From Rubrobacter xylanophilus (GTDB lineage: Bacteria; Actinomycetota; Rubrobacteria; Rubrobacterales; Rubrobacteraceae): a stretch of 64,000 nt of DNA. This document shows positions 1 to 64,000 of this stretch, piece after piece. How positions within the stretch are numbered: the first letter of the stretch is position 1; each line of letters opens with the position of its first letter. The DNA lies in contig NZ_AP019791.1 of assembly GCF_007164525.1 (NCBI RefSeq), positions 2,839,501 through 2,903,500 on the forward strand. Reading direction: 5' to 3'. Made by a program: the position numbers and the translations under genes. The notes under the pieces were generated by a model that was not told the origin of the DNA, made no database searches, and was given only the letters and a program-made list of their open reading frames with translations.

Positions 1-1
1 G

Positions 2-193
2 CGCCAGACCGCGCCCCGCGTCGCGCGGCCCGACGCCACTGGAGCCGGGGACGCCCTGTGCGCCGGATTCCTCGCCGCCCGGCTGCGCGGACGGCCTCCC
101 GCGGAGGCCCTGCGCATGGGGGTGCGCCTCGCCAGCCGGATCGCCGGGCACACCGGGGCCCGCGGCTTTCACGCCGGACGGGGGCCGTGCTAA
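2..193 (+). CDS. PfkB-family carbohydrate kinase, C-terminal end (partial)
   Basis: Only the last 63 codons lie in the window; the gene begins upstream. The reading frame shows DATGAGDALCAGFL at 32-73, which is the PfkB/ribokinase C-terminal signature with the catalytic Asp of the GAGD motif. It is followed by a helical tail and a TAA stop. These kinases phosphorylate sugars or nucleosides with ATP in the cytosol; the substrate cannot be read from this fragment. It ends 32 bases before the next gene, on the same strand, so the two may be co-transcribed. Confidence 0.88.
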   Translation, partial: RQTAPRVARPDATGAGDALCAGFLAARLRGRPPAEALRMGVRLASRIAGHTGARGFHAGRGPC

Positions 194-225
194 GATCGGT
201 TCTCCTCCGGCGGAAGTTGGATGTC

Positions 226-2496
226 ATGCGCTCAGCCTGTGACAGGGAGGGGACCGCGGCGGGGAAGGGCCCGGAACCGGACGATCTGCGCCTGCTGCAG
301 TTTCTGGGCTGGGTGGTGCCCCTGGTCTTCGGCTTCGCCGCGCTCGCCGGGGTCGCCGCGGCCGTCTTCTCCGATGCGGGGCTTCTGGCCGCGGGCGTGA
401 TCCTCCTCGCCTACGGCGGGCTGCTGCTGGTGGCCCGCCGCCGGGTGGGGATCGGGGGGCGGGGCTCCGCGGTGTGGACGATCTGCGTCGGGCTGCTGCT
501 CGCAGCCCTGCTCATGTCTGCCGTCCAGCCCGGGTGGCTGGCGGTGCTCGCGATCACCCCGCTCATCTCCGTGGCGGTGGCGCTCCCCTACGTGCGGGGC
601 GGGGATCTTCTGCGCCTGATCCTCCTCGCCTGGCTCACCGTGGTGGTCATGGCGGTTCTCAGCCGGACGCTGAGACCCCTCTCCGAGCCGCCGGGGTGGT
701 TCTCCGACGTCTTCGCCGCCAGCGCGCTGGCCGCCGCCAGCGCGGTCGTGCTGCTGCTCCTCTGGCAGTTCAGCAGCCGGCTCAACGAGACGCTGGCCCA
801 GACGCGGGCGGCGGAGGAGCGCTACGCCCTGGTCGAGCGGGGGGTGAACGACGGTCTCTGGGACTGGGATCTGCGCCGGGACAGGATCTACTACTCCTCC
901 CGCTGGAAGGAGATGCTGGGCTACCGGGAGGACGAAATCGGGGCGGGCCCCGAGGAGTGGTTCAGGCGGGTCCACCCGGAGGACCGCAAGCGCCTCCTAC
1001 AGGAGGTGGGGGACCACCTCCGGGGCCGCCGGGAGCACCTGAACGTCGAGTACCGCATCCGCCACCGGGACGGCTCGTACCGCTGGATGCTGACCCGGGG
1101 GCTGGCGGTCCGCGACGGGGAGGGGAACCCGGTGCGGATGGCCGGCTCCCAGACGGACATCACCCGCCGCAAGCGGGCCGAGGAGGAGCTCCTCTACGAG
1201 GCCTCTCACGACGCCCTCACCGGCCTGCCCAACCGCGCCTTCTTCATGGAGCGCCTGGGAGAGGCCCTCCGGCGGGCGCGCTCGGAGGAGGGGTTCCGGC
1301 TCGCGATCCTGTTCGTGGATCTGGACCGCTTCAAGATGATCAACGACTCTTTGGGTCACACGATTGGGGACAGGCTCCTGGTGGCCGCCGCCGGGAGGTT
1401 GAGGGAGTGCCTCCGGCCGCAGGACACGCTGGCCCGGCTGGGGGGTGACGAGTTCACGGTGCTGTTGGAGGACGTCTCCGGCGAGGAGGCCGCCGCGGTC
1501 GCCGACCGGCTGCTGGAGCGGCTGCGGACCCCTTTCTACCTGGATGGTTACGAGCTGTTCACGGCGGCGAGCGTCGGGGTCGTGCTCGGCGGTCGCGAGT
1601 ACGCCAGCCCGGAGGACCTCCTGCGCGACGCGGACATCGCTATGTACCGGGCGAAGGCCGTCGGCGGGGGGAGGAAGGGGATCTTCGAGGCCGGGATGCA
1701 CACCCGGGCGGTGGAGCTCTTCCGCCTGGAGAACGAGCTGCGGCGCGCCATCGAGCGCCGGGAGTTCACCACCCACTACCAGCCCATCATCTCGCTGAAG
1801 ACCGGCCTGATCTCGGGTTTCGAGGCGCTGGTCCGCTGGCGCCACCCGGAGCGTGGGCTGGTCCTCCCGGACGAGTTCATCCCGGTCGTCGAGGAGACGG
1901 GCCTGATCCTCTTGCTGGAGCTCTCGGTGATGCGCGAGGCCTGTGCCCGGCTGGCAGCCTGGCAAAAACGGTTCCCGGACCACCGGCCGCTCACCGTGAG
2001 CGTGAACCTCTCCCGCAACCAGCTCGTCCGGTCGGAGCTCCCGGAGCAGATAGAGCGTACCCTGCTGGAGACCGGCCTGGACGCCCGCTCCCTGCGGCTG
2101 GAGGTGACGGAGGGCGCCCTCATGGAGAACGTGGACTCGGCGGTCGCCACCCTCTCCCGCCTGCGCGACATGAACATCCGGGTGCACATAGACGACTTCG
2201 GGATGGGGTACTCCTCACTGAGCGTGCTCCACCAGCTGCCCATAGACGCCCTGAAGGTGGACCGCTCTTTCGTGGGCCGGATGGACGGCGTGGGGGGCGA
2301 CGCGGAGATCGTACAGACGATCGTAACCCTGGCCCACAACCTGGGCCTGGACGTGATCGCCGAGGGGGTGGAGCGGGAGGAGCACCTGAGACAGCTCAGA
2401 AAACTGGGCTGCGACTACGCCCAGGGCTTCCTGTTCTCCGAGCCCCTGGACGCCGAGAACGCCCAACGCCTGATCTCCTCTTACCGGCGGTGGTAG
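226..2496 (+). CDS. Membrane PAS-GGDEF-EAL cyclic-di-GMP turnover protein
   Basis: 756 aa. The first ~180 residues hold about six hydrophobic segments with no recognised sensor fold. A PAS domain with PAC tail follows at ~200-330, then a GGDEF domain (GGDEF at ~406-410, with inhibitory-site RPQD five residues upstream) and an EAL domain (EAL at ~533, DDFG and the C-terminal FSEPL intact). Diguanylate cyclases make c-di-GMP and EAL domains hydrolyse it to pGpG. Both active sites look complete, so the net direction is unclear. The ATG at 226 was chosen because the open frame upstream overlaps the end of the PfkB gene. PAS probably senses a small ligand or redox state. Confidence 0.93.
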   Translation: MRSACDREGTAAGKGPEPDDLRLLQFLGWVVPLVFGFAALAGVAAAVFSDAGLLAAGVILLAYGGLLLVARRRVGIGGRGSAVWTICVGLLLAALLMSAVQPGWLAVLAITPLISVAVALPYVRGGDLLRLILLAWLTVVVMAVLSRTLRPLSEPPGWFSDVFAASALAAASAVVLLLLWQFSSRLNETLAQTRAAEERYALVERGVNDGLWDWDLRRDRIYYSSRWKEMLGYREDEIGAGPEEWFRRVHPEDRKRLLQEVGDHLRGRREHLNVEYRIRHRDGSYRWMLTRGLAVRDGEGNPVRMAGSQTDITRRKRAEEELLYEASHDALTGLPNRAFFMERLGEALRRARSEEGFRLAILFVDLDRFKMINDSLGHTIGDRLLVAAAGRLRECLRPQDTLARLGGDEFTVLLEDVSGEEAAAVADRLLERLRTPFYLDGYELFTAASVGVVLGGREYASPEDLLRDADIAMYRAKAVGGGRKGIFEAGMHTRAVELFRLENELRRAIERREFTTHYQPIISLKTGLISGFEALVRWRHPERGLVLPDEFIPVVEETGLILLLELSVMREACARLAAWQKRFPDHRPLTVSVNLSRNQLVRSELPEQIERTLLETGLDARSLRLEVTEGALMENVDSAVATLSRLRDMNIRVHIDDFGMGYSSLSVLHQLPIDALKVDRSFVGRMDGVGGDAEIVQTIVTLAHNLGLDVIAEGVEREEHLRQLRKLGCDYAQGFLFSEPLDAENAQRLISSYRRW

Positions 2497-3471
2497 TCAG
2501 GGGGAGGCGGCCCCGACCCGGTAGCGCGCCGACTCGTAGGTCCACTCGAGGTTGCCCCTCATCCGGGTCTTGAGCACCCAGACGTAGCGCCGCAGGTTGT
2601 CGTCGACGGCCGGCCCGAAGGAGGGCAGCTCCTTCTCCAGCCGGACGAACCTGCGTACCTCCGCTTCGTACATCCGGACGGCCTCGGCCACCGCCTCTCC
2701 GAGCGGCAGCCGCCGGCTCTCGCAGAGGACGAGGACCAGGTTGTGCACGTCGCCGCGCGAGCGCTCCTTGGCCAGCGAGATGATGTCGTTCGCCCAGCAG
2801 ACCACGTTGTTGGAGGCCTCGGTCAGGGAGCTCACCACCCGCTCCCGGTGGACCTCCGGCGGCAGGTAGATGCCGGAGGTGACCTCTATGAAGTCCGTGT
2901 CGACGTGCATCCCACCGGTTATGGGGCGCATCCGGACGTATGTCGCGAGATCCGGCGTGACCCCGCGGGCCCGGTTGGTGGCCTCCCAGAGTGTGGACTC
3001 GAAGTGCTCCTCCACGGAGCGGAGAAAACGCCGCAGCCAGAGCGGACCGGGAACTTTGGGCAGCAAGCGCTCCCGGAGGTCCCGTAGCGCCCGCCCGAAG
3101 GGCCCGTGTTCTTCGCCGGAGATCCTCCCGGAGAGGATGTCCAGAAAGGCCGCATCCAGCGCGGCGAGCCGCTCCGGATGCCGGAAGTACGCGGGATCGT
3201 CCGCCAGATCGTCCCGCAGGAACATCCAGGCGCACCAGTCGGAGATGAGCCTGAGCTCCTCGCGCCCCGCACAGGGATGGAAACGACCGGCGAGCCGCCC
3301 GATCTGGGTGTCGCGGACCATCCGGCGGCTCTCCCCGGAGGCCAGCAGCCCGAAACCCTCCGCCCACTCCACTGTCTCCCGGTGAACCCCGTCGGCGTGC
3401 GGGTTCATCGCCGCAGGGAACGGACAGCGCAACCGGGGAACCCGCACCATTCCGTTCTTAGACGATCCCAT
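2497..3471 (-). CDS. Class I terpene synthase (terpene cyclase)
   Basis: 324 aa, the usual size of a single-domain bacterial sesquiterpene-type cyclase. The aspartate-rich metal motif DDLADD lies at ~86-91 and the NSE motif NDIISLAKE at ~227-235; both bind the Mg2+ cluster that triggers ionisation of the prenyl diphosphate. A C-terminal RY pair (ESARYR) also matches. The product cannot be predicted. No P450, prenyltransferase or methyltransferase gene adjoins it, so it seems to act alone. Its stop codon abuts that of the convergent GGDEF-EAL gene. A second ATG at 3450 is an alternative start. Confidence 0.9.
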   Translation of the reverse strand: MGSSKNGMVRVPRLRCPFPAAMNPHADGVHRETVEWAEGFGLLASGESRRMVRDTQIGRLAGRFHPCAGREELRLISDWCAWMFLRDDLADDPAYFRHPERLAALDAAFLDILSGRISGEEHGPFGRALRDLRERLLPKVPGPLWLRRFLRSVEEHFESTLWEATNRARGVTPDLATYVRMRPITGGMHVDTDFIEVTSGIYLPPEVHRERVVSSLTEASNNVVCWANDIISLAKERSRGDVHNLVLVLCESRRLPLGEAVAEAVRMYEAEVRRFVRLEKELPSFGPAVDDNLRRYVWVLKTRMRGNLEWTYESARYRVGAASP

Positions 3472-3503
3472 CCCTCAGCCACCCTCCGCCAGAGACCCGC
3501 CCG

Positions 3504-3535
3504 AGTATACCCCCGCCGTACTTCAGGGTGAAGTA
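3504..3535 (-). promoter_or_regulatory. Terpene synthase promoter with palindromic operator
   Basis: On the minus strand TTCACC and TATACT are separated by exactly 17 bases, ending 33 bases before the terpene synthase ATG. A perfect 7-bp inverted repeat, TACTTCA-GGG-TGAAGTA (3519-3535), covers the -35 box. That placement suits a repressor site. The binding protein is unknown. Confidence 0.6.
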
Positions 3536-3582
3536 TGACCCTGAACCTCAGGGAGACATGTGCCATAAAGTGCGGGTTCAGG

Positions 3583-4533
3583 TCATCTCCAGCCCAGGGT
3601 GGCGAGGTCGAGGCGCTCCTTCTCCTCCGGGGAGAGGCTCCAGCCGAGGGCTCCGGCGTTCTGGCGGGCCTGTGAGGCGTCTTTGGCGCCGGGGATGGGG
3701 AGGGTGCCCTGGGCGAGGAGCCAGTTGAGGGCGACCTGGGCGGGGCTCTTGCCGTGGCGTTCTCCGATCTCGCGCAGGATCCCGACCACCGGCTGCACCC
3801 GGCGCAGGTTGCGCTCGCCGAAGGCCCGTCCCAGTCTGCGGACCAGTCCTGGAGGGCGGGAGCCGGGGCCGTACTTGCCGGTGAGCAGGCCCTGCGCGAG
3901 CGGGCTGTAGGCGATGAGGGTGACGTTCAGCTCCCGGCAGGCCTCGAGCGTTCCGTCGGTCTCGGGGGTTCGGTGCAGCAGGCTGTACTCCACCTGGTTT
4001 GATGCCAGGGGCACTCCGCGGGCGTCCAGGCGCTCGAAGGCCCGGCGCATCGCCTCCGCTCCGTAGTTGCTCACCCCCACGTGGCGGGCCTTGCCCTCCT
4101 TCACCGCTTCCGCCAGCGCGTCCAGCAGCCTGTCGGGGGGCGGGATCGGGGAGTACCAGTGGATCTGGTAGAGGTCCACGCTCTCCACCCCGAGTCGCCG
4201 CAGGCTGCCGTCCAGGGCGCTCAGCAGCGAGCGGGGGCTCAGCCGGTAGGGGTAGGGGGCGAACTTCGTCGCCAGCACCGGTCGGGCCGGGAGGCCGCCC
4301 TCCCGCAGGACGCTCCCGATGATCCGCTCGGACTCGCCGTTGCCGTAGATCTCGGCGGTGTCCACCAGCCGGACGCCGGCGGCGAGGCTCTCGTGGAGGG
4401 CCGCGGTGACCTCCGCCAGGCCGTAGCCTGAGCCGTAGCCCCAGAGCCTCCGGGTGCCCCAGGCCCACGCACCCACCCCCAGGGGCTCTATGCCCAGCCG
4501 GATTGCCAGCGGCGCCCGTTCGTAGCCGTTCAT
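3583..4533 (-). CDS. Aldo/keto reductase
   Basis: 316 aa, normal AKR length. The catalytic tetrad is visible as D58, Y63 (DTAEIYGNGE), K90 (ATKFAP) and H125 (YQIHWY), and the C-terminal half carries the NADPH-binding part of the TIM barrel. These cytosolic enzymes reduce aldehydes or ketones using NADPH; the substrate is not evident. The ATG at 4533 is preceded by AAAGGAAACC. It shares one base with the stop of the upstream hydrolase (TGATG), so the two are probably translated together. Confidence 0.92.
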   Translation of the reverse strand: MNGYERAPLAIRLGIEPLGVGAWAWGTRRLWGYGSGYGLAEVTAALHESLAAGVRLVDTAEIYGNGESERIIGSVLREGGLPARPVLATKFAPYPYRLSPRSLLSALDGSLRRLGVESVDLYQIHWYSPIPPPDRLLDALAEAVKEGKARHVGVSNYGAEAMRRAFERLDARGVPLASNQVEYSLLHRTPETDGTLEACRELNVTLIAYSPLAQGLLTGKYGPGSRPPGLVRRLGRAFGERNLRRVQPVVGILREIGERHGKSPAQVALNWLLAQGTLPIPGAKDASQARQNAGALGWSLSPEEKERLDLATLGWR

Positions 4534-5534
4534 CACGGTTGGTTTCCTTTCTCTGTCGGTCGCTTCCCGTTGCTTCCGGGCGCTTTGATCCTCCCGGCGG
4601 AGACGAAGTCCGCCACCTCGCGGTTGAAGTCCTCGGCCCGCTCGTCGTGGGGCAGCAGCGCTGCGTCCCGGAAGATGCGGGGGGCAGTCCGCGGGTTGTA
4701 CCGCAGGAAGGCATCGAGCTCGGCCGGGGGCGGGGTTCGGGCCTCCCGGCCCCAGCACACCATGACCCGCTGGCGGAGCTGCGTCCAGCAGGGGAGCGCC
4801 GGTTGGTTGAGCTTGCCCGCCACGAAGGCCGCCGGGAGGAATTTGGCGTTCGGTCCATGGCTCACCCGGTAGTGGTCCTCGACGATCTCCTCCGTCACCC
4901 GGGAGGGATCGTGGTAGGCCATCCGCTCCAGATAGAGCCGGATGCCCCGGTGGGAGACCAGGGCGTGGTAGAGGAGGTCGCCGAGCAGCGGCGAGACGAG
5001 CAGCCGGTAGACGGCCTCCCCGAGCCGTCCCGAGGGGCGGTCCAGGGTTCCGAGGCCGGTCGGGCAGATCAGGACCAGGCTCCTGAACAGGCGGGGGCTG
5101 CGCACCGCGGCCGGCAGCGCCAGTGCCGCCGAGAGGGAGCTGGCCACCAGGTGGGTCGGGCGCTGGATCTCTTCCCGGACGAAGTCTTCTATCTGGGAGG
5201 TCACGTCCTCCGGGGCGTAGCGCCGGCGCGGTTTCTCGGAGGCCCCGCAGCCCAGCAGATCCGGCGCGTAGACCGTGAAGTGGCGCGAGAGCGGCCCGAA
5301 GTTCCTCCGGAACTCCAGGGAGGAGGCCCCGGCGTAGATCCCGTGCACCAGGAGCAGCGGCGGGCCCTCCCCGGCCACCGAGTACGCGATCTCCCCGCCC
5401 TTCCAGCGGTAGCGCCGCCGCTCGCCCCCGAGGGCCGTTCGCGGCGGGCCGCCGCTCCGCTCCAAGTGCCGGTTCAGGGCATGGAGCGCTCCCAGCGTTC
5501 CCGCGGTGGTCAGCGCCGCCCTCATCAGCCTCAT
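4533..5534 (-). CDS. Alpha/beta-fold hydrolase with atypical nucleophile elbow
   Basis: 333 aa. The alpha/beta-hydrolase core starts near residue 46. An HG oxyanion motif lies at 64-65 and DLLGCGAS follows at 92-99. The nucleophile elbow reads A-S-S-L-S with Ser133 in place of the usual G-x-S-x-G, and a His is available in LLPHDER near the C-terminus. The first ~20 residues are hydrophobic and could be a weak membrane anchor. The likely role is an esterase or lipase-like hydrolase of unknown substrate. It is first in a two-gene unit with the aldo/keto reductase. Confidence 0.85.
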   Translation of the reverse strand: MRLMRAALTTAGTLGALHALNRHLERSGGPPRTALGGERRRYRWKGGEIAYSVAGEGPPLLLVHGIYAGASSLEFRRNFGPLSRHFTVYAPDLLGCGASEKPRRRYAPEDVTSQIEDFVREEIQRPTHLVASSLSAALALPAAVRSPRLFRSLVLICPTGLGTLDRPSGRLGEAVYRLLVSPLLGDLLYHALVSHRGIRLYLERMAYHDPSRVTEEIVEDHYRVSHGPNAKFLPAAFVAGKLNQPALPCWTQLRQRVMVCWGREARTPPPAELDAFLRYNPRTAPRIFRDAALLPHDERAEDFNREVADFVSAGRIKAPGSNGKRPTEKGNQP

Positions 5535-5595
5535 TCTCTCCCCAAGCCTCCGATCCGTCGTGCCGGTCCGCTCTTGCCCGCAGAGATCTTATATC

Positions 5596-7260
5596 CTACG
5601 CTCGCAGCCGCAGGGTGCCGGCCCTCTCGCTTTTCACCTCGACCTCGACCGGTCCCTCGCCCCGCACCACCCACACCACCCGTCGGGCGTACGCCGAGGG
5701 GAGGCCGTCGAAGAAGGCCGGGGACTTCCAGGAGCTGCCCTCCAGCGCCGAGCGTCCGGCCAGATGCCCCAGCTCCACCACCCGCTCCCCCGAGACCAGC
5801 TCGGCTCCCTCCGGCAGCTCGAGGCGCGCCTCGGGTGGTTTGGCGAGCTTTCGCTCTTCGGCCACCCGGGTCACGCTCGTGGGGAGGTAGCCGGTGTTCT
5901 CCACGATCAGCTCCAGCCGCCGCAGCCCGCCCGGGAGCGTCTTGGCCGAGAGCCGGCCGTCGAGCAGCGGTGCCGTGCGGGCGTGCGCCAGGGCGAACCG
6001 GAAGGCCCGCTCGCACTCGGCCTCGAGCAGGTGCGGCGGCGGGTTCTGGAAGGTGAACTTCGTCCGCCAGCCCCCGATCTCCACCCTCCCCAGCTGCGGG
6101 TGATCGAAGGGCCTCCACCTCTCGAAGCCCTCTCCATCCAGCTCCCGGTCGTTCCAGGCCAGTATCCGCAGCAGCGCCTCCTCCGGAGGGTCGCGGAAGA
6201 AGCCGATGAAGTCCTCGACCTTCACCCCGGCGGCCCGGGCCACCGACCAGAGCTCGATGGTGAAGGCGAAGACCCCGTAGGCGTCGTAGGCCCAGTCGTC
6301 GAAGGCTCCGCTGATGGTCTTTCTCGGATCGTAGCGAAAGCCGTGGTAGACGGAGAGGTTGGGGTAGCCGGTGAGCTCGGTACCCCGGTCACCGAGCGCC
6401 CTGTAGACGGCGAGGTCGTGGTCGGGCATCTCGAGGTCGTCCCGGTCGGAGTAGGGCCGGAGGATCGCTCCACAGAAGGTGTGGTAGGTGTGGATGCCGA
6501 AGACGTTCCTGCGCCGGAGCAGGGCCTCCACGTGGGCGCGCGACTCCGGTTCGGAGAGGGGGTAGGGGCCGGCCCCGGGCTGCTCGTGCTCGCCCTGCCA
6601 GCGGTAGGGGTACTGGCGGTTCATGTCCAGGCCGTGCAGGGGCCGGGCGATCCTGCGCTCGAACCCGTCGTAGTCCCTGAAGGTCCCCTCCCGGTAGAGC
6701 CGGTAGTAGGTGCCGCCCGTCTCGTCGGGTCTGCGCCGGACCATCAGCCGGGGATCCGTCTCCGAGACCTTCCACTCCCCGTGCTCGTCTTCCACCCGCA
6801 TGTGGAGGATCTCACCGTCACCGTCGACGTCCTCCGGGTGCAGCCCCGGTTCCTCCTCGGGCTCCGGCCACGGGCGGAGCGTGGCCCTCAGGGTGTGGGG
6901 GGTCTTCAGGTAGCGCTCGGCCCCGTCGGGGGAGAGCCTGGGGAGGACGTAGAACGCCTGCGCGTCCAAGAGCCGCCGCATCCCCGGATCGGAGGAGTAG
7001 CCCGTGAGCAGGCGGTGGATCAGGTAGAGCGCCGCCATCGAGCCGGTGACCTCCCCGGCATGGGTGTTCCCGTCCACCCAGAAGGCGGGCTTTAGGTCGG
7101 CCGGACCGGTCGCGGTGTTGGTGATCTCCGCGAGCCAGATCTCACGCCCCTCGTAGCTCCTGCCCACCTCCTCCACCCGGCACAGCTCTGGGTGCTCCCG
7201 GGCCAGACCGTGCAGCGCCGCCGTGAGCTCCGCGTGGTCCAGGTACCTGTCGAAGCGAAT
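5596..7260 (-). CDS. M14-family zinc carboxypeptidase, apparent ATT start
   Basis: 554 aa if translation begins at ATT 7260. The zinc ligands H and E sit in NTHAGE, a later HTYHTF supplies the third ligand region, and FTIELW holds the catalytic Glu typical of M14. The C-terminal ~130 residues form a beta-rich extension. The frame is open up to a TAG at 7267-7269. The only canonical in-frame start near the domain (GTG, 7176) would cut off conserved N-terminal helix residues (IRFDRYLDHAEL). A strong GGAGGT sits eight bases before the ATT. The protein is probably a metallopeptidase acting on peptides or cell-wall material; no signal peptide is visible. Confidence 0.88.
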   Translation of the reverse strand: MRFDRYLDHAELTAALHGLAREHPELCRVEEVGRSYEGREIWLAEITNTATGPADLKPAFWVDGNTHAGEVTGSMAALYLIHRLLTGYSSDPGMRRLLDAQAFYVLPRLSPDGAERYLKTPHTLRATLRPWPEPEEEPGLHPEDVDGDGEILHMRVEDEHGEWKVSETDPRLMVRRRPDETGGTYYRLYREGTFRDYDGFERRIARPLHGLDMNRQYPYRWQGEHEQPGAGPYPLSEPESRAHVEALLRRRNVFGIHTYHTFCGAILRPYSDRDDLEMPDHDLAVYRALGDRGTELTGYPNLSVYHGFRYDPRKTISGAFDDWAYDAYGVFAFTIELWSVARAAGVKVEDFIGFFRDPPEEALLRILAWNDRELDGEGFERWRPFDHPQLGRVEIGGWRTKFTFQNPPPHLLEAECERAFRFALAHARTAPLLDGRLSAKTLPGGLRRLELIVENTGYLPTSVTRVAEERKLAKPPEARLELPEGAELVSGERVVELGHLAGRSALEGSSWKSPAFFDGLPSAYARRVVWVVRGEGPVEVEVKSERAGTLRLRA

Positions 7261-7430
7261 CTTTCTCTACCTCCTTCCGTAGCGGGGCCTCCTCAAGAGG
7301 GGCATTTTAGGGGAAGCGCCGGCCGTGGGCCGCACCACAAAATATTGGGCGAAAAGTGGTAAGGTTCCCAGGTGTTGGGGGGCGGAGCGGTACCTCCTCT
7401 GGTTGTGTATCCGGGCTGTCGGGGGGGATA

Positions 7431-7436
7431 TATAAT
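7431..7436 (+). promoter_or_regulatory. -10 box (TATAAT) ahead of the PASTA kinase
   Basis: A perfect TATAAT stands in otherwise G+C-rich sequence; no good -35 box is visible at 17 bases. If it is used, transcription starts near 7443, downstream of the TTG at 7436. The kinase start would then be later: CTG 7475 behind GGAGGCGGGAGAGAG, or GTG 7496. Confidence 0.5.
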
Positions 7437-8794
7437 TGCCTGCTAGAAGGGAGGCGGCCGGAGGCGGGAGAGAGCTGGAGACCTCGGCTAAAACGGTGTT
7501 CGGGGACCGCTACGTGGTCCGCGAGAAGCTCGGCTCCGGCGGGATGGCCGTGGTCTACCGGGCCGAGGACACCCTCCTCGGCCGCGACGTCGCGATAAAG
7601 ACCCTCCACCGCCGCTACGCCGAGGTACCGGCCTTTCGCCGCCGTTTCCGGCAGGAGGCCCGGGCGATGGCCTCCCTGGACCACCAGAACATCGTCAAGG
7701 TCTACGACATCTCTCCCGACGGCGATGCGCCGTTCATCGTGGAGGAGTACGTGGGGGGGCGCGACCTCGGGAGTCTGCTGGCCCGCCAGCGCGGCGGGCG
7801 TCTGGAGGAGTCCTTCGCCGTCCGGGTCGCGGAGCAGCTGCTCAAAGCGCTCGCCTACGCGCACTGGCGGGGTGTGATCCACCGCGACATAAAGCCCTCC
7901 AACATCCTCATAACCCCCGGCGGGATCGTGAAGGTCGCGGACTTCGGCATCGCCCGGCTGGTGGAGGACGAGGGCGAGGGGGGCGGTGAGATCATCGGCA
8001 GCGCCCGCTACATGTCGCCGGAGCAGCTGCGGGGGCTGGAGGCGACCCCTCGGAGCGACCTCTACTCGGTCGGCGTCCTGCTCTACCACTGCCTCACCGG
8101 CCGCCCGCCGTTCACGGGTGACGTAAAGAGCCTCGCCCGGCAGCACCTCGGGGAGGTGCCGCGACCGCCGCGGGAGCTGAACCGGGGCCTCTCCCCCCAG
8201 ATGGAGGCGGTGATCCTCCGGGCGATGGCCAAGGACCCCGAGGACCGCTACCCCTCGGCCACGGCGATGCTCGACGAGATCCAGGAGGGGGTCCGCCACA
8301 GGGCCCGCTCCGGCACCCGGGAGATGCCCCGGAGGCGGACGAGGCGCGGGAGGCTCGCCCTGGTCTCCACGCTCGCCGTTCTTTTGCTCGGCGGGGGGAC
8401 GGCGGTAGGGGCCTCTGGGCTGGCCGGATACGTGGACCTCTCACCGCGCTCCAGCGTGCAGCAGCCGGTCGTGGGGGCTGCGGAGCCGCTGCGCTCCGCC
8501 CCACCCGGTATCCCCGAGACCTCCCGGGAGGAGGCCGCCCGGAACGCGCCGCTCGTCCCGGTCCCCGACGTCCGCCCGTACTTCGACTACTCGGCGCGCG
8601 AGATACTCGTCAACCGTGGCTTCAAGGTGCGCATCGTCTACGCCTACCGGGAGGGCTACGCCAACCGGGGGGTCGCCTGGGGCACCGACCCGCCCGCAGG
8701 GACGCTCGTTCCGGCGGGGTCCACCGTGACGGTCTACTCGACGCCGAAGGATCTCTACCAGCCCCAGATACGCACCACCGGGGCCTCGCCGTAG
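7436..8794 (+). CDS. Membrane Ser/Thr protein kinase with one PASTA domain
   Basis: Up to 452 aa. The Hanks-type kinase domain begins at ~24. It has glycine loop LGSGGMAVV, VAIK lysine ~55, catalytic HRDIKPSN ~150, DFG and the MSPEQ substrate-recognition segment, so it looks active. A basic linker leads to one transmembrane helix (~305-325), and a single extracellular PASTA repeat (VPDVRPYFD to VTVYSTP) follows at ~365-435. The PknB family uses PASTA domains to sense muropeptides or lipid II and to control division and cell-wall synthesis; most members carry several repeats, here only one. The start is unresolved: TTG 7436 overlaps the -10 box. Confidence 0.93.
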   Translation: MPARREAAGGGRELETSAKTVFGDRYVVREKLGSGGMAVVYRAEDTLLGRDVAIKTLHRRYAEVPAFRRRFRQEARAMASLDHQNIVKVYDISPDGDAPFIVEEYVGGRDLGSLLARQRGGRLEESFAVRVAEQLLKALAYAHWRGVIHRDIKPSNILITPGGIVKVADFGIARLVEDEGEGGGEIIGSARYMSPEQLRGLEATPRSDLYSVGVLLYHCLTGRPPFTGDVKSLARQHLGEVPRPPRELNRGLSPQMEAVILRAMAKDPEDRYPSATAMLDEIQEGVRHRARSGTREMPRRRTRRGRLALVSTLAVLLLGGGTAVGASGLAGYVDLSPRSSVQQPVVGAAEPLRSAPPGIPETSREEAARNAPLVPVPDVRPYFDYSAREILVNRGFKVRIVYAYREGYANRGVAWGTDPPAGTLVPAGSTVTVYSTPKDLYQPQIRTTGASP

Positions 8795-8797
8795 GGC

Positions 8798-9166
8798 TCA
8801 GGGACCGACCCAGCGGCCGACCACCGGGTAGCGGTAGTCCTCTCCCCGGCTCACCCGGTAGGCGGCGTAGCAGCCGTGGGCCATCGGCAGCACCCAGGCA
8901 GCCACCGCGAGCGGCAGGACGAGTATCAGGCCGAGGCCGAGCGTGAACAGGACGAAGAGCACCCCGGAGATCGCCCCGACGACCCAGATGGCCAGCCACA
9001 CCGCCTGGTAGAGGAGGGCCTGCAGGGCGTGAAAGCCCACGCGGGGAGAACGGTCGCGGTAGACGAGCCAGATGACGAGCGCGCCGACCGGCATGAGCCC
9101 CACCAGACCGGCGAGCGCGCTCAGGTGCGCCATTGCCGACCAGGTTCGCTCGTCCTCGGGGCTCAT
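8798..9166 (-). CDS. DUF4870 small membrane protein
   Basis: 122 aa. The start at 9166 gives the typical MSPEDERTWSAMAHLSAL beginning and has GGAGG five bases upstream. Three hydrophobic segments follow, separated by the RSPRVGFHALQAL loop that characterises DUF4870. Its function is unknown; relatives are small polytopic membrane proteins. It converges on the kinase gene with only three bases between the stop codons. Confidence 0.85.
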   Translation of the reverse strand: MSPEDERTWSAMAHLSALAGLVGLMPVGALVIWLVYRDRSPRVGFHALQALLYQAVWLAIWVVGAISGVLFVLFTLGLGLILVLPLAVAAWVLPMAHGCYAAYRVSRGEDYRYPVVGRWVGP

Positions 9167-9256
9167 GTCCCCTCCTGGAGGGGAGGGTCGCAGTACGTCT
9201 CGCTGCCTGCCGTAGTTCGGGTCTCGTTGCATGGCGTATCGTGCCTCCTCTCGCGT

Positions 9257-9748
9257 TCATCCTCGGGTCCGAAGGAGAAAGGCCCGGCTCCGCACGCTGG
9301 CCAGGCGGTACAGCAGGAAGAGGGCAACCGGAAGCCCGCACTCCCCCTCGAAGCGTGCATCGTACCGCATCCCGACGAGGTCTCCCTCTACCCGGGCGCA
9401 CCCCCCGGGCCCGCGCGCCGTGGCGGCGTTTCGCAGGAGCCGGAGGTTCGACTCCCAGATCTCGCCGCCGGGTTCCATCATCCAGAAGCCCTTCGGTGGG
9501 CCCTCGGCCGAGAGCGCCTCCACGTCCTCCCAGAGCATCGCGTAGCGCTCCCCGGGCTTCCGCTCGACGGTCGCGCTGGTTTTCGCGGCGGTGAGCCTCG
9601 CCCCGCCGGGGCCCTCCATCCGCAGGTGCCCGAACTCCCGGCCGTCGGTCCGGAACAGCGAGAACCCCGCGGGCGGGAGGCCGCGGGCCGCAAAACGGCC
9701 TCCCAGCTCTCGGGAGAGGCCGCTCCAGGGTTTCTCCAGAGGAGTCAT
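9257..9748 (-). CDS. Hypothetical protein
   Basis: 163 aa, not recognised. It has no signal peptide or membrane segment. The composition is mixed, with several Trp residues (PWSGL, LWEDV, FWMMEP, IWESN) and a hydrophobic end (PVALFLLYRLASV). Codon use matches the neighbours, which supports a real gene. The ATG at 9748 is the only good start. Confidence 0.6.
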   Translation of the reverse strand: MTPLEKPWSGLSRELGGRFAARGLPPAGFSLFRTDGREFGHLRMEGPGGARLTAAKTSATVERKPGERYAMLWEDVEALSAEGPPKGFWMMEPGGEIWESNLRLLRNAATARGPGGCARVEGDLVGMRYDARFEGECGLPVALFLLYRLASVRSRAFLLRTRG

Positions 9749-9835
9749 GGTGTAAGCTCATACGCTGACCGCCCCGGTGGAGTTTCGCCGGGGAAGCGGC
9801 TACAGTTTCGATCGTCGAGACGGAAGGGATGCCAG

Positions 9836-10189
9836 ATGGAACTCAAGAACAAAGAGGAGCTTAGGAACGAGATCCTCCAGTCCTGGCTCAGGGATGCCTG
9901 GGTCTACCCCGTAGAGGGGCCGGACAGAAAGATATACCTGCGCCTCACGCCGGGTGGGAGGCTCAAGATGCGCAAGAAGATCGGGGAGATGGAGCGCTCC
10001 CTCGGCGTCAGCGGCCCGGAGCTGGTCCGGCAGGACGAGGCCGGGACCCTTCCCCTCGACCGGGACAGGCTCGAGCTGGCCATGATGGTCCGCGCCTACA
10101 CCTCCGAGCGGCGCTTCATCGAGAGCTCGGGAGGATCTTTGGGGAGCCCGGCCGTGACCCTGGAGGAAGGGGACGAGGGTTCCTCCTAG
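9836..10189 (+). CDS. Small hypothetical protein
   Basis: 117 aa, charged and probably cytosolic. It is rich in Lys and Glu at the N-terminus (MELKNKEELRNEI), with a helical middle containing MRKKIGEMER. No family was recognised. GGAAGGGA precedes the ATG at 9836. Its TAG overlaps the TAG of the convergent permease gene by two bases. Codon bias is like the surrounding genes, so it is likely to be real. Confidence 0.65.
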   Translation: MELKNKEELRNEILQSWLRDAWVYPVEGPDRKIYLRLTPGGRLKMRKKIGEMERSLGVSGPELVRQDEAGTLPLDRDRLELAMMVRAYTSERRFIESSGGSLGSPAVTLEEGDEGSS

Positions 10190-10914
10190 GCCGCGGTCCT
10201 GCGGTTCAGGCGGCGCTCCAGAACGTTGGTCAGGTAGATCAGGGGCAGGCAGATCGCCAGGTAGATGAGCGCCGCGGCGATCAGCGGCGTCCCGTTGAAG
10301 GTCGCCGACTGCAGCACCCGGGCCGCCCGCAGTAGCTCCGCCAGACCGATCACGCTCACCAGCGAGGTGTCCTTTATGAGCGTGACGAACTCGTTGGTCA
10401 GCGGCGGGATGACCCGCCGAAACGCCTGCGGCACGATGATGTAGCGCATCGTCTGGGCGTAGGTGAGCCCGGAGGCACGTCCGGCTTCCATCTGGCCCTT
10501 GTCTATGGACTGTATCCCGGCCCGGAAGATCTCCGCCACGTAGGCGGAGCTGTTGAGCGCGAGGGCGGTGAGCCCGGCGAAGAAGAGGCTGGTGAACCGG
10601 ACGCCCACCGCCGCGGTGGTGAAATAGATTATCGTGATCTGGACCAGCAGCGGGGTGCCCCGGAAGACGTCGATGTAGATTTGCGCCGGGAGGCTCAGCA
10701 GCCTGGAGCGCGAGATCTTCAGCAGCGCCAGGAACAGCCCCAGCACTATCCCGACGACCTCCGCCAGCGCCGCCAGCGAGAGGGTCACCGCGAGGCCCCT
10801 GAGCAGGGGACCGGAGTTCTCGAGGACCGTCCCGAAGTCCAGGTAGTAGCCGACCAGCCTCTCCAGCGAGAGGTCTTGCGGGTTGATCTCTACCGGCGGC
10901 CACCAGTCGGGCAT
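10186..10914 (-). CDS. Polar amino-acid ABC transporter permease
   Basis: 242 aa with about five transmembrane helices and a HisM/GlnP-type inner-membrane domain, including the ATPase-contact loop (AGRASGLTYAQTMRYIIVPQA). It forms the membrane channel for the binding protein and ATPase encoded just upstream. The N-terminal segment before helix 1 (WWPPVEINPQDLSLERLVGYY) is longer than in most family members. It follows the binding-protein gene after 20 bases and is the last gene of the unit. Confidence 0.94.
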   Translation of the reverse strand: MPDWWPPVEINPQDLSLERLVGYYLDFGTVLENSGPLLRGLAVTLSLAALAEVVGIVLGLFLALLKISRSRLLSLPAQIYIDVFRGTPLLVQITIIYFTTAAVGVRFTSLFFAGLTALALNSSAYVAEIFRAGIQSIDKGQMEAGRASGLTYAQTMRYIIVPQAFRRVIPPLTNEFVTLIKDTSLVSVIGLAELLRAARVLQSATFNGTPLIAAALIYLAICLPLIYLTNVLERRLNRRTAA

Positions 10915-10934
10915 GCGCCCTCCTCAGGGGCCCG

Positions 10935-11768
10935 CTAGGGGATCTCCTCGGGCTTACGCCCGATCCACTTCTCGTAGATCTCGGCGTAGGTGCCGTCGCT
11001 CTTCATCTCCCGAAGTGCCCGGTTGACCGGGCCGACCAGGTTGCTGCCCTTGGGGAAGGCGATCCCGTACTGCTCCCCGGTGGGGATGACCTGCACCACC
11101 TCGAGCCTGCCGTCGCTGGTGTTGGCCTTGTCCTGGGAGACGGGCAGGTCGTTTATGACCGCGTCCACCTGGCCGTTCTCCAGCGCGGTGAAGGCGTCCT
11201 CTATGGTGTCGAAGGTGCGCACCTCGGCGATCCTGCCCTGCTGCTGGAACTGGTTGGCCTTGTTCGCCCCGGTGGTGCCTATCTGCACGCCCACCGTGGC
11301 CTGCCCGAGGTCGTCCACCGAGCGGATCTCGGAGTCGCTGCGCACCAAGAGCGACTGGTCGGCGTTGAAGTAGGGCTCGGAGAAGTCCACCTGCTGGCGG
11401 CGCTCCTCGGTTATGGTGATGGCCGAGATCGCCGCGTCGTAGAGGTTGGAGCCGAGGCCGGGGATGATCCCGTCGAAGGTGACGTTCTGGAACTCGGGGG
11501 TGAACCCGGCCCTGCGCCCGATCTCGCGCATCAGATCGATGTCGAAGCCGACCGGCTCGCCGTTCCTGTAGAACTCGAAGGGGCGGTAGGCTATGTCGGA
11601 GGCCACGGTGACGGTACGCCCGGTCTCCATCCCGGTCGTCCCCTCGCCGCCACCGCCGGCGGTCTGTTCGCCCCCTCCGCCACCGCCTCCGCAGGCCGCA
11701 ACGAGGAACAGAGCGGCAACCACCAGCGCCAGCGTTACGAAGTTTCGCTCCACCTTTCTTCGTGACAT
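10935..11768 (-). CDS. Polar amino-acid ABC transporter substrate-binding lipoprotein
   Basis: 277 aa. A lipoprotein signal peptide ends in LVAAC (Cys26), followed by a Gly-rich linker, so the protein should be tethered outside the membrane. The mature part is a family 3 periplasmic-binding fold (SBP_bac_3): FEFYRNGEPVGFDIDLMRE near the start and RRQQVDFSEPY in the ligand region. An Arg and an Asp typical of amino-acid carboxyl/amino binding are present; the exact ligand is not readable. The start at 11768 has AAGGAAGAGGG upstream; longer versions lack a signal peptide. Confidence 0.93.
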   Translation of the reverse strand: MSRRKVERNFVTLALVVAALFLVAACGGGGGGGEQTAGGGGEGTTGMETGRTVTVASDIAYRPFEFYRNGEPVGFDIDLMREIGRRAGFTPEFQNVTFDGIIPGLGSNLYDAAISAITITEERRQQVDFSEPYFNADQSLLVRSDSEIRSVDDLGQATVGVQIGTTGANKANQFQQQGRIAEVRTFDTIEDAFTALENGQVDAVINDLPVSQDKANTSDGRLEVVQVIPTGEQYGIAFPKGSNLVGPVNRALREMKSDGTYAEIYEKWIGRKPEEIP

Positions 11769-11808
11769 CCCTCTTCCTTTCTCTATCTCCGCCGGGGACG
11801 ACAACCTG

Positions 11809-11856
11809 GCAGGAACATACGATACTTTAGTAGCCGCAAATACTAGTTGTTCCTGC
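11809..11856 (-). repeat. 9-bp inverted repeat between ATPase and binding-protein genes
   Basis: GCAGGAACA (11809-11817) is repeated inverted as TGTTCCTGC (11848-11856) across a 30-base A+T-richer centre. It lies in the leader of the binding-protein gene. It may be an operator, or an RNA hairpin that partly stops read-through or protects the abundant binding-protein message. Confidence 0.4.
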
Positions 11857-11897
11857 ACCCTCCGGTCAAGGCGGCGTCCCTCGCGCCGAAGAGACCC

Positions 11898-12632
11898 CTA
11901 CATGTGCAGGATCCTGTCCAGGAAACGCCGGGCGCGCTCGTTCTCCGGGTTCTCGAAGAAGTGCTCCGGGGTGCCCTCCTCCAGGATGCGCCCTTCGTCC
12001 ATGAACACCACCCTGTCGGCCACGCGCCGGGCGAAGCCCATCTCGTGGGTGACCACCACCATCGTCATCCCGCCGCGGGCCAGGTCCACCATCACCTCGA
12101 GCACCTCGTTGATCATCTCCGGATCCAGGGCGCTCGTGGGCTCGTCGAAGAGCATGATCTTGGGCTCCATCGCCAGCGCCCGCGCGATGGCCACCCGCTG
12201 CTGCTGGCCCCCGGAGAGGTTCTCCGGGTACTTGTTGGCCTGCTCGGGGATCCCCACCCGCTCCAGTAGCCGCATGCACCGCTCCTCGGCCTCCTTGCGC
12301 GAGAGCCCGCGAACCTTCATCGGGGCCAGCATGATGTTCTGGGCGACCGTCATGTGCGGGTAGAGGTTGAACTGCTGGAAGACGAATCCTATCTCCGTGC
12401 GCAGCCGGTTCAGATCCGCCTTTTCGTCGTGCACCCGGATGCCGTCCACTACGAGCTCGCCAGAGGAGATGTCCTCCAGCGCGTTGATGCAGCGCAGCAG
12501 GGTGCTCTTCCCCGAGCCGGAGGGGCCTATGATGACCACGACCTCGCCCTCCTCCACGGAGAAGTCTATGTCCTTGAGGACCTCGAAATCCCCGAAGGAC
12601 TTGCTGACGTTGCGGAACTCTATGATGCTCAT
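11898..12632 (-). CDS. Polar amino-acid ABC transporter ATPase
   Basis: 244 aa, GlnQ/HisP size. Walker [10 protein letters not shown]-loop [11 protein letters not shown], signature LSGGQQQR, Walker [14 protein letters not shown] and the H-loop His in VVTHEM are all present, so the protein should be active. It powers the transporter formed with the two downstream genes. The ATG at 12632 begins at the family-typical [14 protein letters not shown]; longer frames upstream are untranslated leader. It is first in its unit, 129 bases before the binding-protein gene. Confidence 0.96.
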
Positions 12633-12735
12633 CGTGTGCTCTCTCCGGCTTGCGGTCCCCTCCGGGGCCGGTCCGTGCGCGGTGTAGAATAGCACAACCG
12701 GTAGATAGCCACGATGATCTCAAGGAGGGGTCTCT

Positions 12736-13383
12736 TTGGAAACTCTCTTTGACGCGGTCGAGGGGGGCGAGAACCGGGAGGAGCGCCTGGCCGAGCTGGC
12801 GCGCCAGGTCTCCGTGTGCACCAGATGCGACCTCTCCCGCAGCCGGACGAACACGGTCTTCGGCACGGGCGACCCCTACTCGCCGCTGATGCTCGTCGGC
12901 GAGGGGCCGGGGGAGAACGAGGACGCCACGGGGCTTCCCTTCGTGGGCCGGGCCGGCAAGCTTCTGGACAACATCCTGGCGGCGGTGAACCTGAGCCGGG
13001 AGCAGGTCTACATCACCAACATCGTGAAGTGCCGGGCCGCGGTGGAGGAGAACGGCCGCCTCCGCAACCGCCAGCCCCGGACGGCCGAGATAAACGCCTG
13101 CAACCCCTACCTGCAGGCCCAGATAGAGGCGATAAAGCCCGAGATCATCCTCTGCCTCGGCGGCCCGGCGGCGAAGACGATCATCGACAGGGACTTCAGG
13201 ATCACCCGCGACCGCGGCAAGTGGTACGACGTGGGCGGCATCCGGGCGATGGCCACCTTCCACCCGGCCTACATCCTGCGCCAGAGCGGGGAGGAGCTCG
13301 TCCGCACGAAGCGGCTGGTCTGGAAGGACATCCAGAACGTCTACGCCGAGTACCAGCGGGCCATGGAGCATCGTGGGGTCTAG
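12736..13383 (+). CDS. Family 4 (4Fe-4S) uracil-DNA glycosylase
   Basis: 215 aa. It removes uracil from DNA, the first step of base excision repair of deaminated cytosine. Motif GEGPGENEDATGLPFVG is the family 4 active-site segment, and HPAYILR near the C-terminus is the second. Four cysteines (CTRC near the N-terminus, VKCRA, NACNP) fit the iron-sulphur cluster of thermophile enzymes. The TTG start at 12736 has AAGGAGG eight bases upstream. A thermostable type of uracil repair suits a heat-loving host. The end overlaps the next gene by 11 bases. Confidence 0.94.
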   Translation: METLFDAVEGGENREERLAELARQVSVCTRCDLSRSRTNTVFGTGDPYSPLMLVGEGPGENEDATGLPFVGRAGKLLDNILAAVNLSREQVYITNIVKCRAAVEENGRLRNRQPRTAEINACNPYLQAQIEAIKPEIILCLGGPAAKTIIDRDFRITRDRGKWYDVGGIRAMATFHPAYILRQSGEELVRTKRLVWKDIQNVYAEYQRAMEHRGV

Positions 13384-14479
13384 TCTCCCGCGTCTACCAC
13401 TCATCGCCCTCGCGCTCCTCGTCGCCGTCTCCTGCACCGGGGCCCCTGCTCCCGAGCGGCGGGATGCCGGTGGTGAGGACCTGCGGGTGGAGACGGTCCT
13501 GACCGGGCTCGACACCCCCTGGGAGGTGGTCTTCGCTCCCGACGGCCGGATCTTCGTGACCGAGCGGCCGGGGACGGTGCTGGTGGTCGAGGAAGGCGAG
13601 GTCCGAAAAGAGCCCTACGCCCGGCTCCCGGTGGTGGAGGCGGGGGAGGGCGGCCAGCTCGGGCTGGCCCTCCACCCGGACTTCCGGCGCAACGGGGTCC
13701 TTTACGCCTACTACACCACCCGGGAGGACGGCCGGCTGCGCAACAGGCTGGTGCGGCTCGTGGATGAGGGCGGCACCGCCCGGCAGGCGGAGGTGCTCCT
13801 GGAGGCCCCGGCGGCCTCCATCCACGACGGCGGACGGGTCAGGGTCGGCCCCGACGGCAGGCTCTACGCCACCCTCGGCGACACCGCAAATTCCGGGCTC
13901 GCCCAGGACCCGCGGGCGCTCGCCGGCAAGATCATACGCCTCGAGCTCGACGGTTCCGTTCCCGAGGACAACCCCTTCCCCGGCTCCCCGGTCTACTCCT
14001 ACGGGCACCGCAACCCGCAGGGGCTCGCCTGGGACGGGCGGGGCAACCTCTACGCCACCGAGCACGGTCAGAGCGCCCACGACGAGCTCAACCTCGTGAG
14101 GCCCGGCAGAAACTACGGCTGGCCCGTCATAGAGGGCGACGAACGCCGGGAGGGGATGGTCGCGCCCATCCTGCACAGCGGGGAGCAGACCTGGGCCCCC
14201 TCCGGAGCCGAGTACGTGAGGGAGGGGCCGTGGAGGGGGAGTATCCTGTTCACCGGCCTGCGCGGGGAGTCGCTGCACCGGGTGGAGATCGATCCGGAGG
14301 ACCCCGGCAGGGTCGTGCGCCACCGGGAGTACCTCAAGGGTGAGTACGGGCGCCTCAGGACCGTCGTGCAGGGGCCCGACGGTGCGCTCTACCTGCTCAC
14401 CAGCAACCGCGACGGGCGCGGCGATCCCGACCCCTCCGACGACCGGCTGCTCCGGGTCGAGGTCCGCGGCGGGGAGTAA
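13373..14479 (+). CDS. Secreted PQQ-dependent sugar dehydrogenase (YliI/Asd-like) lipoprotein
   Basis: 368 aa. The signal peptide carries a lipobox-like LLVAVSC (Cys21). The rest is a six-bladed beta-propeller of the soluble glucose/aldose sugar dehydrogenase family: GLDTPWEVVFAPDGRIFVTER at the first blade, GQLGLALHPDF, IHDGGRVRVGPDGRLY and YGHRNPQGLAWD. Related enzymes oxidise aldose sugars with PQQ at the outer face. No PQQ synthesis genes are in the window. The GTG start at 13373 overlaps the glycosylase gene by 11 bases, with GGAG just upstream. Confidence 0.88.
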   Translation: MGSSLPRLPLIALALLVAVSCTGAPAPERRDAGGEDLRVETVLTGLDTPWEVVFAPDGRIFVTERPGTVLVVEEGEVRKEPYARLPVVEAGEGGQLGLALHPDFRRNGVLYAYYTTREDGRLRNRLVRLVDEGGTARQAEVLLEAPAASIHDGGRVRVGPDGRLYATLGDTANSGLAQDPRALAGKIIRLELDGSVPEDNPFPGSPVYSYGHRNPQGLAWDGRGNLYATEHGQSAHDELNLVRPGRNYGWPVIEGDERREGMVAPILHSGEQTWAPSGAEYVREGPWRGSILFTGLRGESLHRVEIDPEDPGRVVRHREYLKGEYGRLRTVVQGPDGALYLLTSNRDGRGDPDPSDDRLLRVEVRGGE

Positions 14480-14571
14480 AGAACTTCATATCCGGTTTGC
14501 CAGAACGCCTGATATCATGCTTAAGTGTAGAGGCAGGCAGTCAAACCGCTATATGAGAAGGGCTTGCGACC

Positions 14572-15636
14572 GTGGTCAGTGCGATTTCCGGTAGCCGCAT
14601 ATTGGATGGCATAGACAGGGAGATACTAAACCTGATCCAGCGCGATTTCCCCCTGGAGCGAGAACCTTTCGCCGCGGTGGGCAGGGAGGTGGGCATCAGC
14701 GGCCAGGAGGTGATCCGCCGCATAGAGGCCCTCAAGAAGGGCCGGGTGGTGCGCCAGATCAGCGCGATCTTCGACACCCGGGTCCTGGGTTACGAGTCGA
14801 GCCTGGTGGCCGCCAGGATACCTCCCGAGCGGCTCTCGGAGGGGGCGAAAGCGATAAACTCCCACCCCGGGGTCTCCCACAACTACGAGCGGGACAACTA
14901 CTTCAACCTCTGGTACACGGTGGCCGTCCCGCCGGATTCGCGGCTGGGGCTGGAGGGCACCGTGGAGGTCCTCCACCGCATAAGCGGCGCCGAGAGCACC
15001 CGGATCCTGCCCACCCTCAAGCTCTTCAAGATAGGCGTCACCCTGGACATGAAGGAGGGGGCGACCGCCCGCAAGGAGGCCCCGGCCTACGGGCACGCCG
15101 ACCGTGAGGGGGCCGACCGCAACATCACCGAGGCGGACAAGGAGGCCATACGCATCCTGCAGGAGGACATCCCCCTGACCCCCCGCCCGTTCGACCTGTG
15201 GGCCCGCAGGGCCGGGATGGCCTCGGGGGAGGAGCTCATCGAGCGCGCCGAGGATCTGCGGCGGCGGAGGATCATGCGCCGCTTCTCGGCGGTCCTCTAC
15301 CACCGCAAGGCGGGCTTCCGGGCCAACGCCATGGGGGTTTGGAAGGTTCCCGAGGAGCGCATAGACGAGGTGGGTACCATGTTCGCCCACTACCAGGCGG
15401 TCTCCCACTGTTACGAGCGCCCGACCTACGAGGACTGGCCGTACAATCTCTTCTCCATGGTCCACGGCCGCTCGAAGGAGGAGTGCGAGGCGGTGCTCGA
15501 CGCGATGGCCGAGGAGAGCGGGCTCACCGAGCGCCTCTCGCTCTACTCCACCCGGGAGTACAAGAAGACCCGGGTCCGCTACTTCACCCCGGAGATGGAG
15601 GCCTGGGAGCGGCTCTACGCGGGCGTCCTCCGCTAG
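14572..15636 (+). CDS. Two-unit siroheme decarboxylase-like protein (AhbA/AhbB or NirDL type)
   Basis: 354 aa made of two similar halves (~1-165 and ~185-354). Each half has an AsnC/Lrp winged helix (LDGIDREILNLIQRDFPL; ITEADKEAIRILQEDIPL) and an AsnC-like ligand domain with HNYERD or HCYERP motifs. This is the arrangement of siroheme decarboxylases, here joined into one chain; separate AhbA and AhbB subunits are usual. Such enzymes decarboxylate siroheme to 12,18-didecarboxysiroheme in the alternative heme or heme d1 route. A plain Lrp-type regulator is less likely because of the paired ERD/ERP motifs. No other heme gene adjoins it. Confidence 0.75.
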   Translation: MVSAISGSRILDGIDREILNLIQRDFPLEREPFAAVGREVGISGQEVIRRIEALKKGRVVRQISAIFDTRVLGYESSLVAARIPPERLSEGAKAINSHPGVSHNYERDNYFNLWYTVAVPPDSRLGLEGTVEVLHRISGAESTRILPTLKLFKIGVTLDMKEGATARKEAPAYGHADREGADRNITEADKEAIRILQEDIPLTPRPFDLWARRAGMASGEELIERAEDLRRRRIMRRFSAVLYHRKAGFRANAMGVWKVPEERIDEVGTMFAHYQAVSHCYERPTYEDWPYNLFSMVHGRSKEECEAVLDAMAEESGLTERLSLYSTREYKKTRVRYFTPEMEAWERLYAGVLR

Positions 15637-15652
15637 TGCGCCCATAGCAGGA

Positions 15653-16387
15653 GTGGAGCTTCTCCTGGCCCTGGGAGCCGCGTTCGCCGCCGGGGCGGTC
15701 TCGGGGCTCACGGGCTTCGGGCTCGCCCTGGTGGGGGTGCCGCTCTTGCTTTTCGTCTACGACCCGGCGACGGTGGTCGTGCTCGTCATGGCCTTCTCCC
15801 TGTTGATCAACGCCGCCGTGGTGCAGGACTCCTGGCGGAAGGTCGACCGCAGGCTGGTCGTGGCCCTCGCGCCCCCGGCGCTCGTCGGGGTGCTCTGCGG
15901 CACCGAGGTGCTGCGGGTGGCGGGGGAGGAGCGGCTCCGGCTGGCCGTGGGGGTTCTGGTTGTCCTCTCGGCCCTGCTGATGCTGCGGGACGTGCGGCTG
16001 CCGGGGACGGGATCCCGGGCCGCCCCGCCGGTGGCGGGGTTCCTGGGCGGGGCGCTCTCCACCTCGGTCGGGCTCGCCGCCCCGCCGGTGGTGTTGCTGC
16101 TCGCCTCCCGCGGCCTCCCGAAGGCGAACTTCCGGGCCACGAGCGCTCTGTTCTTCCTGGTGATGAGCGTCTTCGGGGCGGTCGCCCTGGCGGCCCGCGG
16201 TCTGATTCCCGAGGGCAGCCTCCCGCTCGCGGCCGTCCTCCTCCCGGCCGCGCTGGCGGGCAAGCTCGCGGGGACGGCACTCCTCGGGAGGATCCCGGAG
16301 GCGCTGTTCCGCAGGATCACCCTGCTCCTCACCCTCGCCACCGGGGCGCTCGGCGCCGCGACGGCCCTCCTGACGCTGCTCCGCTGA
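15653..16387 (+). CDS. TauE/SafE-family membrane transporter
   Basis: 244 aa with about eight hydrophobic helices. The opening ALGAAFAAGAVSGLTGFG and the mid-protein repeat PPVAGFLGGALSTSVGLAAPPVV are the two inverted-repeat halves of TauE/SafE proteins. Family members export sulfite, sulfoacetate or other organosulfur anions; the substrate here is unknown. It begins at GTG 15653, 17 bases after the siroheme-decarboxylase-like gene on the same strand. Confidence 0.86.
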   Translation: MELLLALGAAFAAGAVSGLTGFGLALVGVPLLLFVYDPATVVVLVMAFSLLINAAVVQDSWRKVDRRLVVALAPPALVGVLCGTEVLRVAGEERLRLAVGVLVVLSALLMLRDVRLPGTGSRAAPPVAGFLGGALSTSVGLAAPPVVLLLASRGLPKANFRATSALFFLVMSVFGAVALAARGLIPEGSLPLAAVLLPAALAGKLAGTALLGRIPEALFRRITLLLTLATGALGAATALLTLLR

Positions 16388-16466
16388 CGAAGCGGGCTGT
16401 GATCCCGCGCACACCCGCCGCTGGAATCCCGCCGCCCGATGGCTAGAGTACGTAACAGTAGGTAAC

Positions 16467-17795
16467 GTGATGCTCGGTAGTCTAACGAAAGGGGGTACAG
16501 CCACGGCGGAAGGAGATACCGGGCCGGGACGTCCGGCGCGTGGTTTTTCGGATGCGATTTCAATGCGCGGGTTTTTGCGGCGCGACCGGCTCTCTTTCCT
16601 CATCCTGCTCGTCTCGCAGTTCGCCGCGACGACCGGTTTCATGTTCGTCATGCCTTTCATGCCTCTCTACGTGCAGCAGCTCGGGGTGGAGGACCCCGGG
16701 CGGGCGGCGGCCTGGGCGGGCCTCCTGAACACCGCCACCGCGGCGACCATGGCGCTCGCCGCACCGCTGTGGGGCAGGCTCGCCGACCGCTTCGGGCCCA
16801 AGCCCATGCTGCTGCGCGCCGCCTTCGCGGGGGCGGCCGTGGTCGGGGTGATGGGGCTCGCGGCGAGTCCCTGGCACCTGCTGGGGCTGCGGTTGCTGCA
16901 GGGCACGCTCACCGGGACCGTCGCGGCCGCCACCCTGCTCGTCGCTGCGACCGCCCCGGCGGGGCGGGCCGGGTTGCGGCTCGGGACGCTGCAGACCGTG
17001 ATCTTCGCCGCCGCCGCGGCCGGTCCCTTCCTGGGCGGCGTGTTCGCGGACCTCGTCGGCATCCGGGCCTCCTTCGGGGTGACCTCCGGGCTTCTGGCGC
17101 TCTCGGCCGTCTTGGTCCTCTTCGGCGTGGACGGGGCGCGGGCCCCCTCCGGGGAGGAGGGCCGCACGGAGGAGGGCGGTGGTGCGGTGCCCTGGCTCGG
17201 GCTCGTGCCGGTGCTCGCGGCCCTCTTCGTCGTCCAGGCCTCCAACACCGGCGTCGCCCCGGCGCTGCCGGGCTTCGTCGCGCAGCTCGTGGAGGAGCCC
17301 GCGGGGGTCGCCAGCCTGGCGGGTCAGATCCTGGGCGCCGGCGCGCTCGCCGCGGCGCTCGGTTCGGCGGTGGGAGGGAGGCTCGCTGAGAGGCTCGGGA
17401 CGCGGACGGTGATCTTCTGCTCCCTCGTGCTCGGCGGGCTGGCCTTCCTGCCGCAGGCCGCCGTCTCGAGCGTGGGGGCGCTCTGGGTCTTGCGGATTGT
17501 GGCGAGCTTCTTCATCGGGGCGGTGGTGCCGGTGGCGAACCTCGCCGTGCGCCGGTCCGTGCCGCCAGATCGGCAGGGGCGGGCCTTCGGGGTGGCCGCC
17601 TCGGTGACCTCCGTGGCCTTCGGGGTCGGTCCGCTGGGCGGCGGCCTCCTGGCCTCGGCGTTCGGGTTCGAGGCGGCGTTTCTGGTGCCGGGGGTGCTCC
17701 TTCTGGCCGCGGCGGGCGTCCTGCTGCTCGCGCCGGGCTCCAGGGCCCGGGCGGTGCGCATCCTGAAGGCCGCCGCGGCCCACATCATCCGCTAG
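16467..17795 (+). CDS. Major facilitator superfamily exporter
   Basis: 442 aa with 12 predicted helices. The MFS signature between helices 2 and 3 is present (PLWGRLADRFGPKPML), and a similar GRLAERLGTRTV occurs in the second half. It most resembles drug/H+ antiporter-type multidrug exporters; no substrate can be assigned. The first ~40 residues are hydrophilic and lack conservation, so the real start may lie further in. It converges with the dehalogenase gene. Confidence 0.86.
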   Translation: MMLGSLTKGGTATAEGDTGPGRPARGFSDAISMRGFLRRDRLSFLILLVSQFAATTGFMFVMPFMPLYVQQLGVEDPGRAAAWAGLLNTATAATMALAAPLWGRLADRFGPKPMLLRAAFAGAAVVGVMGLAASPWHLLGLRLLQGTLTGTVAAATLLVAATAPAGRAGLRLGTLQTVIFAAAAAGPFLGGVFADLVGIRASFGVTSGLLALSAVLVLFGVDGARAPSGEEGRTEEGGGAVPWLGLVPVLAALFVVQASNTGVAPALPGFVAQLVEEPAGVASLAGQILGAGALAAALGSAVGGRLAERLGTRTVIFCSLVLGGLAFLPQAAVSSVGALWVLRIVASFFIGAVVPVANLAVRRSVPPDRQGRAFGVAASVTSVAFGVGPLGGGLLASAFGFEAAFLVPGVLLLAAAGVLLLAPGSRARAVRILKAAAAHIIR

Positions 17796-17801
17796 TTCCC
17801 C

Positions 17802-18521
17802 TCAGGCCCCGAGCCTTTCGGCCAGCTCGACGAAGTCCTCCGCCACCACGTCGAAAGGCCCCTCCGCGGGCTGGGTTGGGCCTCCGGGGCCGAACTCCAG
17901 CGGGCGCGGCACGAAGGCCGTCCGGAGGCCCGCCCGCCGGGCGCCGTGCAGGTCGTCGGGGTGGGCCGCGACCATCATCGCCTGCCCGGGACGCAGCGAG
18001 AAGAGCCTCGGGAGCAGCAGGTAGGTGGCGGGGTCCGGCTTGTAGCGCCGGACCCACTCGGCCGAGAGGATCAGATCCCACGGCAGGCCCGCCCGACGGG
18101 CCATGTCGGTGAGCAGCGCCACGTTGCCGTTGGAGAGCGGGGCCACTATGTAGCGGCGCCTGAGGCGCCGCAGGCCCTCCACGACGTCCGGCCAGGGGTC
18201 GAGCCGGTGCCAGGCGCACACCAGGAACTCCTTCTCCTCTTCGGAGAGCTCTGAGATCCCGAACCTCCGGAGCAGCGCCTCCAGGGAGGCCCGGTGCAGG
18301 CCGTCCAGGTTGGTCCAGGGGATCTCACCCCGCATCACCCGGTCCATGGAGGGCCGGTACTCGGCTCGCCAGGCGTCGGCGAAGGCGGCCCAGTCCACCC
18401 CCCGGAGGTCTTCCCCCTTGCGGCGCTCCAGCTCCTCTCCGGCTCGGGTGACGCCGCTCCTCCAGTCCACGGTGGTGCCGAACACGTCGAAGAGCAGGGC
18501 CTTCACCTCCGCCGGTGCCAC
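17802..18521 (-). CDS. Haloacid dehalogenase, type II-like
   Basis: 239 aa. It is a HAD-fold hydrolase with nucleophile Asp12 in LLFDVFGT, the SNGN loop (Ser/Asn), Lys in RRYKPDP and the AAHPDDLHGA motif, which together mark the L-2-haloacid dehalogenase branch. These convert 2-haloacids to 2-hydroxyacids by inversion; many genomic members act on other substrates. The GTG at 18521 was chosen because GGAGG precedes it and the fold starts at once. The longer frame overlaps the promoter of the divergent YbaB gene. Confidence 0.88.
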   Translation of the reverse strand: MAPAEVKALLFDVFGTTVDWRSGVTRAGEELERRKGEDLRGVDWAAFADAWRAEYRPSMDRVMRGEIPWTNLDGLHRASLEALLRRFGISELSEEEKEFLVCAWHRLDPWPDVVEGLRRLRRRYIVAPLSNGNVALLTDMARRAGLPWDLILSAEWVRRYKPDPATYLLLPRLFSLRPGQAMMVAAHPDDLHGARRAGLRTAFVPRPLEFGPGGPTQPAEGPFDVVAEDFVELAERLGA

Positions 18522-18611
18522 GCGCGCCTCCTCCCGTCCTCTCCACCGGGTCCGCCGGACGACATCATATAGAATAACCCTGCTGGTGCAGACGGATCCC
18601 GAGGAGAGGCC

Positions 18612-18944
18612 TTGGCAGGACGCAGGAACATCAACAAGATGATGAAGCAGGTCCAGCAGATGCAGCAGGAGATGCAGCGGGCCCAGGAGGAGCTGGCGCG
18701 CGAGACCGTCACCGCCTCCGCCGGCGGCGGGGCCGTGAAGGTGACCATGACCGGCGGGCTCGAGCTCACCTCCATCGAGATAGACCCGGACGTGCTGGAT
18801 CCCGAGGACGTGGAGATGCTGCAAGACATGGTGCAGGCCGCCGTCAACGAGGCCATAAACAGCGCCCAGGAGCTGGCCTCCAGGAAGCTCGGCGGGGTCA
18901 CCGGCGGGCTCGGGGACCTCGGGCTCAACCTTCCCGGCCTCTAG
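18612..18944 (+). CDS. YbaB/EbfC nucleoid-associated protein
   Basis: 110 aa. The N-terminal coiled coil (NINKMMKQVQQMQQEM) and the GGGAVKVTMTGGLELTSIEID core are diagnostic. It is a dimeric DNA-binding protein of the nucleoid, almost always encoded next to recR as here. TTG start at 18612 behind GAGGAGAGG. Confidence 0.96.
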   Translation: MAGRRNINKMMKQVQQMQQEMQRAQEELARETVTASAGGGAVKVTMTGGLELTSIEIDPDVLDPEDVEMLQDMVQAAVNEAINSAQELASRKLGGVTGGLGDLGLNLPGL

Positions 18945-18955
18945 AGAGAGGAGCC

Positions 18956-19555
18956 TTGGCGACCTACGCGCGCCCCGTAGAACGCCTCATATCCGAGCTC
19001 TCCCGGCTCCCCTCCATCGGGCCTCGCAGCGCTCAGCGGATAGCCTTCCACATCATCCGCAGCAGGAAGGAGGAGGCGCTGGCGCTGGCCGAGGCGCTGC
19101 GGGAGGTGAAGGAGCGCATACGTCCCTGCCGGCGCTGCTTCAACCTCGCCGAAGGGGAGGAGTGCGACATCTGCCGGGACCCGCGGCGGGACCGGGGTGT
19201 GATCTGCGTGGTGGAGGACCCCTACGACATCGGCCCCATCGAGCGCACCGGAGAGTACCGGGGGCTCTACCACGTGCTCGGGGGGGCGCTCTCGCCGCTC
19301 GACGGGGTGGAGCCGGAGGACCTGCACATCGCCGAGCTGGTGGAGCGCGTCAGGAACGAGGGAACCCGGGAGCTGATCCTGGCCACCAACCCGAACACCA
19401 CCGGGGAGGCCACCGCGATGTTCATCGCGCAGGAGGTGCGGGAGCTCCCGGTGCGGGTGACGGCGCTGGCGAGCGGGCTGCCGGTGGGGGGCGACCTGGA
19501 GTACGCCGACGAGGTGACCCTGGGCCGGGCCTTCGCCGGACGGCGTGAGCTCTAG
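18956..19555 (+). CDS. recR: Recombination protein RecR
   Basis: 199 aa, full length. A helix-hairpin-helix region with LPSIGPRSAQRIAFHI is followed by a four-Cys zinc finger (CRRCFNLAEGEECDIC), a Toprim domain (VICVVEDPYDI) and the C-terminal Walker-like loop LPVGGDLEYAD. RecR acts with RecF and RecO to load RecA at gaps. TTG start 11 bases after ybaB, in the classic ybaB-recR pair. Its last 11 bases overlap the helicase gene. Confidence 0.98.
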   Translation: MATYARPVERLISELSRLPSIGPRSAQRIAFHIIRSRKEEALALAEALREVKERIRPCRRCFNLAEGEECDICRDPRRDRGVICVVEDPYDIGPIERTGEYRGLYHVLGGALSPLDGVEPEDLHIAELVERVRNEGTRELILATNPNTTGEATAMFIAQEVRELPVRVTALASGLPVGGDLEYADEVTLGRAFAGRREL

Positions 19556-21821
19556 GGCCGCTCTTCCGCTCGCGGGGATCCATCCCCGCGAGCTCGGTCG
19601 GGTGGTGGCGAGCCTGAGGCCCCGCCCCGCGAGCCTCGTCGAGCTCCCCCCCGACCTCCACCCCGCCCTGCGCGAGGCCCTCCAGCGGGGCGGGATGGGC
19701 CGCCTGTACTCCCACCAGCGGGAGTCCTACGAGCGGCTGCGCTCCGGGGAGAACGTGGTCGTCTCCACCGCCACCGCCAGCGGGAAGTCCCTCTGCTACA
19801 AGCTCTTCGCCTTCCAGACGGCCCTGGAGGACCCTCGCAGCCGGGCGCTGTTTCTCTACCCCACCAAGGCGCTCGCCCAGGACCAGCTCGGCAAGATCCG
19901 GGCCTTCGGACTCCGCGGCGTGCGCCCGGCCACCTACGACGGCGACACCCCCCAGTCCCTGCGGGCGGACGTCCGCCGGCGGGCAAACGTCGTCCTGACC
20001 AACCCGGACATGCTCAGCGTGGGCATCCTACCCAACCACGACGCCTGGGGCCCCTTTCTGCGGGGGCTCGGGGTTGTGGCGGTGGACGAGGCCCACGTGC
20101 TGCGCGGGGTCTTCGGGTCGCACGTGGCGGCGGTGCTGCGGCGGCTGCGGCGGGTGGCCCGGCTGCACGGCGGCGATCCCCGCTTCGTCCTCACCAGCGC
20201 CACCATCGCCAACCCTCAGGAGCTCGCCGAGACCCTCACCGGGCTGCCCTTCTCCCCGGTGGATCGGGACGGCGCCCCCTCCGGGGAGCGGCGGGTGATC
20301 TTCCGCAACCCGCCGCTGCTGGACCGGGAGCGCGGCGAGCGGCGGAGCCTGCTGACCGAGGGGGCGCTGGTGTTCGCCGCGCTCGTCGCGCGGGGCGTGA
20401 GGACCATAGCCTTCGCCCGCACCCGCCGGGCGGCCGAGCTCATCTACCGCTACGCCGCCGACCGGCTCGGTCCCGAGGGGGCGCGCAGGATCTCGCCCTA
20501 CCGCGCCGGGTACACCCCGGGGGAGCGCCGGGAGATAGAGGGCCGCCTGTTCCGCGGTGAGCTGCTCGGGGTGGTCTCCACCAACGCGCTGGAGCTGGGG
20601 GTGGACGTGGGGTCGCTGGACGCCGCGGTCTGCTGCGGGTACCCGGGGAGCGTGGCCTCCGTCTGGCAGCAGTGGGGGAGGGCCGGACGCGGGGAGAACC
20701 CCTCACTCGCCGTCTACATCCCCGGCCGGGACGCGCTGGACCAGTTCCTCTACGAGAACCCGCAGCGGATCCTGGGACGCCGGGTGGAGGCGGCCCGTCT
20801 GACGCTGGAGAACCCCTACATCCTGGCCCCGCACCTGCTCGCGGCCGCCCACGAGGCGCCGCTGGAGCCCGGGGACGAGGAGTTCTTCGGCCCGGGGTAC
20901 GGCCGGGTGGCTGGGGAGCTTGAGGATGCCGGTGCGCTCCTGCGGAGCGGAGGTCGACTGGTGTACGCCGGCGGGGACAGTCCGGCCCGCCGGATCTCGC
21001 TGCGCTCCGCCTCCTCGGAGACGGTCGTCATCGCCGACGGCGAGGGAGAGCTGGTGGGGACCGCCGAGGCCGCCCGCGCCCCCTCCGAGCTCCACCCGGG
21101 GGCGGTGTATCTGCACCGCGGGGCGGCCTACGAGGTGGAGCGTCTGGACCTCGCCGCCCACCGGGCGCTGGTGCGCCGGGTGCCGGACCGCTTCTACACC
21201 CGGCCGCGGGTCGAGACGGACGTGGAGATCCTGGAGGAGCTGGAGGTGCGGCCGCTTCCGGGCGGGGCGGCCCTCCACCGGGGCCGGGTGCGGGCCACCG
21301 ACGCCGTCACCCACTACAAGAAGGTGAGGGTCGCCGACGACCGGGATGTGGGGGTGTTTCCGCTGGATCTGCCGGAGGTCTCGCTCGAGACGCAGGCGTT
21401 CTGGATCACGCTGCCCCCTCCCCCGCCGGAGGCCCGGCCGAGCTTCGAGGTCTTCGGCGGCGCCCTGCACGCCGCCGAGCACGCCCTTATCGGGCTTCTG
21501 CCACTCTTCGCCATGTGCGACCGGGCGGACATCGGCGGACTCTCCACTCCCGTCCACCGCCAGACGGGCCGACCCACGATCTTCGTCTACGACGGCTATC
21601 CCGGCGGCGTGGGGATCTCCCACCGGGGCTTCGAGGCCTTCTTTTCCCTGGCCCGCGACGCCCTGGGCGCCATCGTGCGCTGCCCCTGCGAGAAGGGGTG
21701 TCCGGCCTGCGTCCAGTCCCCCAAGTGCGGCAACTGGAACGAACCGCTGAACAAGGAGGGGGCCGTGCGGCTGTTGCGCTTCGTGCTCGGGCAGGTGGAC
21801 CGGCACCCGGCCCTCCCGTGA
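19545..21821 (+). CDS. MrfA/YprA-type DEAD/DEAH helicase with DUF1998 zinc domain
   Basis: 758 aa. Superfamily 2 helicase core: Walker A TATASGKSL, Walker B DEAHVLRG, motif III TSATI, and motif VI QQWGRAGRG in the second RecA fold. The C-terminal DUF1998/MZB region ends in the four-cysteine cluster C-x-C-x3-C-x2-C (CPCEKGCPAC). This matches Bacillus MrfA and yeast Hrq1, which unwind DNA in repair of cross-links and bulky adducts. Overlap with recR supports co-expression in a repair operon. No adjacent mrfB exonuclease gene was seen. Confidence 0.93.
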   Translation: MSSRAALPLAGIHPRELGRVVASLRPRPASLVELPPDLHPALREALQRGGMGRLYSHQRESYERLRSGENVVVSTATASGKSLCYKLFAFQTALEDPRSRALFLYPTKALAQDQLGKIRAFGLRGVRPATYDGDTPQSLRADVRRRANVVLTNPDMLSVGILPNHDAWGPFLRGLGVVAVDEAHVLRGVFGSHVAAVLRRLRRVARLHGGDPRFVLTSATIANPQELAETLTGLPFSPVDRDGAPSGERRVIFRNPPLLDRERGERRSLLTEGALVFAALVARGVRTIAFARTRRAAELIYRYAADRLGPEGARRISPYRAGYTPGERREIEGRLFRGELLGVVSTNALELGVDVGSLDAAVCCGYPGSVASVWQQWGRAGRGENPSLAVYIPGRDALDQFLYENPQRILGRRVEAARLTLENPYILAPHLLAAAHEAPLEPGDEEFFGPGYGRVAGELEDAGALLRSGGRLVYAGGDSPARRISLRSASSETVVIADGEGELVGTAEAARAPSELHPGAVYLHRGAAYEVERLDLAAHRALVRRVPDRFYTRPRVETDVEILEELEVRPLPGGAALHRGRVRATDAVTHYKKVRVADDRDVGVFPLDLPEVSLETQAFWITLPPPPPEARPSFEVFGGALHAAEHALIGLLPLFAMCDRADIGGLSTPVHRQTGRPTIFVYDGYPGGVGISHRGFEAFFSLARDALGAIVRCPCEKGCPACVQSPKCGNWNEPLNKEGAVRLLRFVLGQVDRHPALP

Positions 21822-22282
21822 GCGGCGCTCCCTACATCTCGGTCGTCGGCTCGGGGCGGGCCTCCGGCGAGCTCTACGCTCTCGCCCGCGAGGTCGGGCG
21901 GCTGGTGGCCGGTCGCGGAGGGGTAGTGGTGTGCGGGGGGCTCGGCGGGGTGATGGAGGCCGCGGCCCGCGGTGCGGCGGAGGTGGGCGGTACGGCCATC
22001 GGGCTGCTGCCGGACGAGGACCGGCGGCGGGCGAACCCGTACCTCTCGTACTCGATTCCCACGGGCATGGGGCAGGCGCGTAACCTGGCGGTCGTGTGTT
22101 CGGGGGACGCGGTGGTGGCCGTGGGCGGCGAGTACGGCACGCTCTCCGAGATAGGGCTCGCTCGCAAGGTGGGGCGTCCGGTGGTGGTGCTGCGGGGCTG
22201 GGAGCTCGGCCCCCACGTCGCCGTGGCCGCCACCCCGGAGGAGGCGGTGGAGCGGGCGTTCGGTATGATCGGGGCGTTGTAG
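21818..22282 (+). CDS. TIGR00725/LOG-like nucleotide-binding Rossmann protein
   Basis: 154 aa. It opens with YISVVGSG and carries VVVCGGLGGVMEAAARGA, GMGQARNLAVV and VVAVGGEYGTLSEI. This is the fold of the lysine-decarboxylase-like/LOG group, in the short TIGR00725 branch. LOG proteins hydrolyse cytokinin-type nucleotides; the role of the short branch is not known. The GTG start overlaps the helicase stop (GTGA). Confidence 0.85.
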   Translation: MSGAPYISVVGSGRASGELYALAREVGRLVAGRGGVVVCGGLGGVMEAAARGAAEVGGTAIGLLPDEDRRRANPYLSYSIPTGMGQARNLAVVCSGDAVVAVGGEYGTLSEIGLARKVGRPVVVLRGWELGPHVAVAATPEEAVERAFGMIGAL

Positions 22283-22302
22283 GAGAGAGCTTGGGAGGTT
22301 CG

Positions 22303-23004
22303 ATGACCGAGGGAGACGGCAGGGTCGCGCTGGTGAGCGGTGGGAACCGGGGGATCGGGCTGGAGATCTGCCGCCAGCTCGCCGGGAAGGGGATCACCGT
22401 CGTTTTGGGCTCCCGGGACGAAAGCCAGGGGCGGGAGGCGGCGGAGAGAATCGCCGGGAGGGTCTTCGCCCACCAGCTCGACGTCGCCGACGAGGAGAGC
22501 GTGCGCCGGGTGGCCTCTTACGTGGAGGGACAGTTCGGGCGGCTGGACATACTGGTGAACAACGCCGGGGTGGCCAACGACGACGGCCAGCGCGGGGTGG
22601 ACGCCGACCTGGAGAAGGTCCGGGAGGCGCTGGAGGTGAACCTGCTCGGTGCCTGGCGGCTGTGCAGGGCCTTCATCCCCCTCATGGAGCGCAACGGTTA
22701 CGGCCGGATCGTCAACGTCTCCAGCGGCCTGGGCTCCATAAGCGAGATGGGTGGCGGCTCCCCGGCCTACCGGGTCTCCAAGGCCGGGTTGAACGCCCTC
22801 ACGCGCATCCTGGCCGCCGAGTTGCGTGGGACGGGCATCCTGGTCAACGCGGTGTGCCCCGGCTGGGTCCAGACGGACATGGGCAGCCCGGGGGCGCCGC
22901 GGCCCGTGGAAGAGGGGGCGGACACCCCGGTCTGGGCGGCGACGCTCCCCAAGGGGGGGCCGACCGGCGGCTTTTTCCGGGACCGGCGCCCGATCCCCTG
23001 GTAG
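22303..23004 (+). CDS. Short-chain dehydrogenase/reductase
   Basis: 233 aa. The NAD(P) motif GGNRGIG, NNAG, the catalytic Ser in NVSSGLG and the YxxxK pair (YRVSK) are present. It ends PRPVEEGADTPVWAATLPKGGPTGGFF, a tail typical of carbonyl reductase-like SDRs. Likely an NADPH carbonyl reductase; substrate unknown. The ATG at 22303 follows GGGAGG. Confidence 0.92.
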   Translation: MTEGDGRVALVSGGNRGIGLEICRQLAGKGITVVLGSRDESQGREAAERIAGRVFAHQLDVADEESVRRVASYVEGQFGRLDILVNNAGVANDDGQRGVDADLEKVREALEVNLLGAWRLCRAFIPLMERNGYGRIVNVSSGLGSISEMGGGSPAYRVSKAGLNALTRILAAELRGTGILVNAVCPGWVQTDMGSPGAPRPVEEGADTPVWAATLPKGGPTGGFFRDRRPIPW

Positions 23005-23073
23005 GGACAACATCCCCCGCCGGACGGGTTAGAATCTGCTGCATGGTCCGCTGCGAACCCGAACGGACGGCCG

Positions 23074-23691
23074 GTGCCTGACCTCGCCGGCTGGGCCTCC
23101 GAGGTGATCCGGTCTCTCGGCTACGCCGGGGTGATCCTGGTCATGATCGCCGAGAACCTCTTCCCGCCCATCCCCTCGGAGGTGGTCCTGCCCTTCGTGG
23201 GCTTCATGGTTTCGCGGGGGCATCTGGCCTTCGTGCCCGCGCTGGCGGCCGCCACGCTGGGCTCGCTCGTGGGCGCGTACGCGCTCTACGCCCTCGGCCG
23301 CTGGGGTGGCCGGCCCCTCGTCCTGCGCTACAGCTGGCTGCTGCGGGTGAGCAAGGAGGATCTGGACCGGGCGGACGGCTGGTTCGACCGCTACGGCGGC
23401 TGGATCGTCTTCTTCGGTCGTATGGTCCCCACCGTTAGGAGCATCGTCTCCATCCCGGCCGGCCTCTCGGAGATGCCGCTGGGGCGCTTCACCCTGCTGA
23501 CCGTCGCCGGGTCGGCGATCTGGAACACCGCCCTGATCTCGGCGGGTCTGTTCTTCGGGGAGAACTGGCGGCGGGCCGTCGGGTACGCGGAGTCGGCCTC
23601 GCCGGCGCTGCTGGGCGCGGCGGTGGTGGCCGCCCTCGCCGCTTGGTGGCTGCTGCGGCGCCGGACCCGGCGCAGGAGGGAGGCCGGATGA
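23074..23691 (+). CDS. DedA-family membrane protein
   Basis: 205 aa with about five hydrophobic segments. The DedA/VTT hallmarks are ENLFPPIPSEVVLP near the N-terminus and FFGRMVPTVRSIVSIPAGLSEM in the middle. DedA proteins act as lipid (undecaprenyl phosphate or phospholipid) flippases that depend on the membrane potential. GTG start at 23074. It overlaps the following hydrolase by ATGA. Confidence 0.92.
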   Translation: MPDLAGWASEVIRSLGYAGVILVMIAENLFPPIPSEVVLPFVGFMVSRGHLAFVPALAAATLGSLVGAYALYALGRWGGRPLVLRYSWLLRVSKEDLDRADGWFDRYGGWIVFFGRMVPTVRSIVSIPAGLSEMPLGRFTLLTVAGSAIWNTALISAGLFFGENWRRAVGYAESASPALLGAAVVAALAAWWLLRRRTRRRREAG

Positions 23692-24557
23692 TCGGCTGGC
23701 GCGAGGAGCGGGTCCCGGGTGAGGTGGAGATCTCGGTCTGGCGCCTCGGGAGCGGCCCCGACCCCCTCGTCTGCCTGCACGGGATCACCGCCCAGCACCG
23801 GGCCTTTAACTTCCTGGCCCGGGAGATGTCCGGACGCCGGTCGCTCGTGGGGATGGACCTGCGCGGGCGGGGGGACTCGGAGAAGCCCCCCGCGGGCTAC
23901 GGCCTCGAGGCCCACGCCCGGGACGTGGTACGGGTGCTCGACCACCTCGGGCTCCAGGAGGCCACCATCGCCGGCCACTCTATGGGCGCCTTCGTCGGGC
24001 TGGAGACCGCCCGCCGCCACCCGGAGCGCGTCCGCGCCCTGATCCTGCTCGACGGCGGCTGGCCCCGCTCCGGAGAACCCTCCGACGAGCTGGACGAGGG
24101 GCTGGGGCGGGCCTTCTCCCGGCTGGAGAGAACTTTCGGGAACCTCGAGGACTACCTGGACTTCTGGTTCCCCGGCCGGAACCTCTCGCCCGAAGACCTG
24201 CCGCCGGAGCTCGCGGACTACTACCGCTACGACCTCGAAGAGGCGGACGGAGGGCTCCGTCCCAAAGCCTCCCTCGCCGCCGCCCGCGAGGATGCCCGCT
24301 ACCTGGCCTCCCGGGGACCCACGGTACGCGAGCTCGAGGAGGTGCGCCGCCCGGTGGCCCTCGTCCGGGCCGCGGAGGGCTTCTTCCCGGGGAGCGAGCC
24401 GCTCATCCCGGATGAGGTCCGGGACGCCATGGCCGGGGCGCTGGACGTCCGGCACGAGATCCTGGCGGAGGACGCCAACCATTACACCCTCCTGCTCGAC
24501 CCCCGCCACGTGCGGCGCTGGGCTGGGCTCGTCGCCGACGAGGGGTGGGCGCGGTAG
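23688..24557 (+). CDS. Alpha/beta-fold hydrolase
   Basis: 289 aa. HGIT oxyanion motif at ~26, nucleophile Ser in AGHSMGA (~103), and catalytic His in DANHYTLL near the end. The short lid region suggests an esterase or haloalkane-type hydrolase; substrate unknown. The ATG at 23688 overlaps the DedA stop and has an AGGAGGGAGG region upstream. Confidence 0.92.
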   Translation: MIGWREERVPGEVEISVWRLGSGPDPLVCLHGITAQHRAFNFLAREMSGRRSLVGMDLRGRGDSEKPPAGYGLEAHARDVVRVLDHLGLQEATIAGHSMGAFVGLETARRHPERVRALILLDGGWPRSGEPSDELDEGLGRAFSRLERTFGNLEDYLDFWFPGRNLSPEDLPPELADYYRYDLEEADGGLRPKASLAAAREDARYLASRGPTVRELEEVRRPVALVRAAEGFFPGSEPLIPDEVRDAMAGALDVRHEILAEDANHYTLLLDPRHVRRWAGLVADEGWAR

Positions 24558-25333
24558 TGCTCCGCCTGCTGTTCATCGGGGACGTGGTGGGGGAGCGGGC
24601 GGTCGAGGCCGTCGCGGGGCTCCTGCCCGGCCTCCGGGAGGAGCTCCGGCTGGACGGCGTGGTCGTGAACGGGGAGAACGCCGCCGGCGGGGCCGGGATA
24701 ACCCCGGAGCTCGCGGAGAGGCTGCTCTCGGCGGCGGACTTCATCACCCTGGGGGACCACGCCTTCGACCGGGAGGAGGCCGCCCCCTACCTGGAGCAGG
24801 AGGGGCGCATCATCCGGCCCGCGAACCTGCCGGAGGGGCTTCCGGGGCAGGGGTGGGGCTCCTTCGAGGCGGGCGGGGCGCGCGTCGGGGTGGTATGCGT
24901 GCAGGGGCGGCTCTTCATGCGGGAGGTGTGCTCGCCCTTCGAGGCCGCCGACCGGGCGCTCGAGGGGTTGCGGGGGGCGGACGTCGTCCTCTTCGACCTG
25001 CACGCCGAGGCGACCAGCGAGAAGCAGGCACTGGGCTGGCACCTCGACGGGCGCGCCGCGGCCGCCCTCGGCACCCACACCCACGTCCCCACCGCCGACC
25101 TGCGGCTGCTGCCGGGCGGCACGGCCTACGTCTCCGACGTGGGGATGGCGGGCTCGCCCGACGGGATCATCGGGATGGACCGGGAGGGGTTCATGGAGGT
25201 CTTCTTCCGGCGGCGCCGGGCCCCGGTGCACCCGGCCGCCGGCCCGGTGCGGGTGGACGCGGTGCTGGTGGAGGCCGACCCGGAGAGCGGCGGGGCCGCG
25301 GGAGCCGAGAGGATCTTCCGGGAGGTCCCCTGA
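24557..25333 (+). CDS. YmdB-like metallophosphoesterase (TIGR00282 family)
   Basis: 258 aa from GTG 24557, whose G is shared with the stop of the hydrolase gene (TAGTG). Metal-binding motifs FIGDVVG, NGENAAGG and GTHTHVPTAD follow the family. YmdB proteins hydrolyse 2',3'-cyclic nucleotides and affect RNA turnover. One oddity is GDHAFD where relatives have GNHTWD, changing the conserved Asn to Asp. An upstream GTG at 24545 is an alternative start. Confidence 0.87.
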   Translation: MLRLLFIGDVVGERAVEAVAGLLPGLREELRLDGVVVNGENAAGGAGITPELAERLLSAADFITLGDHAFDREEAAPYLEQEGRIIRPANLPEGLPGQGWGSFEAGGARVGVVCVQGRLFMREVCSPFEAADRALEGLRGADVVLFDLHAEATSEKQALGWHLDGRAAAALGTHTHVPTADLRLLPGGTAYVSDVGMAGSPDGIIGMDREGFMEVFFRRRRAPVHPAAGPVRVDAVLVEADPESGGAAGAERIFREVP

Positions 25334-25337
25334 AGGC

Positions 25338-26567
25338 CTACCGGCGGGTCTCCCGGAGGAGCAGGGCGAGCGGGCCCACCGAGGCCAGCTCCAGCGCAAC
25401 GGAGAAGGCGGCGGCGTAGCCGGGCTCGGCCTCGTACAGAGCCCCCATCGCCGAGCTCCCGGCGAACCAGCAGAGGCCGTAGACGGCGTTGAAGAGGCCG
25501 TAGGCCGTCCCGCGCACGGCGGCCGGGACCATACCGCCCACCGCGGCCCGCATGATGGTCTCCTGTACCCCCATCACCGCGCCCCACAGCAGCACCCCGC
25601 CCAGGGCCGCCGCCGCGCTGCCGGAGAACGCCAGGGGCGCCACGGGCAGGGTGAGCAGGGGCACCGAGGCCAGCACCGTGAGCCCCAGCCGGTCGAAGAG
25701 CCGCCCCGAAAGGAGCGCGACCAGCGCGTCCACCCCCATGGCGGCGGCGAAGGCGAGGGGGATGCCGGCGCCCGGGAGCAACCCGGTGGTCTCGAGGTGG
25801 TAGGAGACGAGCTGGAAGCTGGCGAAGCCCCCCACCCCGAAGACGACGAACGCCATGTACAGCCAGAAGGCGCGCGGCAGCCCTCCCTCCTGCTCCCGTC
25901 CCTCCCGCCCCGCCTCCAGCCGCCCGGGGTCGGGGTAGAGGCGGCGGGAGAGGGCGAGCGTCGCGAGGGAGAGGGCGGCCGGGACCGCCAGGATGGCGAA
26001 GCCCGTCCGGTAGCCGCCCGCCAGGTACAGCACCGCCGCGACGGCCAGCGGCCCGGCGACCGCCCCCAGCTGGTCGAGCGCCTCGTGCAGCCCGAAGGCC
26101 CACCCGCGGCCCATCCGGGATCCCGCGTGGGAGAGCATCGCGTCGCGGGCGGGGCCCCGGATCGCCCGGCCCGAGCGCTCGGCGACCATGAGCGCGGAGG
26201 CGAGCTGCCAGCTCCCGACGAGCGCGAGCAGCGGGACGGCGGCGAGGTTCAGGACGTAGCCGAAGATGGTGATCGCCCAGAACCTCCCGGTTCGGTCGCC
26301 CAGGTAGCCGGAGACGGCCCGGAGGGCGTATCCCGCGAACTCCCCGAGCCCCGCGACGAAGCCGGTCGCCGCGGCCCCCGCTCCCAGGGAGGCGAGGAAG
26401 GGGCCGGTGATGCTCCGGGCCCCCTCGTAGGTGGCGTCGGCCAGGAGGTCGACCACGCCGAGCAGCACCACGAAGCGCAAGGCGGCGCGGTTTCGACTGC
26501 TTTCTCTTCCGGGCGTGCCTCTCACCCCCTCCGGAAGAATTCTCCTCTCGCAGGCCGCGCGCCTCAA
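25338..26567 (-). CDS. MFS transporter at the end of the fluoride operon
   Basis: 409 aa, about 12 hydrophobic helices. The signature loop between helices 2 and 3 reads GYLGDRTGRFWA. The TTG start at 26567 forms a TTGA overlap with the stop of the upstream DUF190 gene, the same coupling as the rest of the operon. That suggests the gene is co-transcribed from the fluoride riboswitch. No Shine-Dalgarno is seen, so it would depend on coupling. The substrate is unknown; a fluoride or proton-linked role is only a guess from position. Confidence 0.82.
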   Translation of the reverse strand: MRRAACERRILPEGVRGTPGRESSRNRAALRFVVLLGVVDLLADATYEGARSITGPFLASLGAGAAATGFVAGLGEFAGYALRAVSGYLGDRTGRFWAITIFGYVLNLAAVPLLALVGSWQLASALMVAERSGRAIRGPARDAMLSHAGSRMGRGWAFGLHEALDQLGAVAGPLAVAAVLYLAGGYRTGFAILAVPAALSLATLALSRRLYPDPGRLEAGREGREQEGGLPRAFWLYMAFVVFGVGGFASFQLVSYHLETTGLLPGAGIPLAFAAAMGVDALVALLSGRLFDRLGLTVLASVPLLTLPVAPLAFSGSAAAALGGVLLWGAVMGVQETIMRAAVGGMVPAAVRGTAYGLFNAVYGLCWFAGSSAMGALYEAEPGYAAAFSVALELASVGPLALLLRETRR

Positions 26568-26893
26568 GCCCCGTCTGGTGGGAGGAGCGCGACCTCCGAG
26601 AGGGTGATGAGCCCACGGGGGAGCGCGGCGCGCACCCGGGGGAGGGCGGCCTCCACCCGCGCGCGCTCCCCGGTGGCCTCGACCACCACCGGCAGGTCGG
26701 GGTGAAAGCGCAGCGGCCGGGCGGAGAGCAGCCCCGAGGAGCGGTCGAAGCCGAGGATGCCCCGGTGTATGGAGACGTCTACGACCCTCGCCTCCCGGAA
26801 GGCCTCCGCGATGACCTCGTAGGCGGGACGGTCCCCCGCACGCGCGGAGTCGCGGAGGTAGACCCTGGCCCGCACCGCGGACCCCGCGTTCAC
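26564..26893 (-). CDS. DUF190 protein (second copy)
   Basis: 109 aa with a ferredoxin-like PII-type fold: VRARVYLRDSARAGDRPAYEVIAEAF at the start, then VDVSIHRGILGFDRSSG and LPVVVEATG. DUF190 genes usually accompany crcB and are thought to tune the channel, but the activity is unproven. The RGRPLYE-type loop of the first copy reads AGDRPAYE here, so the two copies have diverged. GTG start within a GTGA overlap. Confidence 0.88.
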   Translation of the reverse strand: MNAGSAVRARVYLRDSARAGDRPAYEVIAEAFREARVVDVSIHRGILGFDRSSGLLSARPLRFHPDLPVVVEATGERARVEAALPRVRAALPRGLITLSEVALLPPDGA

Positions 26894-27222
26894 CGCTCCT
26901 CCCCGGGGAGCACCTGCTCGGCGAGCACCTCCGAGCGGATGACGAGCCCCTCCCGCACCGCCCGCCGCACGAAGGGGAGGAAGGCTTCGATCTTCTCCGC
27001 CTCGTCCACGAGGTCCACTACCACCGGCAGGTTCTCCGCCAGACGCAGGATGCCCGCGGAGGCGATGTCCGCGTGCGGGGCGTAGCCCATGAACCCCTTG
27101 AAGACGGTGGCCCCGGCGAGCCCCCGCTCCCGGGCGGCGAGCACCAGGGCCTCGAAGAGCGGGCGTCCCCTGTAGCGCTCGTCCTCGCCGATGAGGATGC
27201 GCAGCCGGACCGCGGGCCTCAT
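26890..27222 (-). CDS. DUF190 protein (first copy)
   Basis: 110 aa. It has a DUF190 core with VRLRILIGEDERYRGRPLFE, ATVFKGFMGYAPHADI and LPVVVDLVDE. The fold resembles PII signalling proteins, and such genes cluster with crcB. The start ATG overlaps the stop of the upstream crcB gene (ATGA), so it is translated with the channel. Confidence 0.9.
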   Translation of the reverse strand: MRPAVRLRILIGEDERYRGRPLFEALVLAARERGLAGATVFKGFMGYAPHADIASAGILRLAENLPVVVDLVDEAEKIEAFLPFVRRAVREGLVIRSEVLAEQVLPGEER

Positions 27223-27593
27223 CCCGCCACTCCCGCCCCCGCTGACGCGCCCAAGGAGAAGGCGAAGAGCCCGAGCGCCAGGCTGCCGACGACGTTGAAG
27301 AAGGCCCGGTCGCGCTCCCCGGAGGCGGCCAGGTTGATCGTCTCCAGCATGAGCGTGGAGAAGGTGGTGAACCCGCCGAGCAGCCCGCTCCCGAGCACGA
27401 GGAGCAGCGTCCTCTCGTGCGGGGCCGCCCCCTGCAGCAGGCCGAGCCCGAGGCAGCCGAGCACGTTGACCGCCAGCGTGCCCCAGGGGAACTCCGGTCC
27501 CATCCGGTGCCCCACCCAGCCGCCGAGGAGGTATCGGAGAACCGAACCTGCCCCGGCACCGACGAGGGTGAGGGCGAGCTCCACGTGCGACAC
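27219..27593 (-). CDS. crcB: Fluoride channel subunit CrcB/Fluc
   Basis: 124 aa with four transmembrane helices. GAGAGSVLRYLLGG, PWGTLAVNVLGCLGLG (pore Asn) and GLLGGFTTFSTLMLE (sodium site and Phe box) are the Fluc signatures. Fluc channels let F- leave the cell down its gradient. It starts at GTG 27593, sharing a base with the stop of the fused CrcB upstream (TAGTG). The two unequal subunits may form a heterodimer. Confidence 0.95.
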   Translation of the reverse strand: MSHVELALTLVGAGAGSVLRYLLGGWVGHRMGPEFPWGTLAVNVLGCLGLGLLQGAAPHERTLLLVLGSGLLGGFTTFSTLMLETINLAASGERDRAFFNVVGSLALGLFAFSLGASAGAGVAG

Positions 27594-28270
27594 TAGAGGA
27601 ACCTCCGGGAGATCCAGAAGCCCCCGAAGGCCGCGAGCAGCCCGAACAGGATGCTGCCGCCGCCATAGAGCCCGCCGAGCAGCGGTGAGGCCTCCCAGCC
27701 GCGCATGGTGTGCAGGGCATAGGAGCTGAAGGTGGTGAGCGACCCCAGAAAACCCAGTACCCAGAACGTCCGTGCCCGCTCGCCGACGAACCGCTCGAAG
27801 ATGAGGGTGCCGAAGATCGCTATGAAAAAGGAGCCGACCACGTTGGCCGCAAGGGTGCCCCAGGGAAATACGCCGTAGGCTTCGGGGGTGATCTGACGGG
27901 CGGTCTCCTCCGCCGCCAGCCGCGTCCCGGCCCCCAGTGCTCCCCCGGCGAAGACCCACCCGAGATTCTCGAGCCCGGCGCGGAAGGGCCGGGAGCGCAG
28001 GGCGGCACCCCGCAGGAAGCCCTCCGGGGCTTCGTGCACCACCGCCTCGCGGGATACCGAGATGCTCGCCCCCGGTAGAAGCCCCCGCAGCTCCTGGAGC
28101 ACCTTCGCCAGAACCTCCTCCTCGTCGATCAGCATGAGGAAGACGTGGTGCGCCGCCTTCGTCTCGGGCCCCCGGTAGGCCGTTGCCGAGGCCACGCCCC
28201 GCCGGTGGGCCAGGCGCACCGCCCGCTCACAATCGAGCTCCGAGCTCAGCCTGACCGTCGCCTGAGCCAC
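27593..28270 (-). CDS. crcB: Fused DUF190-like sensor domain and CrcB/Fluc fluoride channel
   Basis: 225 aa from GTG 28270. Residues ~1-75 form a small alpha/beta domain resembling DUF190/PII (ATVRLSSELDCERAV, RRGVASATAYRG, HHVFLMLIDEEEVL). Residues ~100-225 are a complete CrcB channel: GGALGAGTRLAAEE, PWGTLAANVVGSF and GFLGSLTTFSSYALH. Family CrcB proteins are ~125 aa, so this is a true N-terminal fusion. The start is uncertain: TTG 28288 is also possible, and earlier codons fall in the terminator. First gene after the fluoride riboswitch. Confidence 0.88.
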   Translation of the reverse strand: MAQATVRLSSELDCERAVRLAHRRGVASATAYRGPETKAAHHVFLMLIDEEEVLAKVLQELRGLLPGASISVSREAVVHEAPEGFLRGAALRSRPFRAGLENLGWVFAGGALGAGTRLAAEETARQITPEAYGVFPWGTLAANVVGSFFIAIFGTLIFERFVGERARTFWVLGFLGSLTTFSSYALHTMRGWEASPLLGGLYGGGSILFGLLAAFGGFWISRRFL

Positions 28271-28326
28271 CGTCCGCTCTGTTCCCAACCCTCTCTCGAC
28301 CCCCTGCGGTGTCCCGTTGACGCAAC

Positions 28327-28363
28327 AAAAAAGCCTCCGCCCGCGCACCCGGGGGGTGCGGGA
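28327..28363 (-). terminator. Riboswitch expression-platform terminator
   Basis: Just after the aptamer, a G+C-rich hairpin (CCCGCACCC paired with GGGTGCGCGGG) is followed on the minus strand by six T residues. It is an intrinsic terminator expected to form when no fluoride is bound. Confidence 0.8.
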
Positions 28364-28429
28364 CAGAAGCCATCAGCGCCGCCGGCGCGGTTCTCCGGAG
28401 AATCTCCCGGAAGGCGGGCCTCATCGCCC
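28364..28429 (-). ncRNA. Fluoride riboswitch aptamer (crcB RNA motif)
   Basis: The minus strand begins GGGCGATGAGGCCCGCC and ends GCTGATGGCTTCTG, with a variable G+C-rich helix between. These are the two conserved blocks of the crcB motif and match the Thermotoga petrophila aptamer almost base for base. It stands between the promoter and a terminator in front of two crcB genes. Fluoride binding should stabilise the aptamer, block terminator formation and switch the operon on. Confidence 0.95.
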
Positions 28430-28443
28430 TGCTCGTAACGCGG

Positions 28444-28472
28444 ACTTTACGACGTGTGGCGAGGCATTGCAA
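28444..28472 (-). promoter_or_regulatory. Promoter of the fluoride operon
   Basis: On the minus strand TTGCAA and TAAAGT are separated by 17 bases, and the -10 box ends 14 bases before the aptamer. The spacing and position suit a vegetative sigma factor. Confidence 0.6.
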
Positions 28473-28515
28473 GTGCGGGTCTTCGGCGGGGGGTGTATGC
28501 TGTAATGGAGAGGGG

Positions 28516-28920
28516 ATGCCGGTGGTGGAGCCTGGGGTCGAGCGGAGATTGAGGGAGGAGAAGATCGTCTGGCTGACCACGGTGCGGCCGGACGGGCAGC
28601 CGCAGCCGGTGCCGGTGTGGTTCGTGTGGGGGACGGAGGGTTTTCTGATCTACTCCCGTCCCAACGCCCGCAAGCTGCGCAACATCCGCTCCAACCCGCG
28701 GGTGGGGCTGAACCTGAACTGCGACGAGCGGGGAGGGAGCGTGGTGCGGGTGGAGGGGACGGCGGAGATCGTGGAGGACGCCGCCCCGGCCTCGGAGATC
28801 CCGGAGTACGTGGAGAAGTACCGGGAGGACATGCGCCGGATAGGCTACGAGCCGGCCGGGTTCGCACTGGACTACTCGGTGGCCATCCGGGTCACCCCGC
28901 GCCGCTGGCGGAGCTGGTAG
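28516..28920 (+). CDS. PPOX-fold (pyridoxamine oxidase/F420-type) protein
   Basis: 134 aa split-barrel protein: VWLTTVRPDGQPQPVPVWFVW, GFLIYSRPNARKLRNIRSNPRV and the closing ITPRRWR-like VTPRRWRSW. It is closest in pattern to the TIGR03667/Rv3369 group of F420- or FMN-dependent oxidoreductases common in actinobacteria. Substrate unknown. ATG 28516 follows GGAGAGGGG. Confidence 0.88.
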   Translation: MPVVEPGVERRLREEKIVWLTTVRPDGQPQPVPVWFVWGTEGFLIYSRPNARKLRNIRSNPRVGLNLNCDERGGSVVRVEGTAEIVEDAAPASEIPEYVEKYREDMRRIGYEPAGFALDYSVAIRVTPRRWRSW

Positions 28921-28929
28921 GCGCCCCGC

Positions 28930-29457
28930 TCAGGCGGGATCTTCCTCGAGGATGTCCTCGATCTCCCGGGCGGCCCGGACTACGACCCCGCGGACGCGGC
29001 GCAGCTTCTCCCGGTCCACCCTTCCCGCGCGCAGCTTGCGGGCGAAGAGCCTTCCCAGATCCCCGAGCTCGTGCCGGATCTCGTGCAGCTCGCCCTCGAA
29101 CTCCGGGTCCCTTCCTCTCCCGAAGCGGCCCCAGACGTCCTCGACCTCCTCCCGGTGCTCCCGCAGGAACGTCTTGCCCTGCCCGGTGATCTCGTAGACC
29201 CGCTTGCCGTCCCGCCGGGAGGACCTCACGTAGCCCATGTCCTCGAGCATCTGCAGCGTGGGGTAGACCGATCCGGGACTCGGCGCATAGAACCCCCGGG
29301 AACGCTCCCCGAGCGCCCGGATCACCTCGTACCCGTGCGCCGGCCGCTCCTCGAGCAGGTCCAAGATCACGTACTTCAAATCCCCCTTCCCAAACCTCCG
29401 CCGTGGCTCGAAACCAGCCCTCCATCCAGACCCCCACCCGAAAAATCCTCCCCGCAT
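28930..29457 (-). CDS. PadR-family transcriptional regulator
   Basis: 175 aa. After a Gly/Trp/Phe-rich N-terminal tail comes a winged helix (KGDLKYVILDLLEERPAHGYEVI, SPGSVYPTLQMLEDMGYV, RRDGKRVYEITGQG). A C-terminal helical dimerisation part with an acidic end (EIEDILEEDPA) follows. PadR proteins repress drug or phenolic-acid genes until a ligand binds. The ATG at 29457 has AAGGAGG ten bases upstream. It diverges from the D-amino-acid oxidase gene. Confidence 0.92.
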   Translation of the reverse strand: MRGGFFGWGSGWRAGFEPRRRFGKGDLKYVILDLLEERPAHGYEVIRALGERSRGFYAPSPGSVYPTLQMLEDMGYVRSSRRDGKRVYEITGQGKTFLREHREEVEDVWGRFGRGRDPEFEGELHEIRHELGDLGRLFARKLRAGRVDREKLRRVRGVVVRAAREIEDILEEDPA

Positions 29458-29509
29458 CCCGGATGAACCTCCTTCGGCCTCGCTCCAGTACAAACCCAAC
29501 ACATTTAAG

Positions 29510-29523
29510 TATATCAAGATATA
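29510..29523. promoter_or_regulatory. Palindromic PadR-type operator
   Basis: TATATC-AA-GATATA is a perfect inverted repeat in a short A+T-rich patch between the divergent padR and oxidase genes. On the minus strand it overlaps the TATACT box for padR. PadR proteins bind such A+T-rich palindromes, so it may control both genes. Confidence 0.6.
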
Positions 29524-29574
29524 TCGTGATGTCACGAAAAAGTTTTCGGCGGGGCCATTGCTGGAGCCGGGGGG

Positions 29575-30573
29575 ATGGTGGGGATAGAGTATGCGGGGAT
29601 GAGGGCTTCTGGGCGGGCAGTGGTGGTGGGGTGTGGTGTGATCGGTCTGAGCACCGCGCTCGTGTTGTGCGAGCGGGGCTTCGGGGCACGCGTGGTCGCC
29701 CGCGAGCCGCCGGAGCGGACGACCTCGGCGGTGGCGGCGGCGGTGTGGTATCCGTACAGGGCGTATCCGGAGGACCGGGTGCTCCGGTGGGGGGCGCGCA
29801 CCTACGGGGTCTTCCGGGAGTTGGCGGCCGATCCCCGCAGCGGCGTGCGCCTGCGGGAGGGGGTGGAGCTCCTGCGCCGCACGTCCGCCGAGGAGCCGTG
29901 GTGGTGGGGGGCGGTCTCGGGCTTCCGGCGGTGCCAGCGGGAAGAGCTTCCGCCCGGGTGCCGGGGTGGCTACCGCTTCGTCGCCCCGGTGGCCGAGATG
30001 CCCGCCTACCTCGCCTACCTGCTCGGGCGCTTCCGGGAGGCCGGGGGAGAGCTGGAGCTCCGGGAGGTGTCCTCGCTGGAAGAGGTGGCGGGCGGGGCGG
30101 ACGTGGTTGTCAACTGCTCTGGGGCAGGAGCGAGAAAGCTCGCCGGGGACCCCGCCGTGTTCCCCATCCGCGGTCAGATCCTGCGCGTCGCCAACCCGGG
30201 GCTGGAGCGGTTCGTGCTCGACGAGGAGAACCCCGAGGGCCTGACCTACATCGTCCCCCGCGCAAAAGATTGCATCCTCGGCGGCACCGCCGAAGAGGGA
30301 AACTGGAGCACCCGGCCCGACCCGGTCACCGCGGATTCCATCCTCCACCGCTGTACCGCCCTCGAACCCCGCCTGCAGGAAGCACCGGTCCTCGAACACC
30401 GGGTCGGCCTCAGGCCCGGTCGCCCGGAGGTCCGCCTCGAACGGACGGCGCTCCCCGACGGAACCCCTTGCATCCACAACTACGGCCACGGCGGCTCCGG
30501 CGTCACCCTCTCCTGGGGCTGCGCCGAAGAGGCCGCAGAGCTGGCCGCAGCCGCACTCGACCGGAACCCTTGA
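29575..30573 (+). CDS. D-amino-acid oxidase
   Basis: 332 aa FAD-dependent oxidase. Dinucleotide-binding motif VVVGCGVIGLSTAL, the AAAVWYPYRA segment typical of DAAO, active-site Tyr/Arg region (ILEHRVGLRPGRPEVRLE-like), and the C-terminal HNYGHGGSGVTLSWG signature. It oxidises D-amino acids to 2-oxo acids with H2O2 and ammonia. Bacterial DAAOs are uncommon; the sequence resembles the characterised thermostable enzyme of Rubrobacter xylanophilus. No peroxisomal-type tail is present. ATG 29575 has GGAG at good spacing; ATG 29599 is an alternative. Confidence 0.93.
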   Translation: MVGIEYAGMRASGRAVVVGCGVIGLSTALVLCERGFGARVVAREPPERTTSAVAAAVWYPYRAYPEDRVLRWGARTYGVFRELAADPRSGVRLREGVELLRRTSAEEPWWWGAVSGFRRCQREELPPGCRGGYRFVAPVAEMPAYLAYLLGRFREAGGELELREVSSLEEVAGGADVVVNCSGAGARKLAGDPAVFPIRGQILRVANPGLERFVLDEENPEGLTYIVPRAKDCILGGTAEEGNWSTRPDPVTADSILHRCTALEPRLQEAPVLEHRVGLRPGRPEVRLERTALPDGTPCIHNYGHGGSGVTLSWGCAEEAAELAAAALDRNP

Positions 30574-30609
30574 CACGACCCCCACCGTACCGTACGATGC
30601 GGACCGCTC

Positions 30610-30626
30610 TACAGTATCGAACTGTA
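30610..30626 (+). promoter_or_regulatory. 17-bp inverted repeat over the gntR promoter
   Basis: TACAGT-ATCGA-ACTGTA lies 28 bases before the FadR-type regulator and overlaps a TATAAC -10 box. The placement suits an autoregulatory operator for that protein. Confidence 0.5.
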
Positions 30627-30654
30627 TAACTCATCGGGGAAAGGGATACGGTTC

Positions 30655-31404
30655 GTGACGAAGGGTGGATCTGGCCGGGAAGGCGTCAGGGCGTTCAGGC
30701 TGTCTGCTGGGCTTGCCGACCGGCTGCGGCGTCGGATACTGGGGGGCGAGTTCGGGCCTGGGGGGCGGCTGCCGGGCAACCGGGAGCTTGCGGCGGCGTA
30801 CGGGGTGGGCGTGGGGTCGGTGCGGGAGGCGATCCGGGAGCTGGACGCCGAGGGGCTGGTGGAGGTAAGGCCCGGGAGCGGGACGTATGTCTCGCGGGAT
30901 CTGCGGACCTCCTGGCCGTCGGGCGGGGAACGGCCGCTGGATCGGGAGCAGGTCGAGGAGCTCATAGAGGCCCGGGAGGTGCTCGAGCCCCGGCTGGCGG
31001 AGCTGGCCGCGCGGAGGGCATCCGCGGAGCAGGTTGAGGGGCTGTGGCGGGCGCTCGAGCGGATGCAGGAGAGCATCTCCGATCCTCCGGCCTTCGCCGA
31101 GGCCGACGTAGGGCTGCACATGGCGATCGCCGAGGCGGTCGGCAACCGTTTCCTGATGAAGGCCACCGCCGACATCCGGGCGCTTCTCCGCCGGGACATG
31201 GAGCTCAGCGCGGAGGTCGGCATCCGGCGAGCCGGGACCTTGCAGTTCAGCGTCGACTCCCACCGCCGGCTGGTGGCGGCCATAGCCGCGGGGGAGCCGG
31301 AGAAGGCCGCCCGGATCATGTCGAGCATCCTGCGTCGCAACCGGGGCTTCGTGACGGGTCTCTACTCCGGGGGGATGGCGGCGGAGGGTTCGGGCGAGTT
31401 CTGA
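30655..31404 (+). CDS. FadR-subfamily GntR regulator of the sugar-acid island
   Basis: 249 aa. The N-terminal winged helix ([31 protein letters not shown]) is followed by [10 protein letters not shown] and an all-helical FCD effector domain (~90-230) with His residues placed to bind a metal and a carboxylate ligand. FCD regulators commonly sense sugar acids. It heads the co-directional catabolic genes that follow. GTG start at 30655, with GGGGAAAGGG upstream. Confidence 0.92.
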
Positions 31405-31432
31405 GGAGAGGCGCGGCTGCGAGGAGGCGGAC

Positions 31433-31834
31433 ATGGAGCTGGCGCCCGGGATACACCGCATTGAGAGCATACTGGGACCCCGGCCGTTCTCGCAGTATCT
31501 GCTGCTGGTCGAGGGGACGGAGGGCGTGGCCAGGGGCACCATCGGCTGGCCGGATTACCCGGAGGGTAGCCCGAGCACCATAGACTTCACCACCAGGCTG
31601 CAACCCGGCTACTGGTTTCTGCCTCGGTGGGAGGAGCGCTGGTTCCCGCAGGCCTTCATCGGCACGATGGGCCAGCTCATGCGGGCCCTGGAAGAGGGCT
31701 CGGAGCCGGAGATCTCCGGCCGCGACAACCTGAGGACCATGGCCCTGGTGGAGGCCGCCTACCGGTCGGCCGGAGAGGGCCGGGCGGTGAGGCTGGACGA
31801 GATCGTTGTGGAGGTTCGGGGTGGCGAGGCTTGA
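31433..31834 (+). pseudogene. Chimeric relic: metallo-beta-lactamase start joined to an oxidoreductase end
   Basis: 133 codons, still open. Residues 1-32 ([20 protein letters not shown]) match the N-terminus of the metallo-beta-lactamase-fold protein at 40643 ([20 protein letters not shown]). From ~residue 37 on, the sequence ([40 protein letters not shown]) matches the C-terminal part of Gfo/Idh/MocA oxidoreductases. Neither part keeps an active site: the metal-binding HxHxDH and the Rossmann fold are both missing. An internal deletion that fused two former neighbours explains it best. The end overlaps the SDR gene and still supplies its GGAGG ribosome site. Confidence 0.75.
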
Positions 31835-32573
31835 CGGGAAGGTAGCGGTGGTCACCGGTGGCGGTGGCGGGCTCGGGGAGGGCATCTGCTCCAGGCTCGC
31901 CGCCGCCGGGGCAGCCGTCGCGGTTGTGGACGTTTCTCGCGAGAAGGCGCGCCGGGTGGAGGAGCTGGTCGCGGGGAAGGGCGGGCGCTGCGTGGCCGTC
32001 GAGGCCGACGTCTCCGACCGCCGTTCGGTCGAGCGGATGGCGGAGCGGGTCGCCGGCGAGCTGGGCGGCATAGACATCCTGGTCAACAACGCCGCCATCT
32101 ACCCTTTGCGGCCCTGGACCGAGATCGACGAGGAGGAGTGGGACCGCGTGCTCGCGGTGAACATCAAGGGATACTTCCTGTGCGCCCGGGCCGCCTACCC
32201 GTACATGAGGGAGCGGGGGGGAGGGAGGATCATCAACGTCGCCTCCATAACCTTCTTCATAGGCTGGGCGGGCTTTCTGGACTACGTCTCCTCCAAGGGG
32301 GCGGTGGTCGGCTTCACCCGCACGCTCGCCCGGGAGGTCGGGCCGGAGGGGATCACGGTGAACGCCGTCTCCCCCGGCGCCTTCCCGACGGACGCCGAGC
32401 GGGTGCACCCCGACCAGGAGGCCCTGAACCGCAGGATCCTCGACGCCCAGTGCATCAAGCGTCGCGGCACCCCGGAGGATGTGGGCAACCTGGTGGCGTT
32501 TCTGGCCAGCGAGGAGGCCTCGTTCATCACCGGGCAGACCATAGAGATCGACGGCGGCTGGGCGATGCACTGA
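31821..32573 (+). CDS. Short-chain dehydrogenase of the sugar-acid island
   Basis: 250 aa classical [17 protein letters not shown], Ser in NVASITF, YVSSK and the [15 protein letters not shown] end typical of FabG-like sugar or sugar-acid dehydrogenases. It probably oxidises an aldose or a keto-deoxy acid with NAD(P)+. The GTG at 31821 is seven bases from GGAGG. Its stop overlaps the next gene (TGATG). Confidence 0.93.
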
Positions 32574-33697
32574 TGGTGCGGCTCTGGGGGAAGGACTACG
32601 GCCGGCGGGAGCTCATGCGCCGGGTCGGGCGTCTCGAGCAGGTGGCGGGCGTCCGCCTGGTCGTCCTGGGTGACGGTGCGGGACGCGGGGTGCGGGCGCT
32701 GGAGTTCCGCACGGGCAGCGGCTTCTCCTTCGAGGTGCTGGTGGACCGCGCCTTCGACGTCGGACGTTGCGAGTTCGGGGGACGGCCCCTGAGCTGGCTC
32801 TCCGGGGTGGGCACGAGCGGCCCCTGGTTCTACGAGCCGGAGGGGCTGGGCTTTTTCCGTACTTTCGGGGGCGGTCTGCTTACCACCTGCGGCCTGGACC
32901 ACGCCCTGTTCATGGCCGAGGACACCGCGGAGCAGTATCACTACCCGCCGAAGCGCACCGAGAGGTACGGGCTACACGGCCGGGTCTCCAACCTTCCGGC
33001 CCGGCTGGCCGGTTACGGCGAGAGGTGGGAGGGGGAGGAGTGCGTGCTCTGGGCGGAGGGGGAGGTGTTGCAGGCAGCGGTCTTCGGGGAGCAGCTGCTG
33101 CTGCGGCGGCGGATCGAGGCCCGGGTGGGCGAGTCGCGCCTCACCGTCCGCGACGAGGTGGAGAACGTGGGCTTCGACCCGACGCCGCACATGTACCTCT
33201 ACCACGTGAACCTGGGGTTCCCGGTGGTGGACGAGGGGGCCGGGCTGCTCGCCCCCGCGGTCTCCGTGAGACCCCGGGGGGACTACCCGGCGGAGGGGTA
33301 CGGCCGTTTCCACGCGCCGGAGGAGGGCTACGTGGAGCGGGTCTTCGAGCACGAGCTCGCCGCCGAGGAGGACGGTACGGTGCCCGTGGCGGTGGTCAAC
33401 CGCTCCCTGGGTCTGGGTGTCTACCAGCTCTACGACCGGGAACAGCTCCCCCACCACTTCGTGTGGAGGATGCTCGGAGAGGGGACGTACGTGGTGGGGA
33501 TCGAGCCGAGCACCAACCGCACCGCCGGGCGGCTGGACGCCCGGCGGCGGGGCGAGCTGATCGAGCTTAAGGCCGGGGAGCGGCGCTCCTACGCGATGGA
33601 GCTGGGCGTCCTGGAGGGGGAGGCGGAGATAGAGAATTTCGCCCGGCGGGTGGAGGCTGTGAAGGTCCGGCAGGCGCGGAAGGGAGAGATGCGATGA
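32573..33697 (+). CDS. DUF4432 protein, aldose 1-epimerase-like
   Basis: 374 aa beta-sandwich protein of the galactose-mutarotase-like fold. Typical DUF4432 segments are LVDRAFDVGRCEFGGRPL, GGLLTTCGLDH, YGLHGRVSNLPA and HMYLYHVNLGFPVVDEG. Members are found with carbohydrate catabolism and are thought to isomerise or bind sugars; no reaction is proven. Conserved His residues (GLHG, YHVN) suggest catalysis. It is coupled to the SDR before it and overlaps the next gene by ATGA. Confidence 0.88.
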   Translation: MVRLWGKDYGRRELMRRVGRLEQVAGVRLVVLGDGAGRGVRALEFRTGSGFSFEVLVDRAFDVGRCEFGGRPLSWLSGVGTSGPWFYEPEGLGFFRTFGGGLLTTCGLDHALFMAEDTAEQYHYPPKRTERYGLHGRVSNLPARLAGYGERWEGEECVLWAEGEVLQAAVFGEQLLLRRRIEARVGESRLTVRDEVENVGFDPTPHMYLYHVNLGFPVVDEGAGLLAPAVSVRPRGDYPAEGYGRFHAPEEGYVERVFEHELAAEEDGTVPVAVVNRSLGLGVYQLYDREQLPHHFVWRMLGEGTYVVGIEPSTNRTAGRLDARRRGELIELKAGERRSYAMELGVLEGEAEIENFARRVEAVKVRQARKGEMR

Positions 33698-34830
33698 GGG
33701 GTACGGCAACGGAGCCCGCGGGGCGCAGGGAACGGCTGGAGGAGATCCTGATCGTGGACTGCGACGTGCACGTCCACGAGTCGCCCGGGGAGCTCGCGCC
33801 CTACTGCGACATGCCGTGGCGCAAAGCCCTGGAGAACATCGCCGGCGTTGAGGAGTATTACCTGGACATCCCGGGCTTCTCTCCGGGGATGACGTGGTAC
33901 GAGGCGCGATTCCCGAGCGGGCACGAGGGGCGGCGCATGGTGCACACCGCGGAGCAGATGCGAGAGGAGCTCGACGAGATCCACGTGGACATAGGCATCC
34001 TCTTCCCGGACCACCTGCTCAAGATCGCGCTCATCACCCAGGACGAGTACGCCGCCGCGCTGGCGCGGGCGTACAACCGCTGGCTCCTGGAGAAGTGGTG
34101 CTCGCAGGAGAGAAAGCTCCTGGGCTGCATCCTCGCCTGCCCCCAGGATCCGGAGGACGCCGCGAGGGAGATAAGGCGCTACGCCGAAGAACCGGAGATG
34201 GTCGGGGTGTATTTGCCGTGCGCCGGCCTCGACCCGCTGTGGGGCCACCGCCGCTACGACCCCATCTACGAGGCCGCGCAGGAGACCGACCTCCCGATCC
34301 TCCTGCACAGCGTCACCGTGGTGCACCCCGTCTTCCCCTTCAACCTGCACGGCTTCGAGACCGAGTTCGGACGCCACATCTGCGGGCACACGTTCGCGAT
34401 CATGGCCAATTTGGTGCATATGATCTCCTCCGGCGTCCCCGTGCGCTACCCGGAGCTGCGCATCGCCGTGACCGAGGCGGGCATCTCCTGGGTCCCTTTC
34501 CTGATGAACCGGATGGACAAGGAGTACCTGGAGCGGCGCCGCGAGATCCCCATCCTCAAGGAGCGCCCGAGCCACTACCTGAAGAAGATGTACTTCGCCA
34601 CCCAGCCCATAGAAGAGCCGGAGGATCTCGGAGACCTGGTGAAGCTCGTTGAGCTCTACGACGGCGAGAAGACCACCATCTTCGCCTCCGACTGGCCCCA
34701 CCACGATTTCGACCACCCTATGAAGCTGCACCAGGCGCCGTTCTCGAACGAGGTCCGGCGCAGGATCTTCGGGGAGAACGCCCTCGAGCTCTTCAAGATC
34801 GACGCCGAGGGCCGGAGGCAGAACCTCTGA
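33694..34830 (+). CDS. Amidohydrolase-2 family metal-dependent hydrolase or decarboxylase
   Basis: 378 aa TIM-barrel protein. DCDVHVHE gives the first two metal ligands, and LLHSVTV and HTFAIMANL contain later His residues. FASDWPHHDFDHP carries the final Asp. This is the ACMSD-like branch, which includes decarboxylases, hydratases and lactonases. In this setting it might open a sugar lactone or cleave a keto acid; that is inference. It is coupled to the Rieske protein gene by a TGATG overlap. Confidence 0.88.
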   Translation: MRGTATEPAGRRERLEEILIVDCDVHVHESPGELAPYCDMPWRKALENIAGVEEYYLDIPGFSPGMTWYEARFPSGHEGRRMVHTAEQMREELDEIHVDIGILFPDHLLKIALITQDEYAAALARAYNRWLLEKWCSQERKLLGCILACPQDPEDAAREIRRYAEEPEMVGVYLPCAGLDPLWGHRRYDPIYEAAQETDLPILLHSVTVVHPVFPFNLHGFETEFGRHICGHTFAIMANLVHMISSGVPVRYPELRIAVTEAGISWVPFLMNRMDKEYLERRREIPILKERPSHYLKKMYFATQPIEEPEDLGDLVKLVELYDGEKTTIFASDWPHHDFDHPMKLHQAPFSNEVRRRIFGENALELFKIDAEGRRQNL

Positions 34831-35201
34831 TGGTCAGACAGAGGCGCAAGCACCCGGTCGGCAGGCTCTCCGAGTTCCCACCGGGAACCCACCGGGTGGT
34901 CCGGGTGGGCCGGCGGGAGATCGGGGTCTTCAACATCCGCGGCACCCTCTACGCCCTGCCCAACCTCTGCCCGCACCAGACCGGCCCCCTTTGCGAGGGG
35001 AAGACGACCACCGGAACCCTCGTGGCGCGGGAGGAGAACGACTGGAAGTTCGAGTGGGCCTACGAGGGCGAGATCGTATCCTGCCCCTGGCACGGGCTGG
35101 AGTACCACATCCCCACCGGCAAGTGTCTGGCCTTCCCCGAGATAACCCTCCGCCGCTACGAGGTGGTGGTCGAGGACGGGGTGGTGAAGGTGATCCTTTA
35201 G
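34830..35201 (+). CDS. Stand-alone Rieske [2Fe-2S] protein
   Basis: 123 aa. The cluster ligands are in NLCPHQTGPLC (Cys, His) and SCPWHGLEYH (Cys, His), with an insertion of ~40 residues between them. It lacks a membrane anchor and an oxygenase domain, so it is ferredoxin-like and could carry electrons for an oxygenase or bind its partner hydrolase. It is translationally coupled to the amidohydrolase gene. Confidence 0.92.
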   Translation: MVRQRRKHPVGRLSEFPPGTHRVVRVGRREIGVFNIRGTLYALPNLCPHQTGPLCEGKTTTGTLVAREENDWKFEWAYEGEIVSCPWHGLEYHIPTGKCLAFPEITLRRYEVVVEDGVVKVIL

Positions 35202-35204
35202 GAC

Positions 35205-35441
35205 GTGAAGGAACCCGGCCCACAGCTCGGCGAGCGGCTCGCCGTTGTGGAGCTCGCATCGGCGTTCCTGGTGGTCCGGGAATCCGACCCGGAGGACTGG
35301 CTGGTGCGCTTCGAGAAGTCGCCGGGTTTCCCGGCCCGCGCGTGGGCGGAGAACATGGCCGACCTCTACAACCGCCGGCTGAGGATGGGAGCGGGCTCCC
35401 CGACCCCTCCCGGCACGAGGCCCCCGGACTACCATCCCTGA
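35205..35441 (+). CDS. Small hypothetical protein of the Rieske-amidohydrolase group
   Basis: 78 aa from GTG 35205, four bases after the Rieske stop. It begins MKEPGPQLGERLAVVELASA and continues with DPEDWLVRFEKSPGFPARAWAE, a soluble, mostly helical sequence. No family was recognised. Close spacing and good codon bias support it as a third member of the unit. Confidence 0.65.
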   Translation: MKEPGPQLGERLAVVELASAFLVVRESDPEDWLVRFEKSPGFPARAWAENMADLYNRRLRMGAGSPTPPGTRPPDYHP

Positions 35442-35495
35442 GTGGCCCCTGCGGTACACTCCTCCCGGAAGAGTGCGGAAGGAGGGAGAAGCGGC

Positions 35496-38174
35496 GTGCG
35501 CGAGCGGGCGGTGGATTTCGAGGAGGTAGGGAGGCTTCCGGAACCCCGGGACAACGTGGCCATCGCCGTCCGGCGGCTGGAGGCGGGGACGCGCATCCGG
35601 TACGGGGGCTCTTCCTTCTCGCTCTCGCACACCGTGCTGGAGGGACACCGCTTCGCCGTTCGCGGGATAGGGGAGGGGGAGGCCCTGCTCTCCTGGGGGC
35701 TGCCCTTCGGCCGGGCGCTGCGGGAGATACGGCCCGGCGAGTACGCGTGCAACGCGAGGATCCTGCGGGTTCTCAGGGAGCGGCGGGTGGGGTTCGAGCT
35801 CCCCGAGGCACCGAACTTCCGGGACGACCCTCTGAGGCCCCACGTGCTGGACGAGCAGAGCTTCAGGCCCGGGGAGCAGGTGCCTCTCTACAGAGAGCCG
35901 GGCACCTTCATGGGCTACGGGCGTGGCGCGGCGCGCGGTGCGGGGACCAGGAACTATGTCGTGATCCTCGGCCTCACCTCGCACACCGGTCCCTACGCCA
36001 GGGCGCTGGAGCGCCGGCTCTCCGGGCTCGCGGGCGGGCTGGACGGTCTGGACGGCGTCGTCGCCGTCTCCCACACCGAGGGCGGGGAGGACCGTCCGCC
36101 GAACAACCTCGACCTCCTGCTGCGCACCCTGGCCGGTTTCATGGTCCATCCCAACGTCGGGGCGGTGCTCGCCGTGGACGACGGGCGGGGGGCGGTCACG
36201 GGGAGCGCTCTGCGCCGCTACATGCTGGAGAACGGCTATCCCCTCGGGGAGGTTCCCCACCGCTTCATCACGCTTGAGGGGGGCTTCGAGCAGGAGCTGC
36301 GGCGGGGAGAGCGCGTGATCCGGGGCTGGCTCGACGGCGTCGCGGCCGCCCGGCGGACCGCCCAGCCCCTCTCCCGCCTCCGGCTCGCGCTGCAGTGCGG
36401 CGGCTCGGACGCCTTCTCCGGGGTCTCCGCCAACCCGCTGGTCGCATGGGTGGCCCGGGAGCTTCTGCGGCACGGCGGCTCCGCGAACCTCGCCGAGACG
36501 GACGAGCTCATCGGGGCCGAGCGCTACGTGCTCGCGAACGTGCGCGACCTCGAGACCGCCCGCCGGTTCCTCGCGGCCATCGAGCGGTTCAAGGAGCTCG
36601 TCGGGCGGCACGGGCACACCGCCGAGGGCAACCCCTCCGGCGGGAACAACTACCGCGGGCTCTACAATATCGCCATAAAGTCCATCGGGGCGGCGCGCAA
36701 GAAGGACCCCGACGTTCGGCTGGACCACGTCATCCGGTACGCCGAGAGGATGCGTGAGCCCGGCTACTATTTCATGGACAGCCCCGGCAACGACCTGGAG
36801 AGCGTCGCCGGGCAGGTGGCTTCGGGGGCCAATCTGGTCTTCTTCACCACCGGCAACGGCTCCATCACGAACTTCCCCTTCGTCCCCACGATCAAGGTGG
36901 TCTCCACCACCGGGCGCTACCGGCTGCTCGCGAAGGAGATGGACGTGAACGCCGGAGCCTACCTGGACGGCACCCCCATGGAGGAGCTGGGGCGCGACAC
37001 CTTCGATCTCACCCTGCGCGTCGCCTCGGGGGAGAGGACCGCCGGCGAGCGGGCCGGGCACTCCCAGGTCTCCATCTGGCGCAACTGGCGCCGGGGTCCC
37101 GGCGATGGGGTGCCCCGTAGGCCCCCGGATCGGGACGGTCGGCCGCTCCCGGTGGGGCGGATTGAGCCGGCCGGCCTCTCCTTCCGGGGGATCCCGACCC
37201 CGCGGGGATACGCCGCCGACCGGGTGGGGCTCATCATGCCCACCAGCCTCTGCGCCGGGCAGATCGCCCTGCGCATCGCCGGCAGTCTGGAGGAGAGCGG
37301 GCTCGGAGAGGGGAAGGTCTCCCGCTTCGTCGCTCTGCCGCACACCGAGGGCTGCGGGGTCTCCGGAGGACACTCGGAGGAGCTGTACGCCCGCACCGTG
37401 CTGGGCTACCTCTCCCACCCCTCGGTGGGGGCGGCGCTGCTCCTGGAGCACGGCTGCGAGAAGACCCACAACGACTACTTCCGCGCCCGCCTCTCCGAGC
37501 ATGGTCTCGACCCGGAGGGCTTCGGCTGGGCGAGCATCCAGCTCGACGGCGGCATAGAGCGGGTGGCGCGCCGCGTGGAGGGGTGGTTCGAGGCGGCGCT
37601 CACAGAGATGGAGGAGATGGAGCGCGAGCCGGCGAGCCCCGCGCACCTCAGGGTCGGGCTCCACGCCGCGGGCCCCTTGTCCGGGGAGGCGGCCCGGGCG
37701 CTCGCGGAGCTCGCGCTCCGGGTCGCGGGCGCCGGGGGGACGGTGGTGATCCCCGAGGGCTCGCCCGCGCTCGACGGGCTGCGCGGGCGGGTGCCCCTCC
37801 GGGTGACGCTCGCCTACGGGCAGAGGCCCGCCGCCCAGGGGCTCCACGTCATGGAGGCCCCGACCGGCGACTGGATGGAGGCCGCTACCGGGCTCGGGGC
37901 CTCCGGGGTCGGGATCATGCTCGCCCACGTCGTGGGACGCCCCCTGCAGGCCCACCGGCTCGTGCCGCTCCTGCAGGCCTCCTCGGACGCGGCGACCCTG
38001 GAGCGCTGCGGGGAGGATCTGGACGTTGCGCTGCGGGGGGACCCCTCCCGGTGGCGCGCGGCGCTCGAGGAGGTGTTGCTGGAGGCGGCCTCCGGGCGCC
38101 GCGCCCCCCGGCTCGCCCGGCGGGGCTACGCCGGCTTCCAGCTCACCCGCGGGCCGCTCGGCGTCTCCATGTAG
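35496..38174 (+). CDS. UxaA-family hydro-lyase with a duplicated UxaA segment
   Basis: 892 aa. Residues ~15-85 form a SAF domain. Residues ~150-530 are a UxaA catalytic domain: GAGTRNYVVI, CGGSDAFSGVSANP, NPSGGNNYRG, YFMDSPGND and TTGNGSITNFPFVP. UxaA and GarD proteins dehydrate altronate, galactarate and related acids using iron. They are normally ~500 aa. Here the last ~330 residues repeat the N-terminal part of the domain (VGLIMPTSLCAGQIA, LPHTEGCGVSGGHSEE, HGCEKTHND). The start is GTG 35496 behind AAGGAGG. The substrate is unknown. Confidence 0.85.
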   Translation: MRERAVDFEEVGRLPEPRDNVAIAVRRLEAGTRIRYGGSSFSLSHTVLEGHRFAVRGIGEGEALLSWGLPFGRALREIRPGEYACNARILRVLRERRVGFELPEAPNFRDDPLRPHVLDEQSFRPGEQVPLYREPGTFMGYGRGAARGAGTRNYVVILGLTSHTGPYARALERRLSGLAGGLDGLDGVVAVSHTEGGEDRPPNNLDLLLRTLAGFMVHPNVGAVLAVDDGRGAVTGSALRRYMLENGYPLGEVPHRFITLEGGFEQELRRGERVIRGWLDGVAAARRTAQPLSRLRLALQCGGSDAFSGVSANPLVAWVARELLRHGGSANLAETDELIGAERYVLANVRDLETARRFLAAIERFKELVGRHGHTAEGNPSGGNNYRGLYNIAIKSIGAARKKDPDVRLDHVIRYAERMREPGYYFMDSPGNDLESVAGQVASGANLVFFTTGNGSITNFPFVPTIKVVSTTGRYRLLAKEMDVNAGAYLDGTPMEELGRDTFDLTLRVASGERTAGERAGHSQVSIWRNWRRGPGDGVPRRPPDRDGRPLPVGRIEPAGLSFRGIPTPRGYAADRVGLIMPTSLCAGQIALRIAGSLEESGLGEGKVSRFVALPHTEGCGVSGGHSEELYARTVLGYLSHPSVGAALLLEHGCEKTHNDYFRARLSEHGLDPEGFGWASIQLDGGIERVARRVEGWFEAALTEMEEMEREPASPAHLRVGLHAAGPLSGEAARALAELALRVAGAGGTVVIPEGSPALDGLRGRVPLRVTLAYGQRPAAQGLHVMEAPTGDWMEAATGLGASGVGIMLAHVVGRPLQAHRLVPLLQASSDAATLERCGEDLDVALRGDPSRWRAALEEVLLEAASGRRAPRLARRGYAGFQLTRGPLGVSM

Positions 38175-38180
38175 GGTGCC

Positions 38181-39629
38181 CTACAGCGGCAACACCGAGG
38201 CCGTCTTCCAGCCCGAGTAGAACTCTATGGCCGCCATCCCCTGCTCGCGGCCGCCCACGCCGCTCGCCTTCGAGCCCCCGAAGGGTACCTGGAACTCCAC
38301 CCCCGCCGTGGGGAGGTTCACGTTCACCAGACCCGTCTGCGAGCGCTCGATGAACTCCTCGGCGTAGCGCAGCGAGCGGGTGGCGATCCCGGCGGTCAGG
38401 CCGTAGCGGGTGTCGTTGGCGAGCTCGACGGCGTGGTCGAAGTCGCGCGCCTTTATCACCGCGAGGACGGGGCCGAAGATCTCCTCCCGGGCGGTCTGCG
38501 AGGAGTTCTCCACGTCGGCCACGATGACCGGGGAGATGTAGTAGCCCTCCTCCTTCGGGCCGGTGGCCCCGCCGTCGAGGACGACCCGGCCGTCTTCGCG
38601 GGCCTGCTCTATGGCCCCGAGGATGCTCTCGTACTGGCTCTCGTTGATCACCGGGCCTATGACGGCCTCCTCGTCGAGCGGGTCGCCGAGCTTGAGCGCC
38701 TTCGTGGCCTCGGCGACCTCCTCCAGGAAGCGGTCGTAGACCTCCTCCACGACGATGGCGCGGCTGGAGGCGGTGCACTTCTGACCCGCGTAGCCGAAGG
38801 CGCCGTAGGCCACCTTGGCGGCGGCGTCGGCGAGGTCGGCGTCCTCCATGACCACGTAGGGGTTCTTGCCGCCCATCTCCAGCTGCACCTTCTTGCCCGC
38901 GGCCCGCTCCTGGATGGAGAGCCCCACGGCGGTCGAGCCGGTGAACGAGATGGCCTTCACCCTCCCGTCGCGCACCAGGGCGTCCCCGGAGGAGCCGCCC
39001 GGGCCCATCACCAGGTTCACCACCCCGGGCGGGAGCCCGGCCTCCTCCAGGATCCGCACCAGCTCGGCGGCGTTCAGGACCGCGTTCGCCGCTGGTTTGA
39101 TGACCACGGTGTTGCCGCAGATCAGGGCCGGCGCCATCTTCCAGGAGGGGATGGCCAGCGGGAAGTTCCAGGGGGTTATGAGCCCCACGACGCCCAGGGG
39201 CTCCCGGGTGGAGGTTATGCGCACCCCGGGGCGGGTGGAGGGGGCTGCCACCCCGTAGAGGCGCCAGCCCTCCGAGCCGTAGTAGCGGAAGATCGCCGCC
39301 GCCCGCGACACCTCGGCCCGGCTCTCGGTGAGGGGCTTGCCGGCCTCCAGCGCCATCAGGCGGGCGAGCTCCTCCGAGCGGGAGTCTATGATCTCCGCGG
39401 CGCGCAGCAGGATCTGGCCGCGCGCTGCGGGCAGCGTGGACCTCCAGCCGGGGAGGGCCTCCTGCGCCGCCCCGACGGCCCGCTCCATCTCCCCCCGGTC
39501 CGAGCGTGGCGCGGTGCCCAGCACCTCCGAAGGTCTCGCGGGGTTCGTCACCTCCTCCACCTCTCCGGAGTCCGCGGGCACCCACTCCCCGCCGATGTAG
39601 TTCCTGGACTCTATCTGCGACTCGATCAC
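38181..39629 (-). CDS. Aldehyde dehydrogenase, probable 2-oxoglutarate-semialdehyde (2,5-dioxovalerate) dehydrogenase
   Basis: 482 aa, full-length NAD(P)+ aldehyde dehydrogenase. Catalytic Glu in LEMGGKNP and catalytic Cys in GQKCTASS are present, with TPWNFPLAIPSWK in the cofactor site. Together with the adjacent FAH-fold dehydratase this fits the last step of the oxidative pentose (Weimberg) route, giving 2-oxoglutarate. GTG start at 39629. The gene lies 39 bases after the FAH-fold gene and shares its operon, transcribed opposite to the UxaA gene. Confidence 0.9.
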   Translation of the reverse strand: MIESQIESRNYIGGEWVPADSGEVEEVTNPARPSEVLGTAPRSDRGEMERAVGAAQEALPGWRSTLPAARGQILLRAAEIIDSRSEELARLMALEAGKPLTESRAEVSRAAAIFRYYGSEGWRLYGVAAPSTRPGVRITSTREPLGVVGLITPWNFPLAIPSWKMAPALICGNTVVIKPAANAVLNAAELVRILEEAGLPPGVVNLVMGPGGSSGDALVRDGRVKAISFTGSTAVGLSIQERAAGKKVQLEMGGKNPYVVMEDADLADAAAKVAYGAFGYAGQKCTASSRAIVVEEVYDRFLEEVAEATKALKLGDPLDEEAVIGPVINESQYESILGAIEQAREDGRVVLDGGATGPKEEGYYISPVIVADVENSSQTAREEIFGPVLAVIKARDFDHAVELANDTRYGLTAGIATRSLRYAEEFIERSQTGLVNVNLPTAGVEFQVPFGGSKASGVGGREQGMAAIEFYSGWKTASVLPL

Positions 39630-39668
39630 GTTTTCCTCGCACCTCCTCTTGGCTCTCGCGTCCCCTTC

Positions 39669-40523
39669 TTACCCGCTCTCCGCCGGGGCTTCACGGAGCG
39701 GGGCCACCTCGTTCCCGAGCCTCATCTCTCCCACCGCGACCTCGACCGTGTCGCCCGGGGCGAGCGAGAACTCTTCCTCCGGGACTATCCCCGTGCCGGT
39801 CATCAGGAAGGCGCCCGCGGGGAAGGAGAGCTCCTTGCCCAGGTAGGCGGCGAGCTCCTGCGGCGGGCGCACCATCCGGGAGGTCGAGGTCTTCCCCTCG
39901 AAGGCCTTCTCCCCGCCGCGCAGGATCCGCAGCGAGATCTCCAGGTCCCCCAGCTCCGCCGCCTCCGCGAGCTCTATCCCCGGACCCAGCGAGCAGGCGC
40001 CGTCGTAGATCTTGGCCTGCGGCAGGTACAGCGGGTTCTCCCCCTCTATGTCTCGGGAGGAGACGTCGTTGCCCGCCGTGTAGCCCACGATCTCCATCCT
40101 GCTGTTCAGGACCAGCACCAGCTCGGGCTCCGGGACGTTCCAGCCGCTGTCGGAGCGCACCCGGACCATCTCTCCCGGCCCGACGACCCTCCAGCCTGGG
40201 GCCTTGAAGAACAGTTCGGGCCGCTCGGCGGTGTAGACCTTGTCGTAGATGTCGGCCTCCGAGGACTCCAGCATCCGGGCCTCCCGGCTCCGCTCGTAGG
40301 TGACCCCGCTCGCCCAGACTTCGTGGCCGGGCTCGAGCGGGGCGAGCGGCGGGTGCTCGGCCGGGTCCCCCGCCGGAAGCGCCCGCAGGAAGCCCTCCAC
40401 GCTCCCGGCGGGCAGCTGCAGCAACAGGTCCAGGGTGAACCCGGCCGGCAGGTACCGCCCGTCCAGCGCCCAGCGCGGCCCTCCCGGCGCGGCGTGTCTC
40501 GACAGGTACATCCTCTCCGCCAC
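39669..40523 (-). CDS. FAH-fold dehydratase, probable 2-keto-3-deoxy-pentonate dehydratase
   Basis: 284 aa. The FAH-family metal site is visible in [11 protein letters not shown] (Glu residues) and [21 protein letters not shown]. The N-terminal [15 protein letters not shown] is typical of 2-keto-3-deoxy-D-arabinonate/xylonate dehydratases as known from Sulfolobus. The product would be 2,5-dioxopentanoate, the substrate of the next gene. GTG 40523 is listed; ATG 40511 has better ribosome-site spacing (GGAGG, 11 bases). Confidence 0.87.
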
Positions 40524-40642
40524 CTCCTCCTCTTCTGCCTCCCGCCGGAAAACCTACCACGGCGAGCGGCCGCTTGCGCGGGGCCGGGAGCGGCTGTAGG
40601 GTGAGACGGCGTTCGCGAGGAGAGGAAGGAGGTTTCCGGGGC

Positions 40643-41536
40643 GTGGAGATCCTGCCGGGCATCCACAGGATAGAGTCAGATCTCGGTCCCCGCTTCATGT
40701 GCCAGTACCTGCTCTTCGGGGAGGAGCGGCGGGTGCTCGTGGACACCGGGATAGCGGGGACGCCGGAGAGGGTCATCCTCCCGTACCTGCAGAGCCTCGG
40801 GCTCGGCGCCGGAGACCTCGACGAGGTCATCATAAGCCACGCCGACCTCGACCACTGCGGGGGCAACCGGGCGCTCAAGGAGAGAAACCCTTCTCTCAGG
40901 ATCTCCTGCGGCGAGCCGGACCGCCCGTACGTCGAGAGCAACCAGACGATGCTCGCCGGGCTCTACTGCTGGACGGAGCCCTACGGTTTCGGGCCCGATG
41001 AGGCGGCCAGGGAGGCGATCCTGAGGGACCTCGGCGGCGACTGCCCGGTCGACGCCGGGCTGCGCGGCGGGGAAACTTTGAGGCTCGGCCCCGGCTGGCG
41101 GGTCGAGATCCTGCACCTGCCCGGCCACACCCCGGGCCACCTCGGCCTGTGGGACGCGCGCAGCGGAGCCGCGATAATCATCGACGCGGCGCTGGAGCGC
41201 GGCATCTACGACCGGGAGGGGAGACGCCTGATCCCTCCGCGCTACTTCGACGCCGCCGCCTACGAGCGCACCCTGCGCTTTCTGCTCGCCCTGCGGCCGC
41301 GCCACCTGCTCACCGCCCACTACCCCCCGATGGACGAGCGGGAGGCGGAGGGTTTCCTCCGGCGCTCGCTGGAGTTCGTGGGGAGCATGCGGGACCTCGT
41401 CCGGAGTTCCCTGCGCGAGGGGACGACCGACCTCGAAGAGCTCACCGCCCGTGCCGACGCCCGGCTCGGCCCCTACCCCCAGTCCGCCTTCGAGCTCGCG
41501 GCGGGGATCAGGGCGCACCTGGCCGAGCTCTCCTGA
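40643..41536 (+). CDS. Metallo-beta-lactamase-fold hydrolase
   Basis: 297 aa. Zinc site HADLDH (66-71), PGHTPGH (~165) and a later IIIDAALE segment are intact. The group includes lactonases and thioesterases, and a sugar lactonase role would suit its place beside the pentose-acid genes. The GTG at 40643 follows AAGGAGG and begins at [12 protein letters not shown], the segment also found in the chimeric relic at 31433. It precedes the dehydratase gene by 35 bases. Confidence 0.87.
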   Translation: MEILPGIHRIESDLGPRFMCQYLLFGEERRVLVDTGIAGTPERVILPYLQSLGLGAGDLDEVIISHADLDHCGGNRALKERNPSLRISCGEPDRPYVESNQTMLAGLYCWTEPYGFGPDEAAREAILRDLGGDCPVDAGLRGGETLRLGPGWRVEILHLPGHTPGHLGLWDARSGAAIIIDAALERGIYDREGRRLIPPRYFDAAAYERTLRFLLALRPRHLLTAHYPPMDEREAEGFLRRSLEFVGSMRDLVRSSLREGTTDLEELTARADARLGPYPQSAFELAAGIRAHLAELS

Positions 41537-41571
41537 AGAGAACGGATCGAGACGTATATGGAGGTGCATGC

Positions 41572-42774
41572 ATGAGCGCTCCCAGGATAACCCGGGTGGA
41601 GACGGCCGCGATCCGGGCGGTCGGCCCCTCGGTGCTGGTCAGGGTGTGGGCCGGGGACGAGCACGGCCTCGGCGAGTGCTACCCCTCGGCCCCGGCGGCG
41701 GGGATCCACCAGATCGTGATGAACATGGAGGAACAGCTTCTGGGGGAGGATCCCCGAGACGTCGAGCGGCTCTACGAGAAGATGCGCCGCTGGAACATCT
41801 TCACCGGGGGCCAGGCGGGCGCGGTCATAACCGCCCTCTCGGGGATAGAGATCGCGCTGTGGGACCTCGCCGGCAAGCTGCAGGGCGTCCCCGTCTACCG
41901 GCTGCTCGGCGGGGCCTTCCGGCGGCGCGTCCGGCTCTACGCCGACTGCAACGCCGGGACGGTGGACGCCGCCGCCCACCACATAGAAGGCGGGCTCTTC
42001 GAGGAGGGGAGCAACGAGGCGTACATCTCCGTCGCCCGGGAGGCGATCGAGCGGGGTTTCGACGCCATAAAGCTCGACGTGGACGACATCACCGGCCCGC
42101 TGCACCGGGACTTCTACAACGGCGGGATCTCCCCGAAGGAGCACGAGGCGATGGTGGAGCGGGTCGCGGCGGTGCGCGAGGCGGTCGGCCCGGAGGTGGA
42201 GGTGGCCATAGACATGCACGGCCGCTTCGACATCCCCTCCTCGATCCGCTTCGCCCGCGCCATGGAGCCCTTCGACCTGCTCTGGCTGGAGGAGCCCACC
42301 CCACCGGAGAACCTGGATGCCCTCGCCGAGGTGCGGCGCTCCACCTCCACCCCCATCTGCGCCGGGGAGAACGTCTACACCCGCTTCGACTTCCGGGAGC
42401 TCTTCGCCAAGCGGGCCGTGGACTACGTGATGCCCGACGTGGCCAAGTGCGGCGGCCTCGCCGAGGCGAAGCGGATCGCGAACCTCGCCGAACTGGACTA
42501 CATCCCCTTCGCCCCCCACAACGTCTCGAGCCCCGTGGGCACCGTAGCCGCCGCCCACGTCTGCGCCGCCGTCTCCAACTTCTCCGTGCTGGAGTGGCAC
42601 GCCATAGATATGCCCCACTGGGAGGATTTCGTCCGCTACGCCGGCGGCAGGGTCATCCGGGAGGGGCACATCGAGCTCACCGAGGAGCCGGGGCTGGGTC
42701 TGGAGCTGAACGAGGAGGTCGCCCGGGAATACCGGCACGAGAAGGGCGGTATCCCGTTCTTTGGTCGCGGGTGA
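41572..42774 (+). CDS. Enolase-superfamily (mandelate racemase-like) sugar-acid dehydratase
   Basis: 400 aa with an N-terminal capping domain and a TIM barrel. Catalytic Lys region FDAIKLDVDD, metal ligands in AIDMHGRFD, LWLEEPTPPEN and CAGENVYTR, and a catalytic His in FAPHNVSSPVGT are present. The family dehydrates xylonate, arabinonate, fuconate and similar acids to 2-keto-3-deoxy acids. Placed beside the FAH-fold dehydratase and semialdehyde dehydrogenase, a pentonate is the likely substrate. ATG follows GGAGG by seven bases. Confidence 0.9.
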   Translation: MSAPRITRVETAAIRAVGPSVLVRVWAGDEHGLGECYPSAPAAGIHQIVMNMEEQLLGEDPRDVERLYEKMRRWNIFTGGQAGAVITALSGIEIALWDLAGKLQGVPVYRLLGGAFRRRVRLYADCNAGTVDAAAHHIEGGLFEEGSNEAYISVAREAIERGFDAIKLDVDDITGPLHRDFYNGGISPKEHEAMVERVAAVREAVGPEVEVAIDMHGRFDIPSSIRFARAMEPFDLLWLEEPTPPENLDALAEVRRSTSTPICAGENVYTRFDFRELFAKRAVDYVMPDVAKCGGLAEAKRIANLAELDYIPFAPHNVSSPVGTVAAAHVCAAVSNFSVLEWHAIDMPHWEDFVRYAGGRVIREGHIELTEEPGLGLELNEEVAREYRHEKGGIPFFGRG

Positions 42775-42804
42775 GGCTCGGGAGCGGCGGAGGGGTCTTC
42801 CCGA

Positions 42805-42825
42805 CCGGGCCGTAGGGCGGCCCGG
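42805..42825 (+). terminator. Possible terminator after the dehydratase gene
   Basis: CCGGGCC and GGCCCGG form a 7-bp stem with a short loop, followed by CGTTTG. The T-run is weak, so termination is uncertain. Confidence 0.35.
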
Positions 42826-42878
42826 CGTTTGCGGGTTACCCTGTTGGGGGGCAAGACGTACCGGAGGTCGGAGGTGAG

Positions 42879-43418
42879 ATGATCCGAACCGGCGACGAGA
42901 TGTCCATCGTGGAGGGCCTGGAGCTGCGGACCCCGGACGGCGGCCGGACCACCCTGCACGAGGTGTGGGGCGGCGGACCCCTGGTCCTGTGCTTTCTCAG
43001 GCACCTCGGCTGAATATTCTGCCGCCAGTGGGTCGCGCAGTTGCGCGGCGCGGGGAGAGAATTCGAGCGGCGGGGGGCCCGGGTCGCGCTGGTGACGCCG
43101 GCGACACCCGAAGAGACCCGCGAGTTTTGCTCCGGACTCAGGTTCTCGTGCCTCTCCGACCCTTCGAGGGAGGCCTACCGGGCCTTCGGCATCCGGCGCG
43201 GCGGGCTCGGGAGCGTGGTGCTCCACCCCGAGAACCTCAGGCGGGGAATGCGCGCCCTCGCCGAGGGGCATCGCCAGGGGAGGACCGCGGGCGACGTGTG
43301 GCAGCTGCCGGGTGCCTTCGTGATAGACCGCGAGGGAAGGTTCCGCTACGCGCACTACGCCCGGCGCTCCTCGGACAACCCTCCCGTGCGCGAGCTGCTC
43401 GCGGCGCTTGACGGGTAG
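42879..43418 (+). CDS. Selenocysteine-containing peroxiredoxin-like protein (AhpC-TSA_2/SelU-like), UGA at codon 45
   Basis: 179 aa if the TGA at 43011-43013 is read as selenocysteine (Sec). The frame runs unbroken from ATG 42879 (GGAGGTGAG upstream) through TGA to TAG 43418. The product has the thioredoxin-fold order of AhpC-TSA_2/PRXL2 proteins: VLCFLRHLG-U-IFCRQW, then ALVTPATPEETREFC, LSDPSREAYRAFGI and QLPGAFVIDREGRFRYAHYAR. Cysteine homologues carry GCxFCR, so Sec45 replaces the first Cys of CxxC and Cys48 remains. A strong hairpin lies at the right distance downstream. The role would be thiol-dependent reduction of peroxides or disulfides. A nonsense-mutated gene is the alternative. 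Confidence 0.8.
43032..43049 (+). promoter_or_regulatory. Bacterial SECIS-like hairpin
   Basis: GTCGCGC-AGTT-GCGCGGC folds into a 7-bp stem (one G-U pair) with the tetraloop AGTT. The loop starts 26 bases after the TGA, inside the 16-37 base range known for bacterial SelB-binding SECIS elements, and it contains the usual G-U in the loop. It lies inside the coding region, as bacterial SECIS elements do. Confidence 0.65.
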
Positions 43419-43430
43419 CCCGGGGCGCGG

Positions 43431-44213
43431 CTAGGGTGGCGTCTCACCTCCCCCGGCGCGCGCCCTGCGGTATTCGGAGACCATCAGCTCCGTGAGCTCC
43501 TCCACCGAGGTCTCCTCCGCGGGCCGGTCGTAGCCGATGCGCCCGTGCTGCAGCACGTTCACCCGGTCGCAGACCTCCAGCACGTGGGCGTAATTGTGGG
43601 CGATCAGGATGATCGAGACCTCCCCCTCCTCCTTCAGGCGCTGGACGAGGTCCAGGATCATCGCCCCCTCCTTGGCCCCCATGGCCGCCAGCGGCTCGTC
43701 CATGAGCAGGATCTTCGCCTCAGAGTAGACCGCCCGGGCCACCGCTATGGCCTGCCGCTGACCCCCGGAGAGCATGGCCACCTCGGTGTCCAGCGAGGGG
43801 ATGTTGATACCGATGTCCGAGAGGTAGCGGCGGGTGAGCTCCCGCATCCTGCGGTTGTTGAGGAAGGGGAGGGGGCGGCGGGTGATCTCCTTGTTCAAAA
43901 ACATGTTGTGGTAGACGCTGAGGTCGTTGACGAGCGCCAGATCCTGGTAGACGGTCTGGATGCCCAGGGCCTGCGCCTGCGAGACGGAGCGCAGCTGCAC
44001 CTCCTCGCCCTCCAGGACGATCCTCCCGGAGTCCGGGCGGTGGAAGCCGGTGATGATCTTGATGAGCGTGCTCTTGCCCGCCCCGTTGTCCCCGATGAGC
44101 CCCAGCACCTCTCCCCTGCGCAGCCGCAGCGAGACGTCCCGCAGCGCCACCACGCTCCCGAAGCGCTTGGAGATGTTCTCTACCCGCAAGACCTCCGGCG
44201 CGTCCGGTCTCAT
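43431..44213 (-). CDS. CUT2-type sugar ABC transporter ATPase (single domain, FrcA-like)
   Basis: 260 aa. Walker A GDNGAGKST, signature LSGGQRQ, Walker B ILLMDEPLAAMG and H-loop LIAHNY are present. Most CUT2 ATPases have two fused domains (~500 aa); this one has one, like FrcA of fructose transporters. It energises uptake with the permease and binding protein encoded upstream and overlaps the permease gene by ATGA. Confidence 0.93.
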   Translation of the reverse strand: MRPDAPEVLRVENISKRFGSVVALRDVSLRLRRGEVLGLIGDNGAGKSTLIKIITGFHRPDSGRIVLEGEEVQLRSVSQAQALGIQTVYQDLALVNDLSVYHNMFLNKEITRRPLPFLNNRRMRELTRRYLSDIGINIPSLDTEVAMLSGGQRQAIAVARAVYSEAKILLMDEPLAAMGAKEGAMILDLVQRLKEEGEVSIILIAHNYAHVLEVCDRVNVLQHGRIGYDRPAEETSVEELTELMVSEYRRARAGGGETPP

Positions 44214-45214
44214 GAGGGCGCCCTCCTCCCCCGGCGCAGCCTGCCGACGTAGATGTTGAGCACCATCACTATCAGGACGGCCACCCCGAGGATGATGTTG
44301 AACTCGTTGGCGTTGACCCCCTGCAGGGTGAAGCCGTTGCGCAGGATGGAGATCACCAGCGTCCCGATGAACGCCCCGATGACCGTCCCCACCCCGCCCG
44401 CGAGCGGGGTCCCCCCGATGACCGCCGCCGCGATGGCGTAGAACATGATCTCGGCCCCCCCGACGAGCGGGTCTATGGAGTCTATGCGCATCGCCTCGAT
44501 GATCCCGGCGAACCCTCCGAGCGTGCTGCAGAGCATGAAGTTGCCGATCCTTATGCGGTCCACCCGGATGCCGGCCTCCCTGGCCCCGGTGAAGTTGCCC
44601 CCGGTGGCGAAGGTGTGGATGCCCCAGCGGGTGTGGTTGAGCACCGCGTGCATGACGATCATGATGCCGATGGCCCACAGGATCCCCGCGTAGGGGTAGG
44701 CCCCGAGCGCCTGCTTGAGCGCGCTCTCCTCGGGGGCGGAGCGGGGGAAGCCCCCGGTGAGGATGACGTTGAGCCCCCCGAGCAGGAAGAAGGTCCCCAA
44801 CGTGCCCACGAACGACGGGACCCCGAAGTACACCCGCAGCGCCCCGTTGACGAACCCCACGACCGCCGTCGCCGCGAGCGCCACCGCTATGGCGAGCGGG
44901 AGCACGAGCAGCAGCCGCTCGTAGGCCAGGTACATGACGATGGGGGCGAACCCGTAGGCCTGCCCGACCGAGAGGTCTATCTCCCCCAGGATCATGACCA
45001 TCACCAGCCCCACCGCGATGATGGCCGTGGTGGCGGCGAACTGCGCCAGCGCCCGGATGTTGCCCTGGGTGAGGAAGGCGGCGTTTGCGGCCTGGAAGTA
45101 CACCACGAGCGCCACGGCCACGACGAAGATGCCGGCCTCCCGCCTCTCCAGCAGCGCGCCGGAGAGCCGGGGCAGCAGCCTTTCCCGCCCGCCGGTTGCG
45201 CTCTGTCCGGCCAT
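44210..45214 (-). CDS. CUT2-type sugar ABC transporter permease
   Basis: 334 aa with 8-10 membrane helices of the RbsC/FrcC family. Key segments are GLVMVMILGEIDLSVGQ near the N-terminus and GGTPLAGGVGTVIGAFIGTL near the C-terminus. It forms the inner-membrane channel. It starts four bases after the binding-protein stop, and the order binding protein-permease-ATPase equals frcBCA. Confidence 0.94.
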   Translation of the reverse strand: MAGQSATGGRERLLPRLSGALLERREAGIFVVAVALVVYFQAANAAFLTQGNIRALAQFAATTAIIAVGLVMVMILGEIDLSVGQAYGFAPIVMYLAYERLLLVLPLAIAVALAATAVVGFVNGALRVYFGVPSFVGTLGTFFLLGGLNVILTGGFPRSAPEESALKQALGAYPYAGILWAIGIMIVMHAVLNHTRWGIHTFATGGNFTGAREAGIRVDRIRIGNFMLCSTLGGFAGIIEAMRIDSIDPLVGGAEIMFYAIAAAVIGGTPLAGGVGTVIGAFIGTLVISILRNGFTLQGVNANEFNIILGVAVLIVMVLNIYVGRLRRGRRAPS

Positions 45215-45217
45215 CCC

Positions 45218-46306
45218 CTACGACGCCGGCGCCTCGAGCAGCCGCGGCCGCTCGGAGTCGCCCTCGTAGCGGGACTCGGTCTCCAGGTACTGCCCGGCGT
45301 CCTCCTGGGTGACGAACTTGAGCCCGGTGTTGGTCTCGGCCGGGCCGGTGAGCCCCCCGGAGATCTTGTACAGGTACAGCTGCAGCACCGGGTAGAAGCC
45401 CTGCAGGTAGGGCTGCTGGTCTATGGTGAAGTCTATGTGTCCTTCCCGCAGGAGCTGCAGCGTCTTGGGCAACAGGTCGTAGCCGCCGGCCCGCACCCCC
45501 TGCTCGTGCAGGCCGTACTTCTGCATGACCTGCGCCACCCCCTGGGTGCTCCCGGCGTCCACCGCGAACATCCCCCGCACGTCCTTGTGCCCCTGGTAGT
45601 ACGCGTCGATCCTGTTGAGCTCCTCGGGCAGCTCGGCCCCGGTCTCTATCTCGTCGTACTCGATGGGCGCCCCGGAGTCCTCGATGGCCTGTATGGCCCC
45701 GTCTATCCGGGGCTGGATGTTGAGCTGGCCCTTGGTGGCGATGAACAGCGCCACCGGCCCCTCCTTCACGAGCTCCACGATCCGCTTGCCCATCTCCACC
45801 CCGGAGAGGAAGAGATCCTGCCCGATGTACGCCAGCGCCGGGTTGGTCCCCGAACCCCTCCCGTTGGCGTTGTACGCCACCACCGGGATGCCCTGATCCA
45901 GCGCCCGCTGGATCGGATCGTTGAACGCCTCCGGATCCACGATGGAGACCGCTATCCCATCGGCGTTCCCGGAGATGGCCGTGTTCATCGCATCCACCAT
46001 CTCCCGTACCACCGAGGTCTCCGACCCCGTCCACTGGTACCGGGTCCCCAACAGCGCGCTGGCGTCCTCGATGCCGTACTGCGTGGGCGTGAAGAAGGGG
46101 TTCGTCGTGACGTGGTTCACGAATACGAAGTTGTACTCGGGCGTCTCGGGAAAGTTCCCCACGCCCCCGCCACCGTCACCCTGCTGACCCCCCTCCTCGG
46201 TCCTCCGGCAGCCGCCGAGCAGGAGCCCCGCCCCCGCCAGAGCCCCCGCGGCCAGAAATTCCCGCCGCCCCAGCCTGTAACCGCCAAGACCACCAGATGA
46301 CTCCAT
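45218..46306 (-). CDS. CUT2-type sugar-binding protein (Tat/lipoprotein signal)
   Basis: 362 aa. The N-terminus GRREFLAAGALAGAGLLLGGC combines a twin-Arg motif and a lipobox Cys, so the protein is probably exported folded and lipid-anchored. The mature part is a type I periplasmic-binding fold: FVNHVTTNPFFTPTQYGIED, GIPVVAYNANGRG, YIGQDLFLSGVEMGKR and TIDQQPYLQGFYPV, as in ribose/fructose-type binding proteins. The preceding promoter carries the FadR-type operator, so its sugar is likely the regulon's substrate. Confidence 0.93.
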   Translation of the reverse strand: MESSGGLGGYRLGRREFLAAGALAGAGLLLGGCRRTEEGGQQGDGGGGVGNFPETPEYNFVFVNHVTTNPFFTPTQYGIEDASALLGTRYQWTGSETSVVREMVDAMNTAISGNADGIAVSIVDPEAFNDPIQRALDQGIPVVAYNANGRGSGTNPALAYIGQDLFLSGVEMGKRIVELVKEGPVALFIATKGQLNIQPRIDGAIQAIEDSGAPIEYDEIETGAELPEELNRIDAYYQGHKDVRGMFAVDAGSTQGVAQVMQKYGLHEQGVRAGGYDLLPKTLQLLREGHIDFTIDQQPYLQGFYPVLQLYLYKISGGLTGPAETNTGLKFVTQEDAGQYLETESRYEGDSERPRLLEAPAS

Positions 46307-46355
46307 AGTCCCTCAGAGCTCCCGAAAAAGTCTCGCCTTTCCCCTCGATACAGAC

Positions 46356-46384
46356 ATTGTCATACCAATTTCGGGGGCTGTCAA
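46356..46384 (-). promoter_or_regulatory. Promoter/operator of the sugar ABC transporter (copy 1)
   Basis: On the minus strand TTGACA and GACAAT are spaced by exactly 17 bases. The palindrome-like operator ATTGGTATGACAAT (46356-46369) covers the -10 box. The same arrangement, nearly identical over 29 bases, stands before the FadR-type regulator at 50018. The operator resembles UxuR/ExuR-type sites (TTGGTATACCAA). Confidence 0.75.
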
Positions 46385-46390
46385 GGGCTA

Positions 46391-47170
46391 CTACTGGGGC
46401 TGTTCGCCCTGTTCCCACCAGAGGCCCATACGGGCGGTGGTACCGCCGTCGACGTAGAGGATCTGTCCGGTTATGAAGTCTGCGGCGTCGGAGGCCAGGA
46501 AGGCGGCGGCGGGGCCGACGTCTTTGGGTTTGCCCACCCGCCCCCAGGGGACCAGCTCTCTCCCCTGTTCGGGGGAGTAGCCCGGGATATCGTAGTAGCG
46601 GGGCACCTCGATGAGGCCGGGGCCGATGGCGTTCACCCGGATCCCCCTCCCCGCCAGCTCTATGGCCAGCTGGCGGGTGAAGGCGATGATGGCCCCCTTG
46701 GTCGCAGCGTAGGCGGTGTGGTGGGGGAAGCCGGCGAAGCCGTGGACCGAGGTTATGTTGACGATGCTGCCGCTGCCGGCCTCCAGCATGTACGGGACGG
46801 CCCGGCGGGCGCAGAAGAAGTAGCCTTTCATGTTGAGGTCGAAGATGGCGTCGTAGGTCTCCTCGTCGGTGTCCAGGAAGTCCAGCGCCCGGGTGATACC
46901 GGCGTTGTTCACCAGCACGTCGAGCCCTCCGAGGGAGGAGGCGGCCTCTTCGACCACCCGCTCGCACTCCGGGACCCGGCTCAGGTCTCCCTGCACGGGG
47001 TGGGCCCTGCGGCCCGCGCGCTCGACCTCCCTCACCGTCTCGTCCGGAGGCGTGTGGGCGTAGTGGACGGCCACGTCGGCCCCGCAGCGGGCCAGCTCCA
47101 CGGCTATCCCCTGCCCGATGCCCATCCCGGCCCCGGTGACCAGCGCCCTCTTGCCAGCCAGGTCGTACAT
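46391..47170 (-). CDS. Short-chain dehydrogenase (sugar dehydrogenase type)
   Basis: 259 aa classical SDR: TGAGMGIGQGIA, NNAGITRA, catalytic Ser in NITSVHG, YAATK and ITGQILYVDGG. The pattern resembles glucose or sugar-acid dehydrogenases using NAD(P)+. Fourth gene of the regulator-led unit, three bases after the enolase-type gene; the second promoter begins right behind it. Confidence 0.93.
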   Translation of the reverse strand: MYDLAGKRALVTGAGMGIGQGIAVELARCGADVAVHYAHTPPDETVREVERAGRRAHPVQGDLSRVPECERVVEEAASSLGGLDVLVNNAGITRALDFLDTDEETYDAIFDLNMKGYFFCARRAVPYMLEAGSGSIVNITSVHGFAGFPHHTAYAATKGAIIAFTRQLAIELAGRGIRVNAIGPGLIEVPRYYDIPGYSPEQGRELVPWGRVGKPKDVGPAAAFLASDAADFITGQILYVDGGTTARMGLWWEQGEQPQ

Positions 47171-47173
47171 CCT

Positions 47174-48346
47174 CTACCCGATCCCCCTTTCGCGGGTTGC
47201 CTCCCGCTTCTCCCAGCCCTCGGCGAACAGGTTGAAGTGTACCTTCTGCCTGGGGTGTTCCCTCACCGCTTCCTCGTCCAGCTCCACCCCCAGCCCCGGC
47301 CCCTGCGGCAGGGAGAAGTAGCCGTCCACCACCTCCGGCAGCCCCGGGGCGGTCTCCTTCAGCCAGGGGTCGGCGAAGTCGTTGAAGTACTCCTGGATGC
47401 GGAAGTTCGTGGTCGTGGCCGCGAGGTGCAGCGCGGCGGCCGTGCTGATCTGACCGCCCACGTTGTGCGGGGCGACCGTCACGTAGCAGGCGTCGGCCCA
47501 GGCGGCGAGCTTCTTGGTCTCCAGCAGCCCCCCGATGTGGCTTATGTCCGGCTGTATCACGTCCGCCGCCTGCAGCTCGAAGAGCTCCCGGTACTCGGCG
47601 CGCTGGTGGATGCGCTCCCCGGTGGCGACGGGGATGCCCGCCGGGGCCTTCTCGGAGACCTTCCTCAGCGCTTTGAGGTTGGTGGGGGGCACCGGCTCCT
47701 CGGCCCAACCAGGGTCGTAGGGTTCGAGCAGCCGGATCATCTCCAGCGCCTGCGCCGGGGAGAAGCGGCCGTGCATCTCCAGCAGGATCTCCACCTCCGG
47801 CCCCACCGCATCCCGCACCGCCTCCACGAGCCCCACCGCCCGCAGCTTCTCCTCCCGTTCCAGCTCGTAGTAGCCGGGGCCGAAGGGGTCCACCTTCAGC
47901 GCCCTGTACCCCCGCTCCACCACCCGCCGGGCCGCCGCGTGGAACTCCTCGGGCTCCCGTTCGACCCGGTACCAGCCGTTGGCGTAAGCCTTGACCTTCT
48001 CCCTCACCGGGCCGCCCAGCAGGTTGTACACCGGCTGGCCGAGCGCCTTGCCCACTATGTCCCAGCAGGCCATCTCGAAGCAGGCGAGCCCCGAACTCAA
48101 GACCTCCCCGGGCCGCGAGAAGTCGTCGCGGGTGAGCTTCAGCACCAGCTCCTCCATCCGGAAGGGATCGTGCCCGATTACGTGCCTGTCCGCGGCCTCC
48201 CGGAGGTAGCCCAGAAGCGCCTCGGTGTGGTTCACCATCCGCGCCTCGCCCAGACCCGTCAGCCCCTCGTCGGTGCTGAGACGCACGATGGTGAGGTTGC
48301 GCCACTCCGTGCCCACCACGAAGGTCTCGACCCCACTGATCCTCAT
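47174..48346 (-). CDS. Enolase-superfamily sugar-acid dehydratase (galactonate dehydratase-like)
   Basis: 390 aa. Capping domain plus TIM barrel with YRALKVDPFGPG (catalytic Lys), LLEMHGRFS, GWAEEPVPPTN, ATGERIHQR (metal ligands) and APHNVGGQIST (His). The pattern KxDPFGP with HGRF is common in D-galactonate/arabinonate-type dehydratases. It overlaps the U32-like gene by ATGA and has AAGGAGG upstream. Confidence 0.9.
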   Translation of the reverse strand: MRISGVETFVVGTEWRNLTIVRLSTDEGLTGLGEARMVNHTEALLGYLREAADRHVIGHDPFRMEELVLKLTRDDFSRPGEVLSSGLACFEMACWDIVGKALGQPVYNLLGGPVREKVKAYANGWYRVEREPEEFHAAARRVVERGYRALKVDPFGPGYYELEREEKLRAVGLVEAVRDAVGPEVEILLEMHGRFSPAQALEMIRLLEPYDPGWAEEPVPPTNLKALRKVSEKAPAGIPVATGERIHQRAEYRELFELQAADVIQPDISHIGGLLETKKLAAWADACYVTVAPHNVGGQISTAAALHLAATTTNFRIQEYFNDFADPWLKETAPGLPEVVDGYFSLPQGPGLGVELDEEAVREHPRQKVHFNLFAEGWEKREATRERGIG

Positions 48347-49287
48347 ACCGCCTCCTTCGCCGGCGTCGCCGGGATGCCCGCGAAGGGCGTCCCGGGCTCG
48401 GTGGCGGCCGCCTCCGGGTAGTAGCGCTCCAGCATCGAGAGCCCTATCTCGGCCCTCCGGACCCGCTCGCGCCCGAGGGCGACCGCCGTCTCCTCCAGGT
48501 GTGTCCCGCTCGGGTAGACGTTCGGGGCGTTCCTCAGGCCGAACTTCACGAACACCGGGGCGGCCGCCCGCACTATCTCGGGGATCTCGTAGTGGCGCAC
48601 AAAACCCCCGAAGTCGTCGGGGACCTCCACGTAGACGTCGAGCGGCAGGTCGCACGCCCGCCGGATGGCCGCGAGCTGCGCGGGCGAGAGGTCGGTGGGC
48701 ACGTTGTATGTGTCGGCCCCGAGCTCCTCCATCGCCTTCACGGCGGCGGCGTTGGCCGCCGCGAGCTGCACCGAGACCTTGACGACGAGGTCCCGGGGCA
48801 GCTCGCCCCGCGCCTTGAGATCGCGCAGCACCCACAGAAGGCCCGCGTCGGCGACGAGAACGCCCCGCAGCCCCAGCTCCACCCCCCGCAGCACGTCCTC
48901 CAGCGCGTAGGCGAGCTGGTCCTGCCCCCGGTGTTGGGCACCTACAACCCGCCCCGCCGGGGAGACCGCTCCCGCTCCCGTCTCCCACGAGGCCCGTGGC
49001 CCCACGAAGAGCGAGAGCTCTATCCGGGCCTCGCGGGCCATGGCGCACATCTCGGAGATCTCCGCGTCGGTGAGGAGCATGATGCCCGAACCCTGCGAGA
49101 CGCGGTGGATGTGCACCCCCCGCCTCTCAGCCTCCTCGAGCACGGCTTCCAGCACCCGCGGCCCCTCGACGCTGGGGATCTCGACCCGGTACTGCGCCCC
49201 GTCGGGAAAACGCTTCGGCGAGTCCGGAAGCTCCCCGGGTTCCCCACCCGGAAGCCCGAGCCCCGCGAGCAGCCCGCGCGACCTCAT
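48343..49287 (-). CDS. U32-peptidase-like TIM-barrel protein
   Basis: 314 aa. Recognisable stretches are LPDSPKRFPDGAQYRVEIPS, IHRVSQGSGIMLLTDAEI, VKVSVQLAAANAAAVKAMEE, TYNVPTDLSPAQLAAIRR and FVKFGLRNAPNVYPSG. Similar actinobacterial proteins in sugar-acid operons are labelled U32 peptidase family. The protein is shorter than true U32 peptidases and the assigned protease activity is doubtful; a barrel enzyme acting on a keto acid is as likely. Coupled on both sides by ATGA overlaps. Confidence 0.7.
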   Translation of the reverse strand: MRSRGLLAGLGLPGGEPGELPDSPKRFPDGAQYRVEIPSVEGPRVLEAVLEEAERRGVHIHRVSQGSGIMLLTDAEISEMCAMAREARIELSLFVGPRASWETGAGAVSPAGRVVGAQHRGQDQLAYALEDVLRGVELGLRGVLVADAGLLWVLRDLKARGELPRDLVVKVSVQLAAANAAAVKAMEELGADTYNVPTDLSPAQLAAIRRACDLPLDVYVEVPDDFGGFVRHYEIPEIVRAAAPVFVKFGLRNAPNVYPSGTHLEETAVALGRERVRRAEIGLSMLERYYPEAAATEPGTPFAGIPATPAKEAV

Positions 49288-50006
49288 GCTCCCTCCTTCT
49301 CCGTCGCTTCCTCCTCCAGAGCCTCCCGGATATCCCGGGAGGTGTGCTCCAGGTGGGCCCGCATCTCCTCCCGCGCCCCCCGGGCGTCCCCCCGCTCGAC
49401 GCAGCGCAGGATCCTCTCGTGCTCCTCCAGCGCCCGCAGCGCGCGCCCGGGCAGCGAGGCGCTGACCTTCCGGCTGTCCCGCAGCAGCTCGACCACCGGC
49501 TCGAGCATGGTGAGCAACACCCCGTTGCCCGTCGCCCGCGCGAGCAGCGCGTGGAACTCCACGTCGGCGTCCACGTACCCCTCCGGCGCCTCTATCTGCG
49601 CCTGCATCCTCTCTAGCTGCTCCCGCATCGCCCGCACGTCCTCCGGCCCGGCCCGCCCGGCGGCGAGCCCCGCAACCTCCACCTCCAGGATCCGGCGTAT
49701 CTCCTGCAGCTCGAGCAACGACCGGGCCCGCACCCGCAGCAGCGCCGAGAGCGCCTCCCGCACCGCCGCCGGGTTCCCCCCGCTCACCACCGCCCCCCGC
49801 CCGTGCTCGATGCTCACCACCCCCCGCGCCTCGAGCAGGTTCAGCGCCTCCCGCACCACCGTCCGGCTCACCCCCAGCCGCTCCACGAGCTCCCGCTCCG
49901 GCGGCAGCCGCTCCCCCGCCGCAAGCCCCCCCGCGAGGATCATCTCCAGCAGCCGCTCCGCCGCCCGGTCCCTCAGCCGCACCCGCTTTCCGCTCACGCC
50001 GCCCAT
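49284..50006 (-). CDS. FadR-subfamily GntR regulator (autoregulated)
   Basis: 240 aa. Winged helix with GERLPPERELVERLGVSRTVVREAL and SIEHGRGAVV, then a helical FCD ligand domain. It is first in a unit with the U32-like, enolase and SDR genes. The shared operator before this gene and before the ABC transporter suggests it controls both. With ATG 50006 the message would have only ~5 leader bases; GTG 49997, behind AAGGG, is the alternative start. Confidence 0.92.
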   Translation of the reverse strand: MGGVSGKRVRLRDRAAERLLEMILAGGLAAGERLPPERELVERLGVSRTVVREALNLLEARGVVSIEHGRGAVVSGGNPAAVREALSALLRVRARSLLELQEIRRILEVEVAGLAAGRAGPEDVRAMREQLERMQAQIEAPEGYVDADVEFHALLARATGNGVLLTMLEPVVELLRDSRKVSASLPGRALRALEEHERILRCVERGDARGAREEMRAHLEHTSRDIREALEEEATEKEGA

Positions 50007-50017
50007 CCCTTCGGGAC

Positions 50018-50046
50018 ATTGTCATACCAATCCGCGGGGCTGTCAA
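50018..50046 (-). promoter_or_regulatory. Promoter/operator of the FadR-type regulator (copy 2)
   Basis: TTGACA-17-GACAAT on the minus strand with ATTGGTATGACAAT covering the -10 box, as in the copy at 46356. The 14-base operator is identical in both copies. Confidence 0.75.
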
Positions 50047-50127
50047 CGGGGGGCGGTTATGTGCTAAAGATTCGCGCGTCTCCGTCCGAGAAACGGTACA
50101 GGCAACAGAGGAGGGAGAACGGGCGGC

Positions 50128-50529
50128 ATGCAGAGCAACGGACGCATCTTCGGGCCGGACGACACCATCAGGATCAGCGTGGGCATCCGGCACACCATGC
50201 ACATCGACAGCGTCACGGTGGTCTTCGCCCACGAGCGGCAGGAGGGGGTGGAGCTACAGCTCTTCGGTGGGCCGGCGCCCTTCGAGGAGGGCGGTCGCAC
50301 CTACACCGTCTCTGAGGTCTGGCGCAGCGAGGCGGAGGTGGTGGCGACCGTCCCGGCGAACACCACGCCGGGGCGCTACGCGCTGAGCCAGGTTCTCCTC
50401 GAGACCTACGGGGGCAGGGTCTACCGCTACGAGGCGGAGGAGCTGGAGGAGGCGGCCGGGAGCCTCGGCTTCGAGGTGGTCGAGGAGCCGGCCGACAGGC
50501 CGGTCATAGAGGGGCTCGGCTACACGTGA
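50128..50529 (+). CDS. Hypothetical protein
   Basis: 133 aa, not recognised. It is beta-rich with no signal peptide. SVGIRHTMHIDSVTVVFAHE and ATVPANTTPGRYALSQVLLE look like an immunoglobulin-type sandwich, with an acidic C-terminal helix. AGGAGGGAG precedes the ATG. It is the first of two short co-directional genes. Confidence 0.65.
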   Translation: MQSNGRIFGPDDTIRISVGIRHTMHIDSVTVVFAHERQEGVELQLFGGPAPFEEGGRTYTVSEVWRSEAEVVATVPANTTPGRYALSQVLLETYGGRVYRYEAEELEEAAGSLGFEVVEEPADRPVIEGLGYT

Positions 50530-50596
50530 GATAGGGGGAGGTTTCGTCCGGCGGGCCTCCGGGAAACATAGGGTGCCCGGAAGGAGGTGATCGGGG

Positions 50597-50713
50597 ATGC
50601 TCGCCACGCAGGAGAGGACCGGGCTCCTCGAGGAGGGCCTCCTCGACGGGCTCGCGCGCCAGAGCTACGTGACGGGGCTCCTCGAGGAGCTCTACCGCGG
50701 GCCGTTCGTGTAG
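50597..50713 (+). CDS. 38-residue peptide with perfect Shine-Dalgarno
   Basis: The ORF encodes a short peptide with the repeated element TGLLEE (residues 8-13 and 26-31) and the ending LYRGPFV. The start ATG is preceded by AAGGAGGTGATC, a 12-base perfect complement to the 16S rRNA tail, ending 4 bases before it. A 15-base direct repeat (GGGCTCCTCGAGGAG) lies in the coding part. A perfect 12-bp hairpin follows the stop. No known peptide family was recognised. Confidence 0.6.
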   Translation: MLATQERTGLLEEGLLDGLARQSYVTGLLEELYRGPFV

Positions 50714-50722
50714 GGAGAAGAC

Positions 50723-50758
50723 GGGGCCGGGTCCAGAGAGAGGGAAGGACCCGGCCCC
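50723..50758 (+). terminator. 12-bp perfect hairpin after the small peptide gene
   Basis: GGGGCCGGGTCC and GGACCCGGCCCC form a perfect stem around a purine-rich 12-base loop. No T-run follows, so it may end transcription only in part, or protect the message. Confidence 0.6.
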
Positions 50759-50791
50759 GCCGCATGGGGGGAGGATGGTTATCTCAGGCGC

Positions 50792-51046
50792 CTACCAGAG
50801 CACGTTGTTGCCGCCGGGGTTCGGCTGCGAGCCGCCCCGCCGCGCCGGGGCTCCGATCTCATCGCCGCCCCGGTTGTGGAGGGTGGAGTTGCCGGGATCG
50901 CAGCCCTCGTTGCCGTTCCCGTTGCCCGCGTTGCAGTGCACCTTCTTCGGCGGCTCCGGGCAGGCGGCCGCGGCGAGCGCCGGCGGGGCCATCACCAGCA
51001 GGGCCAACAGGGCCGCCGCCAACATCTGAACCGCACGTCGCCTCAT
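50792..51046 (-). CDS. Small secreted Asn/Gly-rich protein
   Basis: 84 aa. The signal peptide (LAAALLALLVMAPPALA) is followed by a mature part with CPEPPKKVHCNAGNGNGNEG, then CDPGNS and HNRGGDE. Three Cys and many Asn, Gly and Asp residues suggest a small metal-binding or disulfide-held exported protein. Similar NAGNGNGxEGCDPGNS proteins are found in actinobacteria without known function. GGGGAGG precedes the ATG. Confidence 0.75.
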   Translation of the reverse strand: MRRRAVQMLAAALLALLVMAPPALAAAACPEPPKKVHCNAGNGNGNEGCDPGNSTLHNRGGDEIGAPARRGGSQPNPGGNNVLW

Positions 51047-51282
51047 CGCGCCTCCCCGGAGCTTCGGGAACGTATCCGCTGCCAGCGTAGGGCAAACTCT
51101 GCGGCCTCGCATCGTCCGAAAGACCGCTTCCCGGACCGTTTCACCGGACGCACTTTCGTGCGCACTCCGGCGTAGCACCCGCCCAAGAGAACGGAGCGGC
51201 GTTCCGGGTCGCGCTCTTCCGTTCTATCCGCTAGCGGCAGCTGCCTCTGAAATGCTCCCGGGCCCGGAGCGGTGGCCGTCGC

Positions 51283-51420
51283 GGCGGGCGTAATGAACAC
51301 TCCTTCGAAGAGCGGGTGCGGATGGACGTCCACTACATAAGGAACTGGTCGGTGTGGCTGGACCTGATCATCCTGGCCCGTACCGTTCGCTGCGTCCTGC
51401 TCGGAAGGGGAGCCTACTGA
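51283..51420 (+). pseudogene. C-terminal remnant of a polyprenyl glycosylphosphotransferase
   Basis: The frame reads GRNEHSFEERVRMDVHYIRN, then WSVWLDLIILARTVRCVLLG and RGAY followed by TGA. This is the conserved end of bacterial sugar transferases (WcaJ/RfbP type), which attach the first sugar phosphate to undecaprenyl phosphate in exopolysaccharide synthesis. The rest of the ~450-residue gene is missing, with no start or upstream domain. It is a leftover of deletion or recombination. Confidence 0.82.
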
Positions 51421-51631
51421 CGTATACATGAAGCCCACACCCCGCAGAACCCGCCCGTAAGCCCATCCGTCCCGCCACTCTTCCTCTGACGCCGGAGACC
51501 CGCCCCGAAAACTCCGCCTTTCTCCGTAAAAGATCCCGCAACAGCCCAAAACCCCCACGTCCTTCCCTCCCGGATGGATCCACCCCAGCACCCCCGGACA
51601 CCACATGCTTTAGAATTGATTCATACAACTA

Positions 51632-51661
51632 TTGCATGCATGCACCGGATATCTGTATAAT
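51632..51661 (+). promoter_or_regulatory. Promoter of the histidine-utilisation operon
   Basis: TTGCAT and a perfect TATAAT are spaced by 18 bases, ending 40 bases before the RpiR-type regulator. TGCATGCATGCA directly at the -35 box is self-complementary and may be an operator. Confidence 0.6.
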
Positions 51662-51701
51662 TCCATTCCAACGGAAGCGGGGTGACCGGAGGAGCGAGCG
51701 G

Positions 51702-52589
51702 GTGACGGAGGGATCTACTACGGGGGAACGGCGAGGGGGGATGGCGGACGGGCGGGTACGGGGGCTTCTGCAGGAGCTCTTCGACCGGAGCCGGCTGTCT
51801 CCCACCCAGCGCCGGCTCGCGCGCTACGTGATGGACCATCCCGACGAGGCGCTGTTCCTCTCCAGCGTTGAGCTGGCGCGGCGGGTGGGGGTGAGCCAGC
51901 CTTCGGTGACGCGGCTGGCGGTGGCGCTGGGGTATGCGGGCTACGGGGAGCTGCAGAGGGAGTTGCGGCAGCTGGCGGTGCGGGGGGGAGGGGAGGAGGC
52001 CGGGGACGGGGCGCCGAACAAGTTCCAGGGGGCGGTGCGGGCCGAGATCGAGAACCTGCGGGCGCTGGAACATTTCCTGGGGAATGCCGAAGCCGTCGAG
52101 GAGCTGGGGAGGGAGTTCGCGGCCTCAGAGCCCTTGTGCGTGCTGGGGCTGCGGGTCTCCGCGCCGCTCGCGGAGTACTTCGGGTACTTCGCGAAGAAGA
52201 TCCACCCGGACGTCCGCGTCCTGACCGTCGGCGGCAGCGTGGTCCTCGACGCGCTCGCGCAGGCACGGGCGGCGGGCGGTGGGTGGGTGCTGTGCTTTCT
52301 GCTGCCGCGCCATCCGCGGGAGACGCTTCGGGCGATGTCCTACGCCCGGTCGATCGGGTTGCGGGTGGCGACGGTCGCGGACCGGGCGGGGCGAATAGGG
52401 GAGCTGAGCGACGTGGTATTGCCCGTCGGGGTCGGGACCCGGCTCGTCTTCGACTCGCAGGCGGCGGCGATGGTGCTCGCCGGGGTGCTTCTGGAGGCGC
52501 TCTCGGATGCGGCGCCGAAGCGGGCGCAGGAGCGGCTGGAGGAGTTCGAGCGGCGGGCGGCGGAGCTGGGGTTCTTCGAGACAGGATAA
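51702..52589 (+). CDS. MurR/RpiR-family regulator of the hut operon
   Basis: 295 aa. N-terminal HTH (LSPTQRRLARYVMDHPDEALF, VELARRVGVSQPSVTRLAVALGY) and a C-terminal SIS domain (~125-270) for a small effector. RpiR proteins usually sense sugar phosphates. Here the gene heads the histidine operon, so urocanate or a histidine derivative may be the effector (inference). GTG 51702 lies seven bases from GGAGGAG; ATG 51741 is possible. Confidence 0.9.
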   Translation: MTEGSTTGERRGGMADGRVRGLLQELFDRSRLSPTQRRLARYVMDHPDEALFLSSVELARRVGVSQPSVTRLAVALGYAGYGELQRELRQLAVRGGGEEAGDGAPNKFQGAVRAEIENLRALEHFLGNAEAVEELGREFAASEPLCVLGLRVSAPLAEYFGYFAKKIHPDVRVLTVGGSVVLDALAQARAAGGGWVLCFLLPRHPRETLRAMSYARSIGLRVATVADRAGRIGELSDVVLPVGVGTRLVFDSQAAAMVLAGVLLEALSDAAPKRAQERLEEFERRAAELGFFETG

Positions 52590-52592
52590 GGG

Positions 52593-53948
52593 GTGATCCG
52601 GATGGCTCGGGAGACGGTTGCGAGGAGCGGGCAGGCCGGGGCGGTTTTCAAGTTCGTGGTCGCGACCCTGGTCGGCGCGTTCTTCTTCCTGGTGCCGGTG
52701 AGGGTCGGGGGCGAGTGGACGATACCGTTCGACGTCGTGGTCGGGTACATCCGGGAGGGCTTTCCGGGGGCGGTGGCGCTGTACTGCCTGCTGGCGATCC
52801 TGGTCTCGGTGGTCCTCAGCCTCGTCGCCGAGCTGCAGGCGCGGGGGGTCGTGGGCGCCGGGCGTTTCGACGCCGGCTACTTCAGGACCGGGCCGGCGTT
52901 CCTGCTGCTCCGCGTGCTGGGTGGCGTCTTCGCGGCCATGATCTACTTCGGCGTGGGACCGGAGGCCGTGCTCGCGGAGAGCACCGGGGGGCTCATGTTC
53001 AACACGCTCGTCGCCTCGGTCGCGGTCATCGTCCCGATCGGCGCGGTCTTCATCACGCTCTTTACGGCGTTCGGGGGGCTTGAGTTCGTCGGGACGCTCG
53101 CGCGTCCGGTGATGCGGCCCCTCTTCAGGGTACCCGGGCGCGGCGCACTGGACGCCATAGCCTCCTACGTCGGCAGCTACTCGGTGGGCCTGTACGTCAC
53201 CAACAAGATGTACAACGAAGGAAGGTACTCCGCCAGGGAGGCGGCCATCATCGCCACCTGCTTCTCCACCGTGAGCATGGGCTTCTTCGCGGTCGTGGCC
53301 TCGACGCTCGACCTCCTGCGGTACTTCCCGCTCATCTTCCTCTCCGTGACGGTGGTCATGGTCGTGCTGGGGGGCATCCTGTGCCGCATCCCGCCGCTCT
53401 CGGCCAAGCCCGACGACTACGCGGGCGAGCCGGTGCCGGAGAGAGAGTACGAAGGACACCTGCTCAGGCACGCCGTCGAGGAGGCCGTGGAGCGGGTGTC
53501 GCGGGCCAGGAGCACGCTCGTCGAGCTCAGGGACGGCTTCGTGGACGGGCTCAAGCTCGCGCTGGTGATCCTGCCGACCATCCTGGCCGTCGGCCTTCTG
53601 GCGATACTGCTTGCGGAGAACACCCCCATCTTCCAGTGGCTGGGCAGGCCCGTGGAGCCGGTGCTCGCGCTGCTCGGGCTGCCGGACGCGGAGATCATCG
53701 CCCCGGCGACCCTCATCGGGATAACCGAGATGTTCCTGCCGGCGCTGCTCGTCACCGAGGCGGCCGTGGCGGCGAAGTTCTTCATCGCCGTGCTCTCGAT
53801 CAGCCAGATCCTGTTCTTCTCCGCGACCATCCCGCTCCTGCTGGAGATAGACGTCCCGGTGAGGTTGTGGGAGACGATCGTGCTCTTCCTGCTGAGGACA
53901 GTGCTCGCGATCCCGCTCGTCGCCCTGATGACGCACCTGATCTTCTAG
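52593..53948 (+). CDS. YjiH-family membrane transporter (Gate domain) of the hut operon
   Basis: 451 aa with about ten hydrophobic helices and two nucleoside-recognition-like Gate segments (GGLEFVGTLARPVMRPLF; EPVLALLGLPDAEIIAPATL). A conserved SYSVGLYVTNKMYNEG lies between them. YjiH proteins are uncharacterised; their place between a regulator and hutH suggests histidine or urocanate uptake. Start GTG 52593 or ATG 52602. Six bases separate it from hutH. Confidence 0.88.
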   Translation: MIRMARETVARSGQAGAVFKFVVATLVGAFFFLVPVRVGGEWTIPFDVVVGYIREGFPGAVALYCLLAILVSVVLSLVAELQARGVVGAGRFDAGYFRTGPAFLLLRVLGGVFAAMIYFGVGPEAVLAESTGGLMFNTLVASVAVIVPIGAVFITLFTAFGGLEFVGTLARPVMRPLFRVPGRGALDAIASYVGSYSVGLYVTNKMYNEGRYSAREAAIIATCFSTVSMGFFAVVASTLDLLRYFPLIFLSVTVVMVVLGGILCRIPPLSAKPDDYAGEPVPEREYEGHLLRHAVEEAVERVSRARSTLVELRDGFVDGLKLALVILPTILAVGLLAILLAENTPIFQWLGRPVEPVLALLGLPDAEIIAPATLIGITEMFLPALLVTEAAVAAKFFIAVLSISQILFFSATIPLLLEIDVPVRLWETIVLFLLRTVLAIPLVALMTHLIF

Positions 53949-53954
53949 GAGACC

Positions 53955-55481
53955 GTGGCGGGAGAGGTGCATCTGGACGCGCTGGACTTCGCGGGCGTGG
54001 CGGCCGTCGCGCGCCGCGGGGTGCGCGTCGCCGTGAGCCCGGAGGTCCGCGAGCGGGTGCGGGCCTTCCGCGCCCACGTCGAGCGCATAGCCGCCTCGGA
54101 CGAGGCGGTCTACGGCGTCACCACCGGCTTCGGCGCGCTGGCGACCGTCCGGATACCACCTGAAGAGCGCCGCGAGTTGCAGCACGCCATCCTGCGCTCC
54201 CACGCCGCCGGCATGGGTCCTTTCGTGGAGCCCGAGGTGGTGCGTGCGATGATGCTCCTCCGGGCCAGGACCCTCGCCATGGGGCACTCGGGCGTCCGGC
54301 CCGGGCTCCTCGACGCCCTCGTGGCGATGCTCAACGCCGGGGTGACCCCCGCCGTCCCGGAGCACGGCTCGCTCGGCGCGAGCGGCGACCTCGCGCCCCT
54401 GGCCCACGCCGCCCTGTGCCTGACCGGGGAGGGATGGGCGCTCGAGGCCGGGGAGGCCGTCCCCGCCCGCGACGCACTGGCTAGGGCGGGCCTCGAGCCG
54501 GTGGAGCTGGAGGCCAAGGAGGGGCTCGCCCTCGTCAACGGCACCGACGGGATGCTGGCGGTACTGATCCTGGCCCTTGAGGACCTGAGGCTGCTTCTCA
54601 AGACGGCGGACGTGACGGCGGCGATGTCCATCGAGGCGCTCCTCGGCACCGACCGGGTCTACCGGGAGGAGCTGCACGCCCTGAGGCCCCACCCCGGCCA
54701 GCTCGCGAGCGCCCGCAACATACACCGTCTGCTCGCGGGAAGCCCCATCGTCGCCTCTCACCGCGAGTCCCCGCACCTGGTGCAGGACGCCTACTCGCTG
54801 CGCTGCACCCCGCAGGTCTGCGGGGCGGCGCGGGACACGCTCGCCTTCGCGGAGGAGATCGCCCGCCGGGAGCTCGCCTCCACCACGGACAACCCGCTCG
54901 TCCTGGAGGACGGCTCGGTTGAGAGCTGCGGGCACTTCCACGGCGAGCCGCTGGCCTTCGCGCTGGATTTTTTGGCCGTCGCCGCCGCGGAGGTCGGCGC
55001 CATCGCCGAGCGCCGCACCGACCGGATGCTGGACCCGGCCCGCTCCCAGGGGCTGCCGCCGTTCCTGGTCCCGCGCGCCGGCACCAACTCCGGCTTCATG
55101 GTCGCCCAGTACACCGCCGCCTCGCTCGCCGAGGAGAACCGGCGGCTGGCGAACCCGGCGAGCACCGGCTCCCTGCCGACCTCCGCCATGCAGGAGGACC
55201 ACGTCTCGATGGGCTGGAGCGCGGGCCTGAAGCTCCGCAGGGTGCTGCGCAACCTGGCCCGCATCCTCGCCGTCGAGGCGCTCTGCGCCGCCCAGGCGCT
55301 CGACCTGCGCGCTCCGCTCGAGCCCGCGCCCGCCACCGGCGCCGCGCGGGAGCGTCTCCGGCGCGAGGTGCCGTTCGTGGAGAGGGACCTCTTCCTCGCC
55401 GCCCACCTGAAGACCGCCGAGGAGCTGGTGCTCTCCGGGGCGCTCGTCGAAGCCGCCGGGGAGGTGGTGGAGCTGGGATGA
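53955..55481 (+). CDS. hutH: Histidine ammonia-lyase
   Basis: 508 aa, full length. The MIO prosthetic group is formed from Ala142-Ser143-Gly144 in GSLGASGDLAPLAH. Active-site Tyr53 (YGVTTGFG) and QEDHVSMG are present. It converts L-histidine to urocanate and ammonia, the first step of the pathway. GTG start; its stop overlaps the following hydrolase (ATGA). Confidence 0.98.
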   Translation: MAGEVHLDALDFAGVAAVARRGVRVAVSPEVRERVRAFRAHVERIAASDEAVYGVTTGFGALATVRIPPEERRELQHAILRSHAAGMGPFVEPEVVRAMMLLRARTLAMGHSGVRPGLLDALVAMLNAGVTPAVPEHGSLGASGDLAPLAHAALCLTGEGWALEAGEAVPARDALARAGLEPVELEAKEGLALVNGTDGMLAVLILALEDLRLLLKTADVTAAMSIEALLGTDRVYREELHALRPHPGQLASARNIHRLLAGSPIVASHRESPHLVQDAYSLRCTPQVCGAARDTLAFAEEIARRELASTTDNPLVLEDGSVESCGHFHGEPLAFALDFLAVAAAEVGAIAERRTDRMLDPARSQGLPPFLVPRAGTNSGFMVAQYTAASLAEENRRLANPASTGSLPTSAMQEDHVSMGWSAGLKLRRVLRNLARILAVEALCAAQALDLRAPLEPAPATGAARERLRREVPFVERDLFLAAHLKTAEELVLSGALVEAAGEVVELG

Positions 55482-56695
55482 ACCCGGAGCGCGTAAGAGA
55501 ACGCATCGAGGAGCTCTTCGCCCTGGCCCCCGACCCCCGTGGCGGGGCGACCCGCCTGGCCTACTCCCCGGAGGAGGCGCGGGCGATGCGGCTCGTGGCC
55601 GGCTGGCTGGAGGAGGCGGGCCTCCGGGCGCGCCTCGACCGCTTCGGGAACCTGTGGGGGCTGCCGGCTACCGCCGGATGGTTCGTGACCAGCGGATCGC
55701 ACGTGGACACCGTTCCGAACGGCGGGCGCCTCGACGGCGCTCTGGGGACCGTGCTCGCCGTCGAGGCCGCGGGGGAGCTCGGCGGTCGTTTCGGCGTGCT
55801 GGTGTGCGCGGGGGAGGAGGCTCCCAGGTTCGGGGCCGGGACCCTGGGTTCCCGCCAGCTCGCCGGAAGGCTCGGGGAGGCGGAGCTCGCGCGGATGCGG
55901 GACGCGGGCGGGATCTCGGCGCTCGCGGCGCGGGAGGAGTTCCTCGGGCTGCTGCCGGAGATCCCGCGCCTGGAGGAGCCGGACCCTCTCTCCCGGGTCG
56001 CCGCGCACCTGGAGGTGCACGTAGAGCAGCGGCGGGGCCTGAGGGGGGAGGGGGCCTCGGTCGGCGTCGTTACGGCGGTGGCCGGACCGGCGCGCTACCG
56101 GCTGCGCTTTACGGGGGAGAGCGGGCACTCGGGGGAGGCCCGGATGCGCGAGCGCCGCGACGCCCTGTGCGCGGCGGCGGAGGTGATCCTGCTCGCGGAG
56201 AGCCTCGCCCGCAAGGCCGCCGCCACGGTCGCAACCGTTGCGACCGTAGCGGCGGAGCCGGGCTCCATCACCGCCGTCCCCGGCCGGGTGGAGCTCGGCC
56301 TCGACGTGCGCGGCGCCGACCTCGGGGAGCGGGAGGAGCTCGTACGGCTCCTGCTGGAGCGGGGGCGCGAAATCTGCGCGCGCAGGGGCGTGGGCTTCAC
56401 CCACCGGTGCCTCTCCCGGTCGGAGCCGGTGGCGCTGGACGAGAGGGTGGTGGAGCTGGCGGAGCGCGTCGCCCGCGCTGAGGGCATCCCGGCGAGAAGG
56501 TGTATCAGCTACGCCGGGCACGACGCCCAGCACCTCGCCGGGCGCCTCCCGGCGGCCCTGCTCTTCGCCGCCTCGTCCAACGGGGTGAGCCACGCGCCCG
56601 GGGAGGAGATGGAGAAGGGAGATCTGGAGAACGCCTGCAGGATGGCGGCTGCGCTCCTGCAGGCGCTGGAGAGCGAGTACGGAGGAGAGAGATGA
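55478..56695 (+). CDS. M20-family amidohydrolase, candidate N-formylglutamate deformylase
   Basis: 405 aa of the hydantoinase/carbamoylase branch of M20. Metal ligands are in [15 protein letters not shown] (His, Asp), AGEEAPRFG (Glu), HLEVHVEQ (His) and [11 protein letters not shown] (His); the dimerisation domain spans ~190-310. Known relatives hydrolyse N-carbamoyl amino acids, allantoate or ureidoglycolate. In this operon the HutF route yields N-formyl-L-glutamate, and no HutG is present, so this enzyme is the natural candidate for deformylation. Overlaps with hutH and hutU show tight coupling. Confidence 0.85.
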
Positions 56696-58353
56696 TGGAT
56701 GGGACCACCACCATACGGGCCCCGCGCGGGAGGGAGCTCTCCTGCAAGGGCTGGCACCAGGAGGGCGCCCTGCGGATGCTCATGAACAACCTCGACCCCG
56801 AGGTCGCCGAGCGTCCCTCCGAGCTCATCGTCTACGGCGGCACCGGCAAGGCCGCCCGTAACTGGGAGTGCTTCTGGGCCATCGTGGACGCTCTGCGCGG
56901 CCTCGACGACGACGAGACCCTGCTCGTGCAGTCCGGCAAGCCCGTCGCCGTCTTCAGGACGCACCCCTGGGCCCCGCGGGTCCTCATCGCCAACTCCCTG
57001 CTCGTCCCCGAGTGGGCCGACTGGGAGACCTTCCGGGAGCTGGAGAGGGCGGGGCTCACAATGTACGGGCAGATGACGGCCGGCTCCTGGATCTACATCG
57101 GCACCCAGGGCATCCTGCAGGGCACTTACGAGACCTTCGCCGCCCTGGCCGAACAGCGCTTCGGCGGCACCCTTAGGGGGAGGGTGTGCCTGACGGCGGG
57201 CCTCGGCGGGATGGGCGGGGCGCAGCCGCTCGCCATCACCATGAACGAGGGCGTGGCCCTGTGCGTCGAGGTGGACCCGCGCCGCATAGACCGCCGCCTC
57301 GAGCACCGCTACCTCGACGAGCGGATAGACGACCTCGACGCCGCCGTCGAGCGTGCCGAGGAGGCCCGGCGGGAGGGGGAGCCGCTCTCCATCGGCATCC
57401 CTGGCAACGCCGCCGAGGTCTTCCCGGCGCTGCTGGAGCGCGGCTACGTCCCCGACGCCGTCACCGACCAGACCTCGGCCCACGACCCCCTCGGAGGCTA
57501 CATCCCGGCGGGCTGCTCGCTGGAGGAGGCGGCGGAGCTGAGGGAGAGCGACCCGGAGCGCTACGTGCGCGAGGCCCGCGCCTCGATGGCTCGCCACTGC
57601 GCGGCGATGGTCGGCTTCATGGAGCGTGGGGCCGAGGTCTTCGACTACGGGAACTCTTTGCGCGCCGAGGCGAAGCTCGGCGGCTTCGAGCGGGCCTTCA
57701 GCTACCCGGGCTTCGTCCCGGCCTACATAAGGCCGCTCTTCTGCGAGGGGAAGGGGCCCTTCCGGTGGGCGGCGCTCTCCGGAGATCCCGGGGACATCGC
57801 CGCGACCGACGAGGCCATCCTGGAGCTCTTCCCGGAGGACGAGCGGCTCGGGCGCTGGATCCGGCAGGCCCGCGAGAGGGTCCGCTTCCAGGGGCTCCCC
57901 GCGCGCATCTGCTGGCTCGGGGCCGGGGAGCGGCACAGGGCGGGCCTGCGCTTCAACGAGCTCGTCGCCGACGGCACCATAAGTGCCCCCCTCGTCATCG
58001 GGCGCGACCACCTGGACTCCGGGAGCGTGGCCTCCCCCTACCGGGAGACGGAGGGGATGAAGGACGGCTCCGACGCTATAGCCGACTGGCCGGTCCTCAA
58101 CGCCCTTCTGAACACCGCCTCCGGCGCGAGCTGGGTTGCCGTCCACCACGGCGGGGGCGTCGGCATCGGGAAGTCCATCCACGCCGGGGCGCAGGTCGTC
58201 GTGGACGGCACGGAGGAGGGGGCCTTACGCATCGAGCGGGTCCTCACCAACGACCCCTCCATCGGGGTGGTGCGCCACGCCGACGCGGGCTACGAGCGGG
58301 CCGGAGAGGCCGCCCGCGCCCTCGGCATCAAGGCGCCGATGCTCGGCCGATGA
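56692..58353 (+). CDS. hutU: Urocanate hydratase
   Basis: 553 aa, the expected length. NAD+-binding motif [12 protein letters not shown], active-site [31 protein letters not shown] and [15 protein letters not shown] are all present. It hydrates urocanate to 4-imidazolone-5-propionate with tightly bound NAD+. Start ATG overlaps the M20 stop, with GGAGGAGAG upstream. Confidence 0.98.
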
Positions 58354-59609
58354 GGCGCACCCTGCTGCCGGATCTGGTGCTGGACGCCCGCGGGGTGCGC
58401 TCCGGGGTCGGCGTCGCGATCGAGGGCGGGCGCGTCGTCGAGGTCGGCCCGGCTACGGAGGGTGAGCGTCTTCCGGGGAGGGCGCTGGCTCCGGGTTTTG
58501 TGAACGCCCACAGCCACGCTTTCCAGAGGAGGTTGCGCGGGAGCGTCGAGCGCCGCGACCCAGAGCACCCCCGCGATGACTTCTGGAGCTGGCGCGAGCG
58601 GATGTACGCGCTGGCCGAAGGGCTCGACCCGGCCTCCGTCCGGGAGGCCGGCGGGCGCTGCTACCGGGAGATGCTCTCCGCAGGCTACACGAGCGTCGCC
58701 GAATTCCACTACCTCCACCACCGGCCCGACGGCCGGCCCTACGCCGACCCCAACGCGATGGCCAAAGCGGTCGCGGAGGCGGCGGAGAGCGCGGGCATGA
58801 GGCTGCTCCTGCTCCCTGCCGCCTACGCGCGCGGTGGGATCCCCCGCTTCCGCGACGCCTCGGTGGAGGATTTCCTGGGACGGGTGGAGGAGCTTCGGAG
58901 TTGGGCGAGGGAGCGCCCGCTCGTCGAGGTCGGGATCGCGGCGCACAGCGTACGGGCGGTGCCGGCGGGGTGGCTGGAAGAGATTGGGGCGTACGCCAGA
59001 GAGCGGGGCCTCCCGCTGCACGTCCACGCCTGCGAGCAGCCGCGCGAGGTGGAGGAGTGCCGGAAGGAGCACGGGATGCGCCCGGTGGAGCTGCTCGCGA
59101 GGACGGGCTTTCTCGGCCCCAAGACGGTGGTCGTACACGCCACCCACGCCGGCGAGGACGAGCTGGACCTGCTGGCGGAGCACGGATCTGAGGTCTGCGC
59201 CTGCCCGACGACCGAGGGCAACCTGGGCGACGGCTTCCTGCCGGCCGAGGGCATCCTGCGGCGCGGGGTGGGGCTCTCCATAGGATCGGACTCCCACGTC
59301 AGGGTGGACCCCTTTGAGGAGCTCAGGGAGATCGAGACGAACGCCCGCAGGCTCGCGGGTCGCAGGAACGTCCTGGTCGCGGAGGGCGAGCTCTCGCCCG
59401 CGCCCTGGCTGCTGCGCGCCGGGTGGGGGCGGGAAGGGATCTCGGCGGGAGACCCGGCCGACCTGGTGGAGATAGACCTCGGCCACCCGGCGCTCGCCGA
59501 CGTGGCACCGGAGGATCTGCCCTCCGCGCTCGTCTTCGGCGCCGGGAGCGATGTGGTCTGCGGGGCCTGGGTCGCGGGCCGGCGGGTCTACCCGGGGGAG
59601 GGAAGATGA
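58350..59609 (+). CDS. hutF: Formimidoylglutamate deiminase
   Basis: 419 aa amidohydrolase. [13 protein letters not shown] (metal His pair and family motif), [26 protein letters not shown] and [17 protein letters not shown] are typical of HutF. It turns N-formimino-L-glutamate into N-formyl-L-glutamate and ammonia, so the pathway is the deiminase variant rather than the one-step HutG formimidoylglutamase. Overlaps hutU by ATGA. Confidence 0.95.
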
Positions 59610-60853
59610 GCGAAACGACCCTCCTGATCCACGACCTCGAGGCCGCCGTCTCTCCCGCCGGGAGAGGACCCTTGCGCGGCGGGGCCCTCGGAGACCTCGA
59701 GGTGCACTCCCCGGCCTCCATCGCCGTCTCCGGCGGCCGCATCGCCGCCGTGGGGCCTCCGGGGGAGGTGCTGCGCGACCATCCGCCCGGCCCGGGCTGC
59801 GAGACACTCGACGGCAGGGGGAAGGTGGCGCTTCCCGGGCTCGTGGACTGCCACACCCACGCGGCCTTCCTCGGCGACCGGGCCGACGAGTTCGAGCTGC
59901 GCTGCCGCGGGGCGGGCTACGAGGAGATCCACGCCGCAGGCGGCGGCATCCTCTCCACGGTGCGGGCGACGCGCGCCGGAAGCGAGGAGGAGCTGCTGAC
60001 AGCCACGCGGCGGCACCTGAACTGGCTGCTCCGCCACGGCACCACCACCGCCGAGGTGAAGAGCGGCTACGGGCTGGATAAGGAGACGGAGCTCGAGATG
60101 CTGCGCGTCATCCGCGCCGCCGGGGAGGCCCATCCCGTGGACGTATACCCCACCTTCCTGGGCGCCCACGCCGTCCCGGCGGAGTTCTCCAGCGCCGCCG
60201 AGTACGTGGAGTTCGTCGTCACCGAGGTGCTCCCGGAGGCCGCGCGGCTCGCGGAGGCCGCCGACGTCTTCGTGGAGCGGGGCGCCTTCGGGGTGCCGGA
60301 GGCCCGGCGCTACCTGGAGGCCTGCGCCGGATACGGGCTCGCCCTGCGGCTGCACGCCGACCAGTTCTCCGAGCGCGGGGCGGTGGCGCTCGCGGTGGAG
60401 CTCGGCGCCCGCAGCGCGGATCACCTGGAGAACACCGGCGAGGAGGGGGTGCGCATTCTGGGCCGGAGCGCCACGGCGGCGGTGTTGCTGCCGGCGTGCG
60501 CCCTCTTCCTGGGGCTGCCCGACCCGCCCGCGCGAGCCCTCGTCGAGGAGGGGGCGGTAGTAGCTTTGGCCACGGACTTCAACCCGGGAAGCTCCTTCTG
60601 CTCCTCGCTCCCCGTGGTGATGAACCTGGCCTGCACCCGCCTCGGGCTCTCGCCCGCCGAGGCCCTGTGCGCCTGCACGGCCAACGCCGCGCACGTCCTC
60701 GGCCTCGACGGGGAGGTCGGCCGCCTCGCCCCGGGCTACCGGGCCGACGTGCTGGTGCTGGACGCCCCGGACTGGCGTTACCTCGCCTACCACCTGGGCG
60801 GGGATCACCTCGCCGCCGTCGTCAAGTCCGGGAGCCTCCTGCCAGCGGGGTGA
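59606..60853 (+). CDS. hutI: Imidazolonepropionase
   Basis: 415 aa. Metal site DCHTHAAFLGDR, LRLHADQFSERG, SADHLENT and the LATDFNPGSSFCSSLP signature are intact. It hydrolyses 4-imidazolone-5-propionate to N-formimino-L-glutamate, linking HutU and HutF. Last gene of the operon; it overlaps hutF and is followed by a terminator hairpin. Confidence 0.98.
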   Translation: MSETTLLIHDLEAAVSPAGRGPLRGGALGDLEVHSPASIAVSGGRIAAVGPPGEVLRDHPPGPGCETLDGRGKVALPGLVDCHTHAAFLGDRADEFELRCRGAGYEEIHAAGGGILSTVRATRAGSEEELLTATRRHLNWLLRHGTTTAEVKSGYGLDKETELEMLRVIRAAGEAHPVDVYPTFLGAHAVPAEFSSAAEYVEFVVTEVLPEAARLAEAADVFVERGAFGVPEARRYLEACAGYGLALRLHADQFSERGAVALAVELGARSADHLENTGEEGVRILGRSATAAVLLPACALFLGLPDPPARALVEEGAVVALATDFNPGSSFCSSLPVVMNLACTRLGLSPAEALCACTANAAHVLGLDGEVGRLAPGYRADVLVLDAPDWRYLAYHLGGDHLAAVVKSGSLLPAG

Positions 60854-60868
60854 GCCGGGAGAAGAAGG

Positions 60869-60896
60869 AGAGGCCCCGCCCGAAGGCGGGACCTCT
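60869..60896 (+). terminator. Terminator hairpin after hutI
   Basis: AGAGG-C-CCCGCC and GGCGGG-A-CCTCT form an 11-bp stem with one mismatch and a CGAA loop, followed by TTGT. It separates the hut operon from the opposing tRNA gene and may act in both directions. Confidence 0.65.
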
Positions 60897-60902
60897 TGTC
60901 GC

Positions 60903-60979
60903 TGGCGCGCTCGGCAGGACTCGAACCTGCGACCCCGTGATTCGTAGTCACGTGCTCTGTCCAGCTGAGCTACGAGCGC
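60903..60979 (-). tRNA. tRNA-Arg (anticodon ACG)
   Basis: The minus strand folds as a full cloverleaf: acceptor GCGCTCG/CGAGCGC, anticodon stem CGTGA/TCACG around the loop CTACGAA with anticodon ACG, and T-loop GTTCGAGTC. The 3' CCA is encoded. The A34 is normally deaminated to inosine to read CGN codons. No intron. Confidence 0.97.
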
Positions 60980-61087
60980 ACCCGAACCCTAATGATATCT
61001 CCCGGCGGGGGATTGCTCAAGGCGTCCCGCCGGGGCGCTTTTGGGGCTATACTTCGGGATGACGGAGCAGGCGGCAGCGGGGGTGTT

Positions 61088-61777
61088 TTGAGCGGATCCA
61101 TTCTCCTGGTCATAGGCGACGACGAAGAGCGGCTGCGCCTCAGGCGGGCCCTGCACGGCGAGGGCTGGCGGGTGCTCCCGGCCGGGACGGGCGCCCAGGC
61201 GCGTCAGATCGCCGGGAGGGAGGACTTCGAGGTCGCCGTGGTGGACAACCGGCTGCCCGACGAGCGGGGCTTCCAGGTGATCTCGGCGGTGCAGAAGCCG
61301 GACGTGGCCACCGTGGCGCTGCTGCACGACGAGGACACGATGGACCGGATCGTGGGGATAGAGCTGGGCGCGGACTACTACATGCGCTCGCCGGTGAACC
61401 CCCGCGAGCTGGTGGCTCGGGTGAAGCAGATCTTCCGCAAGCGGGAGCGGGCCGCCGGGGAGCCCTCGGGCCGGGTCTACGTGGGGGACCTGGAGATCGA
61501 CCCGGAGCAGATCCGGGTGACCAAGGGCGGCCGCGAGGTGATGCTCTCTCCCCGGGAGTTCAAGCTGCTGTACACGCTGGCCCGCAGCCCGGGACGGGTG
61601 TTCCCCCGGGGGACGCTGCTGCGGCAGGTGTGGGGCGAGGACGAGTACATCGACGAGCGGACGGTGAACGTCTACGTGCAGCGCCTGCGGAACAAGCTGG
61701 GGGACGACCCCTCGAACCCGAAGCTGATCGAGACGGTGCGCGGCTTCGGCTACCGGCTGGTGAAGCCCGAGGGCTAG
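61088..61777 (+). CDS. OmpR-type response regulator with degenerate receiver domain
   Basis: 229 aa. Receiver domain (1-120) with acidic pair D11-D12 and phospho-acceptor Asp53 (VVDNRLPDE). The conserved Lys is replaced: MRSPVNPREL has Ser101 before the Pro where relatives have T/K-P. The conserved Thr/Ser is also changed (ALLHDED). The winged helix (~135-229) is normal (LSPREFKLLYTLARSPGRVF, TVNVYVQRLRNKLGDD). No histidine kinase gene adjoins it. It may act without phosphorylation. TTG start. Confidence 0.9.
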   Translation: MSGSILLVIGDDEERLRLRRALHGEGWRVLPAGTGAQARQIAGREDFEVAVVDNRLPDERGFQVISAVQKPDVATVALLHDEDTMDRIVGIELGADYYMRSPVNPRELVARVKQIFRKRERAAGEPSGRVYVGDLEIDPEQIRVTKGGREVMLSPREFKLLYTLARSPGRVFPRGTLLRQVWGEDEYIDERTVNVYVQRLRNKLGDDPSNPKLIETVRGFGYRLVKPEG

Positions 61778-62400
61778 CCCCCGTGGTGATGCCCGGCGCC
61801 CCGGTCGGCCGGCTCCGCCCCGCCCCGCTCCTCGAGCATCTCTTGCATGATCTGGATCTCACCGCGCTGCGAGCGGAGGATGGCTTCGGCCAGCCGCTCG
61901 ACCTCGGGGCGGTCGGTGCGCTCGAGAGCGGCCCGTGCCATGGGGATGGCACCCCGGTGGTGCTCGATCATGAGCCGCAGGAAGAGCCGGTCGGCCTCCT
62001 CCGGCGGGGCGCTGCGCAGCCGGTTTATCTCCTCAGGGGTGGCCATGCCGGGCATCCCGCCCGTGTGCCCCATCCAGGACATGGGCCGCTCCGTCCCGGT
62101 GAGGGGGAGCCCCCAGGCGGCGAGCCAGCCGTGCATCTGACCGATCTGGGCCTGCTGGGTGAGCACGATGTCCGTGGCGAGGGTGCGGAGGGCGGGATCG
62201 CGGGTCCTGTCCCGCACGATGCCGGCCATCTCCACGGCCTGGGCGTGATGCACGGACATGTCGCGGGCGAACCCGGCCTCGACAGAGCCCTCCCCGGGCG
62301 GTCGCTCCCGCAGGTAAAGGACGAAGGCGAGGGCGGCGAGCGCCAGCGCCAGTGCGGTCACCGCCGGGGGCGCGAGCCCCTCCCGGGAAAACCGCTTCAC
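61774..62400 (-). CDS. DUF305 membrane-anchored protein
   Basis: 208 aa. One N-terminal transmembrane helix (~10-30) and a four-helix ferritin-like domain with the paired motifs MSVHHAQAVEMA and MIEHHRGAIPMA. DUF305 proteins carry many His and Met residues and occur with copper-handling genes; a metal-binding role is likely. GTG start coupled to the upstream gene by GTGA; it ends sharing two bases with the response-regulator stop. Confidence 0.92.
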   Translation of the reverse strand: MKRFSREGLAPPAVTALALALAALAFVLYLRERPPGEGSVEAGFARDMSVHHAQAVEMAGIVRDRTRDPALRTLATDIVLTQQAQIGQMHGWLAAWGLPLTGTERPMSWMGHTGGMPGMATPEEINRLRSAPPEEADRLFLRLMIEHHRGAIPMARAALERTDRPEVERLAEAILRSQRGEIQIMQEMLEERGGAEPADRGAGHHHGG

Positions 62401-62975
62401 GAGGGCTCCCCGACGCCCCCGGTGCAGACGGCCCCGGGCTCCGGGGTCTGCGGTCCCTGCCGGTAGGCCCGGACGAACTGCTCGAGGCGCTCGTCGTTTG
62501 CGGAGTCCAGCCGGAGCTGCTTGCCCCACGCCGAGGCGACGACCGGCGCGGGAAGCTCCGGGTAGGGGCTCACGAGGATGTAGGTCTGGCTCTGGGCGAG
62601 CTCCCTGAGCCGCTCCACCTGCTCGCGGGGCAGGTCGGGGCGGTACGTGATCCAGACGGCCCCGTGCTCCAGCGAGTGGACGGCGTTCTCTTCCCGGACC
62701 GGCTCGTCGTAGAAGCCGCAGTTCTGCCAGACGGGGCTGTGCACCCCGCCGGCCGGAGGGGTCTGCTCGTAGTCCACGTCGCCCTGCGCGTGCCGGTTGC
62801 CGGGGCCCACGTCGTAGCTTCTTACCCCCGCGATGTCCCCGCCGCCGCGCCGGCTGTCGAGGACGGCGAAGACCGCGAAGGCCACGATGAGCGCCAGCAC
62901 TATCCCCCCGGCGACCAGGTACACCACGTTCGTGCCTCCCCGGCTTCTCCGGGGTTCCCTGCGAATCTTGCTCAC
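62397..62975 (-). CDS. DUF3105 membrane-anchored protein
   Basis: 192 aa. Basic N-terminus and one transmembrane helix (~20-42), then an external DUF3105 domain: PPAGGVHSPVWQNCGFYDEP, NAVHSLEHGAVWITYRPD and WGKQLRLDS. It is often encoded beside DUF305 proteins, as here, suggesting a joint extracytoplasmic role, possibly with metals. The GTG at 62975 leads directly into the membrane anchor. Confidence 0.9.
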   Translation of the reverse strand: MSKIRREPRRSRGGTNVVYLVAGGIVLALIVAFAVFAVLDSRRGGGDIAGVRSYDVGPGNRHAQGDVDYEQTPPAGGVHSPVWQNCGFYDEPVREENAVHSLEHGAVWITYRPDLPREQVERLRELAQSQTYILVSPYPELPAPVVASAWGKQLRLDSANDERLEQFVRAYRQGPQTPEPGAVCTGGVGEPS

Positions 62976-63063
62976 GCTTCCGAAAACCTCTTTGCCGTAT
63001 ACGTTCCCGCCGCAGGGAATGCTAGCACGGCTGCGCCGGAGAGGGGCGGTGAACCGTGCCACC

Positions 63064-63453
63064 CTACAGCGCGCGGGCGAGGAGGAGCGCCGCGAGCCCG
63101 AGCAGTAAGAGCCAGAGCCCGGCCACCACAACGACCCCGCCCCACGCGGCGGGACGGACCCTGCCGGGGTTCTCCATGGCCTTCTTGCGGCACTCCTCCA
63201 GGACGTGCGGGGGGATCATGCGAATCGCCAGCGCCACCCCCAGGGGGACGAGGAGGAGATCGTCCAGGTGCCCGAGCACCGGGATGGCGTCCGGGATGAG
63301 GTCGATGGGGCTCAGAGCGTAGGCCACGACGAGGGCGACGAAGAGCCGGGCGTGCAGGGGGGTGCGGGGGTCGCGGTAGGCGAGGTAGAGGGCGTGGACC
63401 TCGGCCTTCGTCCGGCGGGCCCAGCCCCTCAGCCTCCCGAACGCGGCGCTCAT
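63064..63453 (-). CDS. YkvA/DUF1232 membrane protein
   Basis: 129 aa. The DUF1232 core [31 protein letters not shown] is clear, with a second hydrophobic helix near the C-terminus. Function unknown. It overlaps the ynfA-like gene by ATGA, so the two are translated together. Confidence 0.92.
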
Positions 63454-63791
63454 CCCGCTCCCCGCTCCGGGGCGACCATGACGAGCACCCCGGTAAGGGC
63501 GATCAAGGCCCCCGCCACGTCGTAGCGGTCGGGGCGGAAGCCGTCCACCAGCACCCCCCATAACAGCGACATGGCGATGAAGATCCCACCGTACGCGGCG
63601 TAGACCCGGCCGAACTCGGAGATGGGCTGCAGGGCGGCGACGACGCCGTAGAGGAAGAGGACGGCGCCGCCGAGGATGGCCAGCCAGAGGGGCCACTCCT
63701 CCCGCAGCCAGCCCCATACCAGATAGCCGCCCCCGATCTCACAGAGCCCGGCGAGCGTGAAGAGGAGCATGATAACTGCCAGCCTGTCCAC
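63450..63791 (-). CDS. YnfA/UPF0060 small membrane protein
   Basis: 113 aa from GTG 63791 (GGGAGG five bases upstream). It has four helices and the family motifs [37 protein letters not shown] and [15 protein letters not shown]. It is related in topology to small multidrug exporters; substrate unknown. GTG 63797 is an alternative start. Confidence 0.93.
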
Positions 63792-63890
63792 GAGCACCTC
63801 CCTCTTGCGTCACGTCTGCACAGTATATGAGAGCCGCATGGCGGCACCCGTCCCGCCCGGAGCGCCGCTTCGGGGGCGAGGGGCGCTCCT

Positions 63891-64000
63891 TCAGGGCCTC
63901 CGCCGGCCGGAGAAGAGCCTCAGGCCGTTGAGGGTGACGCCGATGGAGGTGCCCATGTCCGCGAGCACCGCGAGCCACAGGGTAACGAACCCGAAGGGGG
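63891..64000 (-). CDS. P1B-type heavy-metal ATPase, C-terminal end (partial)
   Basis: The last 36 codons are in view: TLWLAVLADMGTSIGVTLNG, then LRLFSGRRRP and stop. LADMGTSIGVTLNGLRL is the conserved last membrane helix of copper/zinc-type P1B ATPases, where the Met, Asp and Ser help bind the metal. Metal specificity cannot be set without the CPx region, which lies beyond the window edge. Confidence 0.9.
   Translation of the reverse strand, partial: PFGFVTLWLAVLADMGTSIGVTLNGLRLFSGRRRP

Follow-up and report, generated by a model that had tools for sequence, protein, structure and literature searches.

In the operon of Rubrobacter xylanophilus described here, one of three DUF190-type domains is borne by the fluoride channel itself. 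The operon suggests, short of proof, a dedicated three-part protein control of this channel. We give about an even chance to the reading that it is a fluoride-induced two-gene Fluc operon with a dedicated, channel-tethered PII-like regulator of three domains: the N-terminal domain (NTD) of the first Fluc subunit, CrcB1, and the DUF190 proteins D1 and D2. Flucs are treated as always-open channels, and we know of no function assigned to DUF190. The operon and its leader all lie on the minus strand of the 64,000-nucleotide stretch analyzed (the window), which is part of a 3.02 Mb genome on a single contig.

From 5' to 3', the fluoride aptamer and terminator are followed by the NTD-fused CrcB1, CrcB2, D1, D2 and an MFS transporter (Table 1). 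The CrcB1 stop codon (27593-27595) lies in a TAGTG junction that overlaps CrcB2 by one base, while the CrcB2/D1 (ATGA), D1/D2 (GTGA) and D2/MFS (TTGA) junctions each overlap by four bases. A sequence-only reading of this DNA had described a fluoride operon with two unequal CrcB proteins followed by two DUF190 proteins with overlaps of 1-4 bases; the domain scores, CrcB clades, charge bias and junctions bear this out for these four genes, and the coupled MFS transporter had been missed.

Table 1. Features of the fluoride operon in window coordinates.
Feature	Description	Coordinates	Strand	Evidence
Aptamer	Fluoride riboswitch RF01734	28357..28437	(-)	cmscan 35.1 bits (gathering score 34); leader kept in three relatives
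Intrinsic terminator	18-pair hairpin + T6, expression platform	28327..28371	(-)	Fold
CrcB1	NTD::CrcB fusion, first Fluc subunit	27593..28288	(-)	Start TTG 28288 or GTG 28270
NTD	Degenerate DUF190-type domain, predicted PII fold	28007..28270	(-)	hhalign, AF2, VIA Z
CrcB domain of CrcB1	Predicted N-in	27596..27973	(-)	PF02537 66 bits (cut-off 32.9), charge bias
CrcB2	Second Fluc subunit, predicted N-out	27219..27593	(-)	PF02537 87 bits (cut-off 32.9), tree, charge bias
D1	DUF190 protein, 110 aa	26890..27222	(-)	PF02641 109 bits (cut-off 23.4)
D2	Divergent DUF190 protein, 109 aa	26564..26893	(-)	PF02641 73 bits (cut-off 23.4)
MFS transporter		25338..26567	(-)	PF07690 85 bits

In switches of the RF01734 class, the fluoride-bound aptamer blocks the terminator and transcription proceeds. 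The present leader, on the pattern of its sequence, is of this usual transcriptional type. It carries the only fluoride aptamer in the genome, upstream of CrcB1, and the 5' arm (from 28371) of an 18-pair hairpin (28371-28333, followed by T6 at 28332-28327) shares bases with the aptamer 3' end, so that sequence and fold predict a mutually exclusive platform. An aptamer with an overlapping terminator ahead of crcB is what other crcB-motif switches have as well; the only oddity here is a 17-nt insert in the variable loop. The placement of aptamer and terminator before the fused CrcB had been read correctly, but the description of the aptamer as near-consensus holds for its core and not overall, as with this insert the match is only a marginal pass of the gathering score. 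The leader is recognizable, with its aptamer/terminator arrangement preserved, in the relatives G026, G195 and G087, and no aptamer was detected upstream of the G259 or G041 fusion operon or of the second G141 operon.

CrcB1 and CrcB2 are the only CrcB genes in the genome and hence encode its sole Fluc. In a CrcB tree, the fused CrcB1 proteins group with the “first” and the CrcB2 proteins with the “second” subunits of other two-gene Flucs, and the Arg+Lys charge bias predicts N-in for CrcB1 (7/7) and N-out for CrcB2 (7/7). Thus, the predicted Fluc would be an antiparallel heterodimer of oppositely inserted subunits. This agrees with the finding that two-gene Flucs are obligate antiparallel heterodimers (PMC11139923). 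The adjacent CrcB pair, the first and second clades and the opposite charge bias are shared with these channels (PMC11139923), whereas the present operon adds a PII-fold domain to one subunit and further comprises two DUF190 genes and one MFS gene in translational coupling. Together with its subunit class, the N-in charge bias of CrcB1 would put the NTD on the cytoplasmic side of the membrane.

The NTD comprises ~90 extra residues ahead of the CrcB domain. Against PF02641 it scores 14.9-18.6 bits, below the Pfam cut-off of 23.4. A profile of nine NTD sequences, however, aligned by hhalign to a profile of 80 DUF190 domains with a probability of 96.5 and a score of 54.7, compared to 17.8 for the best of 60 column shuffles and <13 for controls with reversed alignments and CrcB, which rules out a chance resemblance. 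Searching PDB sequences with the NTD profile returned nothing significant. The AF2 model of the fusion, which is confident over the NTD only, shows a beta-alpha-beta-beta-alpha-beta arrangement in residues 11-90 (block pLDDT about 67-92), and this model matched CutA, CPII, SbtB, TTHA0516 and the DUF190 protein PH1503 at VIA Z about 10-12. The modeled NTD is therefore a PII-superfamily fold of the PII/CutA type, although a shared fold by itself shows no function, and its profile match makes it a divergent DUF190 relative. These comparisons uphold the earlier assignment of an N-terminal PII/DUF190-like domain. Within DUF190/UPF0166/COG1993 (PF02641; PDB 2dcl, 1o51), D1 and D2 are members, while the NTD alone is channel-fused, loop-less and below the Pfam cut-off.

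The NTD is conserved in six other genomes, and pN was lower than pS in 21/21 pairs of seven NTD sequences (dN/dS 0.20-0.79), indicating that it is translated and under purifying selection. This rules out a start of translation downstream of the NTD, one of the outcomes on which the sequence-only reading would have fallen. All nine NTDs lack a stretch of 15-16 residues between strands 2 and 3 that is found in the 38 single-gene DUF190s used for comparison. The missing stretch is the site of the conserved DUF190 residues H, T, L, L, S, D and L, and the NTDs are also without the conserved G-E pair of DUF190 strand 1; G34, A36, A38 and D73 are retained, as is G43 in nearly all sequences. Mapped by topology, not from a solved complex, this stretch would be the DUF190 equivalent of the T-loop. 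In the SbtB-SbtA and GlnK-AmtB systems, the PII-type T-loop docks into the partner transporter (PMC8352866). Because the loop stretch and conserved residues are missing, the NTD is unlikely to be a free-standing sensor; for the domain taken alone, a role as tether or as third subunit is more probable.

D1 and D2 are the only DUF190 genes over threshold in the genome. D1 keeps most of the conserved DUF190 residues, yet in both proteins several positions conserved among single DUF190s are different, making ligand binding unsure. The AF2 model of D1 was of low confidence. Among 39 genomes of the Rubrobacteraceae, mostly drafts, the NTD is present in seven, and every one of these has both D1 and D2 (7/7), one of them in two such operons. 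Each of 12 other genomes has a single DUF190 gene and lacks the NTD, and 20 genomes have neither. The association of the NTD with D1 plus D2 is significant by Fisher's test when kinship is ignored (p = 2e-5). Genera g3, g8 and g10 hold both the NTD+D1+D2 and the single-DUF190 type, indicating either repeated gain or loss of the set as a whole, or its movement.

Individual relatives vary this arrangement. In the second operon of G141, D1 and D2 form a single ORF; in G026, an IS630-like insertion splits D2 with the remainder of the operon intact, so that D2 may be dispensable there. In G087, the NTD and CrcB are in different frames and the CrcB is a CrcB1/CrcB2 chimera, and this genome was excluded from the clean cases. 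The fusion is in one clean frame in six genomes, with two copies in one, which rules out an assembly artefact. A contig scan with the single protein as query gave no match, while the same scan with an alignment as query recovered three relatives with the same fusion. A search of 396 genomes of the phylum gave no match outside the family that spans the NTD without a stop codon.

DUF190 is linked to CrcB well beyond this family. CrcB lies within 1.5 kb in 30/30 of the top 30 DUF190 loci of the phylum, on the same strand in 29/30. Among annotated plasmid records, crcB is directly beside DUF190 in 7/11, the seven spanning Pseudomonadota, Bacteroidota, Cyanobacteriota, Actinomycetota and Deinococcota; some DUF190 genes in these records adjoin heavy-metal efflux genes instead. 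This proximity and the all-or-none NTD+D1+D2 set both favor the DUF190-channel link that the sequence-only reading had suggested. In eight other actinobacterial genomes, three DUF190 domains are encoded in one ORF, which in 6/8 directly follows a CrcB-CrcB pair; the triple DUF190s of two mycobacteria lack a CrcB gene within some 3.4 kb. WP_083134750.1 is an example of such a triple chain. The three positions (T1, T2 and T3) form separate well-supported clades, and this, together with their CrcB-CrcB adjacency, indicates that the combination of a two-gene Fluc with three unequal DUF190 domains recurs. Descent of the NTD, D1 and D2 from such triples was unsupported, the domain trees being unresolved and carrying a long-branch warning. 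Most DUF190 loci found have one DUF190 gene, possibly forming a homotrimer, and a heterotrimer is thus no general requirement.

The MFS protein is 52% identical to an MFS adjoining crcB-DUF190 in Chroococcidiopsis, 52% identical to the G087 MFS downstream of a fluoride aptamer, and 48% identical to a Mycobacterium branderi MFS beside a triple DUF190, near an enolase gene. As a recurrent neighbor of CrcB/DUF190 operons, it is likely a third partner in the fluoride response.

We propose that fluoride binding to the aptamer would prevent terminator formation and permit transcription of the operon, a step that here rests on sequence and fold only. From charge bias and subfamily, the N-terminus of CrcB1 would lie in the cytoplasm, with CrcB2 inserted in the reverse orientation. 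The NTD, D1 and D2, as three non-equivalent DUF190-type domains, may then form one PII-like (pseudo)trimer that the NTD would tether to the cytoplasmic face of the channel; the all-or-none co-occurrence and the fusions in relatives point to both the trimer and the tethering. The loop-less NTD would be a structural anchor, while D1, and perhaps D2, would bear the loop and ligand site and, by analogy with GlnK-AmtB and SbtB-SbtA, act as a removable plug in the cytoplasmic vestibule. Such a gate could plausibly serve to keep fluoride from leaking in when the membrane potential falls, in which case the ligand would, speculatively, be an adenine nucleotide or other energy signal. We infer the NTD-D1-D2 assembly, channel plugging and any ligand, and treat all three as putative throughout. 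In SbtB-SbtA and GlnK-AmtB, PII-fold proteins are likewise encoded beside the transporter and dock at its cytoplasmic face (PMC8352866), but a trimer binds a trimer there, whereas here the target would be an antiparallel dimer, with covalent fusion of one PII-type domain to the channel. More tentatively, and at somewhat below an even chance, three unequal PII-type domains, one of them channel-fused, may ligand-gate the Fluc heterodimer, with DUF190 being in general a cytoplasmic regulator of Flucs.

Other explanations place the function of these domains elsewhere. The NTD could be a topology or assembly device that fixes CrcB1 as N-in and either stabilizes the heterodimer or holds D1 and D2, without controlling flux. 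A cytoplasmic domain agrees with the charge bias that predicts CrcB1 to be N-in, and the loss of the functional loop residues from the NTD is also as this explanation would have it. However, related two-gene Flucs show the same charge asymmetry with no NTD, and a topology device is thus not needed; we consider this explanation unlikely. DUF190 might instead act off the channel, in CutA-like binding of nucleotides, metals or fluoride-metal species, the NTD being a decayed chance fusion; the disturbance of Mg2+ and ATP chemistry by fluoride would then explain DUF190 co-expression. The fit of the NTD model to CutA, at least as good as to DUF190 structures, and the DUF190 genes beside heavy-metal efflux genes are consistent with such a role. 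Purifying selection on the NTD in seven genomes, the all-or-none set and the very tight linkage of DUF190 to CrcB argue against it, making it quite improbable.

The sequence-only reading had seen in the fused domain a sensor on one subunit of the Fluc pair. In this explanation, the NTD would bind the ligand and gate its own Fluc subunit, with D1 and D2 as separate proteins. A PII-type fold under purifying selection at the N-terminus of a channel subunit is what it would predict. Yet the NTD is without the loop, the conserved His/Thr/Ser/Asp and the G-E positions of DUF190, and within the family it is always accompanied by D1 and D2. Moreover, a PII-type site is usually located between subunits, as in SbtB (PMC8352866). 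The sensor claim is therefore not sustained, and we regard it as very unlikely. Our preferred reading remains the channel-tethered regulator assembled from the NTD, D1 and D2.

A 2024 review noted that regulation at the protein level could keep fluoride from entering the cell on failure of the membrane potential, with no natural mechanism identified (PMC11139923), and reference titles within that review indicate that synthetic monobodies can occlude the Fluc channel. A literature search for DUF190/COG1993 with CrcB or fluoride, lacking most subscription journals, returned nothing relevant. The fusion to a Fluc subunit, the all-or-none co-inheritance and the triple-DUF190 chains beside two-gene Flucs now provide a concrete, testable link between DUF190 and Flucs. 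If true, the proposed assembly would be a naturally occurring case of a fluoride channel controlled at the protein level.

The operon is altered in one relative carrying the degenerate DUF190-type N-terminal domain (NTD) of CrcB1, and apparently in a second. In the nearest (genome G026, locus L033), CrcB1, CrcB2 and D1 are intact despite an IS630-like insertion, with ORFs bearing DDE_3 and HTH domains, that interrupts the D2 gene. In G087 (contig C43, locus L039), CrcB1 and CrcB2 have apparently merged into a single chimeric CrcB with a junction near the FPWGTL..N motif common to both, and the NTD lies 5' of it in a different frame, an arrangement that reflects either a deletion and frameshift or an assembly error.

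Coordinates of features, within each locus or the window
Locus	Feature	Position	Strand	Remark
Window	MFS transporter	25338-26567	(-)	TTGA overlap couples gene to D2
L033	Insertion in D2	~3971-5128		
L039	Chimeric CrcB	4990-5699		
L040	Two fluoride aptamers	4277-8379		Within ~4 kb
L087	Fluoride aptamer	5452-5514		

Fluoride aptamers also occur at other loci. On contig C39 of G087 (L040), one precedes genes for a sulfatase-like protein and an MFS protein together with a free-standing NTD-like ORF, and the other precedes hydrogenase-4/NuoH-like membrane subunits. The L087 aptamer lies ~0.5 kb 3' of a CrcB-CrcB-triple-DUF190 operon, upstream of another gene.

In Phenylobacterium, Granulicella and Chondrocystis (L101, L102 and L106), DUF190 adjoins genes for heavy-metal efflux, of the RND or P-type ATPase kind, and not crcB; this neighbourhood is a second DUF190 context. 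Mycobacterium branderi plasmid pJCM12687 (L105) carries adjacent genes for a proton-pump subunit, enolase, a triple DUF190 (one chain of 359 aa) and an MFS protein, a cluster that forms a putative fluoride-resistance island.

In Chroococcidiopsis, M. branderi and G087, the window MFS transporter has close homologues whose genes adjoin either CrcB/DUF190 genes or a fluoride aptamer. The window protein is a candidate new fluoride-response transporter.

Follow-up and report, generated by a model that had tools for sequence, protein, structure and literature searches.

A probable UGA-decoded selenoprotein of the SelL/PRXL2 type in Rubrobacter xylanophilus, with a covarying SECIS-type hairpin

Introduction

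Eukaryotic selenoproteins carry their SECIS element in the 3'-UTR. Vertebrate SelL has two selenocysteine (Sec) residues, two apart (PMC3316567). Selenoproteins with a UxxC motif, described as Prx-like thiol:disulfide oxidoreductases, have been recorded since 2005 in the Sargasso Sea, GOS and bacterial surveys (PMC1088965, PMC2398784, PMC1794560). An AhpC/TSA family selenoprotein (cd02970 / PF13911) has been listed with UxxS (PMC9312934, PMC13188914), and an actinobacterial AhpC-like selenoprotein, that of Blastococcus saxobsidens, inserts Sec at UAG by means of a CUA tRNA-Sec (PMC5330540). Rubrobacter xylanophilus itself has already been credited with five selenoproteins (PMC1794560).

We analyzed a stretch of 64,000 nucleotides of the R. 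xylanophilus genome (the window), in which a gene on the forward strand (42879-43418) is interrupted by an in-frame TGA. The predicted product differs from vertebrate SelL in its UxxC motif, its single Sec and its bacterial, in-gene SECIS. It has the motif and the general fold of the bacterial UxxC Prx-like thiol:disulfide oxidoreductases, groups that were defined on PF00578/COG0450-type proteins. The cd02970 entry belongs to the same Pfam family, with UxxS there and UxxC here, and the Blastococcus gene reads UAG, whereas the window gene has UGA, matched by a UCA anticodon. The PRXL2/SelU family (PF13911), which includes human PRXL2B, has the Pfam family and the position of the cysteine pair in common with the window protein, although PRXL2B is only about 23% identical. 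The gene is probably a further, unannotated member of a selenoprotein family that is already recognized.

Results

The reading frame and its single internal TGA

The frame at 42879-43418 encodes 179 amino acids followed by a TAG stop. Directly 5' of its ATG lies GGAGGTGA (42870-42877), a likely Shine-Dalgarno sequence with a GGAGG ribosome-binding site. The only internal stop is a TGA at codon 45 (43011-43013), the predicted Sec and first residue of the UxxC, within the protein sequence VLCFLRHLG-U-IFCRQWVAQLR; the TGC of Cys48 follows at 43020-43022. The initial annotation had described one open frame with the TGA placed on the first Cys of the active-site motif, and had expected standard gene finding to return the downstream 125 codons alone. 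All of this was borne out: Cys homologues align on codon 45, and the sole conventional ORF in the frame is 43041-43418 (125 codons), opened by a TTG (43041-43043) that lies within the hairpin described below. Selenoprotein genes are often mis-annotated as truncated ORFs, and this one would be made to start falsely at a TTG belonging to the SECIS loop. TGA also serves as an ordinary stop in this DNA, as the upstream mandelate racemase family gene ends with TGA at 42772-42774. A promoter scan gave no useful result, and an Rfam scan of 42500-43700 returned chance microRNA matches with no SECIS family among them.

The selenium machinery of the genome

The genome (one contig of 3.02 Mb, completeness 100) encodes the genes that had been named as a check on the selenoprotein claim, and all of them were present. 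The tRNA-Sec (68.9 bits, gathering score 47; ARAGORN anticodon TCA), selB (325 bits, cut-off 242) and selA (500 bits, cut-off 268) stand side by side at G000:C1:1198663-1201966, and selD (342 bits) is found at C1:358873-359775. The selD gene carries an in-frame TGA of its own at the classical Sec site (STKAG-U-ASK), as does the gene for a formate dehydrogenase alpha subunit (C1:1856887; QARI-U-HSSTVPSLG). With tRNA-Sec, selA, selB and selD all present, and TGA in both selD and formate dehydrogenase, the Sec pathway has all its parts and serves at least two other genes. The window gene would be the third UGA-decoding gene found in this genome, where families were searched by name.

Conservation of the UGA

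Codon 45 is TGA in about 30 homologues across Actinomycetota, at identities down to about 30%, and is Cys (TGC/TGT) in dozens of homologues from many phyla. A search of 60 relatives recovered two species of a sister genus, G014 (64% identical) and G002 (59%); in each, the frame has no TAA or TAG and its only TGA falls on codon 45. A more distant relative, G055 (41% identical), has its single TGA at this codon, and so does each member of a tandem gene pair in G059 (32-33% identical). Searching 396 Actinomycetota genomes with a profile gave many further homologues, most of the strong matches having TGA at codon 45, while a pattern search requiring Cys at the site gave 76 Cys homologues (Armatimonadota, Verrucomicrobiota, Myxococcota, Bacteroidota, Chloroflexota and others). 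Plasmids yielded relatives at 29-35% identity only. The genome of a genus-mate, G001, lacks the gene; its sole match encodes another peroxiredoxin, in which the site is Ser, and has no TGA. In G059 (L024:911-2019) each tandem copy has its own TGA and AGTT loop, and a gene for a luciferase-like monooxygenase comes after the pair.

Between G014 and G002, dN was 0.12 and dS 0.47 upstream of the TGA (dN/dS about 0.26), and 0.055 and 0.31 downstream of it (about 0.18). As dN is well below dS in this pair, both flanks of the TGA are under purifying selection. The initial annotation had judged nonsense decay unlikely and had looked to close relatives for scattered stops; the shared TGA, the absence of in-frame TAA/TAG and these ratios agree with that judgement. 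Apparent scattered stops in six relatives (L139, L140, L143, L144, L146 and L156) were rejected, the extra TGA and TAA being normal gene-end stop codons.

In a tree of 88 sequences, none of them PRXL2A/SelU, the window protein forms a group with the Sec proteins of the two sister-genus species (support 100/99). The Sec/Cys label switches about nine times over the tree, and at least six of these switches are forced by well-supported branches. A selA match was obtained in 22 of 26 genomes with a Sec form, compared with 14 of 24 without a strong homologue, a co-occurrence that is weakly informative; the four Sec-form genomes with no selA match are all multi-contig drafts. Two sister genomes of one genus differ, G174 having TGA, CAGTTGCGC and selA, and G154 having TGC, CAGCTGCGC and no selA match.

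A covarying hairpin downstream of the UGA

A candidate bacterial SECIS apical hairpin, GUCGCGC-AGUU-GCGCGGC, is formed on the forward strand by a 7-bp stem (43032-43038 with 43043-43049) and the loop AGUU (43039-43042). The stem starts 18 nt past the UGA and the loop 25 nt past it. The initial proposal of a 7-bp hairpin with an AGTT loop at the distance of a bacterial SECIS, within 43011-43060, was thus correct. The published bSECIS constraints are a loop of 3-9 nt, a stem of 4-16 bp, a G within the first two nucleotides of the loop, a spacing of 16-37 nt from the UGA and an MFE of -7.5 kcal/mol or lower (PMC13188914). Here the loop has 4 nt with G second, followed by U, the stem has 7 bp, the distance is 25 nt and 43014-43055 folds at -17.6 kcal/mol. 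In such GC-rich DNA, single-sequence folding made the hairpin no more stable than shuffled sequence (z -0.9 and -0.3). Because this was not decisive, we used comparative tests, and significance is drawn from the conserved TGA codon and the covariation of the hairpin.

The AGUU loop is invariant in all 22 Sec homologues of the window type, which have Gln-Leu at this place. On their alignment RNAalifold predicted exactly the 43032-43049 helix; 94.8% of the hairpin cells were paired (86.0% in shuffles), five of the seven pairs had compensatory double changes (stems such as GUCGCGC/GCGCGAC, CUGGCGC/GCGUCAG and ACCGCUC/GAGCGGU), and none of 500 shuffles reached the covariation score. When the register was slid, paired cells dropped to 11-55%. 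The Leu codon in the hairpin is TTG in 22/22 Sec homologues with Gln-Leu but in only 3/9 Cys homologues; CTG is used in 6/9 of the latter, and their stem is mostly missing or degenerate. TTG is rare, making up 10 of the 321 Leu codons counted in genes of the window, and its presence in the Sec forms is explained by the bases that the AGUU loop requires. The AGUU hairpin, kept with its TTG in every Sec form of this type and mostly lost in Cys forms, offers a comparative signature for gene finding and for tests of SelB recognition in Actinomycetota.

A second Sec clade (L157-L169, L026, L155; FLRHAG-U-LICR..HLVKV/M) carries a conserved silent hairpin of another kind, CACCU-CGUGA-AGGUG, whose loop starts 20 nt past the UGA; 96.7% of its cells are paired and three pairs are doubly changed. 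We found no description, in open-access text, of AGUU-type and CGUGA-type hairpins within one family. We hold it somewhat better than an even chance that, in Actinomycetota, one family signals Sec by two distinct conserved hairpins at a near-identical place, with the residue (Sec or Cys), the hairpin and, for one pair of sisters, selA switching together. If this is true, the family is a natural experiment on SelB recognition and on the loss and regain of Sec. The nearest Cys relative of the window protein (47%), from a Chthonomonadaceae MAG (L054:3109), retains GCGCAGTTGCGT and a stem of 4 bp, which may be left over from a recent replacement of Sec by Cys.

Family and predicted fold

The protein matches Pfam AhpC-TSA_2 (PF13911; 57.2 bits, cut-off 27), Pfam AhpC-TSA and, over residues 14-176, the NCBIfam 'SelL-related redox protein' NF040769 (146.8 bits, cut-off 120). 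AlphaFold2, run with a 37-sequence alignment, predicted a thioredoxin fold (pLDDT 96.5, pTM 0.92), in which U45 opens the first active-site helix after a core strand, where thioredoxin folds usually have their active site, with C48 three residues on. The best solved structural match is human PRXL2B, the prostamide/PGF synthase (9usa, TM 0.75/0.82). Its C44/C47 pair aligns with U45/C48 of the window protein, C48 being the predicted resolving residue. SelL proper is defined by two Sec in UxxU, and the window gene has one TGA and UxxC; the site reads RHLG-U-IFC and departs from the classical peroxiredoxin motif PxxxTxxC/U. The initial label 'SelU/PRXL2-like' holds at the superfamily level (AhpC-TSA_2, PRXL2B fold); the named family that fits best is NF040769. 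Because that model matches above its curated cut-off, we would class the product as a UxxC selenoprotein of the SelL/PRXL2 type and not as a strict SelU (PRXL2A).

Discussion

The selenium genes, the shared UGA, the covariation of the hairpin and the predicted fold support the initial annotation of a probable selenoprotein with UGA in a U-x-x-C site, and on this sequence evidence we consider it highly probable that codon 45 is read as Sec. SelB carrying Sec-tRNA-Sec would bind the mRNA hairpin at 43032-43049 downstream of the UGA, which would then be decoded as Sec, and not as a stop, to give a 179-residue selenoprotein. The predicted product is a thioredoxin-like domain of the PRXL2/SelL type whose first active-site helix has U45 at its N-terminus. 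The selenolate of U45 would most likely attack a peroxide or a disulfide, C48 would resolve the oxidized U45 as a selenenyl-sulfide, and a thioredoxin-type reductant may then re-reduce it. A selenolate-based enzyme resolved by C48 is proposed because of the fold, the PRXL2B match and the C44/C47 alignment. The fold and the motif further suggest, less certainly than Sec insertion itself, a thiol-dependent peroxidase or thiol:disulfide oxidoreductase.

Other accounts of the TGA have to be weighed against Sec insertion. A recently inactivated Cys gene, in which a point mutation turned TGC or TGT into TGA and the remainder is still undecayed, would suit the one-base distance from TGC and the lack of an intact copy in genus-mate G001. 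It is nonetheless very improbable and is refuted by the TGA conserved in independently assembled genomes (about 30 homologues, to about 30% identity); the frame has no TAA or TAG, in the sister pair dN stays well below dS upstream and downstream of the TGA, and the hairpin covaries in Sec forms but is lost in most Cys forms. A sequencing or assembly error from TGC to TGA, which would take a single-base difference only, has a negligible probability. The same TGA recurs in the sister species and in tens of other assemblies, accompanied by the rare TTG and the hairpin, and the comparative data make an error untenable. It is likewise extremely improbable that the UGA is a genuine stop and that the TTG at 43041 serves as a separate start for the 125 codons downstream. 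A mechanical ORF does exist from that position, yet its product would be without the first strands and without the entire CxxC motif, the TTG is accounted for by the hairpin, and the 44 codons upstream of the TGA are conserved and form part of the fold.

A different alternative accepts Sec insertion and concerns the enzymatic part of our explanation only: the product may be a disulfide oxidoreductase (ResA/TlpA-like) or a prostamide-synthase-like reductase, and not a general peroxidase. We regard this as a substantial possibility, somewhat short of even. Structures of ResA and DsbE, too, fit the profile and the fold, the UxxC group is named 'Prx-like thiol:disulfide oxidoreductase' in the literature (PMC1794560, PMC13188914), and the best solved match is a prostamide/PGF synthase. 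Against it, the sequence, read by eye, has no evident signal peptide or membrane segment. A peroxide role is weakly favored by gene order in the sister genus g2, where in both species the gene is preceded by a Mn-catalase, hinting weakly at peroxide defence, and followed by a 143-aa ORF of unknown family; a search for a conserved operon found neither neighbor at the window copy, in G055 or in G059.

In the window (40574-46306), the selenoprotein gene has the mandelate-racemase-family gene on one side and a sugar-type ABC transporter operon in convergent orientation on the other; dehydrogenase genes are close by, and the selenoprotein gene looks like an insertion into a region of carbohydrate catabolism. 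In Rubrobacteraceae relatives (L030, L038, L041, L045, L047, L049), TGA stands in place of the first Cys codon of a separate Prx-like family, FYRGDW-U-PYCNGQL, which appears to be one more selenoprotein family of this lineage.

What the first reader, a model, noticed from the sequence alone, without database searches (positions are those of the whole stretch)
50597..50758. 38-residue peptide gene with a 12-base perfect Shine-Dalgarno and a strong 3' hairpin
AAGGAGGTGATC equals the full anti-SD complement, much stronger than at any other gene here. The peptide repeats TGLLEE, the DNA holds a 15-base direct repeat, and a perfect 12-bp stem follows. This could be a highly expressed small protein, a peptide precursor or a regulatory leader.
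Basis: seen in the sequence. Interest (0 to 1): 0.55.

Follow-up and report, generated by a model that had tools for sequence, protein, structure and literature searches.

The report
Stress-linked micro-protein gene of Rubrobacter
A real gene for a 38-residue, probably helical micro-protein that belongs to a small family found so far only in one group of hardy bacteria and that seems to be switched on by a general-stress promoter; what the protein does is not known.

Summary
In detail: a 38-codon ORF (50597-50713) follows AAGGAGGTGATC (50581-50592), the best predicted ribosome-binding site in the window, and a 13-bp perfect hairpin (not 12) follows. It is a real micro-protein gene. The congener G001 keeps it in frame (40 aa, 66% identity), and profile searches found more members in the class: 8 of 39 genomes, none outside the family in 396 phylum genomes. 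The shared core is GLLxGLxxxSxxxxLLxELY. In genus g3 the core is under strong purifying selection (dN/dS 0.00-0.06 where computable); between the window and G001 it is not (about 1.1). No family library or PDB search recognises it.

New: a SigB-type promoter, GTTTCG-N14-GGGAAA (50541-50566), precedes it. Comparable sites precede 8 of 9 members examined. The same pattern is enriched in the genome (31 sites against 10 reversed) and sits before two Hsp20 genes, dodecin, an HtrA-like protease and a sigma factor. One member is the N-terminus of a GAF-domain protein.

Best reading: a lineage-specific, strongly translated general-stress micro-protein that acts as a short helix binding a partner. Leader-peptide and RiPP-precursor readings are not supported. 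The biochemical function is inferred only.

The parts
50541..50546 (+). -35 element GTTTCG of a SigB-type promoter (prediction)
   Evidence: consensus as quoted in PMC8346170
50561..50566 (+). -10 element GGGAAA, 14 nt after the -35 element (prediction)
   Evidence: same sequence and spacing in the congener G001
50581..50592 (+). 12-base Shine-Dalgarno sequence AAGGAGGTGATC
50597..50713 (+). 38-aa micro-protein MLATQERTGLLEEGLLDGLARQSYVTGLLEELYRGPFV
   Evidence: AlphaFold2 helix at residues 2-34, mean pLDDT 82
50617..50635 (+). first copy of the 19-nt direct repeat
50671..50689 (+). second copy of the 19-nt direct repeat; not conserved in the congener
50722..50759 (.). 13-bp perfect hairpin between two convergent ORFs, probably a terminator for one or both strands (no T-run follows)
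   Evidence: congener hairpin of 12 bp with one T-A to C-G change on both sides
50128..50529 (+). neighbour: 133-aa protein without a known domain, upstream on the same strand; not needed for the proposed unit

Best explanation
The locus is a self-contained micro-protein gene of the general stress response. Shown by sequence: a 38-codon frame with a near-perfect ribosome-binding site, conserved in frame in the congener, homologous to 34-43-residue proteins (and one N-terminal segment) in other Rubrobacteraceae, and followed by a strong hairpin. Supported by pattern statistics: a promoter of the SigB type (GTTTCG-N14-GGGAAA), shared by most members and found genome-wide before heat-shock and stress genes. 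Inferred: under stress a SigB-type sigma factor transcribes a short mRNA of about 190 nt, the very strong ribosome-binding site gives many copies of a Leu-rich acidic alpha-helix, and the conserved positions (L15, L16, G18, L19, S23, L29, L32, Y33) dock it on itself or on a partner protein. The member that is the N-terminus of a GAF-domain protein suggests an interaction module that can work free or fused.
For: Frame and family: G001 orthologue at E 2.0e-6, alignment with a 6-nt in-frame gap; profile hits in G003, G015, G023, G044, G048 and G051. A model built without the two g1 sequences ranks G001 (E 5e-6) and the window peptide (E 5e-4) first and second of 1148 frames, the third at E 5.9. 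Purifying selection in g3 core codons: dN/dS 0.00, 0.04 and 0.06 for three pairs. Promoter: score at least 8.5 in 8 of 9 members against 4.6% of 392 background starts; strict pattern in 4 of 9 against 1 of 392. Genome: 31 sites against 10 for the reversed pattern. Downstream proteins with Pfam matches: Hsp20 twice, dodecin, Trypsin_2 plus PDZ, sigma-70, BON, SDR. SigB/F/G-type sigma factor over the curated cut-off in G000. Consensus from PMC8346170 (passages read). Helix 2-34 predicted. GAF fusion L060:1501-2091, PF01590 E 2.1e-15.
Against: No expression, start-site or protein data. Between the window and G001 dN/dS is about 1.08, against 0.12 for the neighbouring 133-aa gene: in this genus the peptide drifts or is relaxed. 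The promoter motif was seen by eye in these loci before scoring, the members are related so the 9 are not independent, and G044a has no such promoter (score 6.5). Only 8 of 39 class genomes have a member. A strong hairpin follows 4 of 8 members tested. The helix is not more amphipathic than shuffles. The GAF fusion is one protein in one draft genome, and its model failed (mean pLDDT 30). Two G044 copies are frameshifted and one G051 copy (L064) lacks a clear in-frame start.
Confidence: 0.7

Rival explanations
1. An ordinary small hypothetical gene, second cistron of an operon with the 133-aa gene, expressed by read-through from the upstream promoter; the SigB-like motif is coincidental.
For: Same strand, 67 nt apart, pair kept in G001.
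Against: No such ORF was seen behind the three distant homologues of the 133-aa gene (L004, L005, L006), and the other family members lie in other neighbourhoods. The promoter pattern matches in 8 of 9 loci, against 4.6% of background starts.
Confidence: 0.15
2. A regulatory leader peptide or attenuator: translation of the 38 codons controls the hairpin and a downstream gene.
For: Very strong SD, short ORF, strong hairpin right after the stop.
Against: What follows the hairpin is a convergent ORF on the minus strand (50792-51178) that is conserved in G001; the next same-strand gene recognised starts at 51636. The protein sequence, not a codon run, is conserved, and the motif also stands inside a 196-aa GAF protein.
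Confidence: 0.03
3. Precursor of a secreted or modified peptide (RiPP or signal peptide).
For: Size; several copies in G044 and G051.
Against: No signal sequence visible, no variable core, conservation to the C-terminus, no modification or export gene recognised next to the window gene, acidic net charge.
Confidence: 0.04
4. A dual-function or non-coding small RNA; the ORF is incidental.
For: Short unit with promoter and strong hairpin; the congener folds its SD into a 5'-UTR stem.
Against: Codon-position composition and mainly third-position changes in g3; protein-level homology across genera; no Rfam match.
Confidence: 0.05

Closest known systems
SigB-type general-stress promoters (B. subtilis GTTTAA-N12-14-GGGWAW; S. 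coelicolor SigB homologues)
   Same: GTTT at -35, GGG and A at the fifth position of -10, 14-nt spacing; the genome has a SigB/F/G-type sigma factor and the same pattern before heat-shock genes.
   Different: Which of the 11 sigma-70 matches in the genome uses it is unknown; not tested experimentally.
Small SigB-dependent proteins of unknown role in other bacteria (recalled, no call)
   Same: Very short ORF under a stress promoter.
   Different: No sequence relation found in Pfam, NCBIfam, PHROGs, PADLOC or PDB sequences.
Single-motif RsiG of Rubrobacter (small helical anti-sigma of WhiG; PMC8325347, search listing and passages read)
   Same: Small helical protein in the same genus, tied to alternative sigma factors.
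   Different: Its E(X)3S(X)2R(X)3Q(X)3D motif is absent here, and WhiG promoters (TAAA / GCCGATAA) differ from the one found.

Membership tests
[quoted passage not shown]
   GGGAAA at 50561-50566; conserved in G001
SigB-type promoter | GTTT-type -35 element 12-14 nt upstream of -10 | tested here: met
   GTTTCG, 14 nt
SigB-type promoter | a SigB/F/G-type sigma factor in the genome | tested here: met
   TIGR02980 over cut-off at G000:C1:645943
SigB-type promoter | transcription start mapped and lost without the sigma factor | not testable with these tools
   no expression data
Single-motif RsiG anti-sigma | E(X)3S(X)2R(X)3Q(X)3D motif | tested here: not met
   read by eye in the nine sequences: no member has it; motif from PMC8325347
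Regulatory leader peptide | a same-strand gene directly downstream whose expression it controls | tested here: not met
   convergent minus-strand ORF follows; the next same-strand gene recognised starts at 51636
RiPP precursor | neighbouring modification or export genes and a variable core | tested here: not met
   none recognised among the window neighbours scanned; conserved to the C-terminus
Any curated protein family (Pfam, NCBIfam, PHROGs, PADLOC) | profile match at a meaningful E-value | tested here: not met
   best E 0.19 (NCBIfam, one member) and 0.34 (PHROGs); none in Pfam or PADLOC

The most novel reading that the evidence does not exclude
The peptide is a free form of a regulatory helix of the Rubrobacter stress-signalling system. 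The same module is fused to a GAF sensor domain in G051, so the free peptide, made in large amounts under a SigB-type promoter, could bind GAF-type stress sensors or sigma-control proteins and feed back on the stress response.
Probability: 0.15. Interest if true: 0.6.

Novelty: new member of a known kind. Interest (0 to 1): 0.42.

Why it matters
Rubrobacter is known for resistance to radiation and drying (recalled), yet searches of the paper library for Rubrobacter with 'small open reading frame' gave 0 papers and with 'small protein' plus 'sigma factor' gave 2, the one read being about RsiG and not this family. A micro-protein family tied by promoter to heat-shock and other stress genes is a direct handle on that response, and the inferred promoter rule (GTTT-N15-17-GGGWAM) gives a testable list of 31 sites in one genome.

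Tried and rejected
Profile A2 used a wrong frame for L003 and one search used the wrong strand for L005 and L006; both were redone. The first genome-contig scan with the two g1 sequences found nothing; the second, with A7, found five Rubrobacter loci. Weak hits L008-L013, L024-L027, L036-L043, L047-L050 and L062 were treated as chance, mostly because they lie inside long frames or match only a short stretch; L046 (E 0.006), L065 (E 9.2e-4) and L064 were left out of the family alignment and promoter counts as unclear. AlphaFold2 of the GAF fusion from one sequence failed (mean pLDDT 30) and was not used. No fold search was run on the 38-residue helix: too short to mean anything. An SD-hiding stem (thermosensor) was considered: the SD is buried in G001 but only partly paired in the window, so it is not conserved. 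Amphipathicity was tested and not found. No match in plasmid or phage collections. The inverted look of GTTTC...GAAAC in the window was considered as a terminator of the 133-aa gene; its outer pair is lost in G001 while the promoter letters are kept, so the promoter reading is preferred.

Full report
OBSERVATION. The ORF, ribosome-binding site, peptide repeat, DNA repeat and hairpin are all at the stated place. The stem is 13 bp, not 12, and ends at 50759. The 12-base Shine-Dalgarno sequence occurs once in the window and three times in the 3,022,875-base genome, against 0 for the reversed pattern. One of the other two is inside a coding frame (L014) and one lies between genes (L015). No 16S gene could be found in the held genome, probably because it is withheld, so the 16S tail is recalled. 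With that tail the duplex energy is -23.1 kcal/mol; the best of 50 provisional window genes, each allowed its most favourable start, has -18.8.

A REAL GENE. All 38 third codon positions are G or C while second positions are 39% GC; at the regional GC of 0.687 a run of 38 has a probability of 6e-7. The only other genome held in the genus, G001 (3,225,748 bases; by length I recall it as R. xylanophilus DSM 9941, no call), has the gene in the same place with one 6-nt in-frame insertion, 40 residues, 66% identical. Flanking non-coding DNA shows 1-nt indels.

A FAMILY. A profile of the two sequences, run over the 39 class genomes, gave weak hits (E 0.002-0.014) in G015, G023, G044 and G048 that proved to be short ORFs of the same plan. 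Iterating added G003 and G051. Final count at E <= 0.01: 8 of 39 class genomes; 8 of 396 genomes sampled across the phylum, all from the same family. G023 has the contig length of R. marinus NZ_CP045121.1. A scan of one genome per species (84,980 species) with the g3-like profile found five loci, all Rubrobacter or Rubrobacteraceae by record title. To reduce circularity I built a model from six members outside genus g1 and searched 1148 frames of the window and of L003: the G001 peptide came first (E 5e-6, 22.3 bits), the window peptide second (E 5e-4, 15.8 bits) and the next at E 5.9; the best of ten shuffled databases scored 10.5 bits. The six had themselves been found through g1 models, so the test is not fully independent.

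CONSERVATION. Seven columns are invariant in nine sequences (M1, L15, G18, L19, S23, L29, Y33 in window numbering). In g3 the core dN/dS is 0.06 (G023-G015), 0.00 (G023-G048) and 0.04 (G015-G048); core values for pairs with G003 could not be computed because synonymous sites are saturated. Window against G001 gives 16.5 replacement and 5.5 silent changes, dN/dS about 1.08, while the 133-aa neighbour gives 0.12. So in the window's own genus the peptide keeps frame and core but drifts elsewhere.

PROMOTER. While aligning upstream DNA I noticed a GTTT...GGGWA pattern. Scored on 130 nt before nine starts, 8 of 9 reach 8.5 (G044a does not, 6.5), against 4.6% of 392 background start-like sites; the strict form GTTT-N15-17-GGGWAM is in 4 of 9 (window, G001, G003, G048) against 1 of 392. 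The nine are related and the motif was chosen after looking. The two frameshifted G044 copies also score 8.5, at -56 and -55. A test not based on these loci: the strict pattern occurs 31 times in the genome and its reversed control 10 times. I read 30 of the 31 sites, of which 12 overlap a long GC3-rich frame on one strand or the other, printed 12 downstream proteins with plausible starts and sent 8 to Pfam: Hsp20 twice, dodecin, Trypsin_2 plus PDZ, sigma-70 factor, BON and SDR; one 26-aa protein had no match. These are typical general-stress genes (recalled). The consensus is that of SigB-type promoters as quoted in PMC8346170 (passages read). All 39 class genomes match the SigB/F/G sigma model and 33 exceed its cut-off, G000 included, so the sigma factor is available but not specific to genomes with the peptide.

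UNIT. In the window the predicted promoter lies between the stop of the 133-aa gene (50529) and the ORF, leaving a 5' leader of about 20-25 nt, followed by ORF and hairpin. The hairpin sits between convergent ORFs and is kept in G001 (12 bp) with a two-sided T-A to C-G change. Perfect stems of 14 and 18 bp follow the G015 and G003 genes; G023, G044a, G051a and G051b have none that clearly exceeds background.

PROTEIN. AlphaFold2 with eight family sequences gives one helix, residues 2-34, mean pLDDT 82 and above 90 in the middle. It is acidic and Leu-rich; its hydrophobic moment is not above shuffles. No Pfam, NCBIfam, PHROGs, PADLOC or PDB relative. In G051 the motif forms the N-terminus of a 196-aa protein whose residues 61-195 are a GAF domain, with a SigB-like site upstream (score 9.0). 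In L053 and L054 the gene stands divergent from a hemerythrin gene, a link that is not shared by the window.

VERDICT. A genuine, lineage-restricted micro-protein gene with a strong ribosome-binding site and a likely SigB-type stress promoter. The molecular function is inferred: a helix that docks on itself or on a partner, perhaps a sensor protein. Leader-peptide and RiPP readings are not supported. The finding is a good small-protein and stress-regulon lead rather than a new kind of system.

Noticed in passing
window 28357-28437 (-) and 27222-28226 (-): Fluoride riboswitch (RF01734, 35.1 bits) directly before a CrcB-like gene (PF02537): ordinary fluoride-export arrangement.
   Followed up: yes
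L060:1501-2091 (G051:C186): The micro-protein motif forms the N-terminus of a 196-aa GAF-domain protein, with a SigB-like site upstream.
   Followed up: partly
G000:C1:297933 (-) and 298623 (+), loci L070 and L071: A sigma-70 gene and an Hsp20 gene, both with SigB-type sites, about 0.7 kb apart on opposite strands: possible autoregulated stress sigma factor.
   Followed up: partly
L015, minus strand, G000:C1:1714408-1714419: The only other non-coding AAGGAGGTGATC in the genome lies between two gene-like regions (citrate synthase and CinA by eye, not searched) with no obvious ORF behind it; no Rfam match.
   Followed up: no
window 50128-50529 (+): 133-aa protein without a known domain; relatives of 30-35% identity in G003, G015 and G023, dN/dS 0.12 against G001.
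   Followed up: partly
window 50792-51178 (-): Convergent ORF that looks like a small secreted protein rich in G and N, conserved in G001; no Pfam match.
   Followed up: no
L003:1925-1957 (G001): The congener's Shine-Dalgarno sequence is predicted to be buried in a CCUCC-GGAA-GGAGG stem even at 60 C; the window does not share it.
   Followed up: partly
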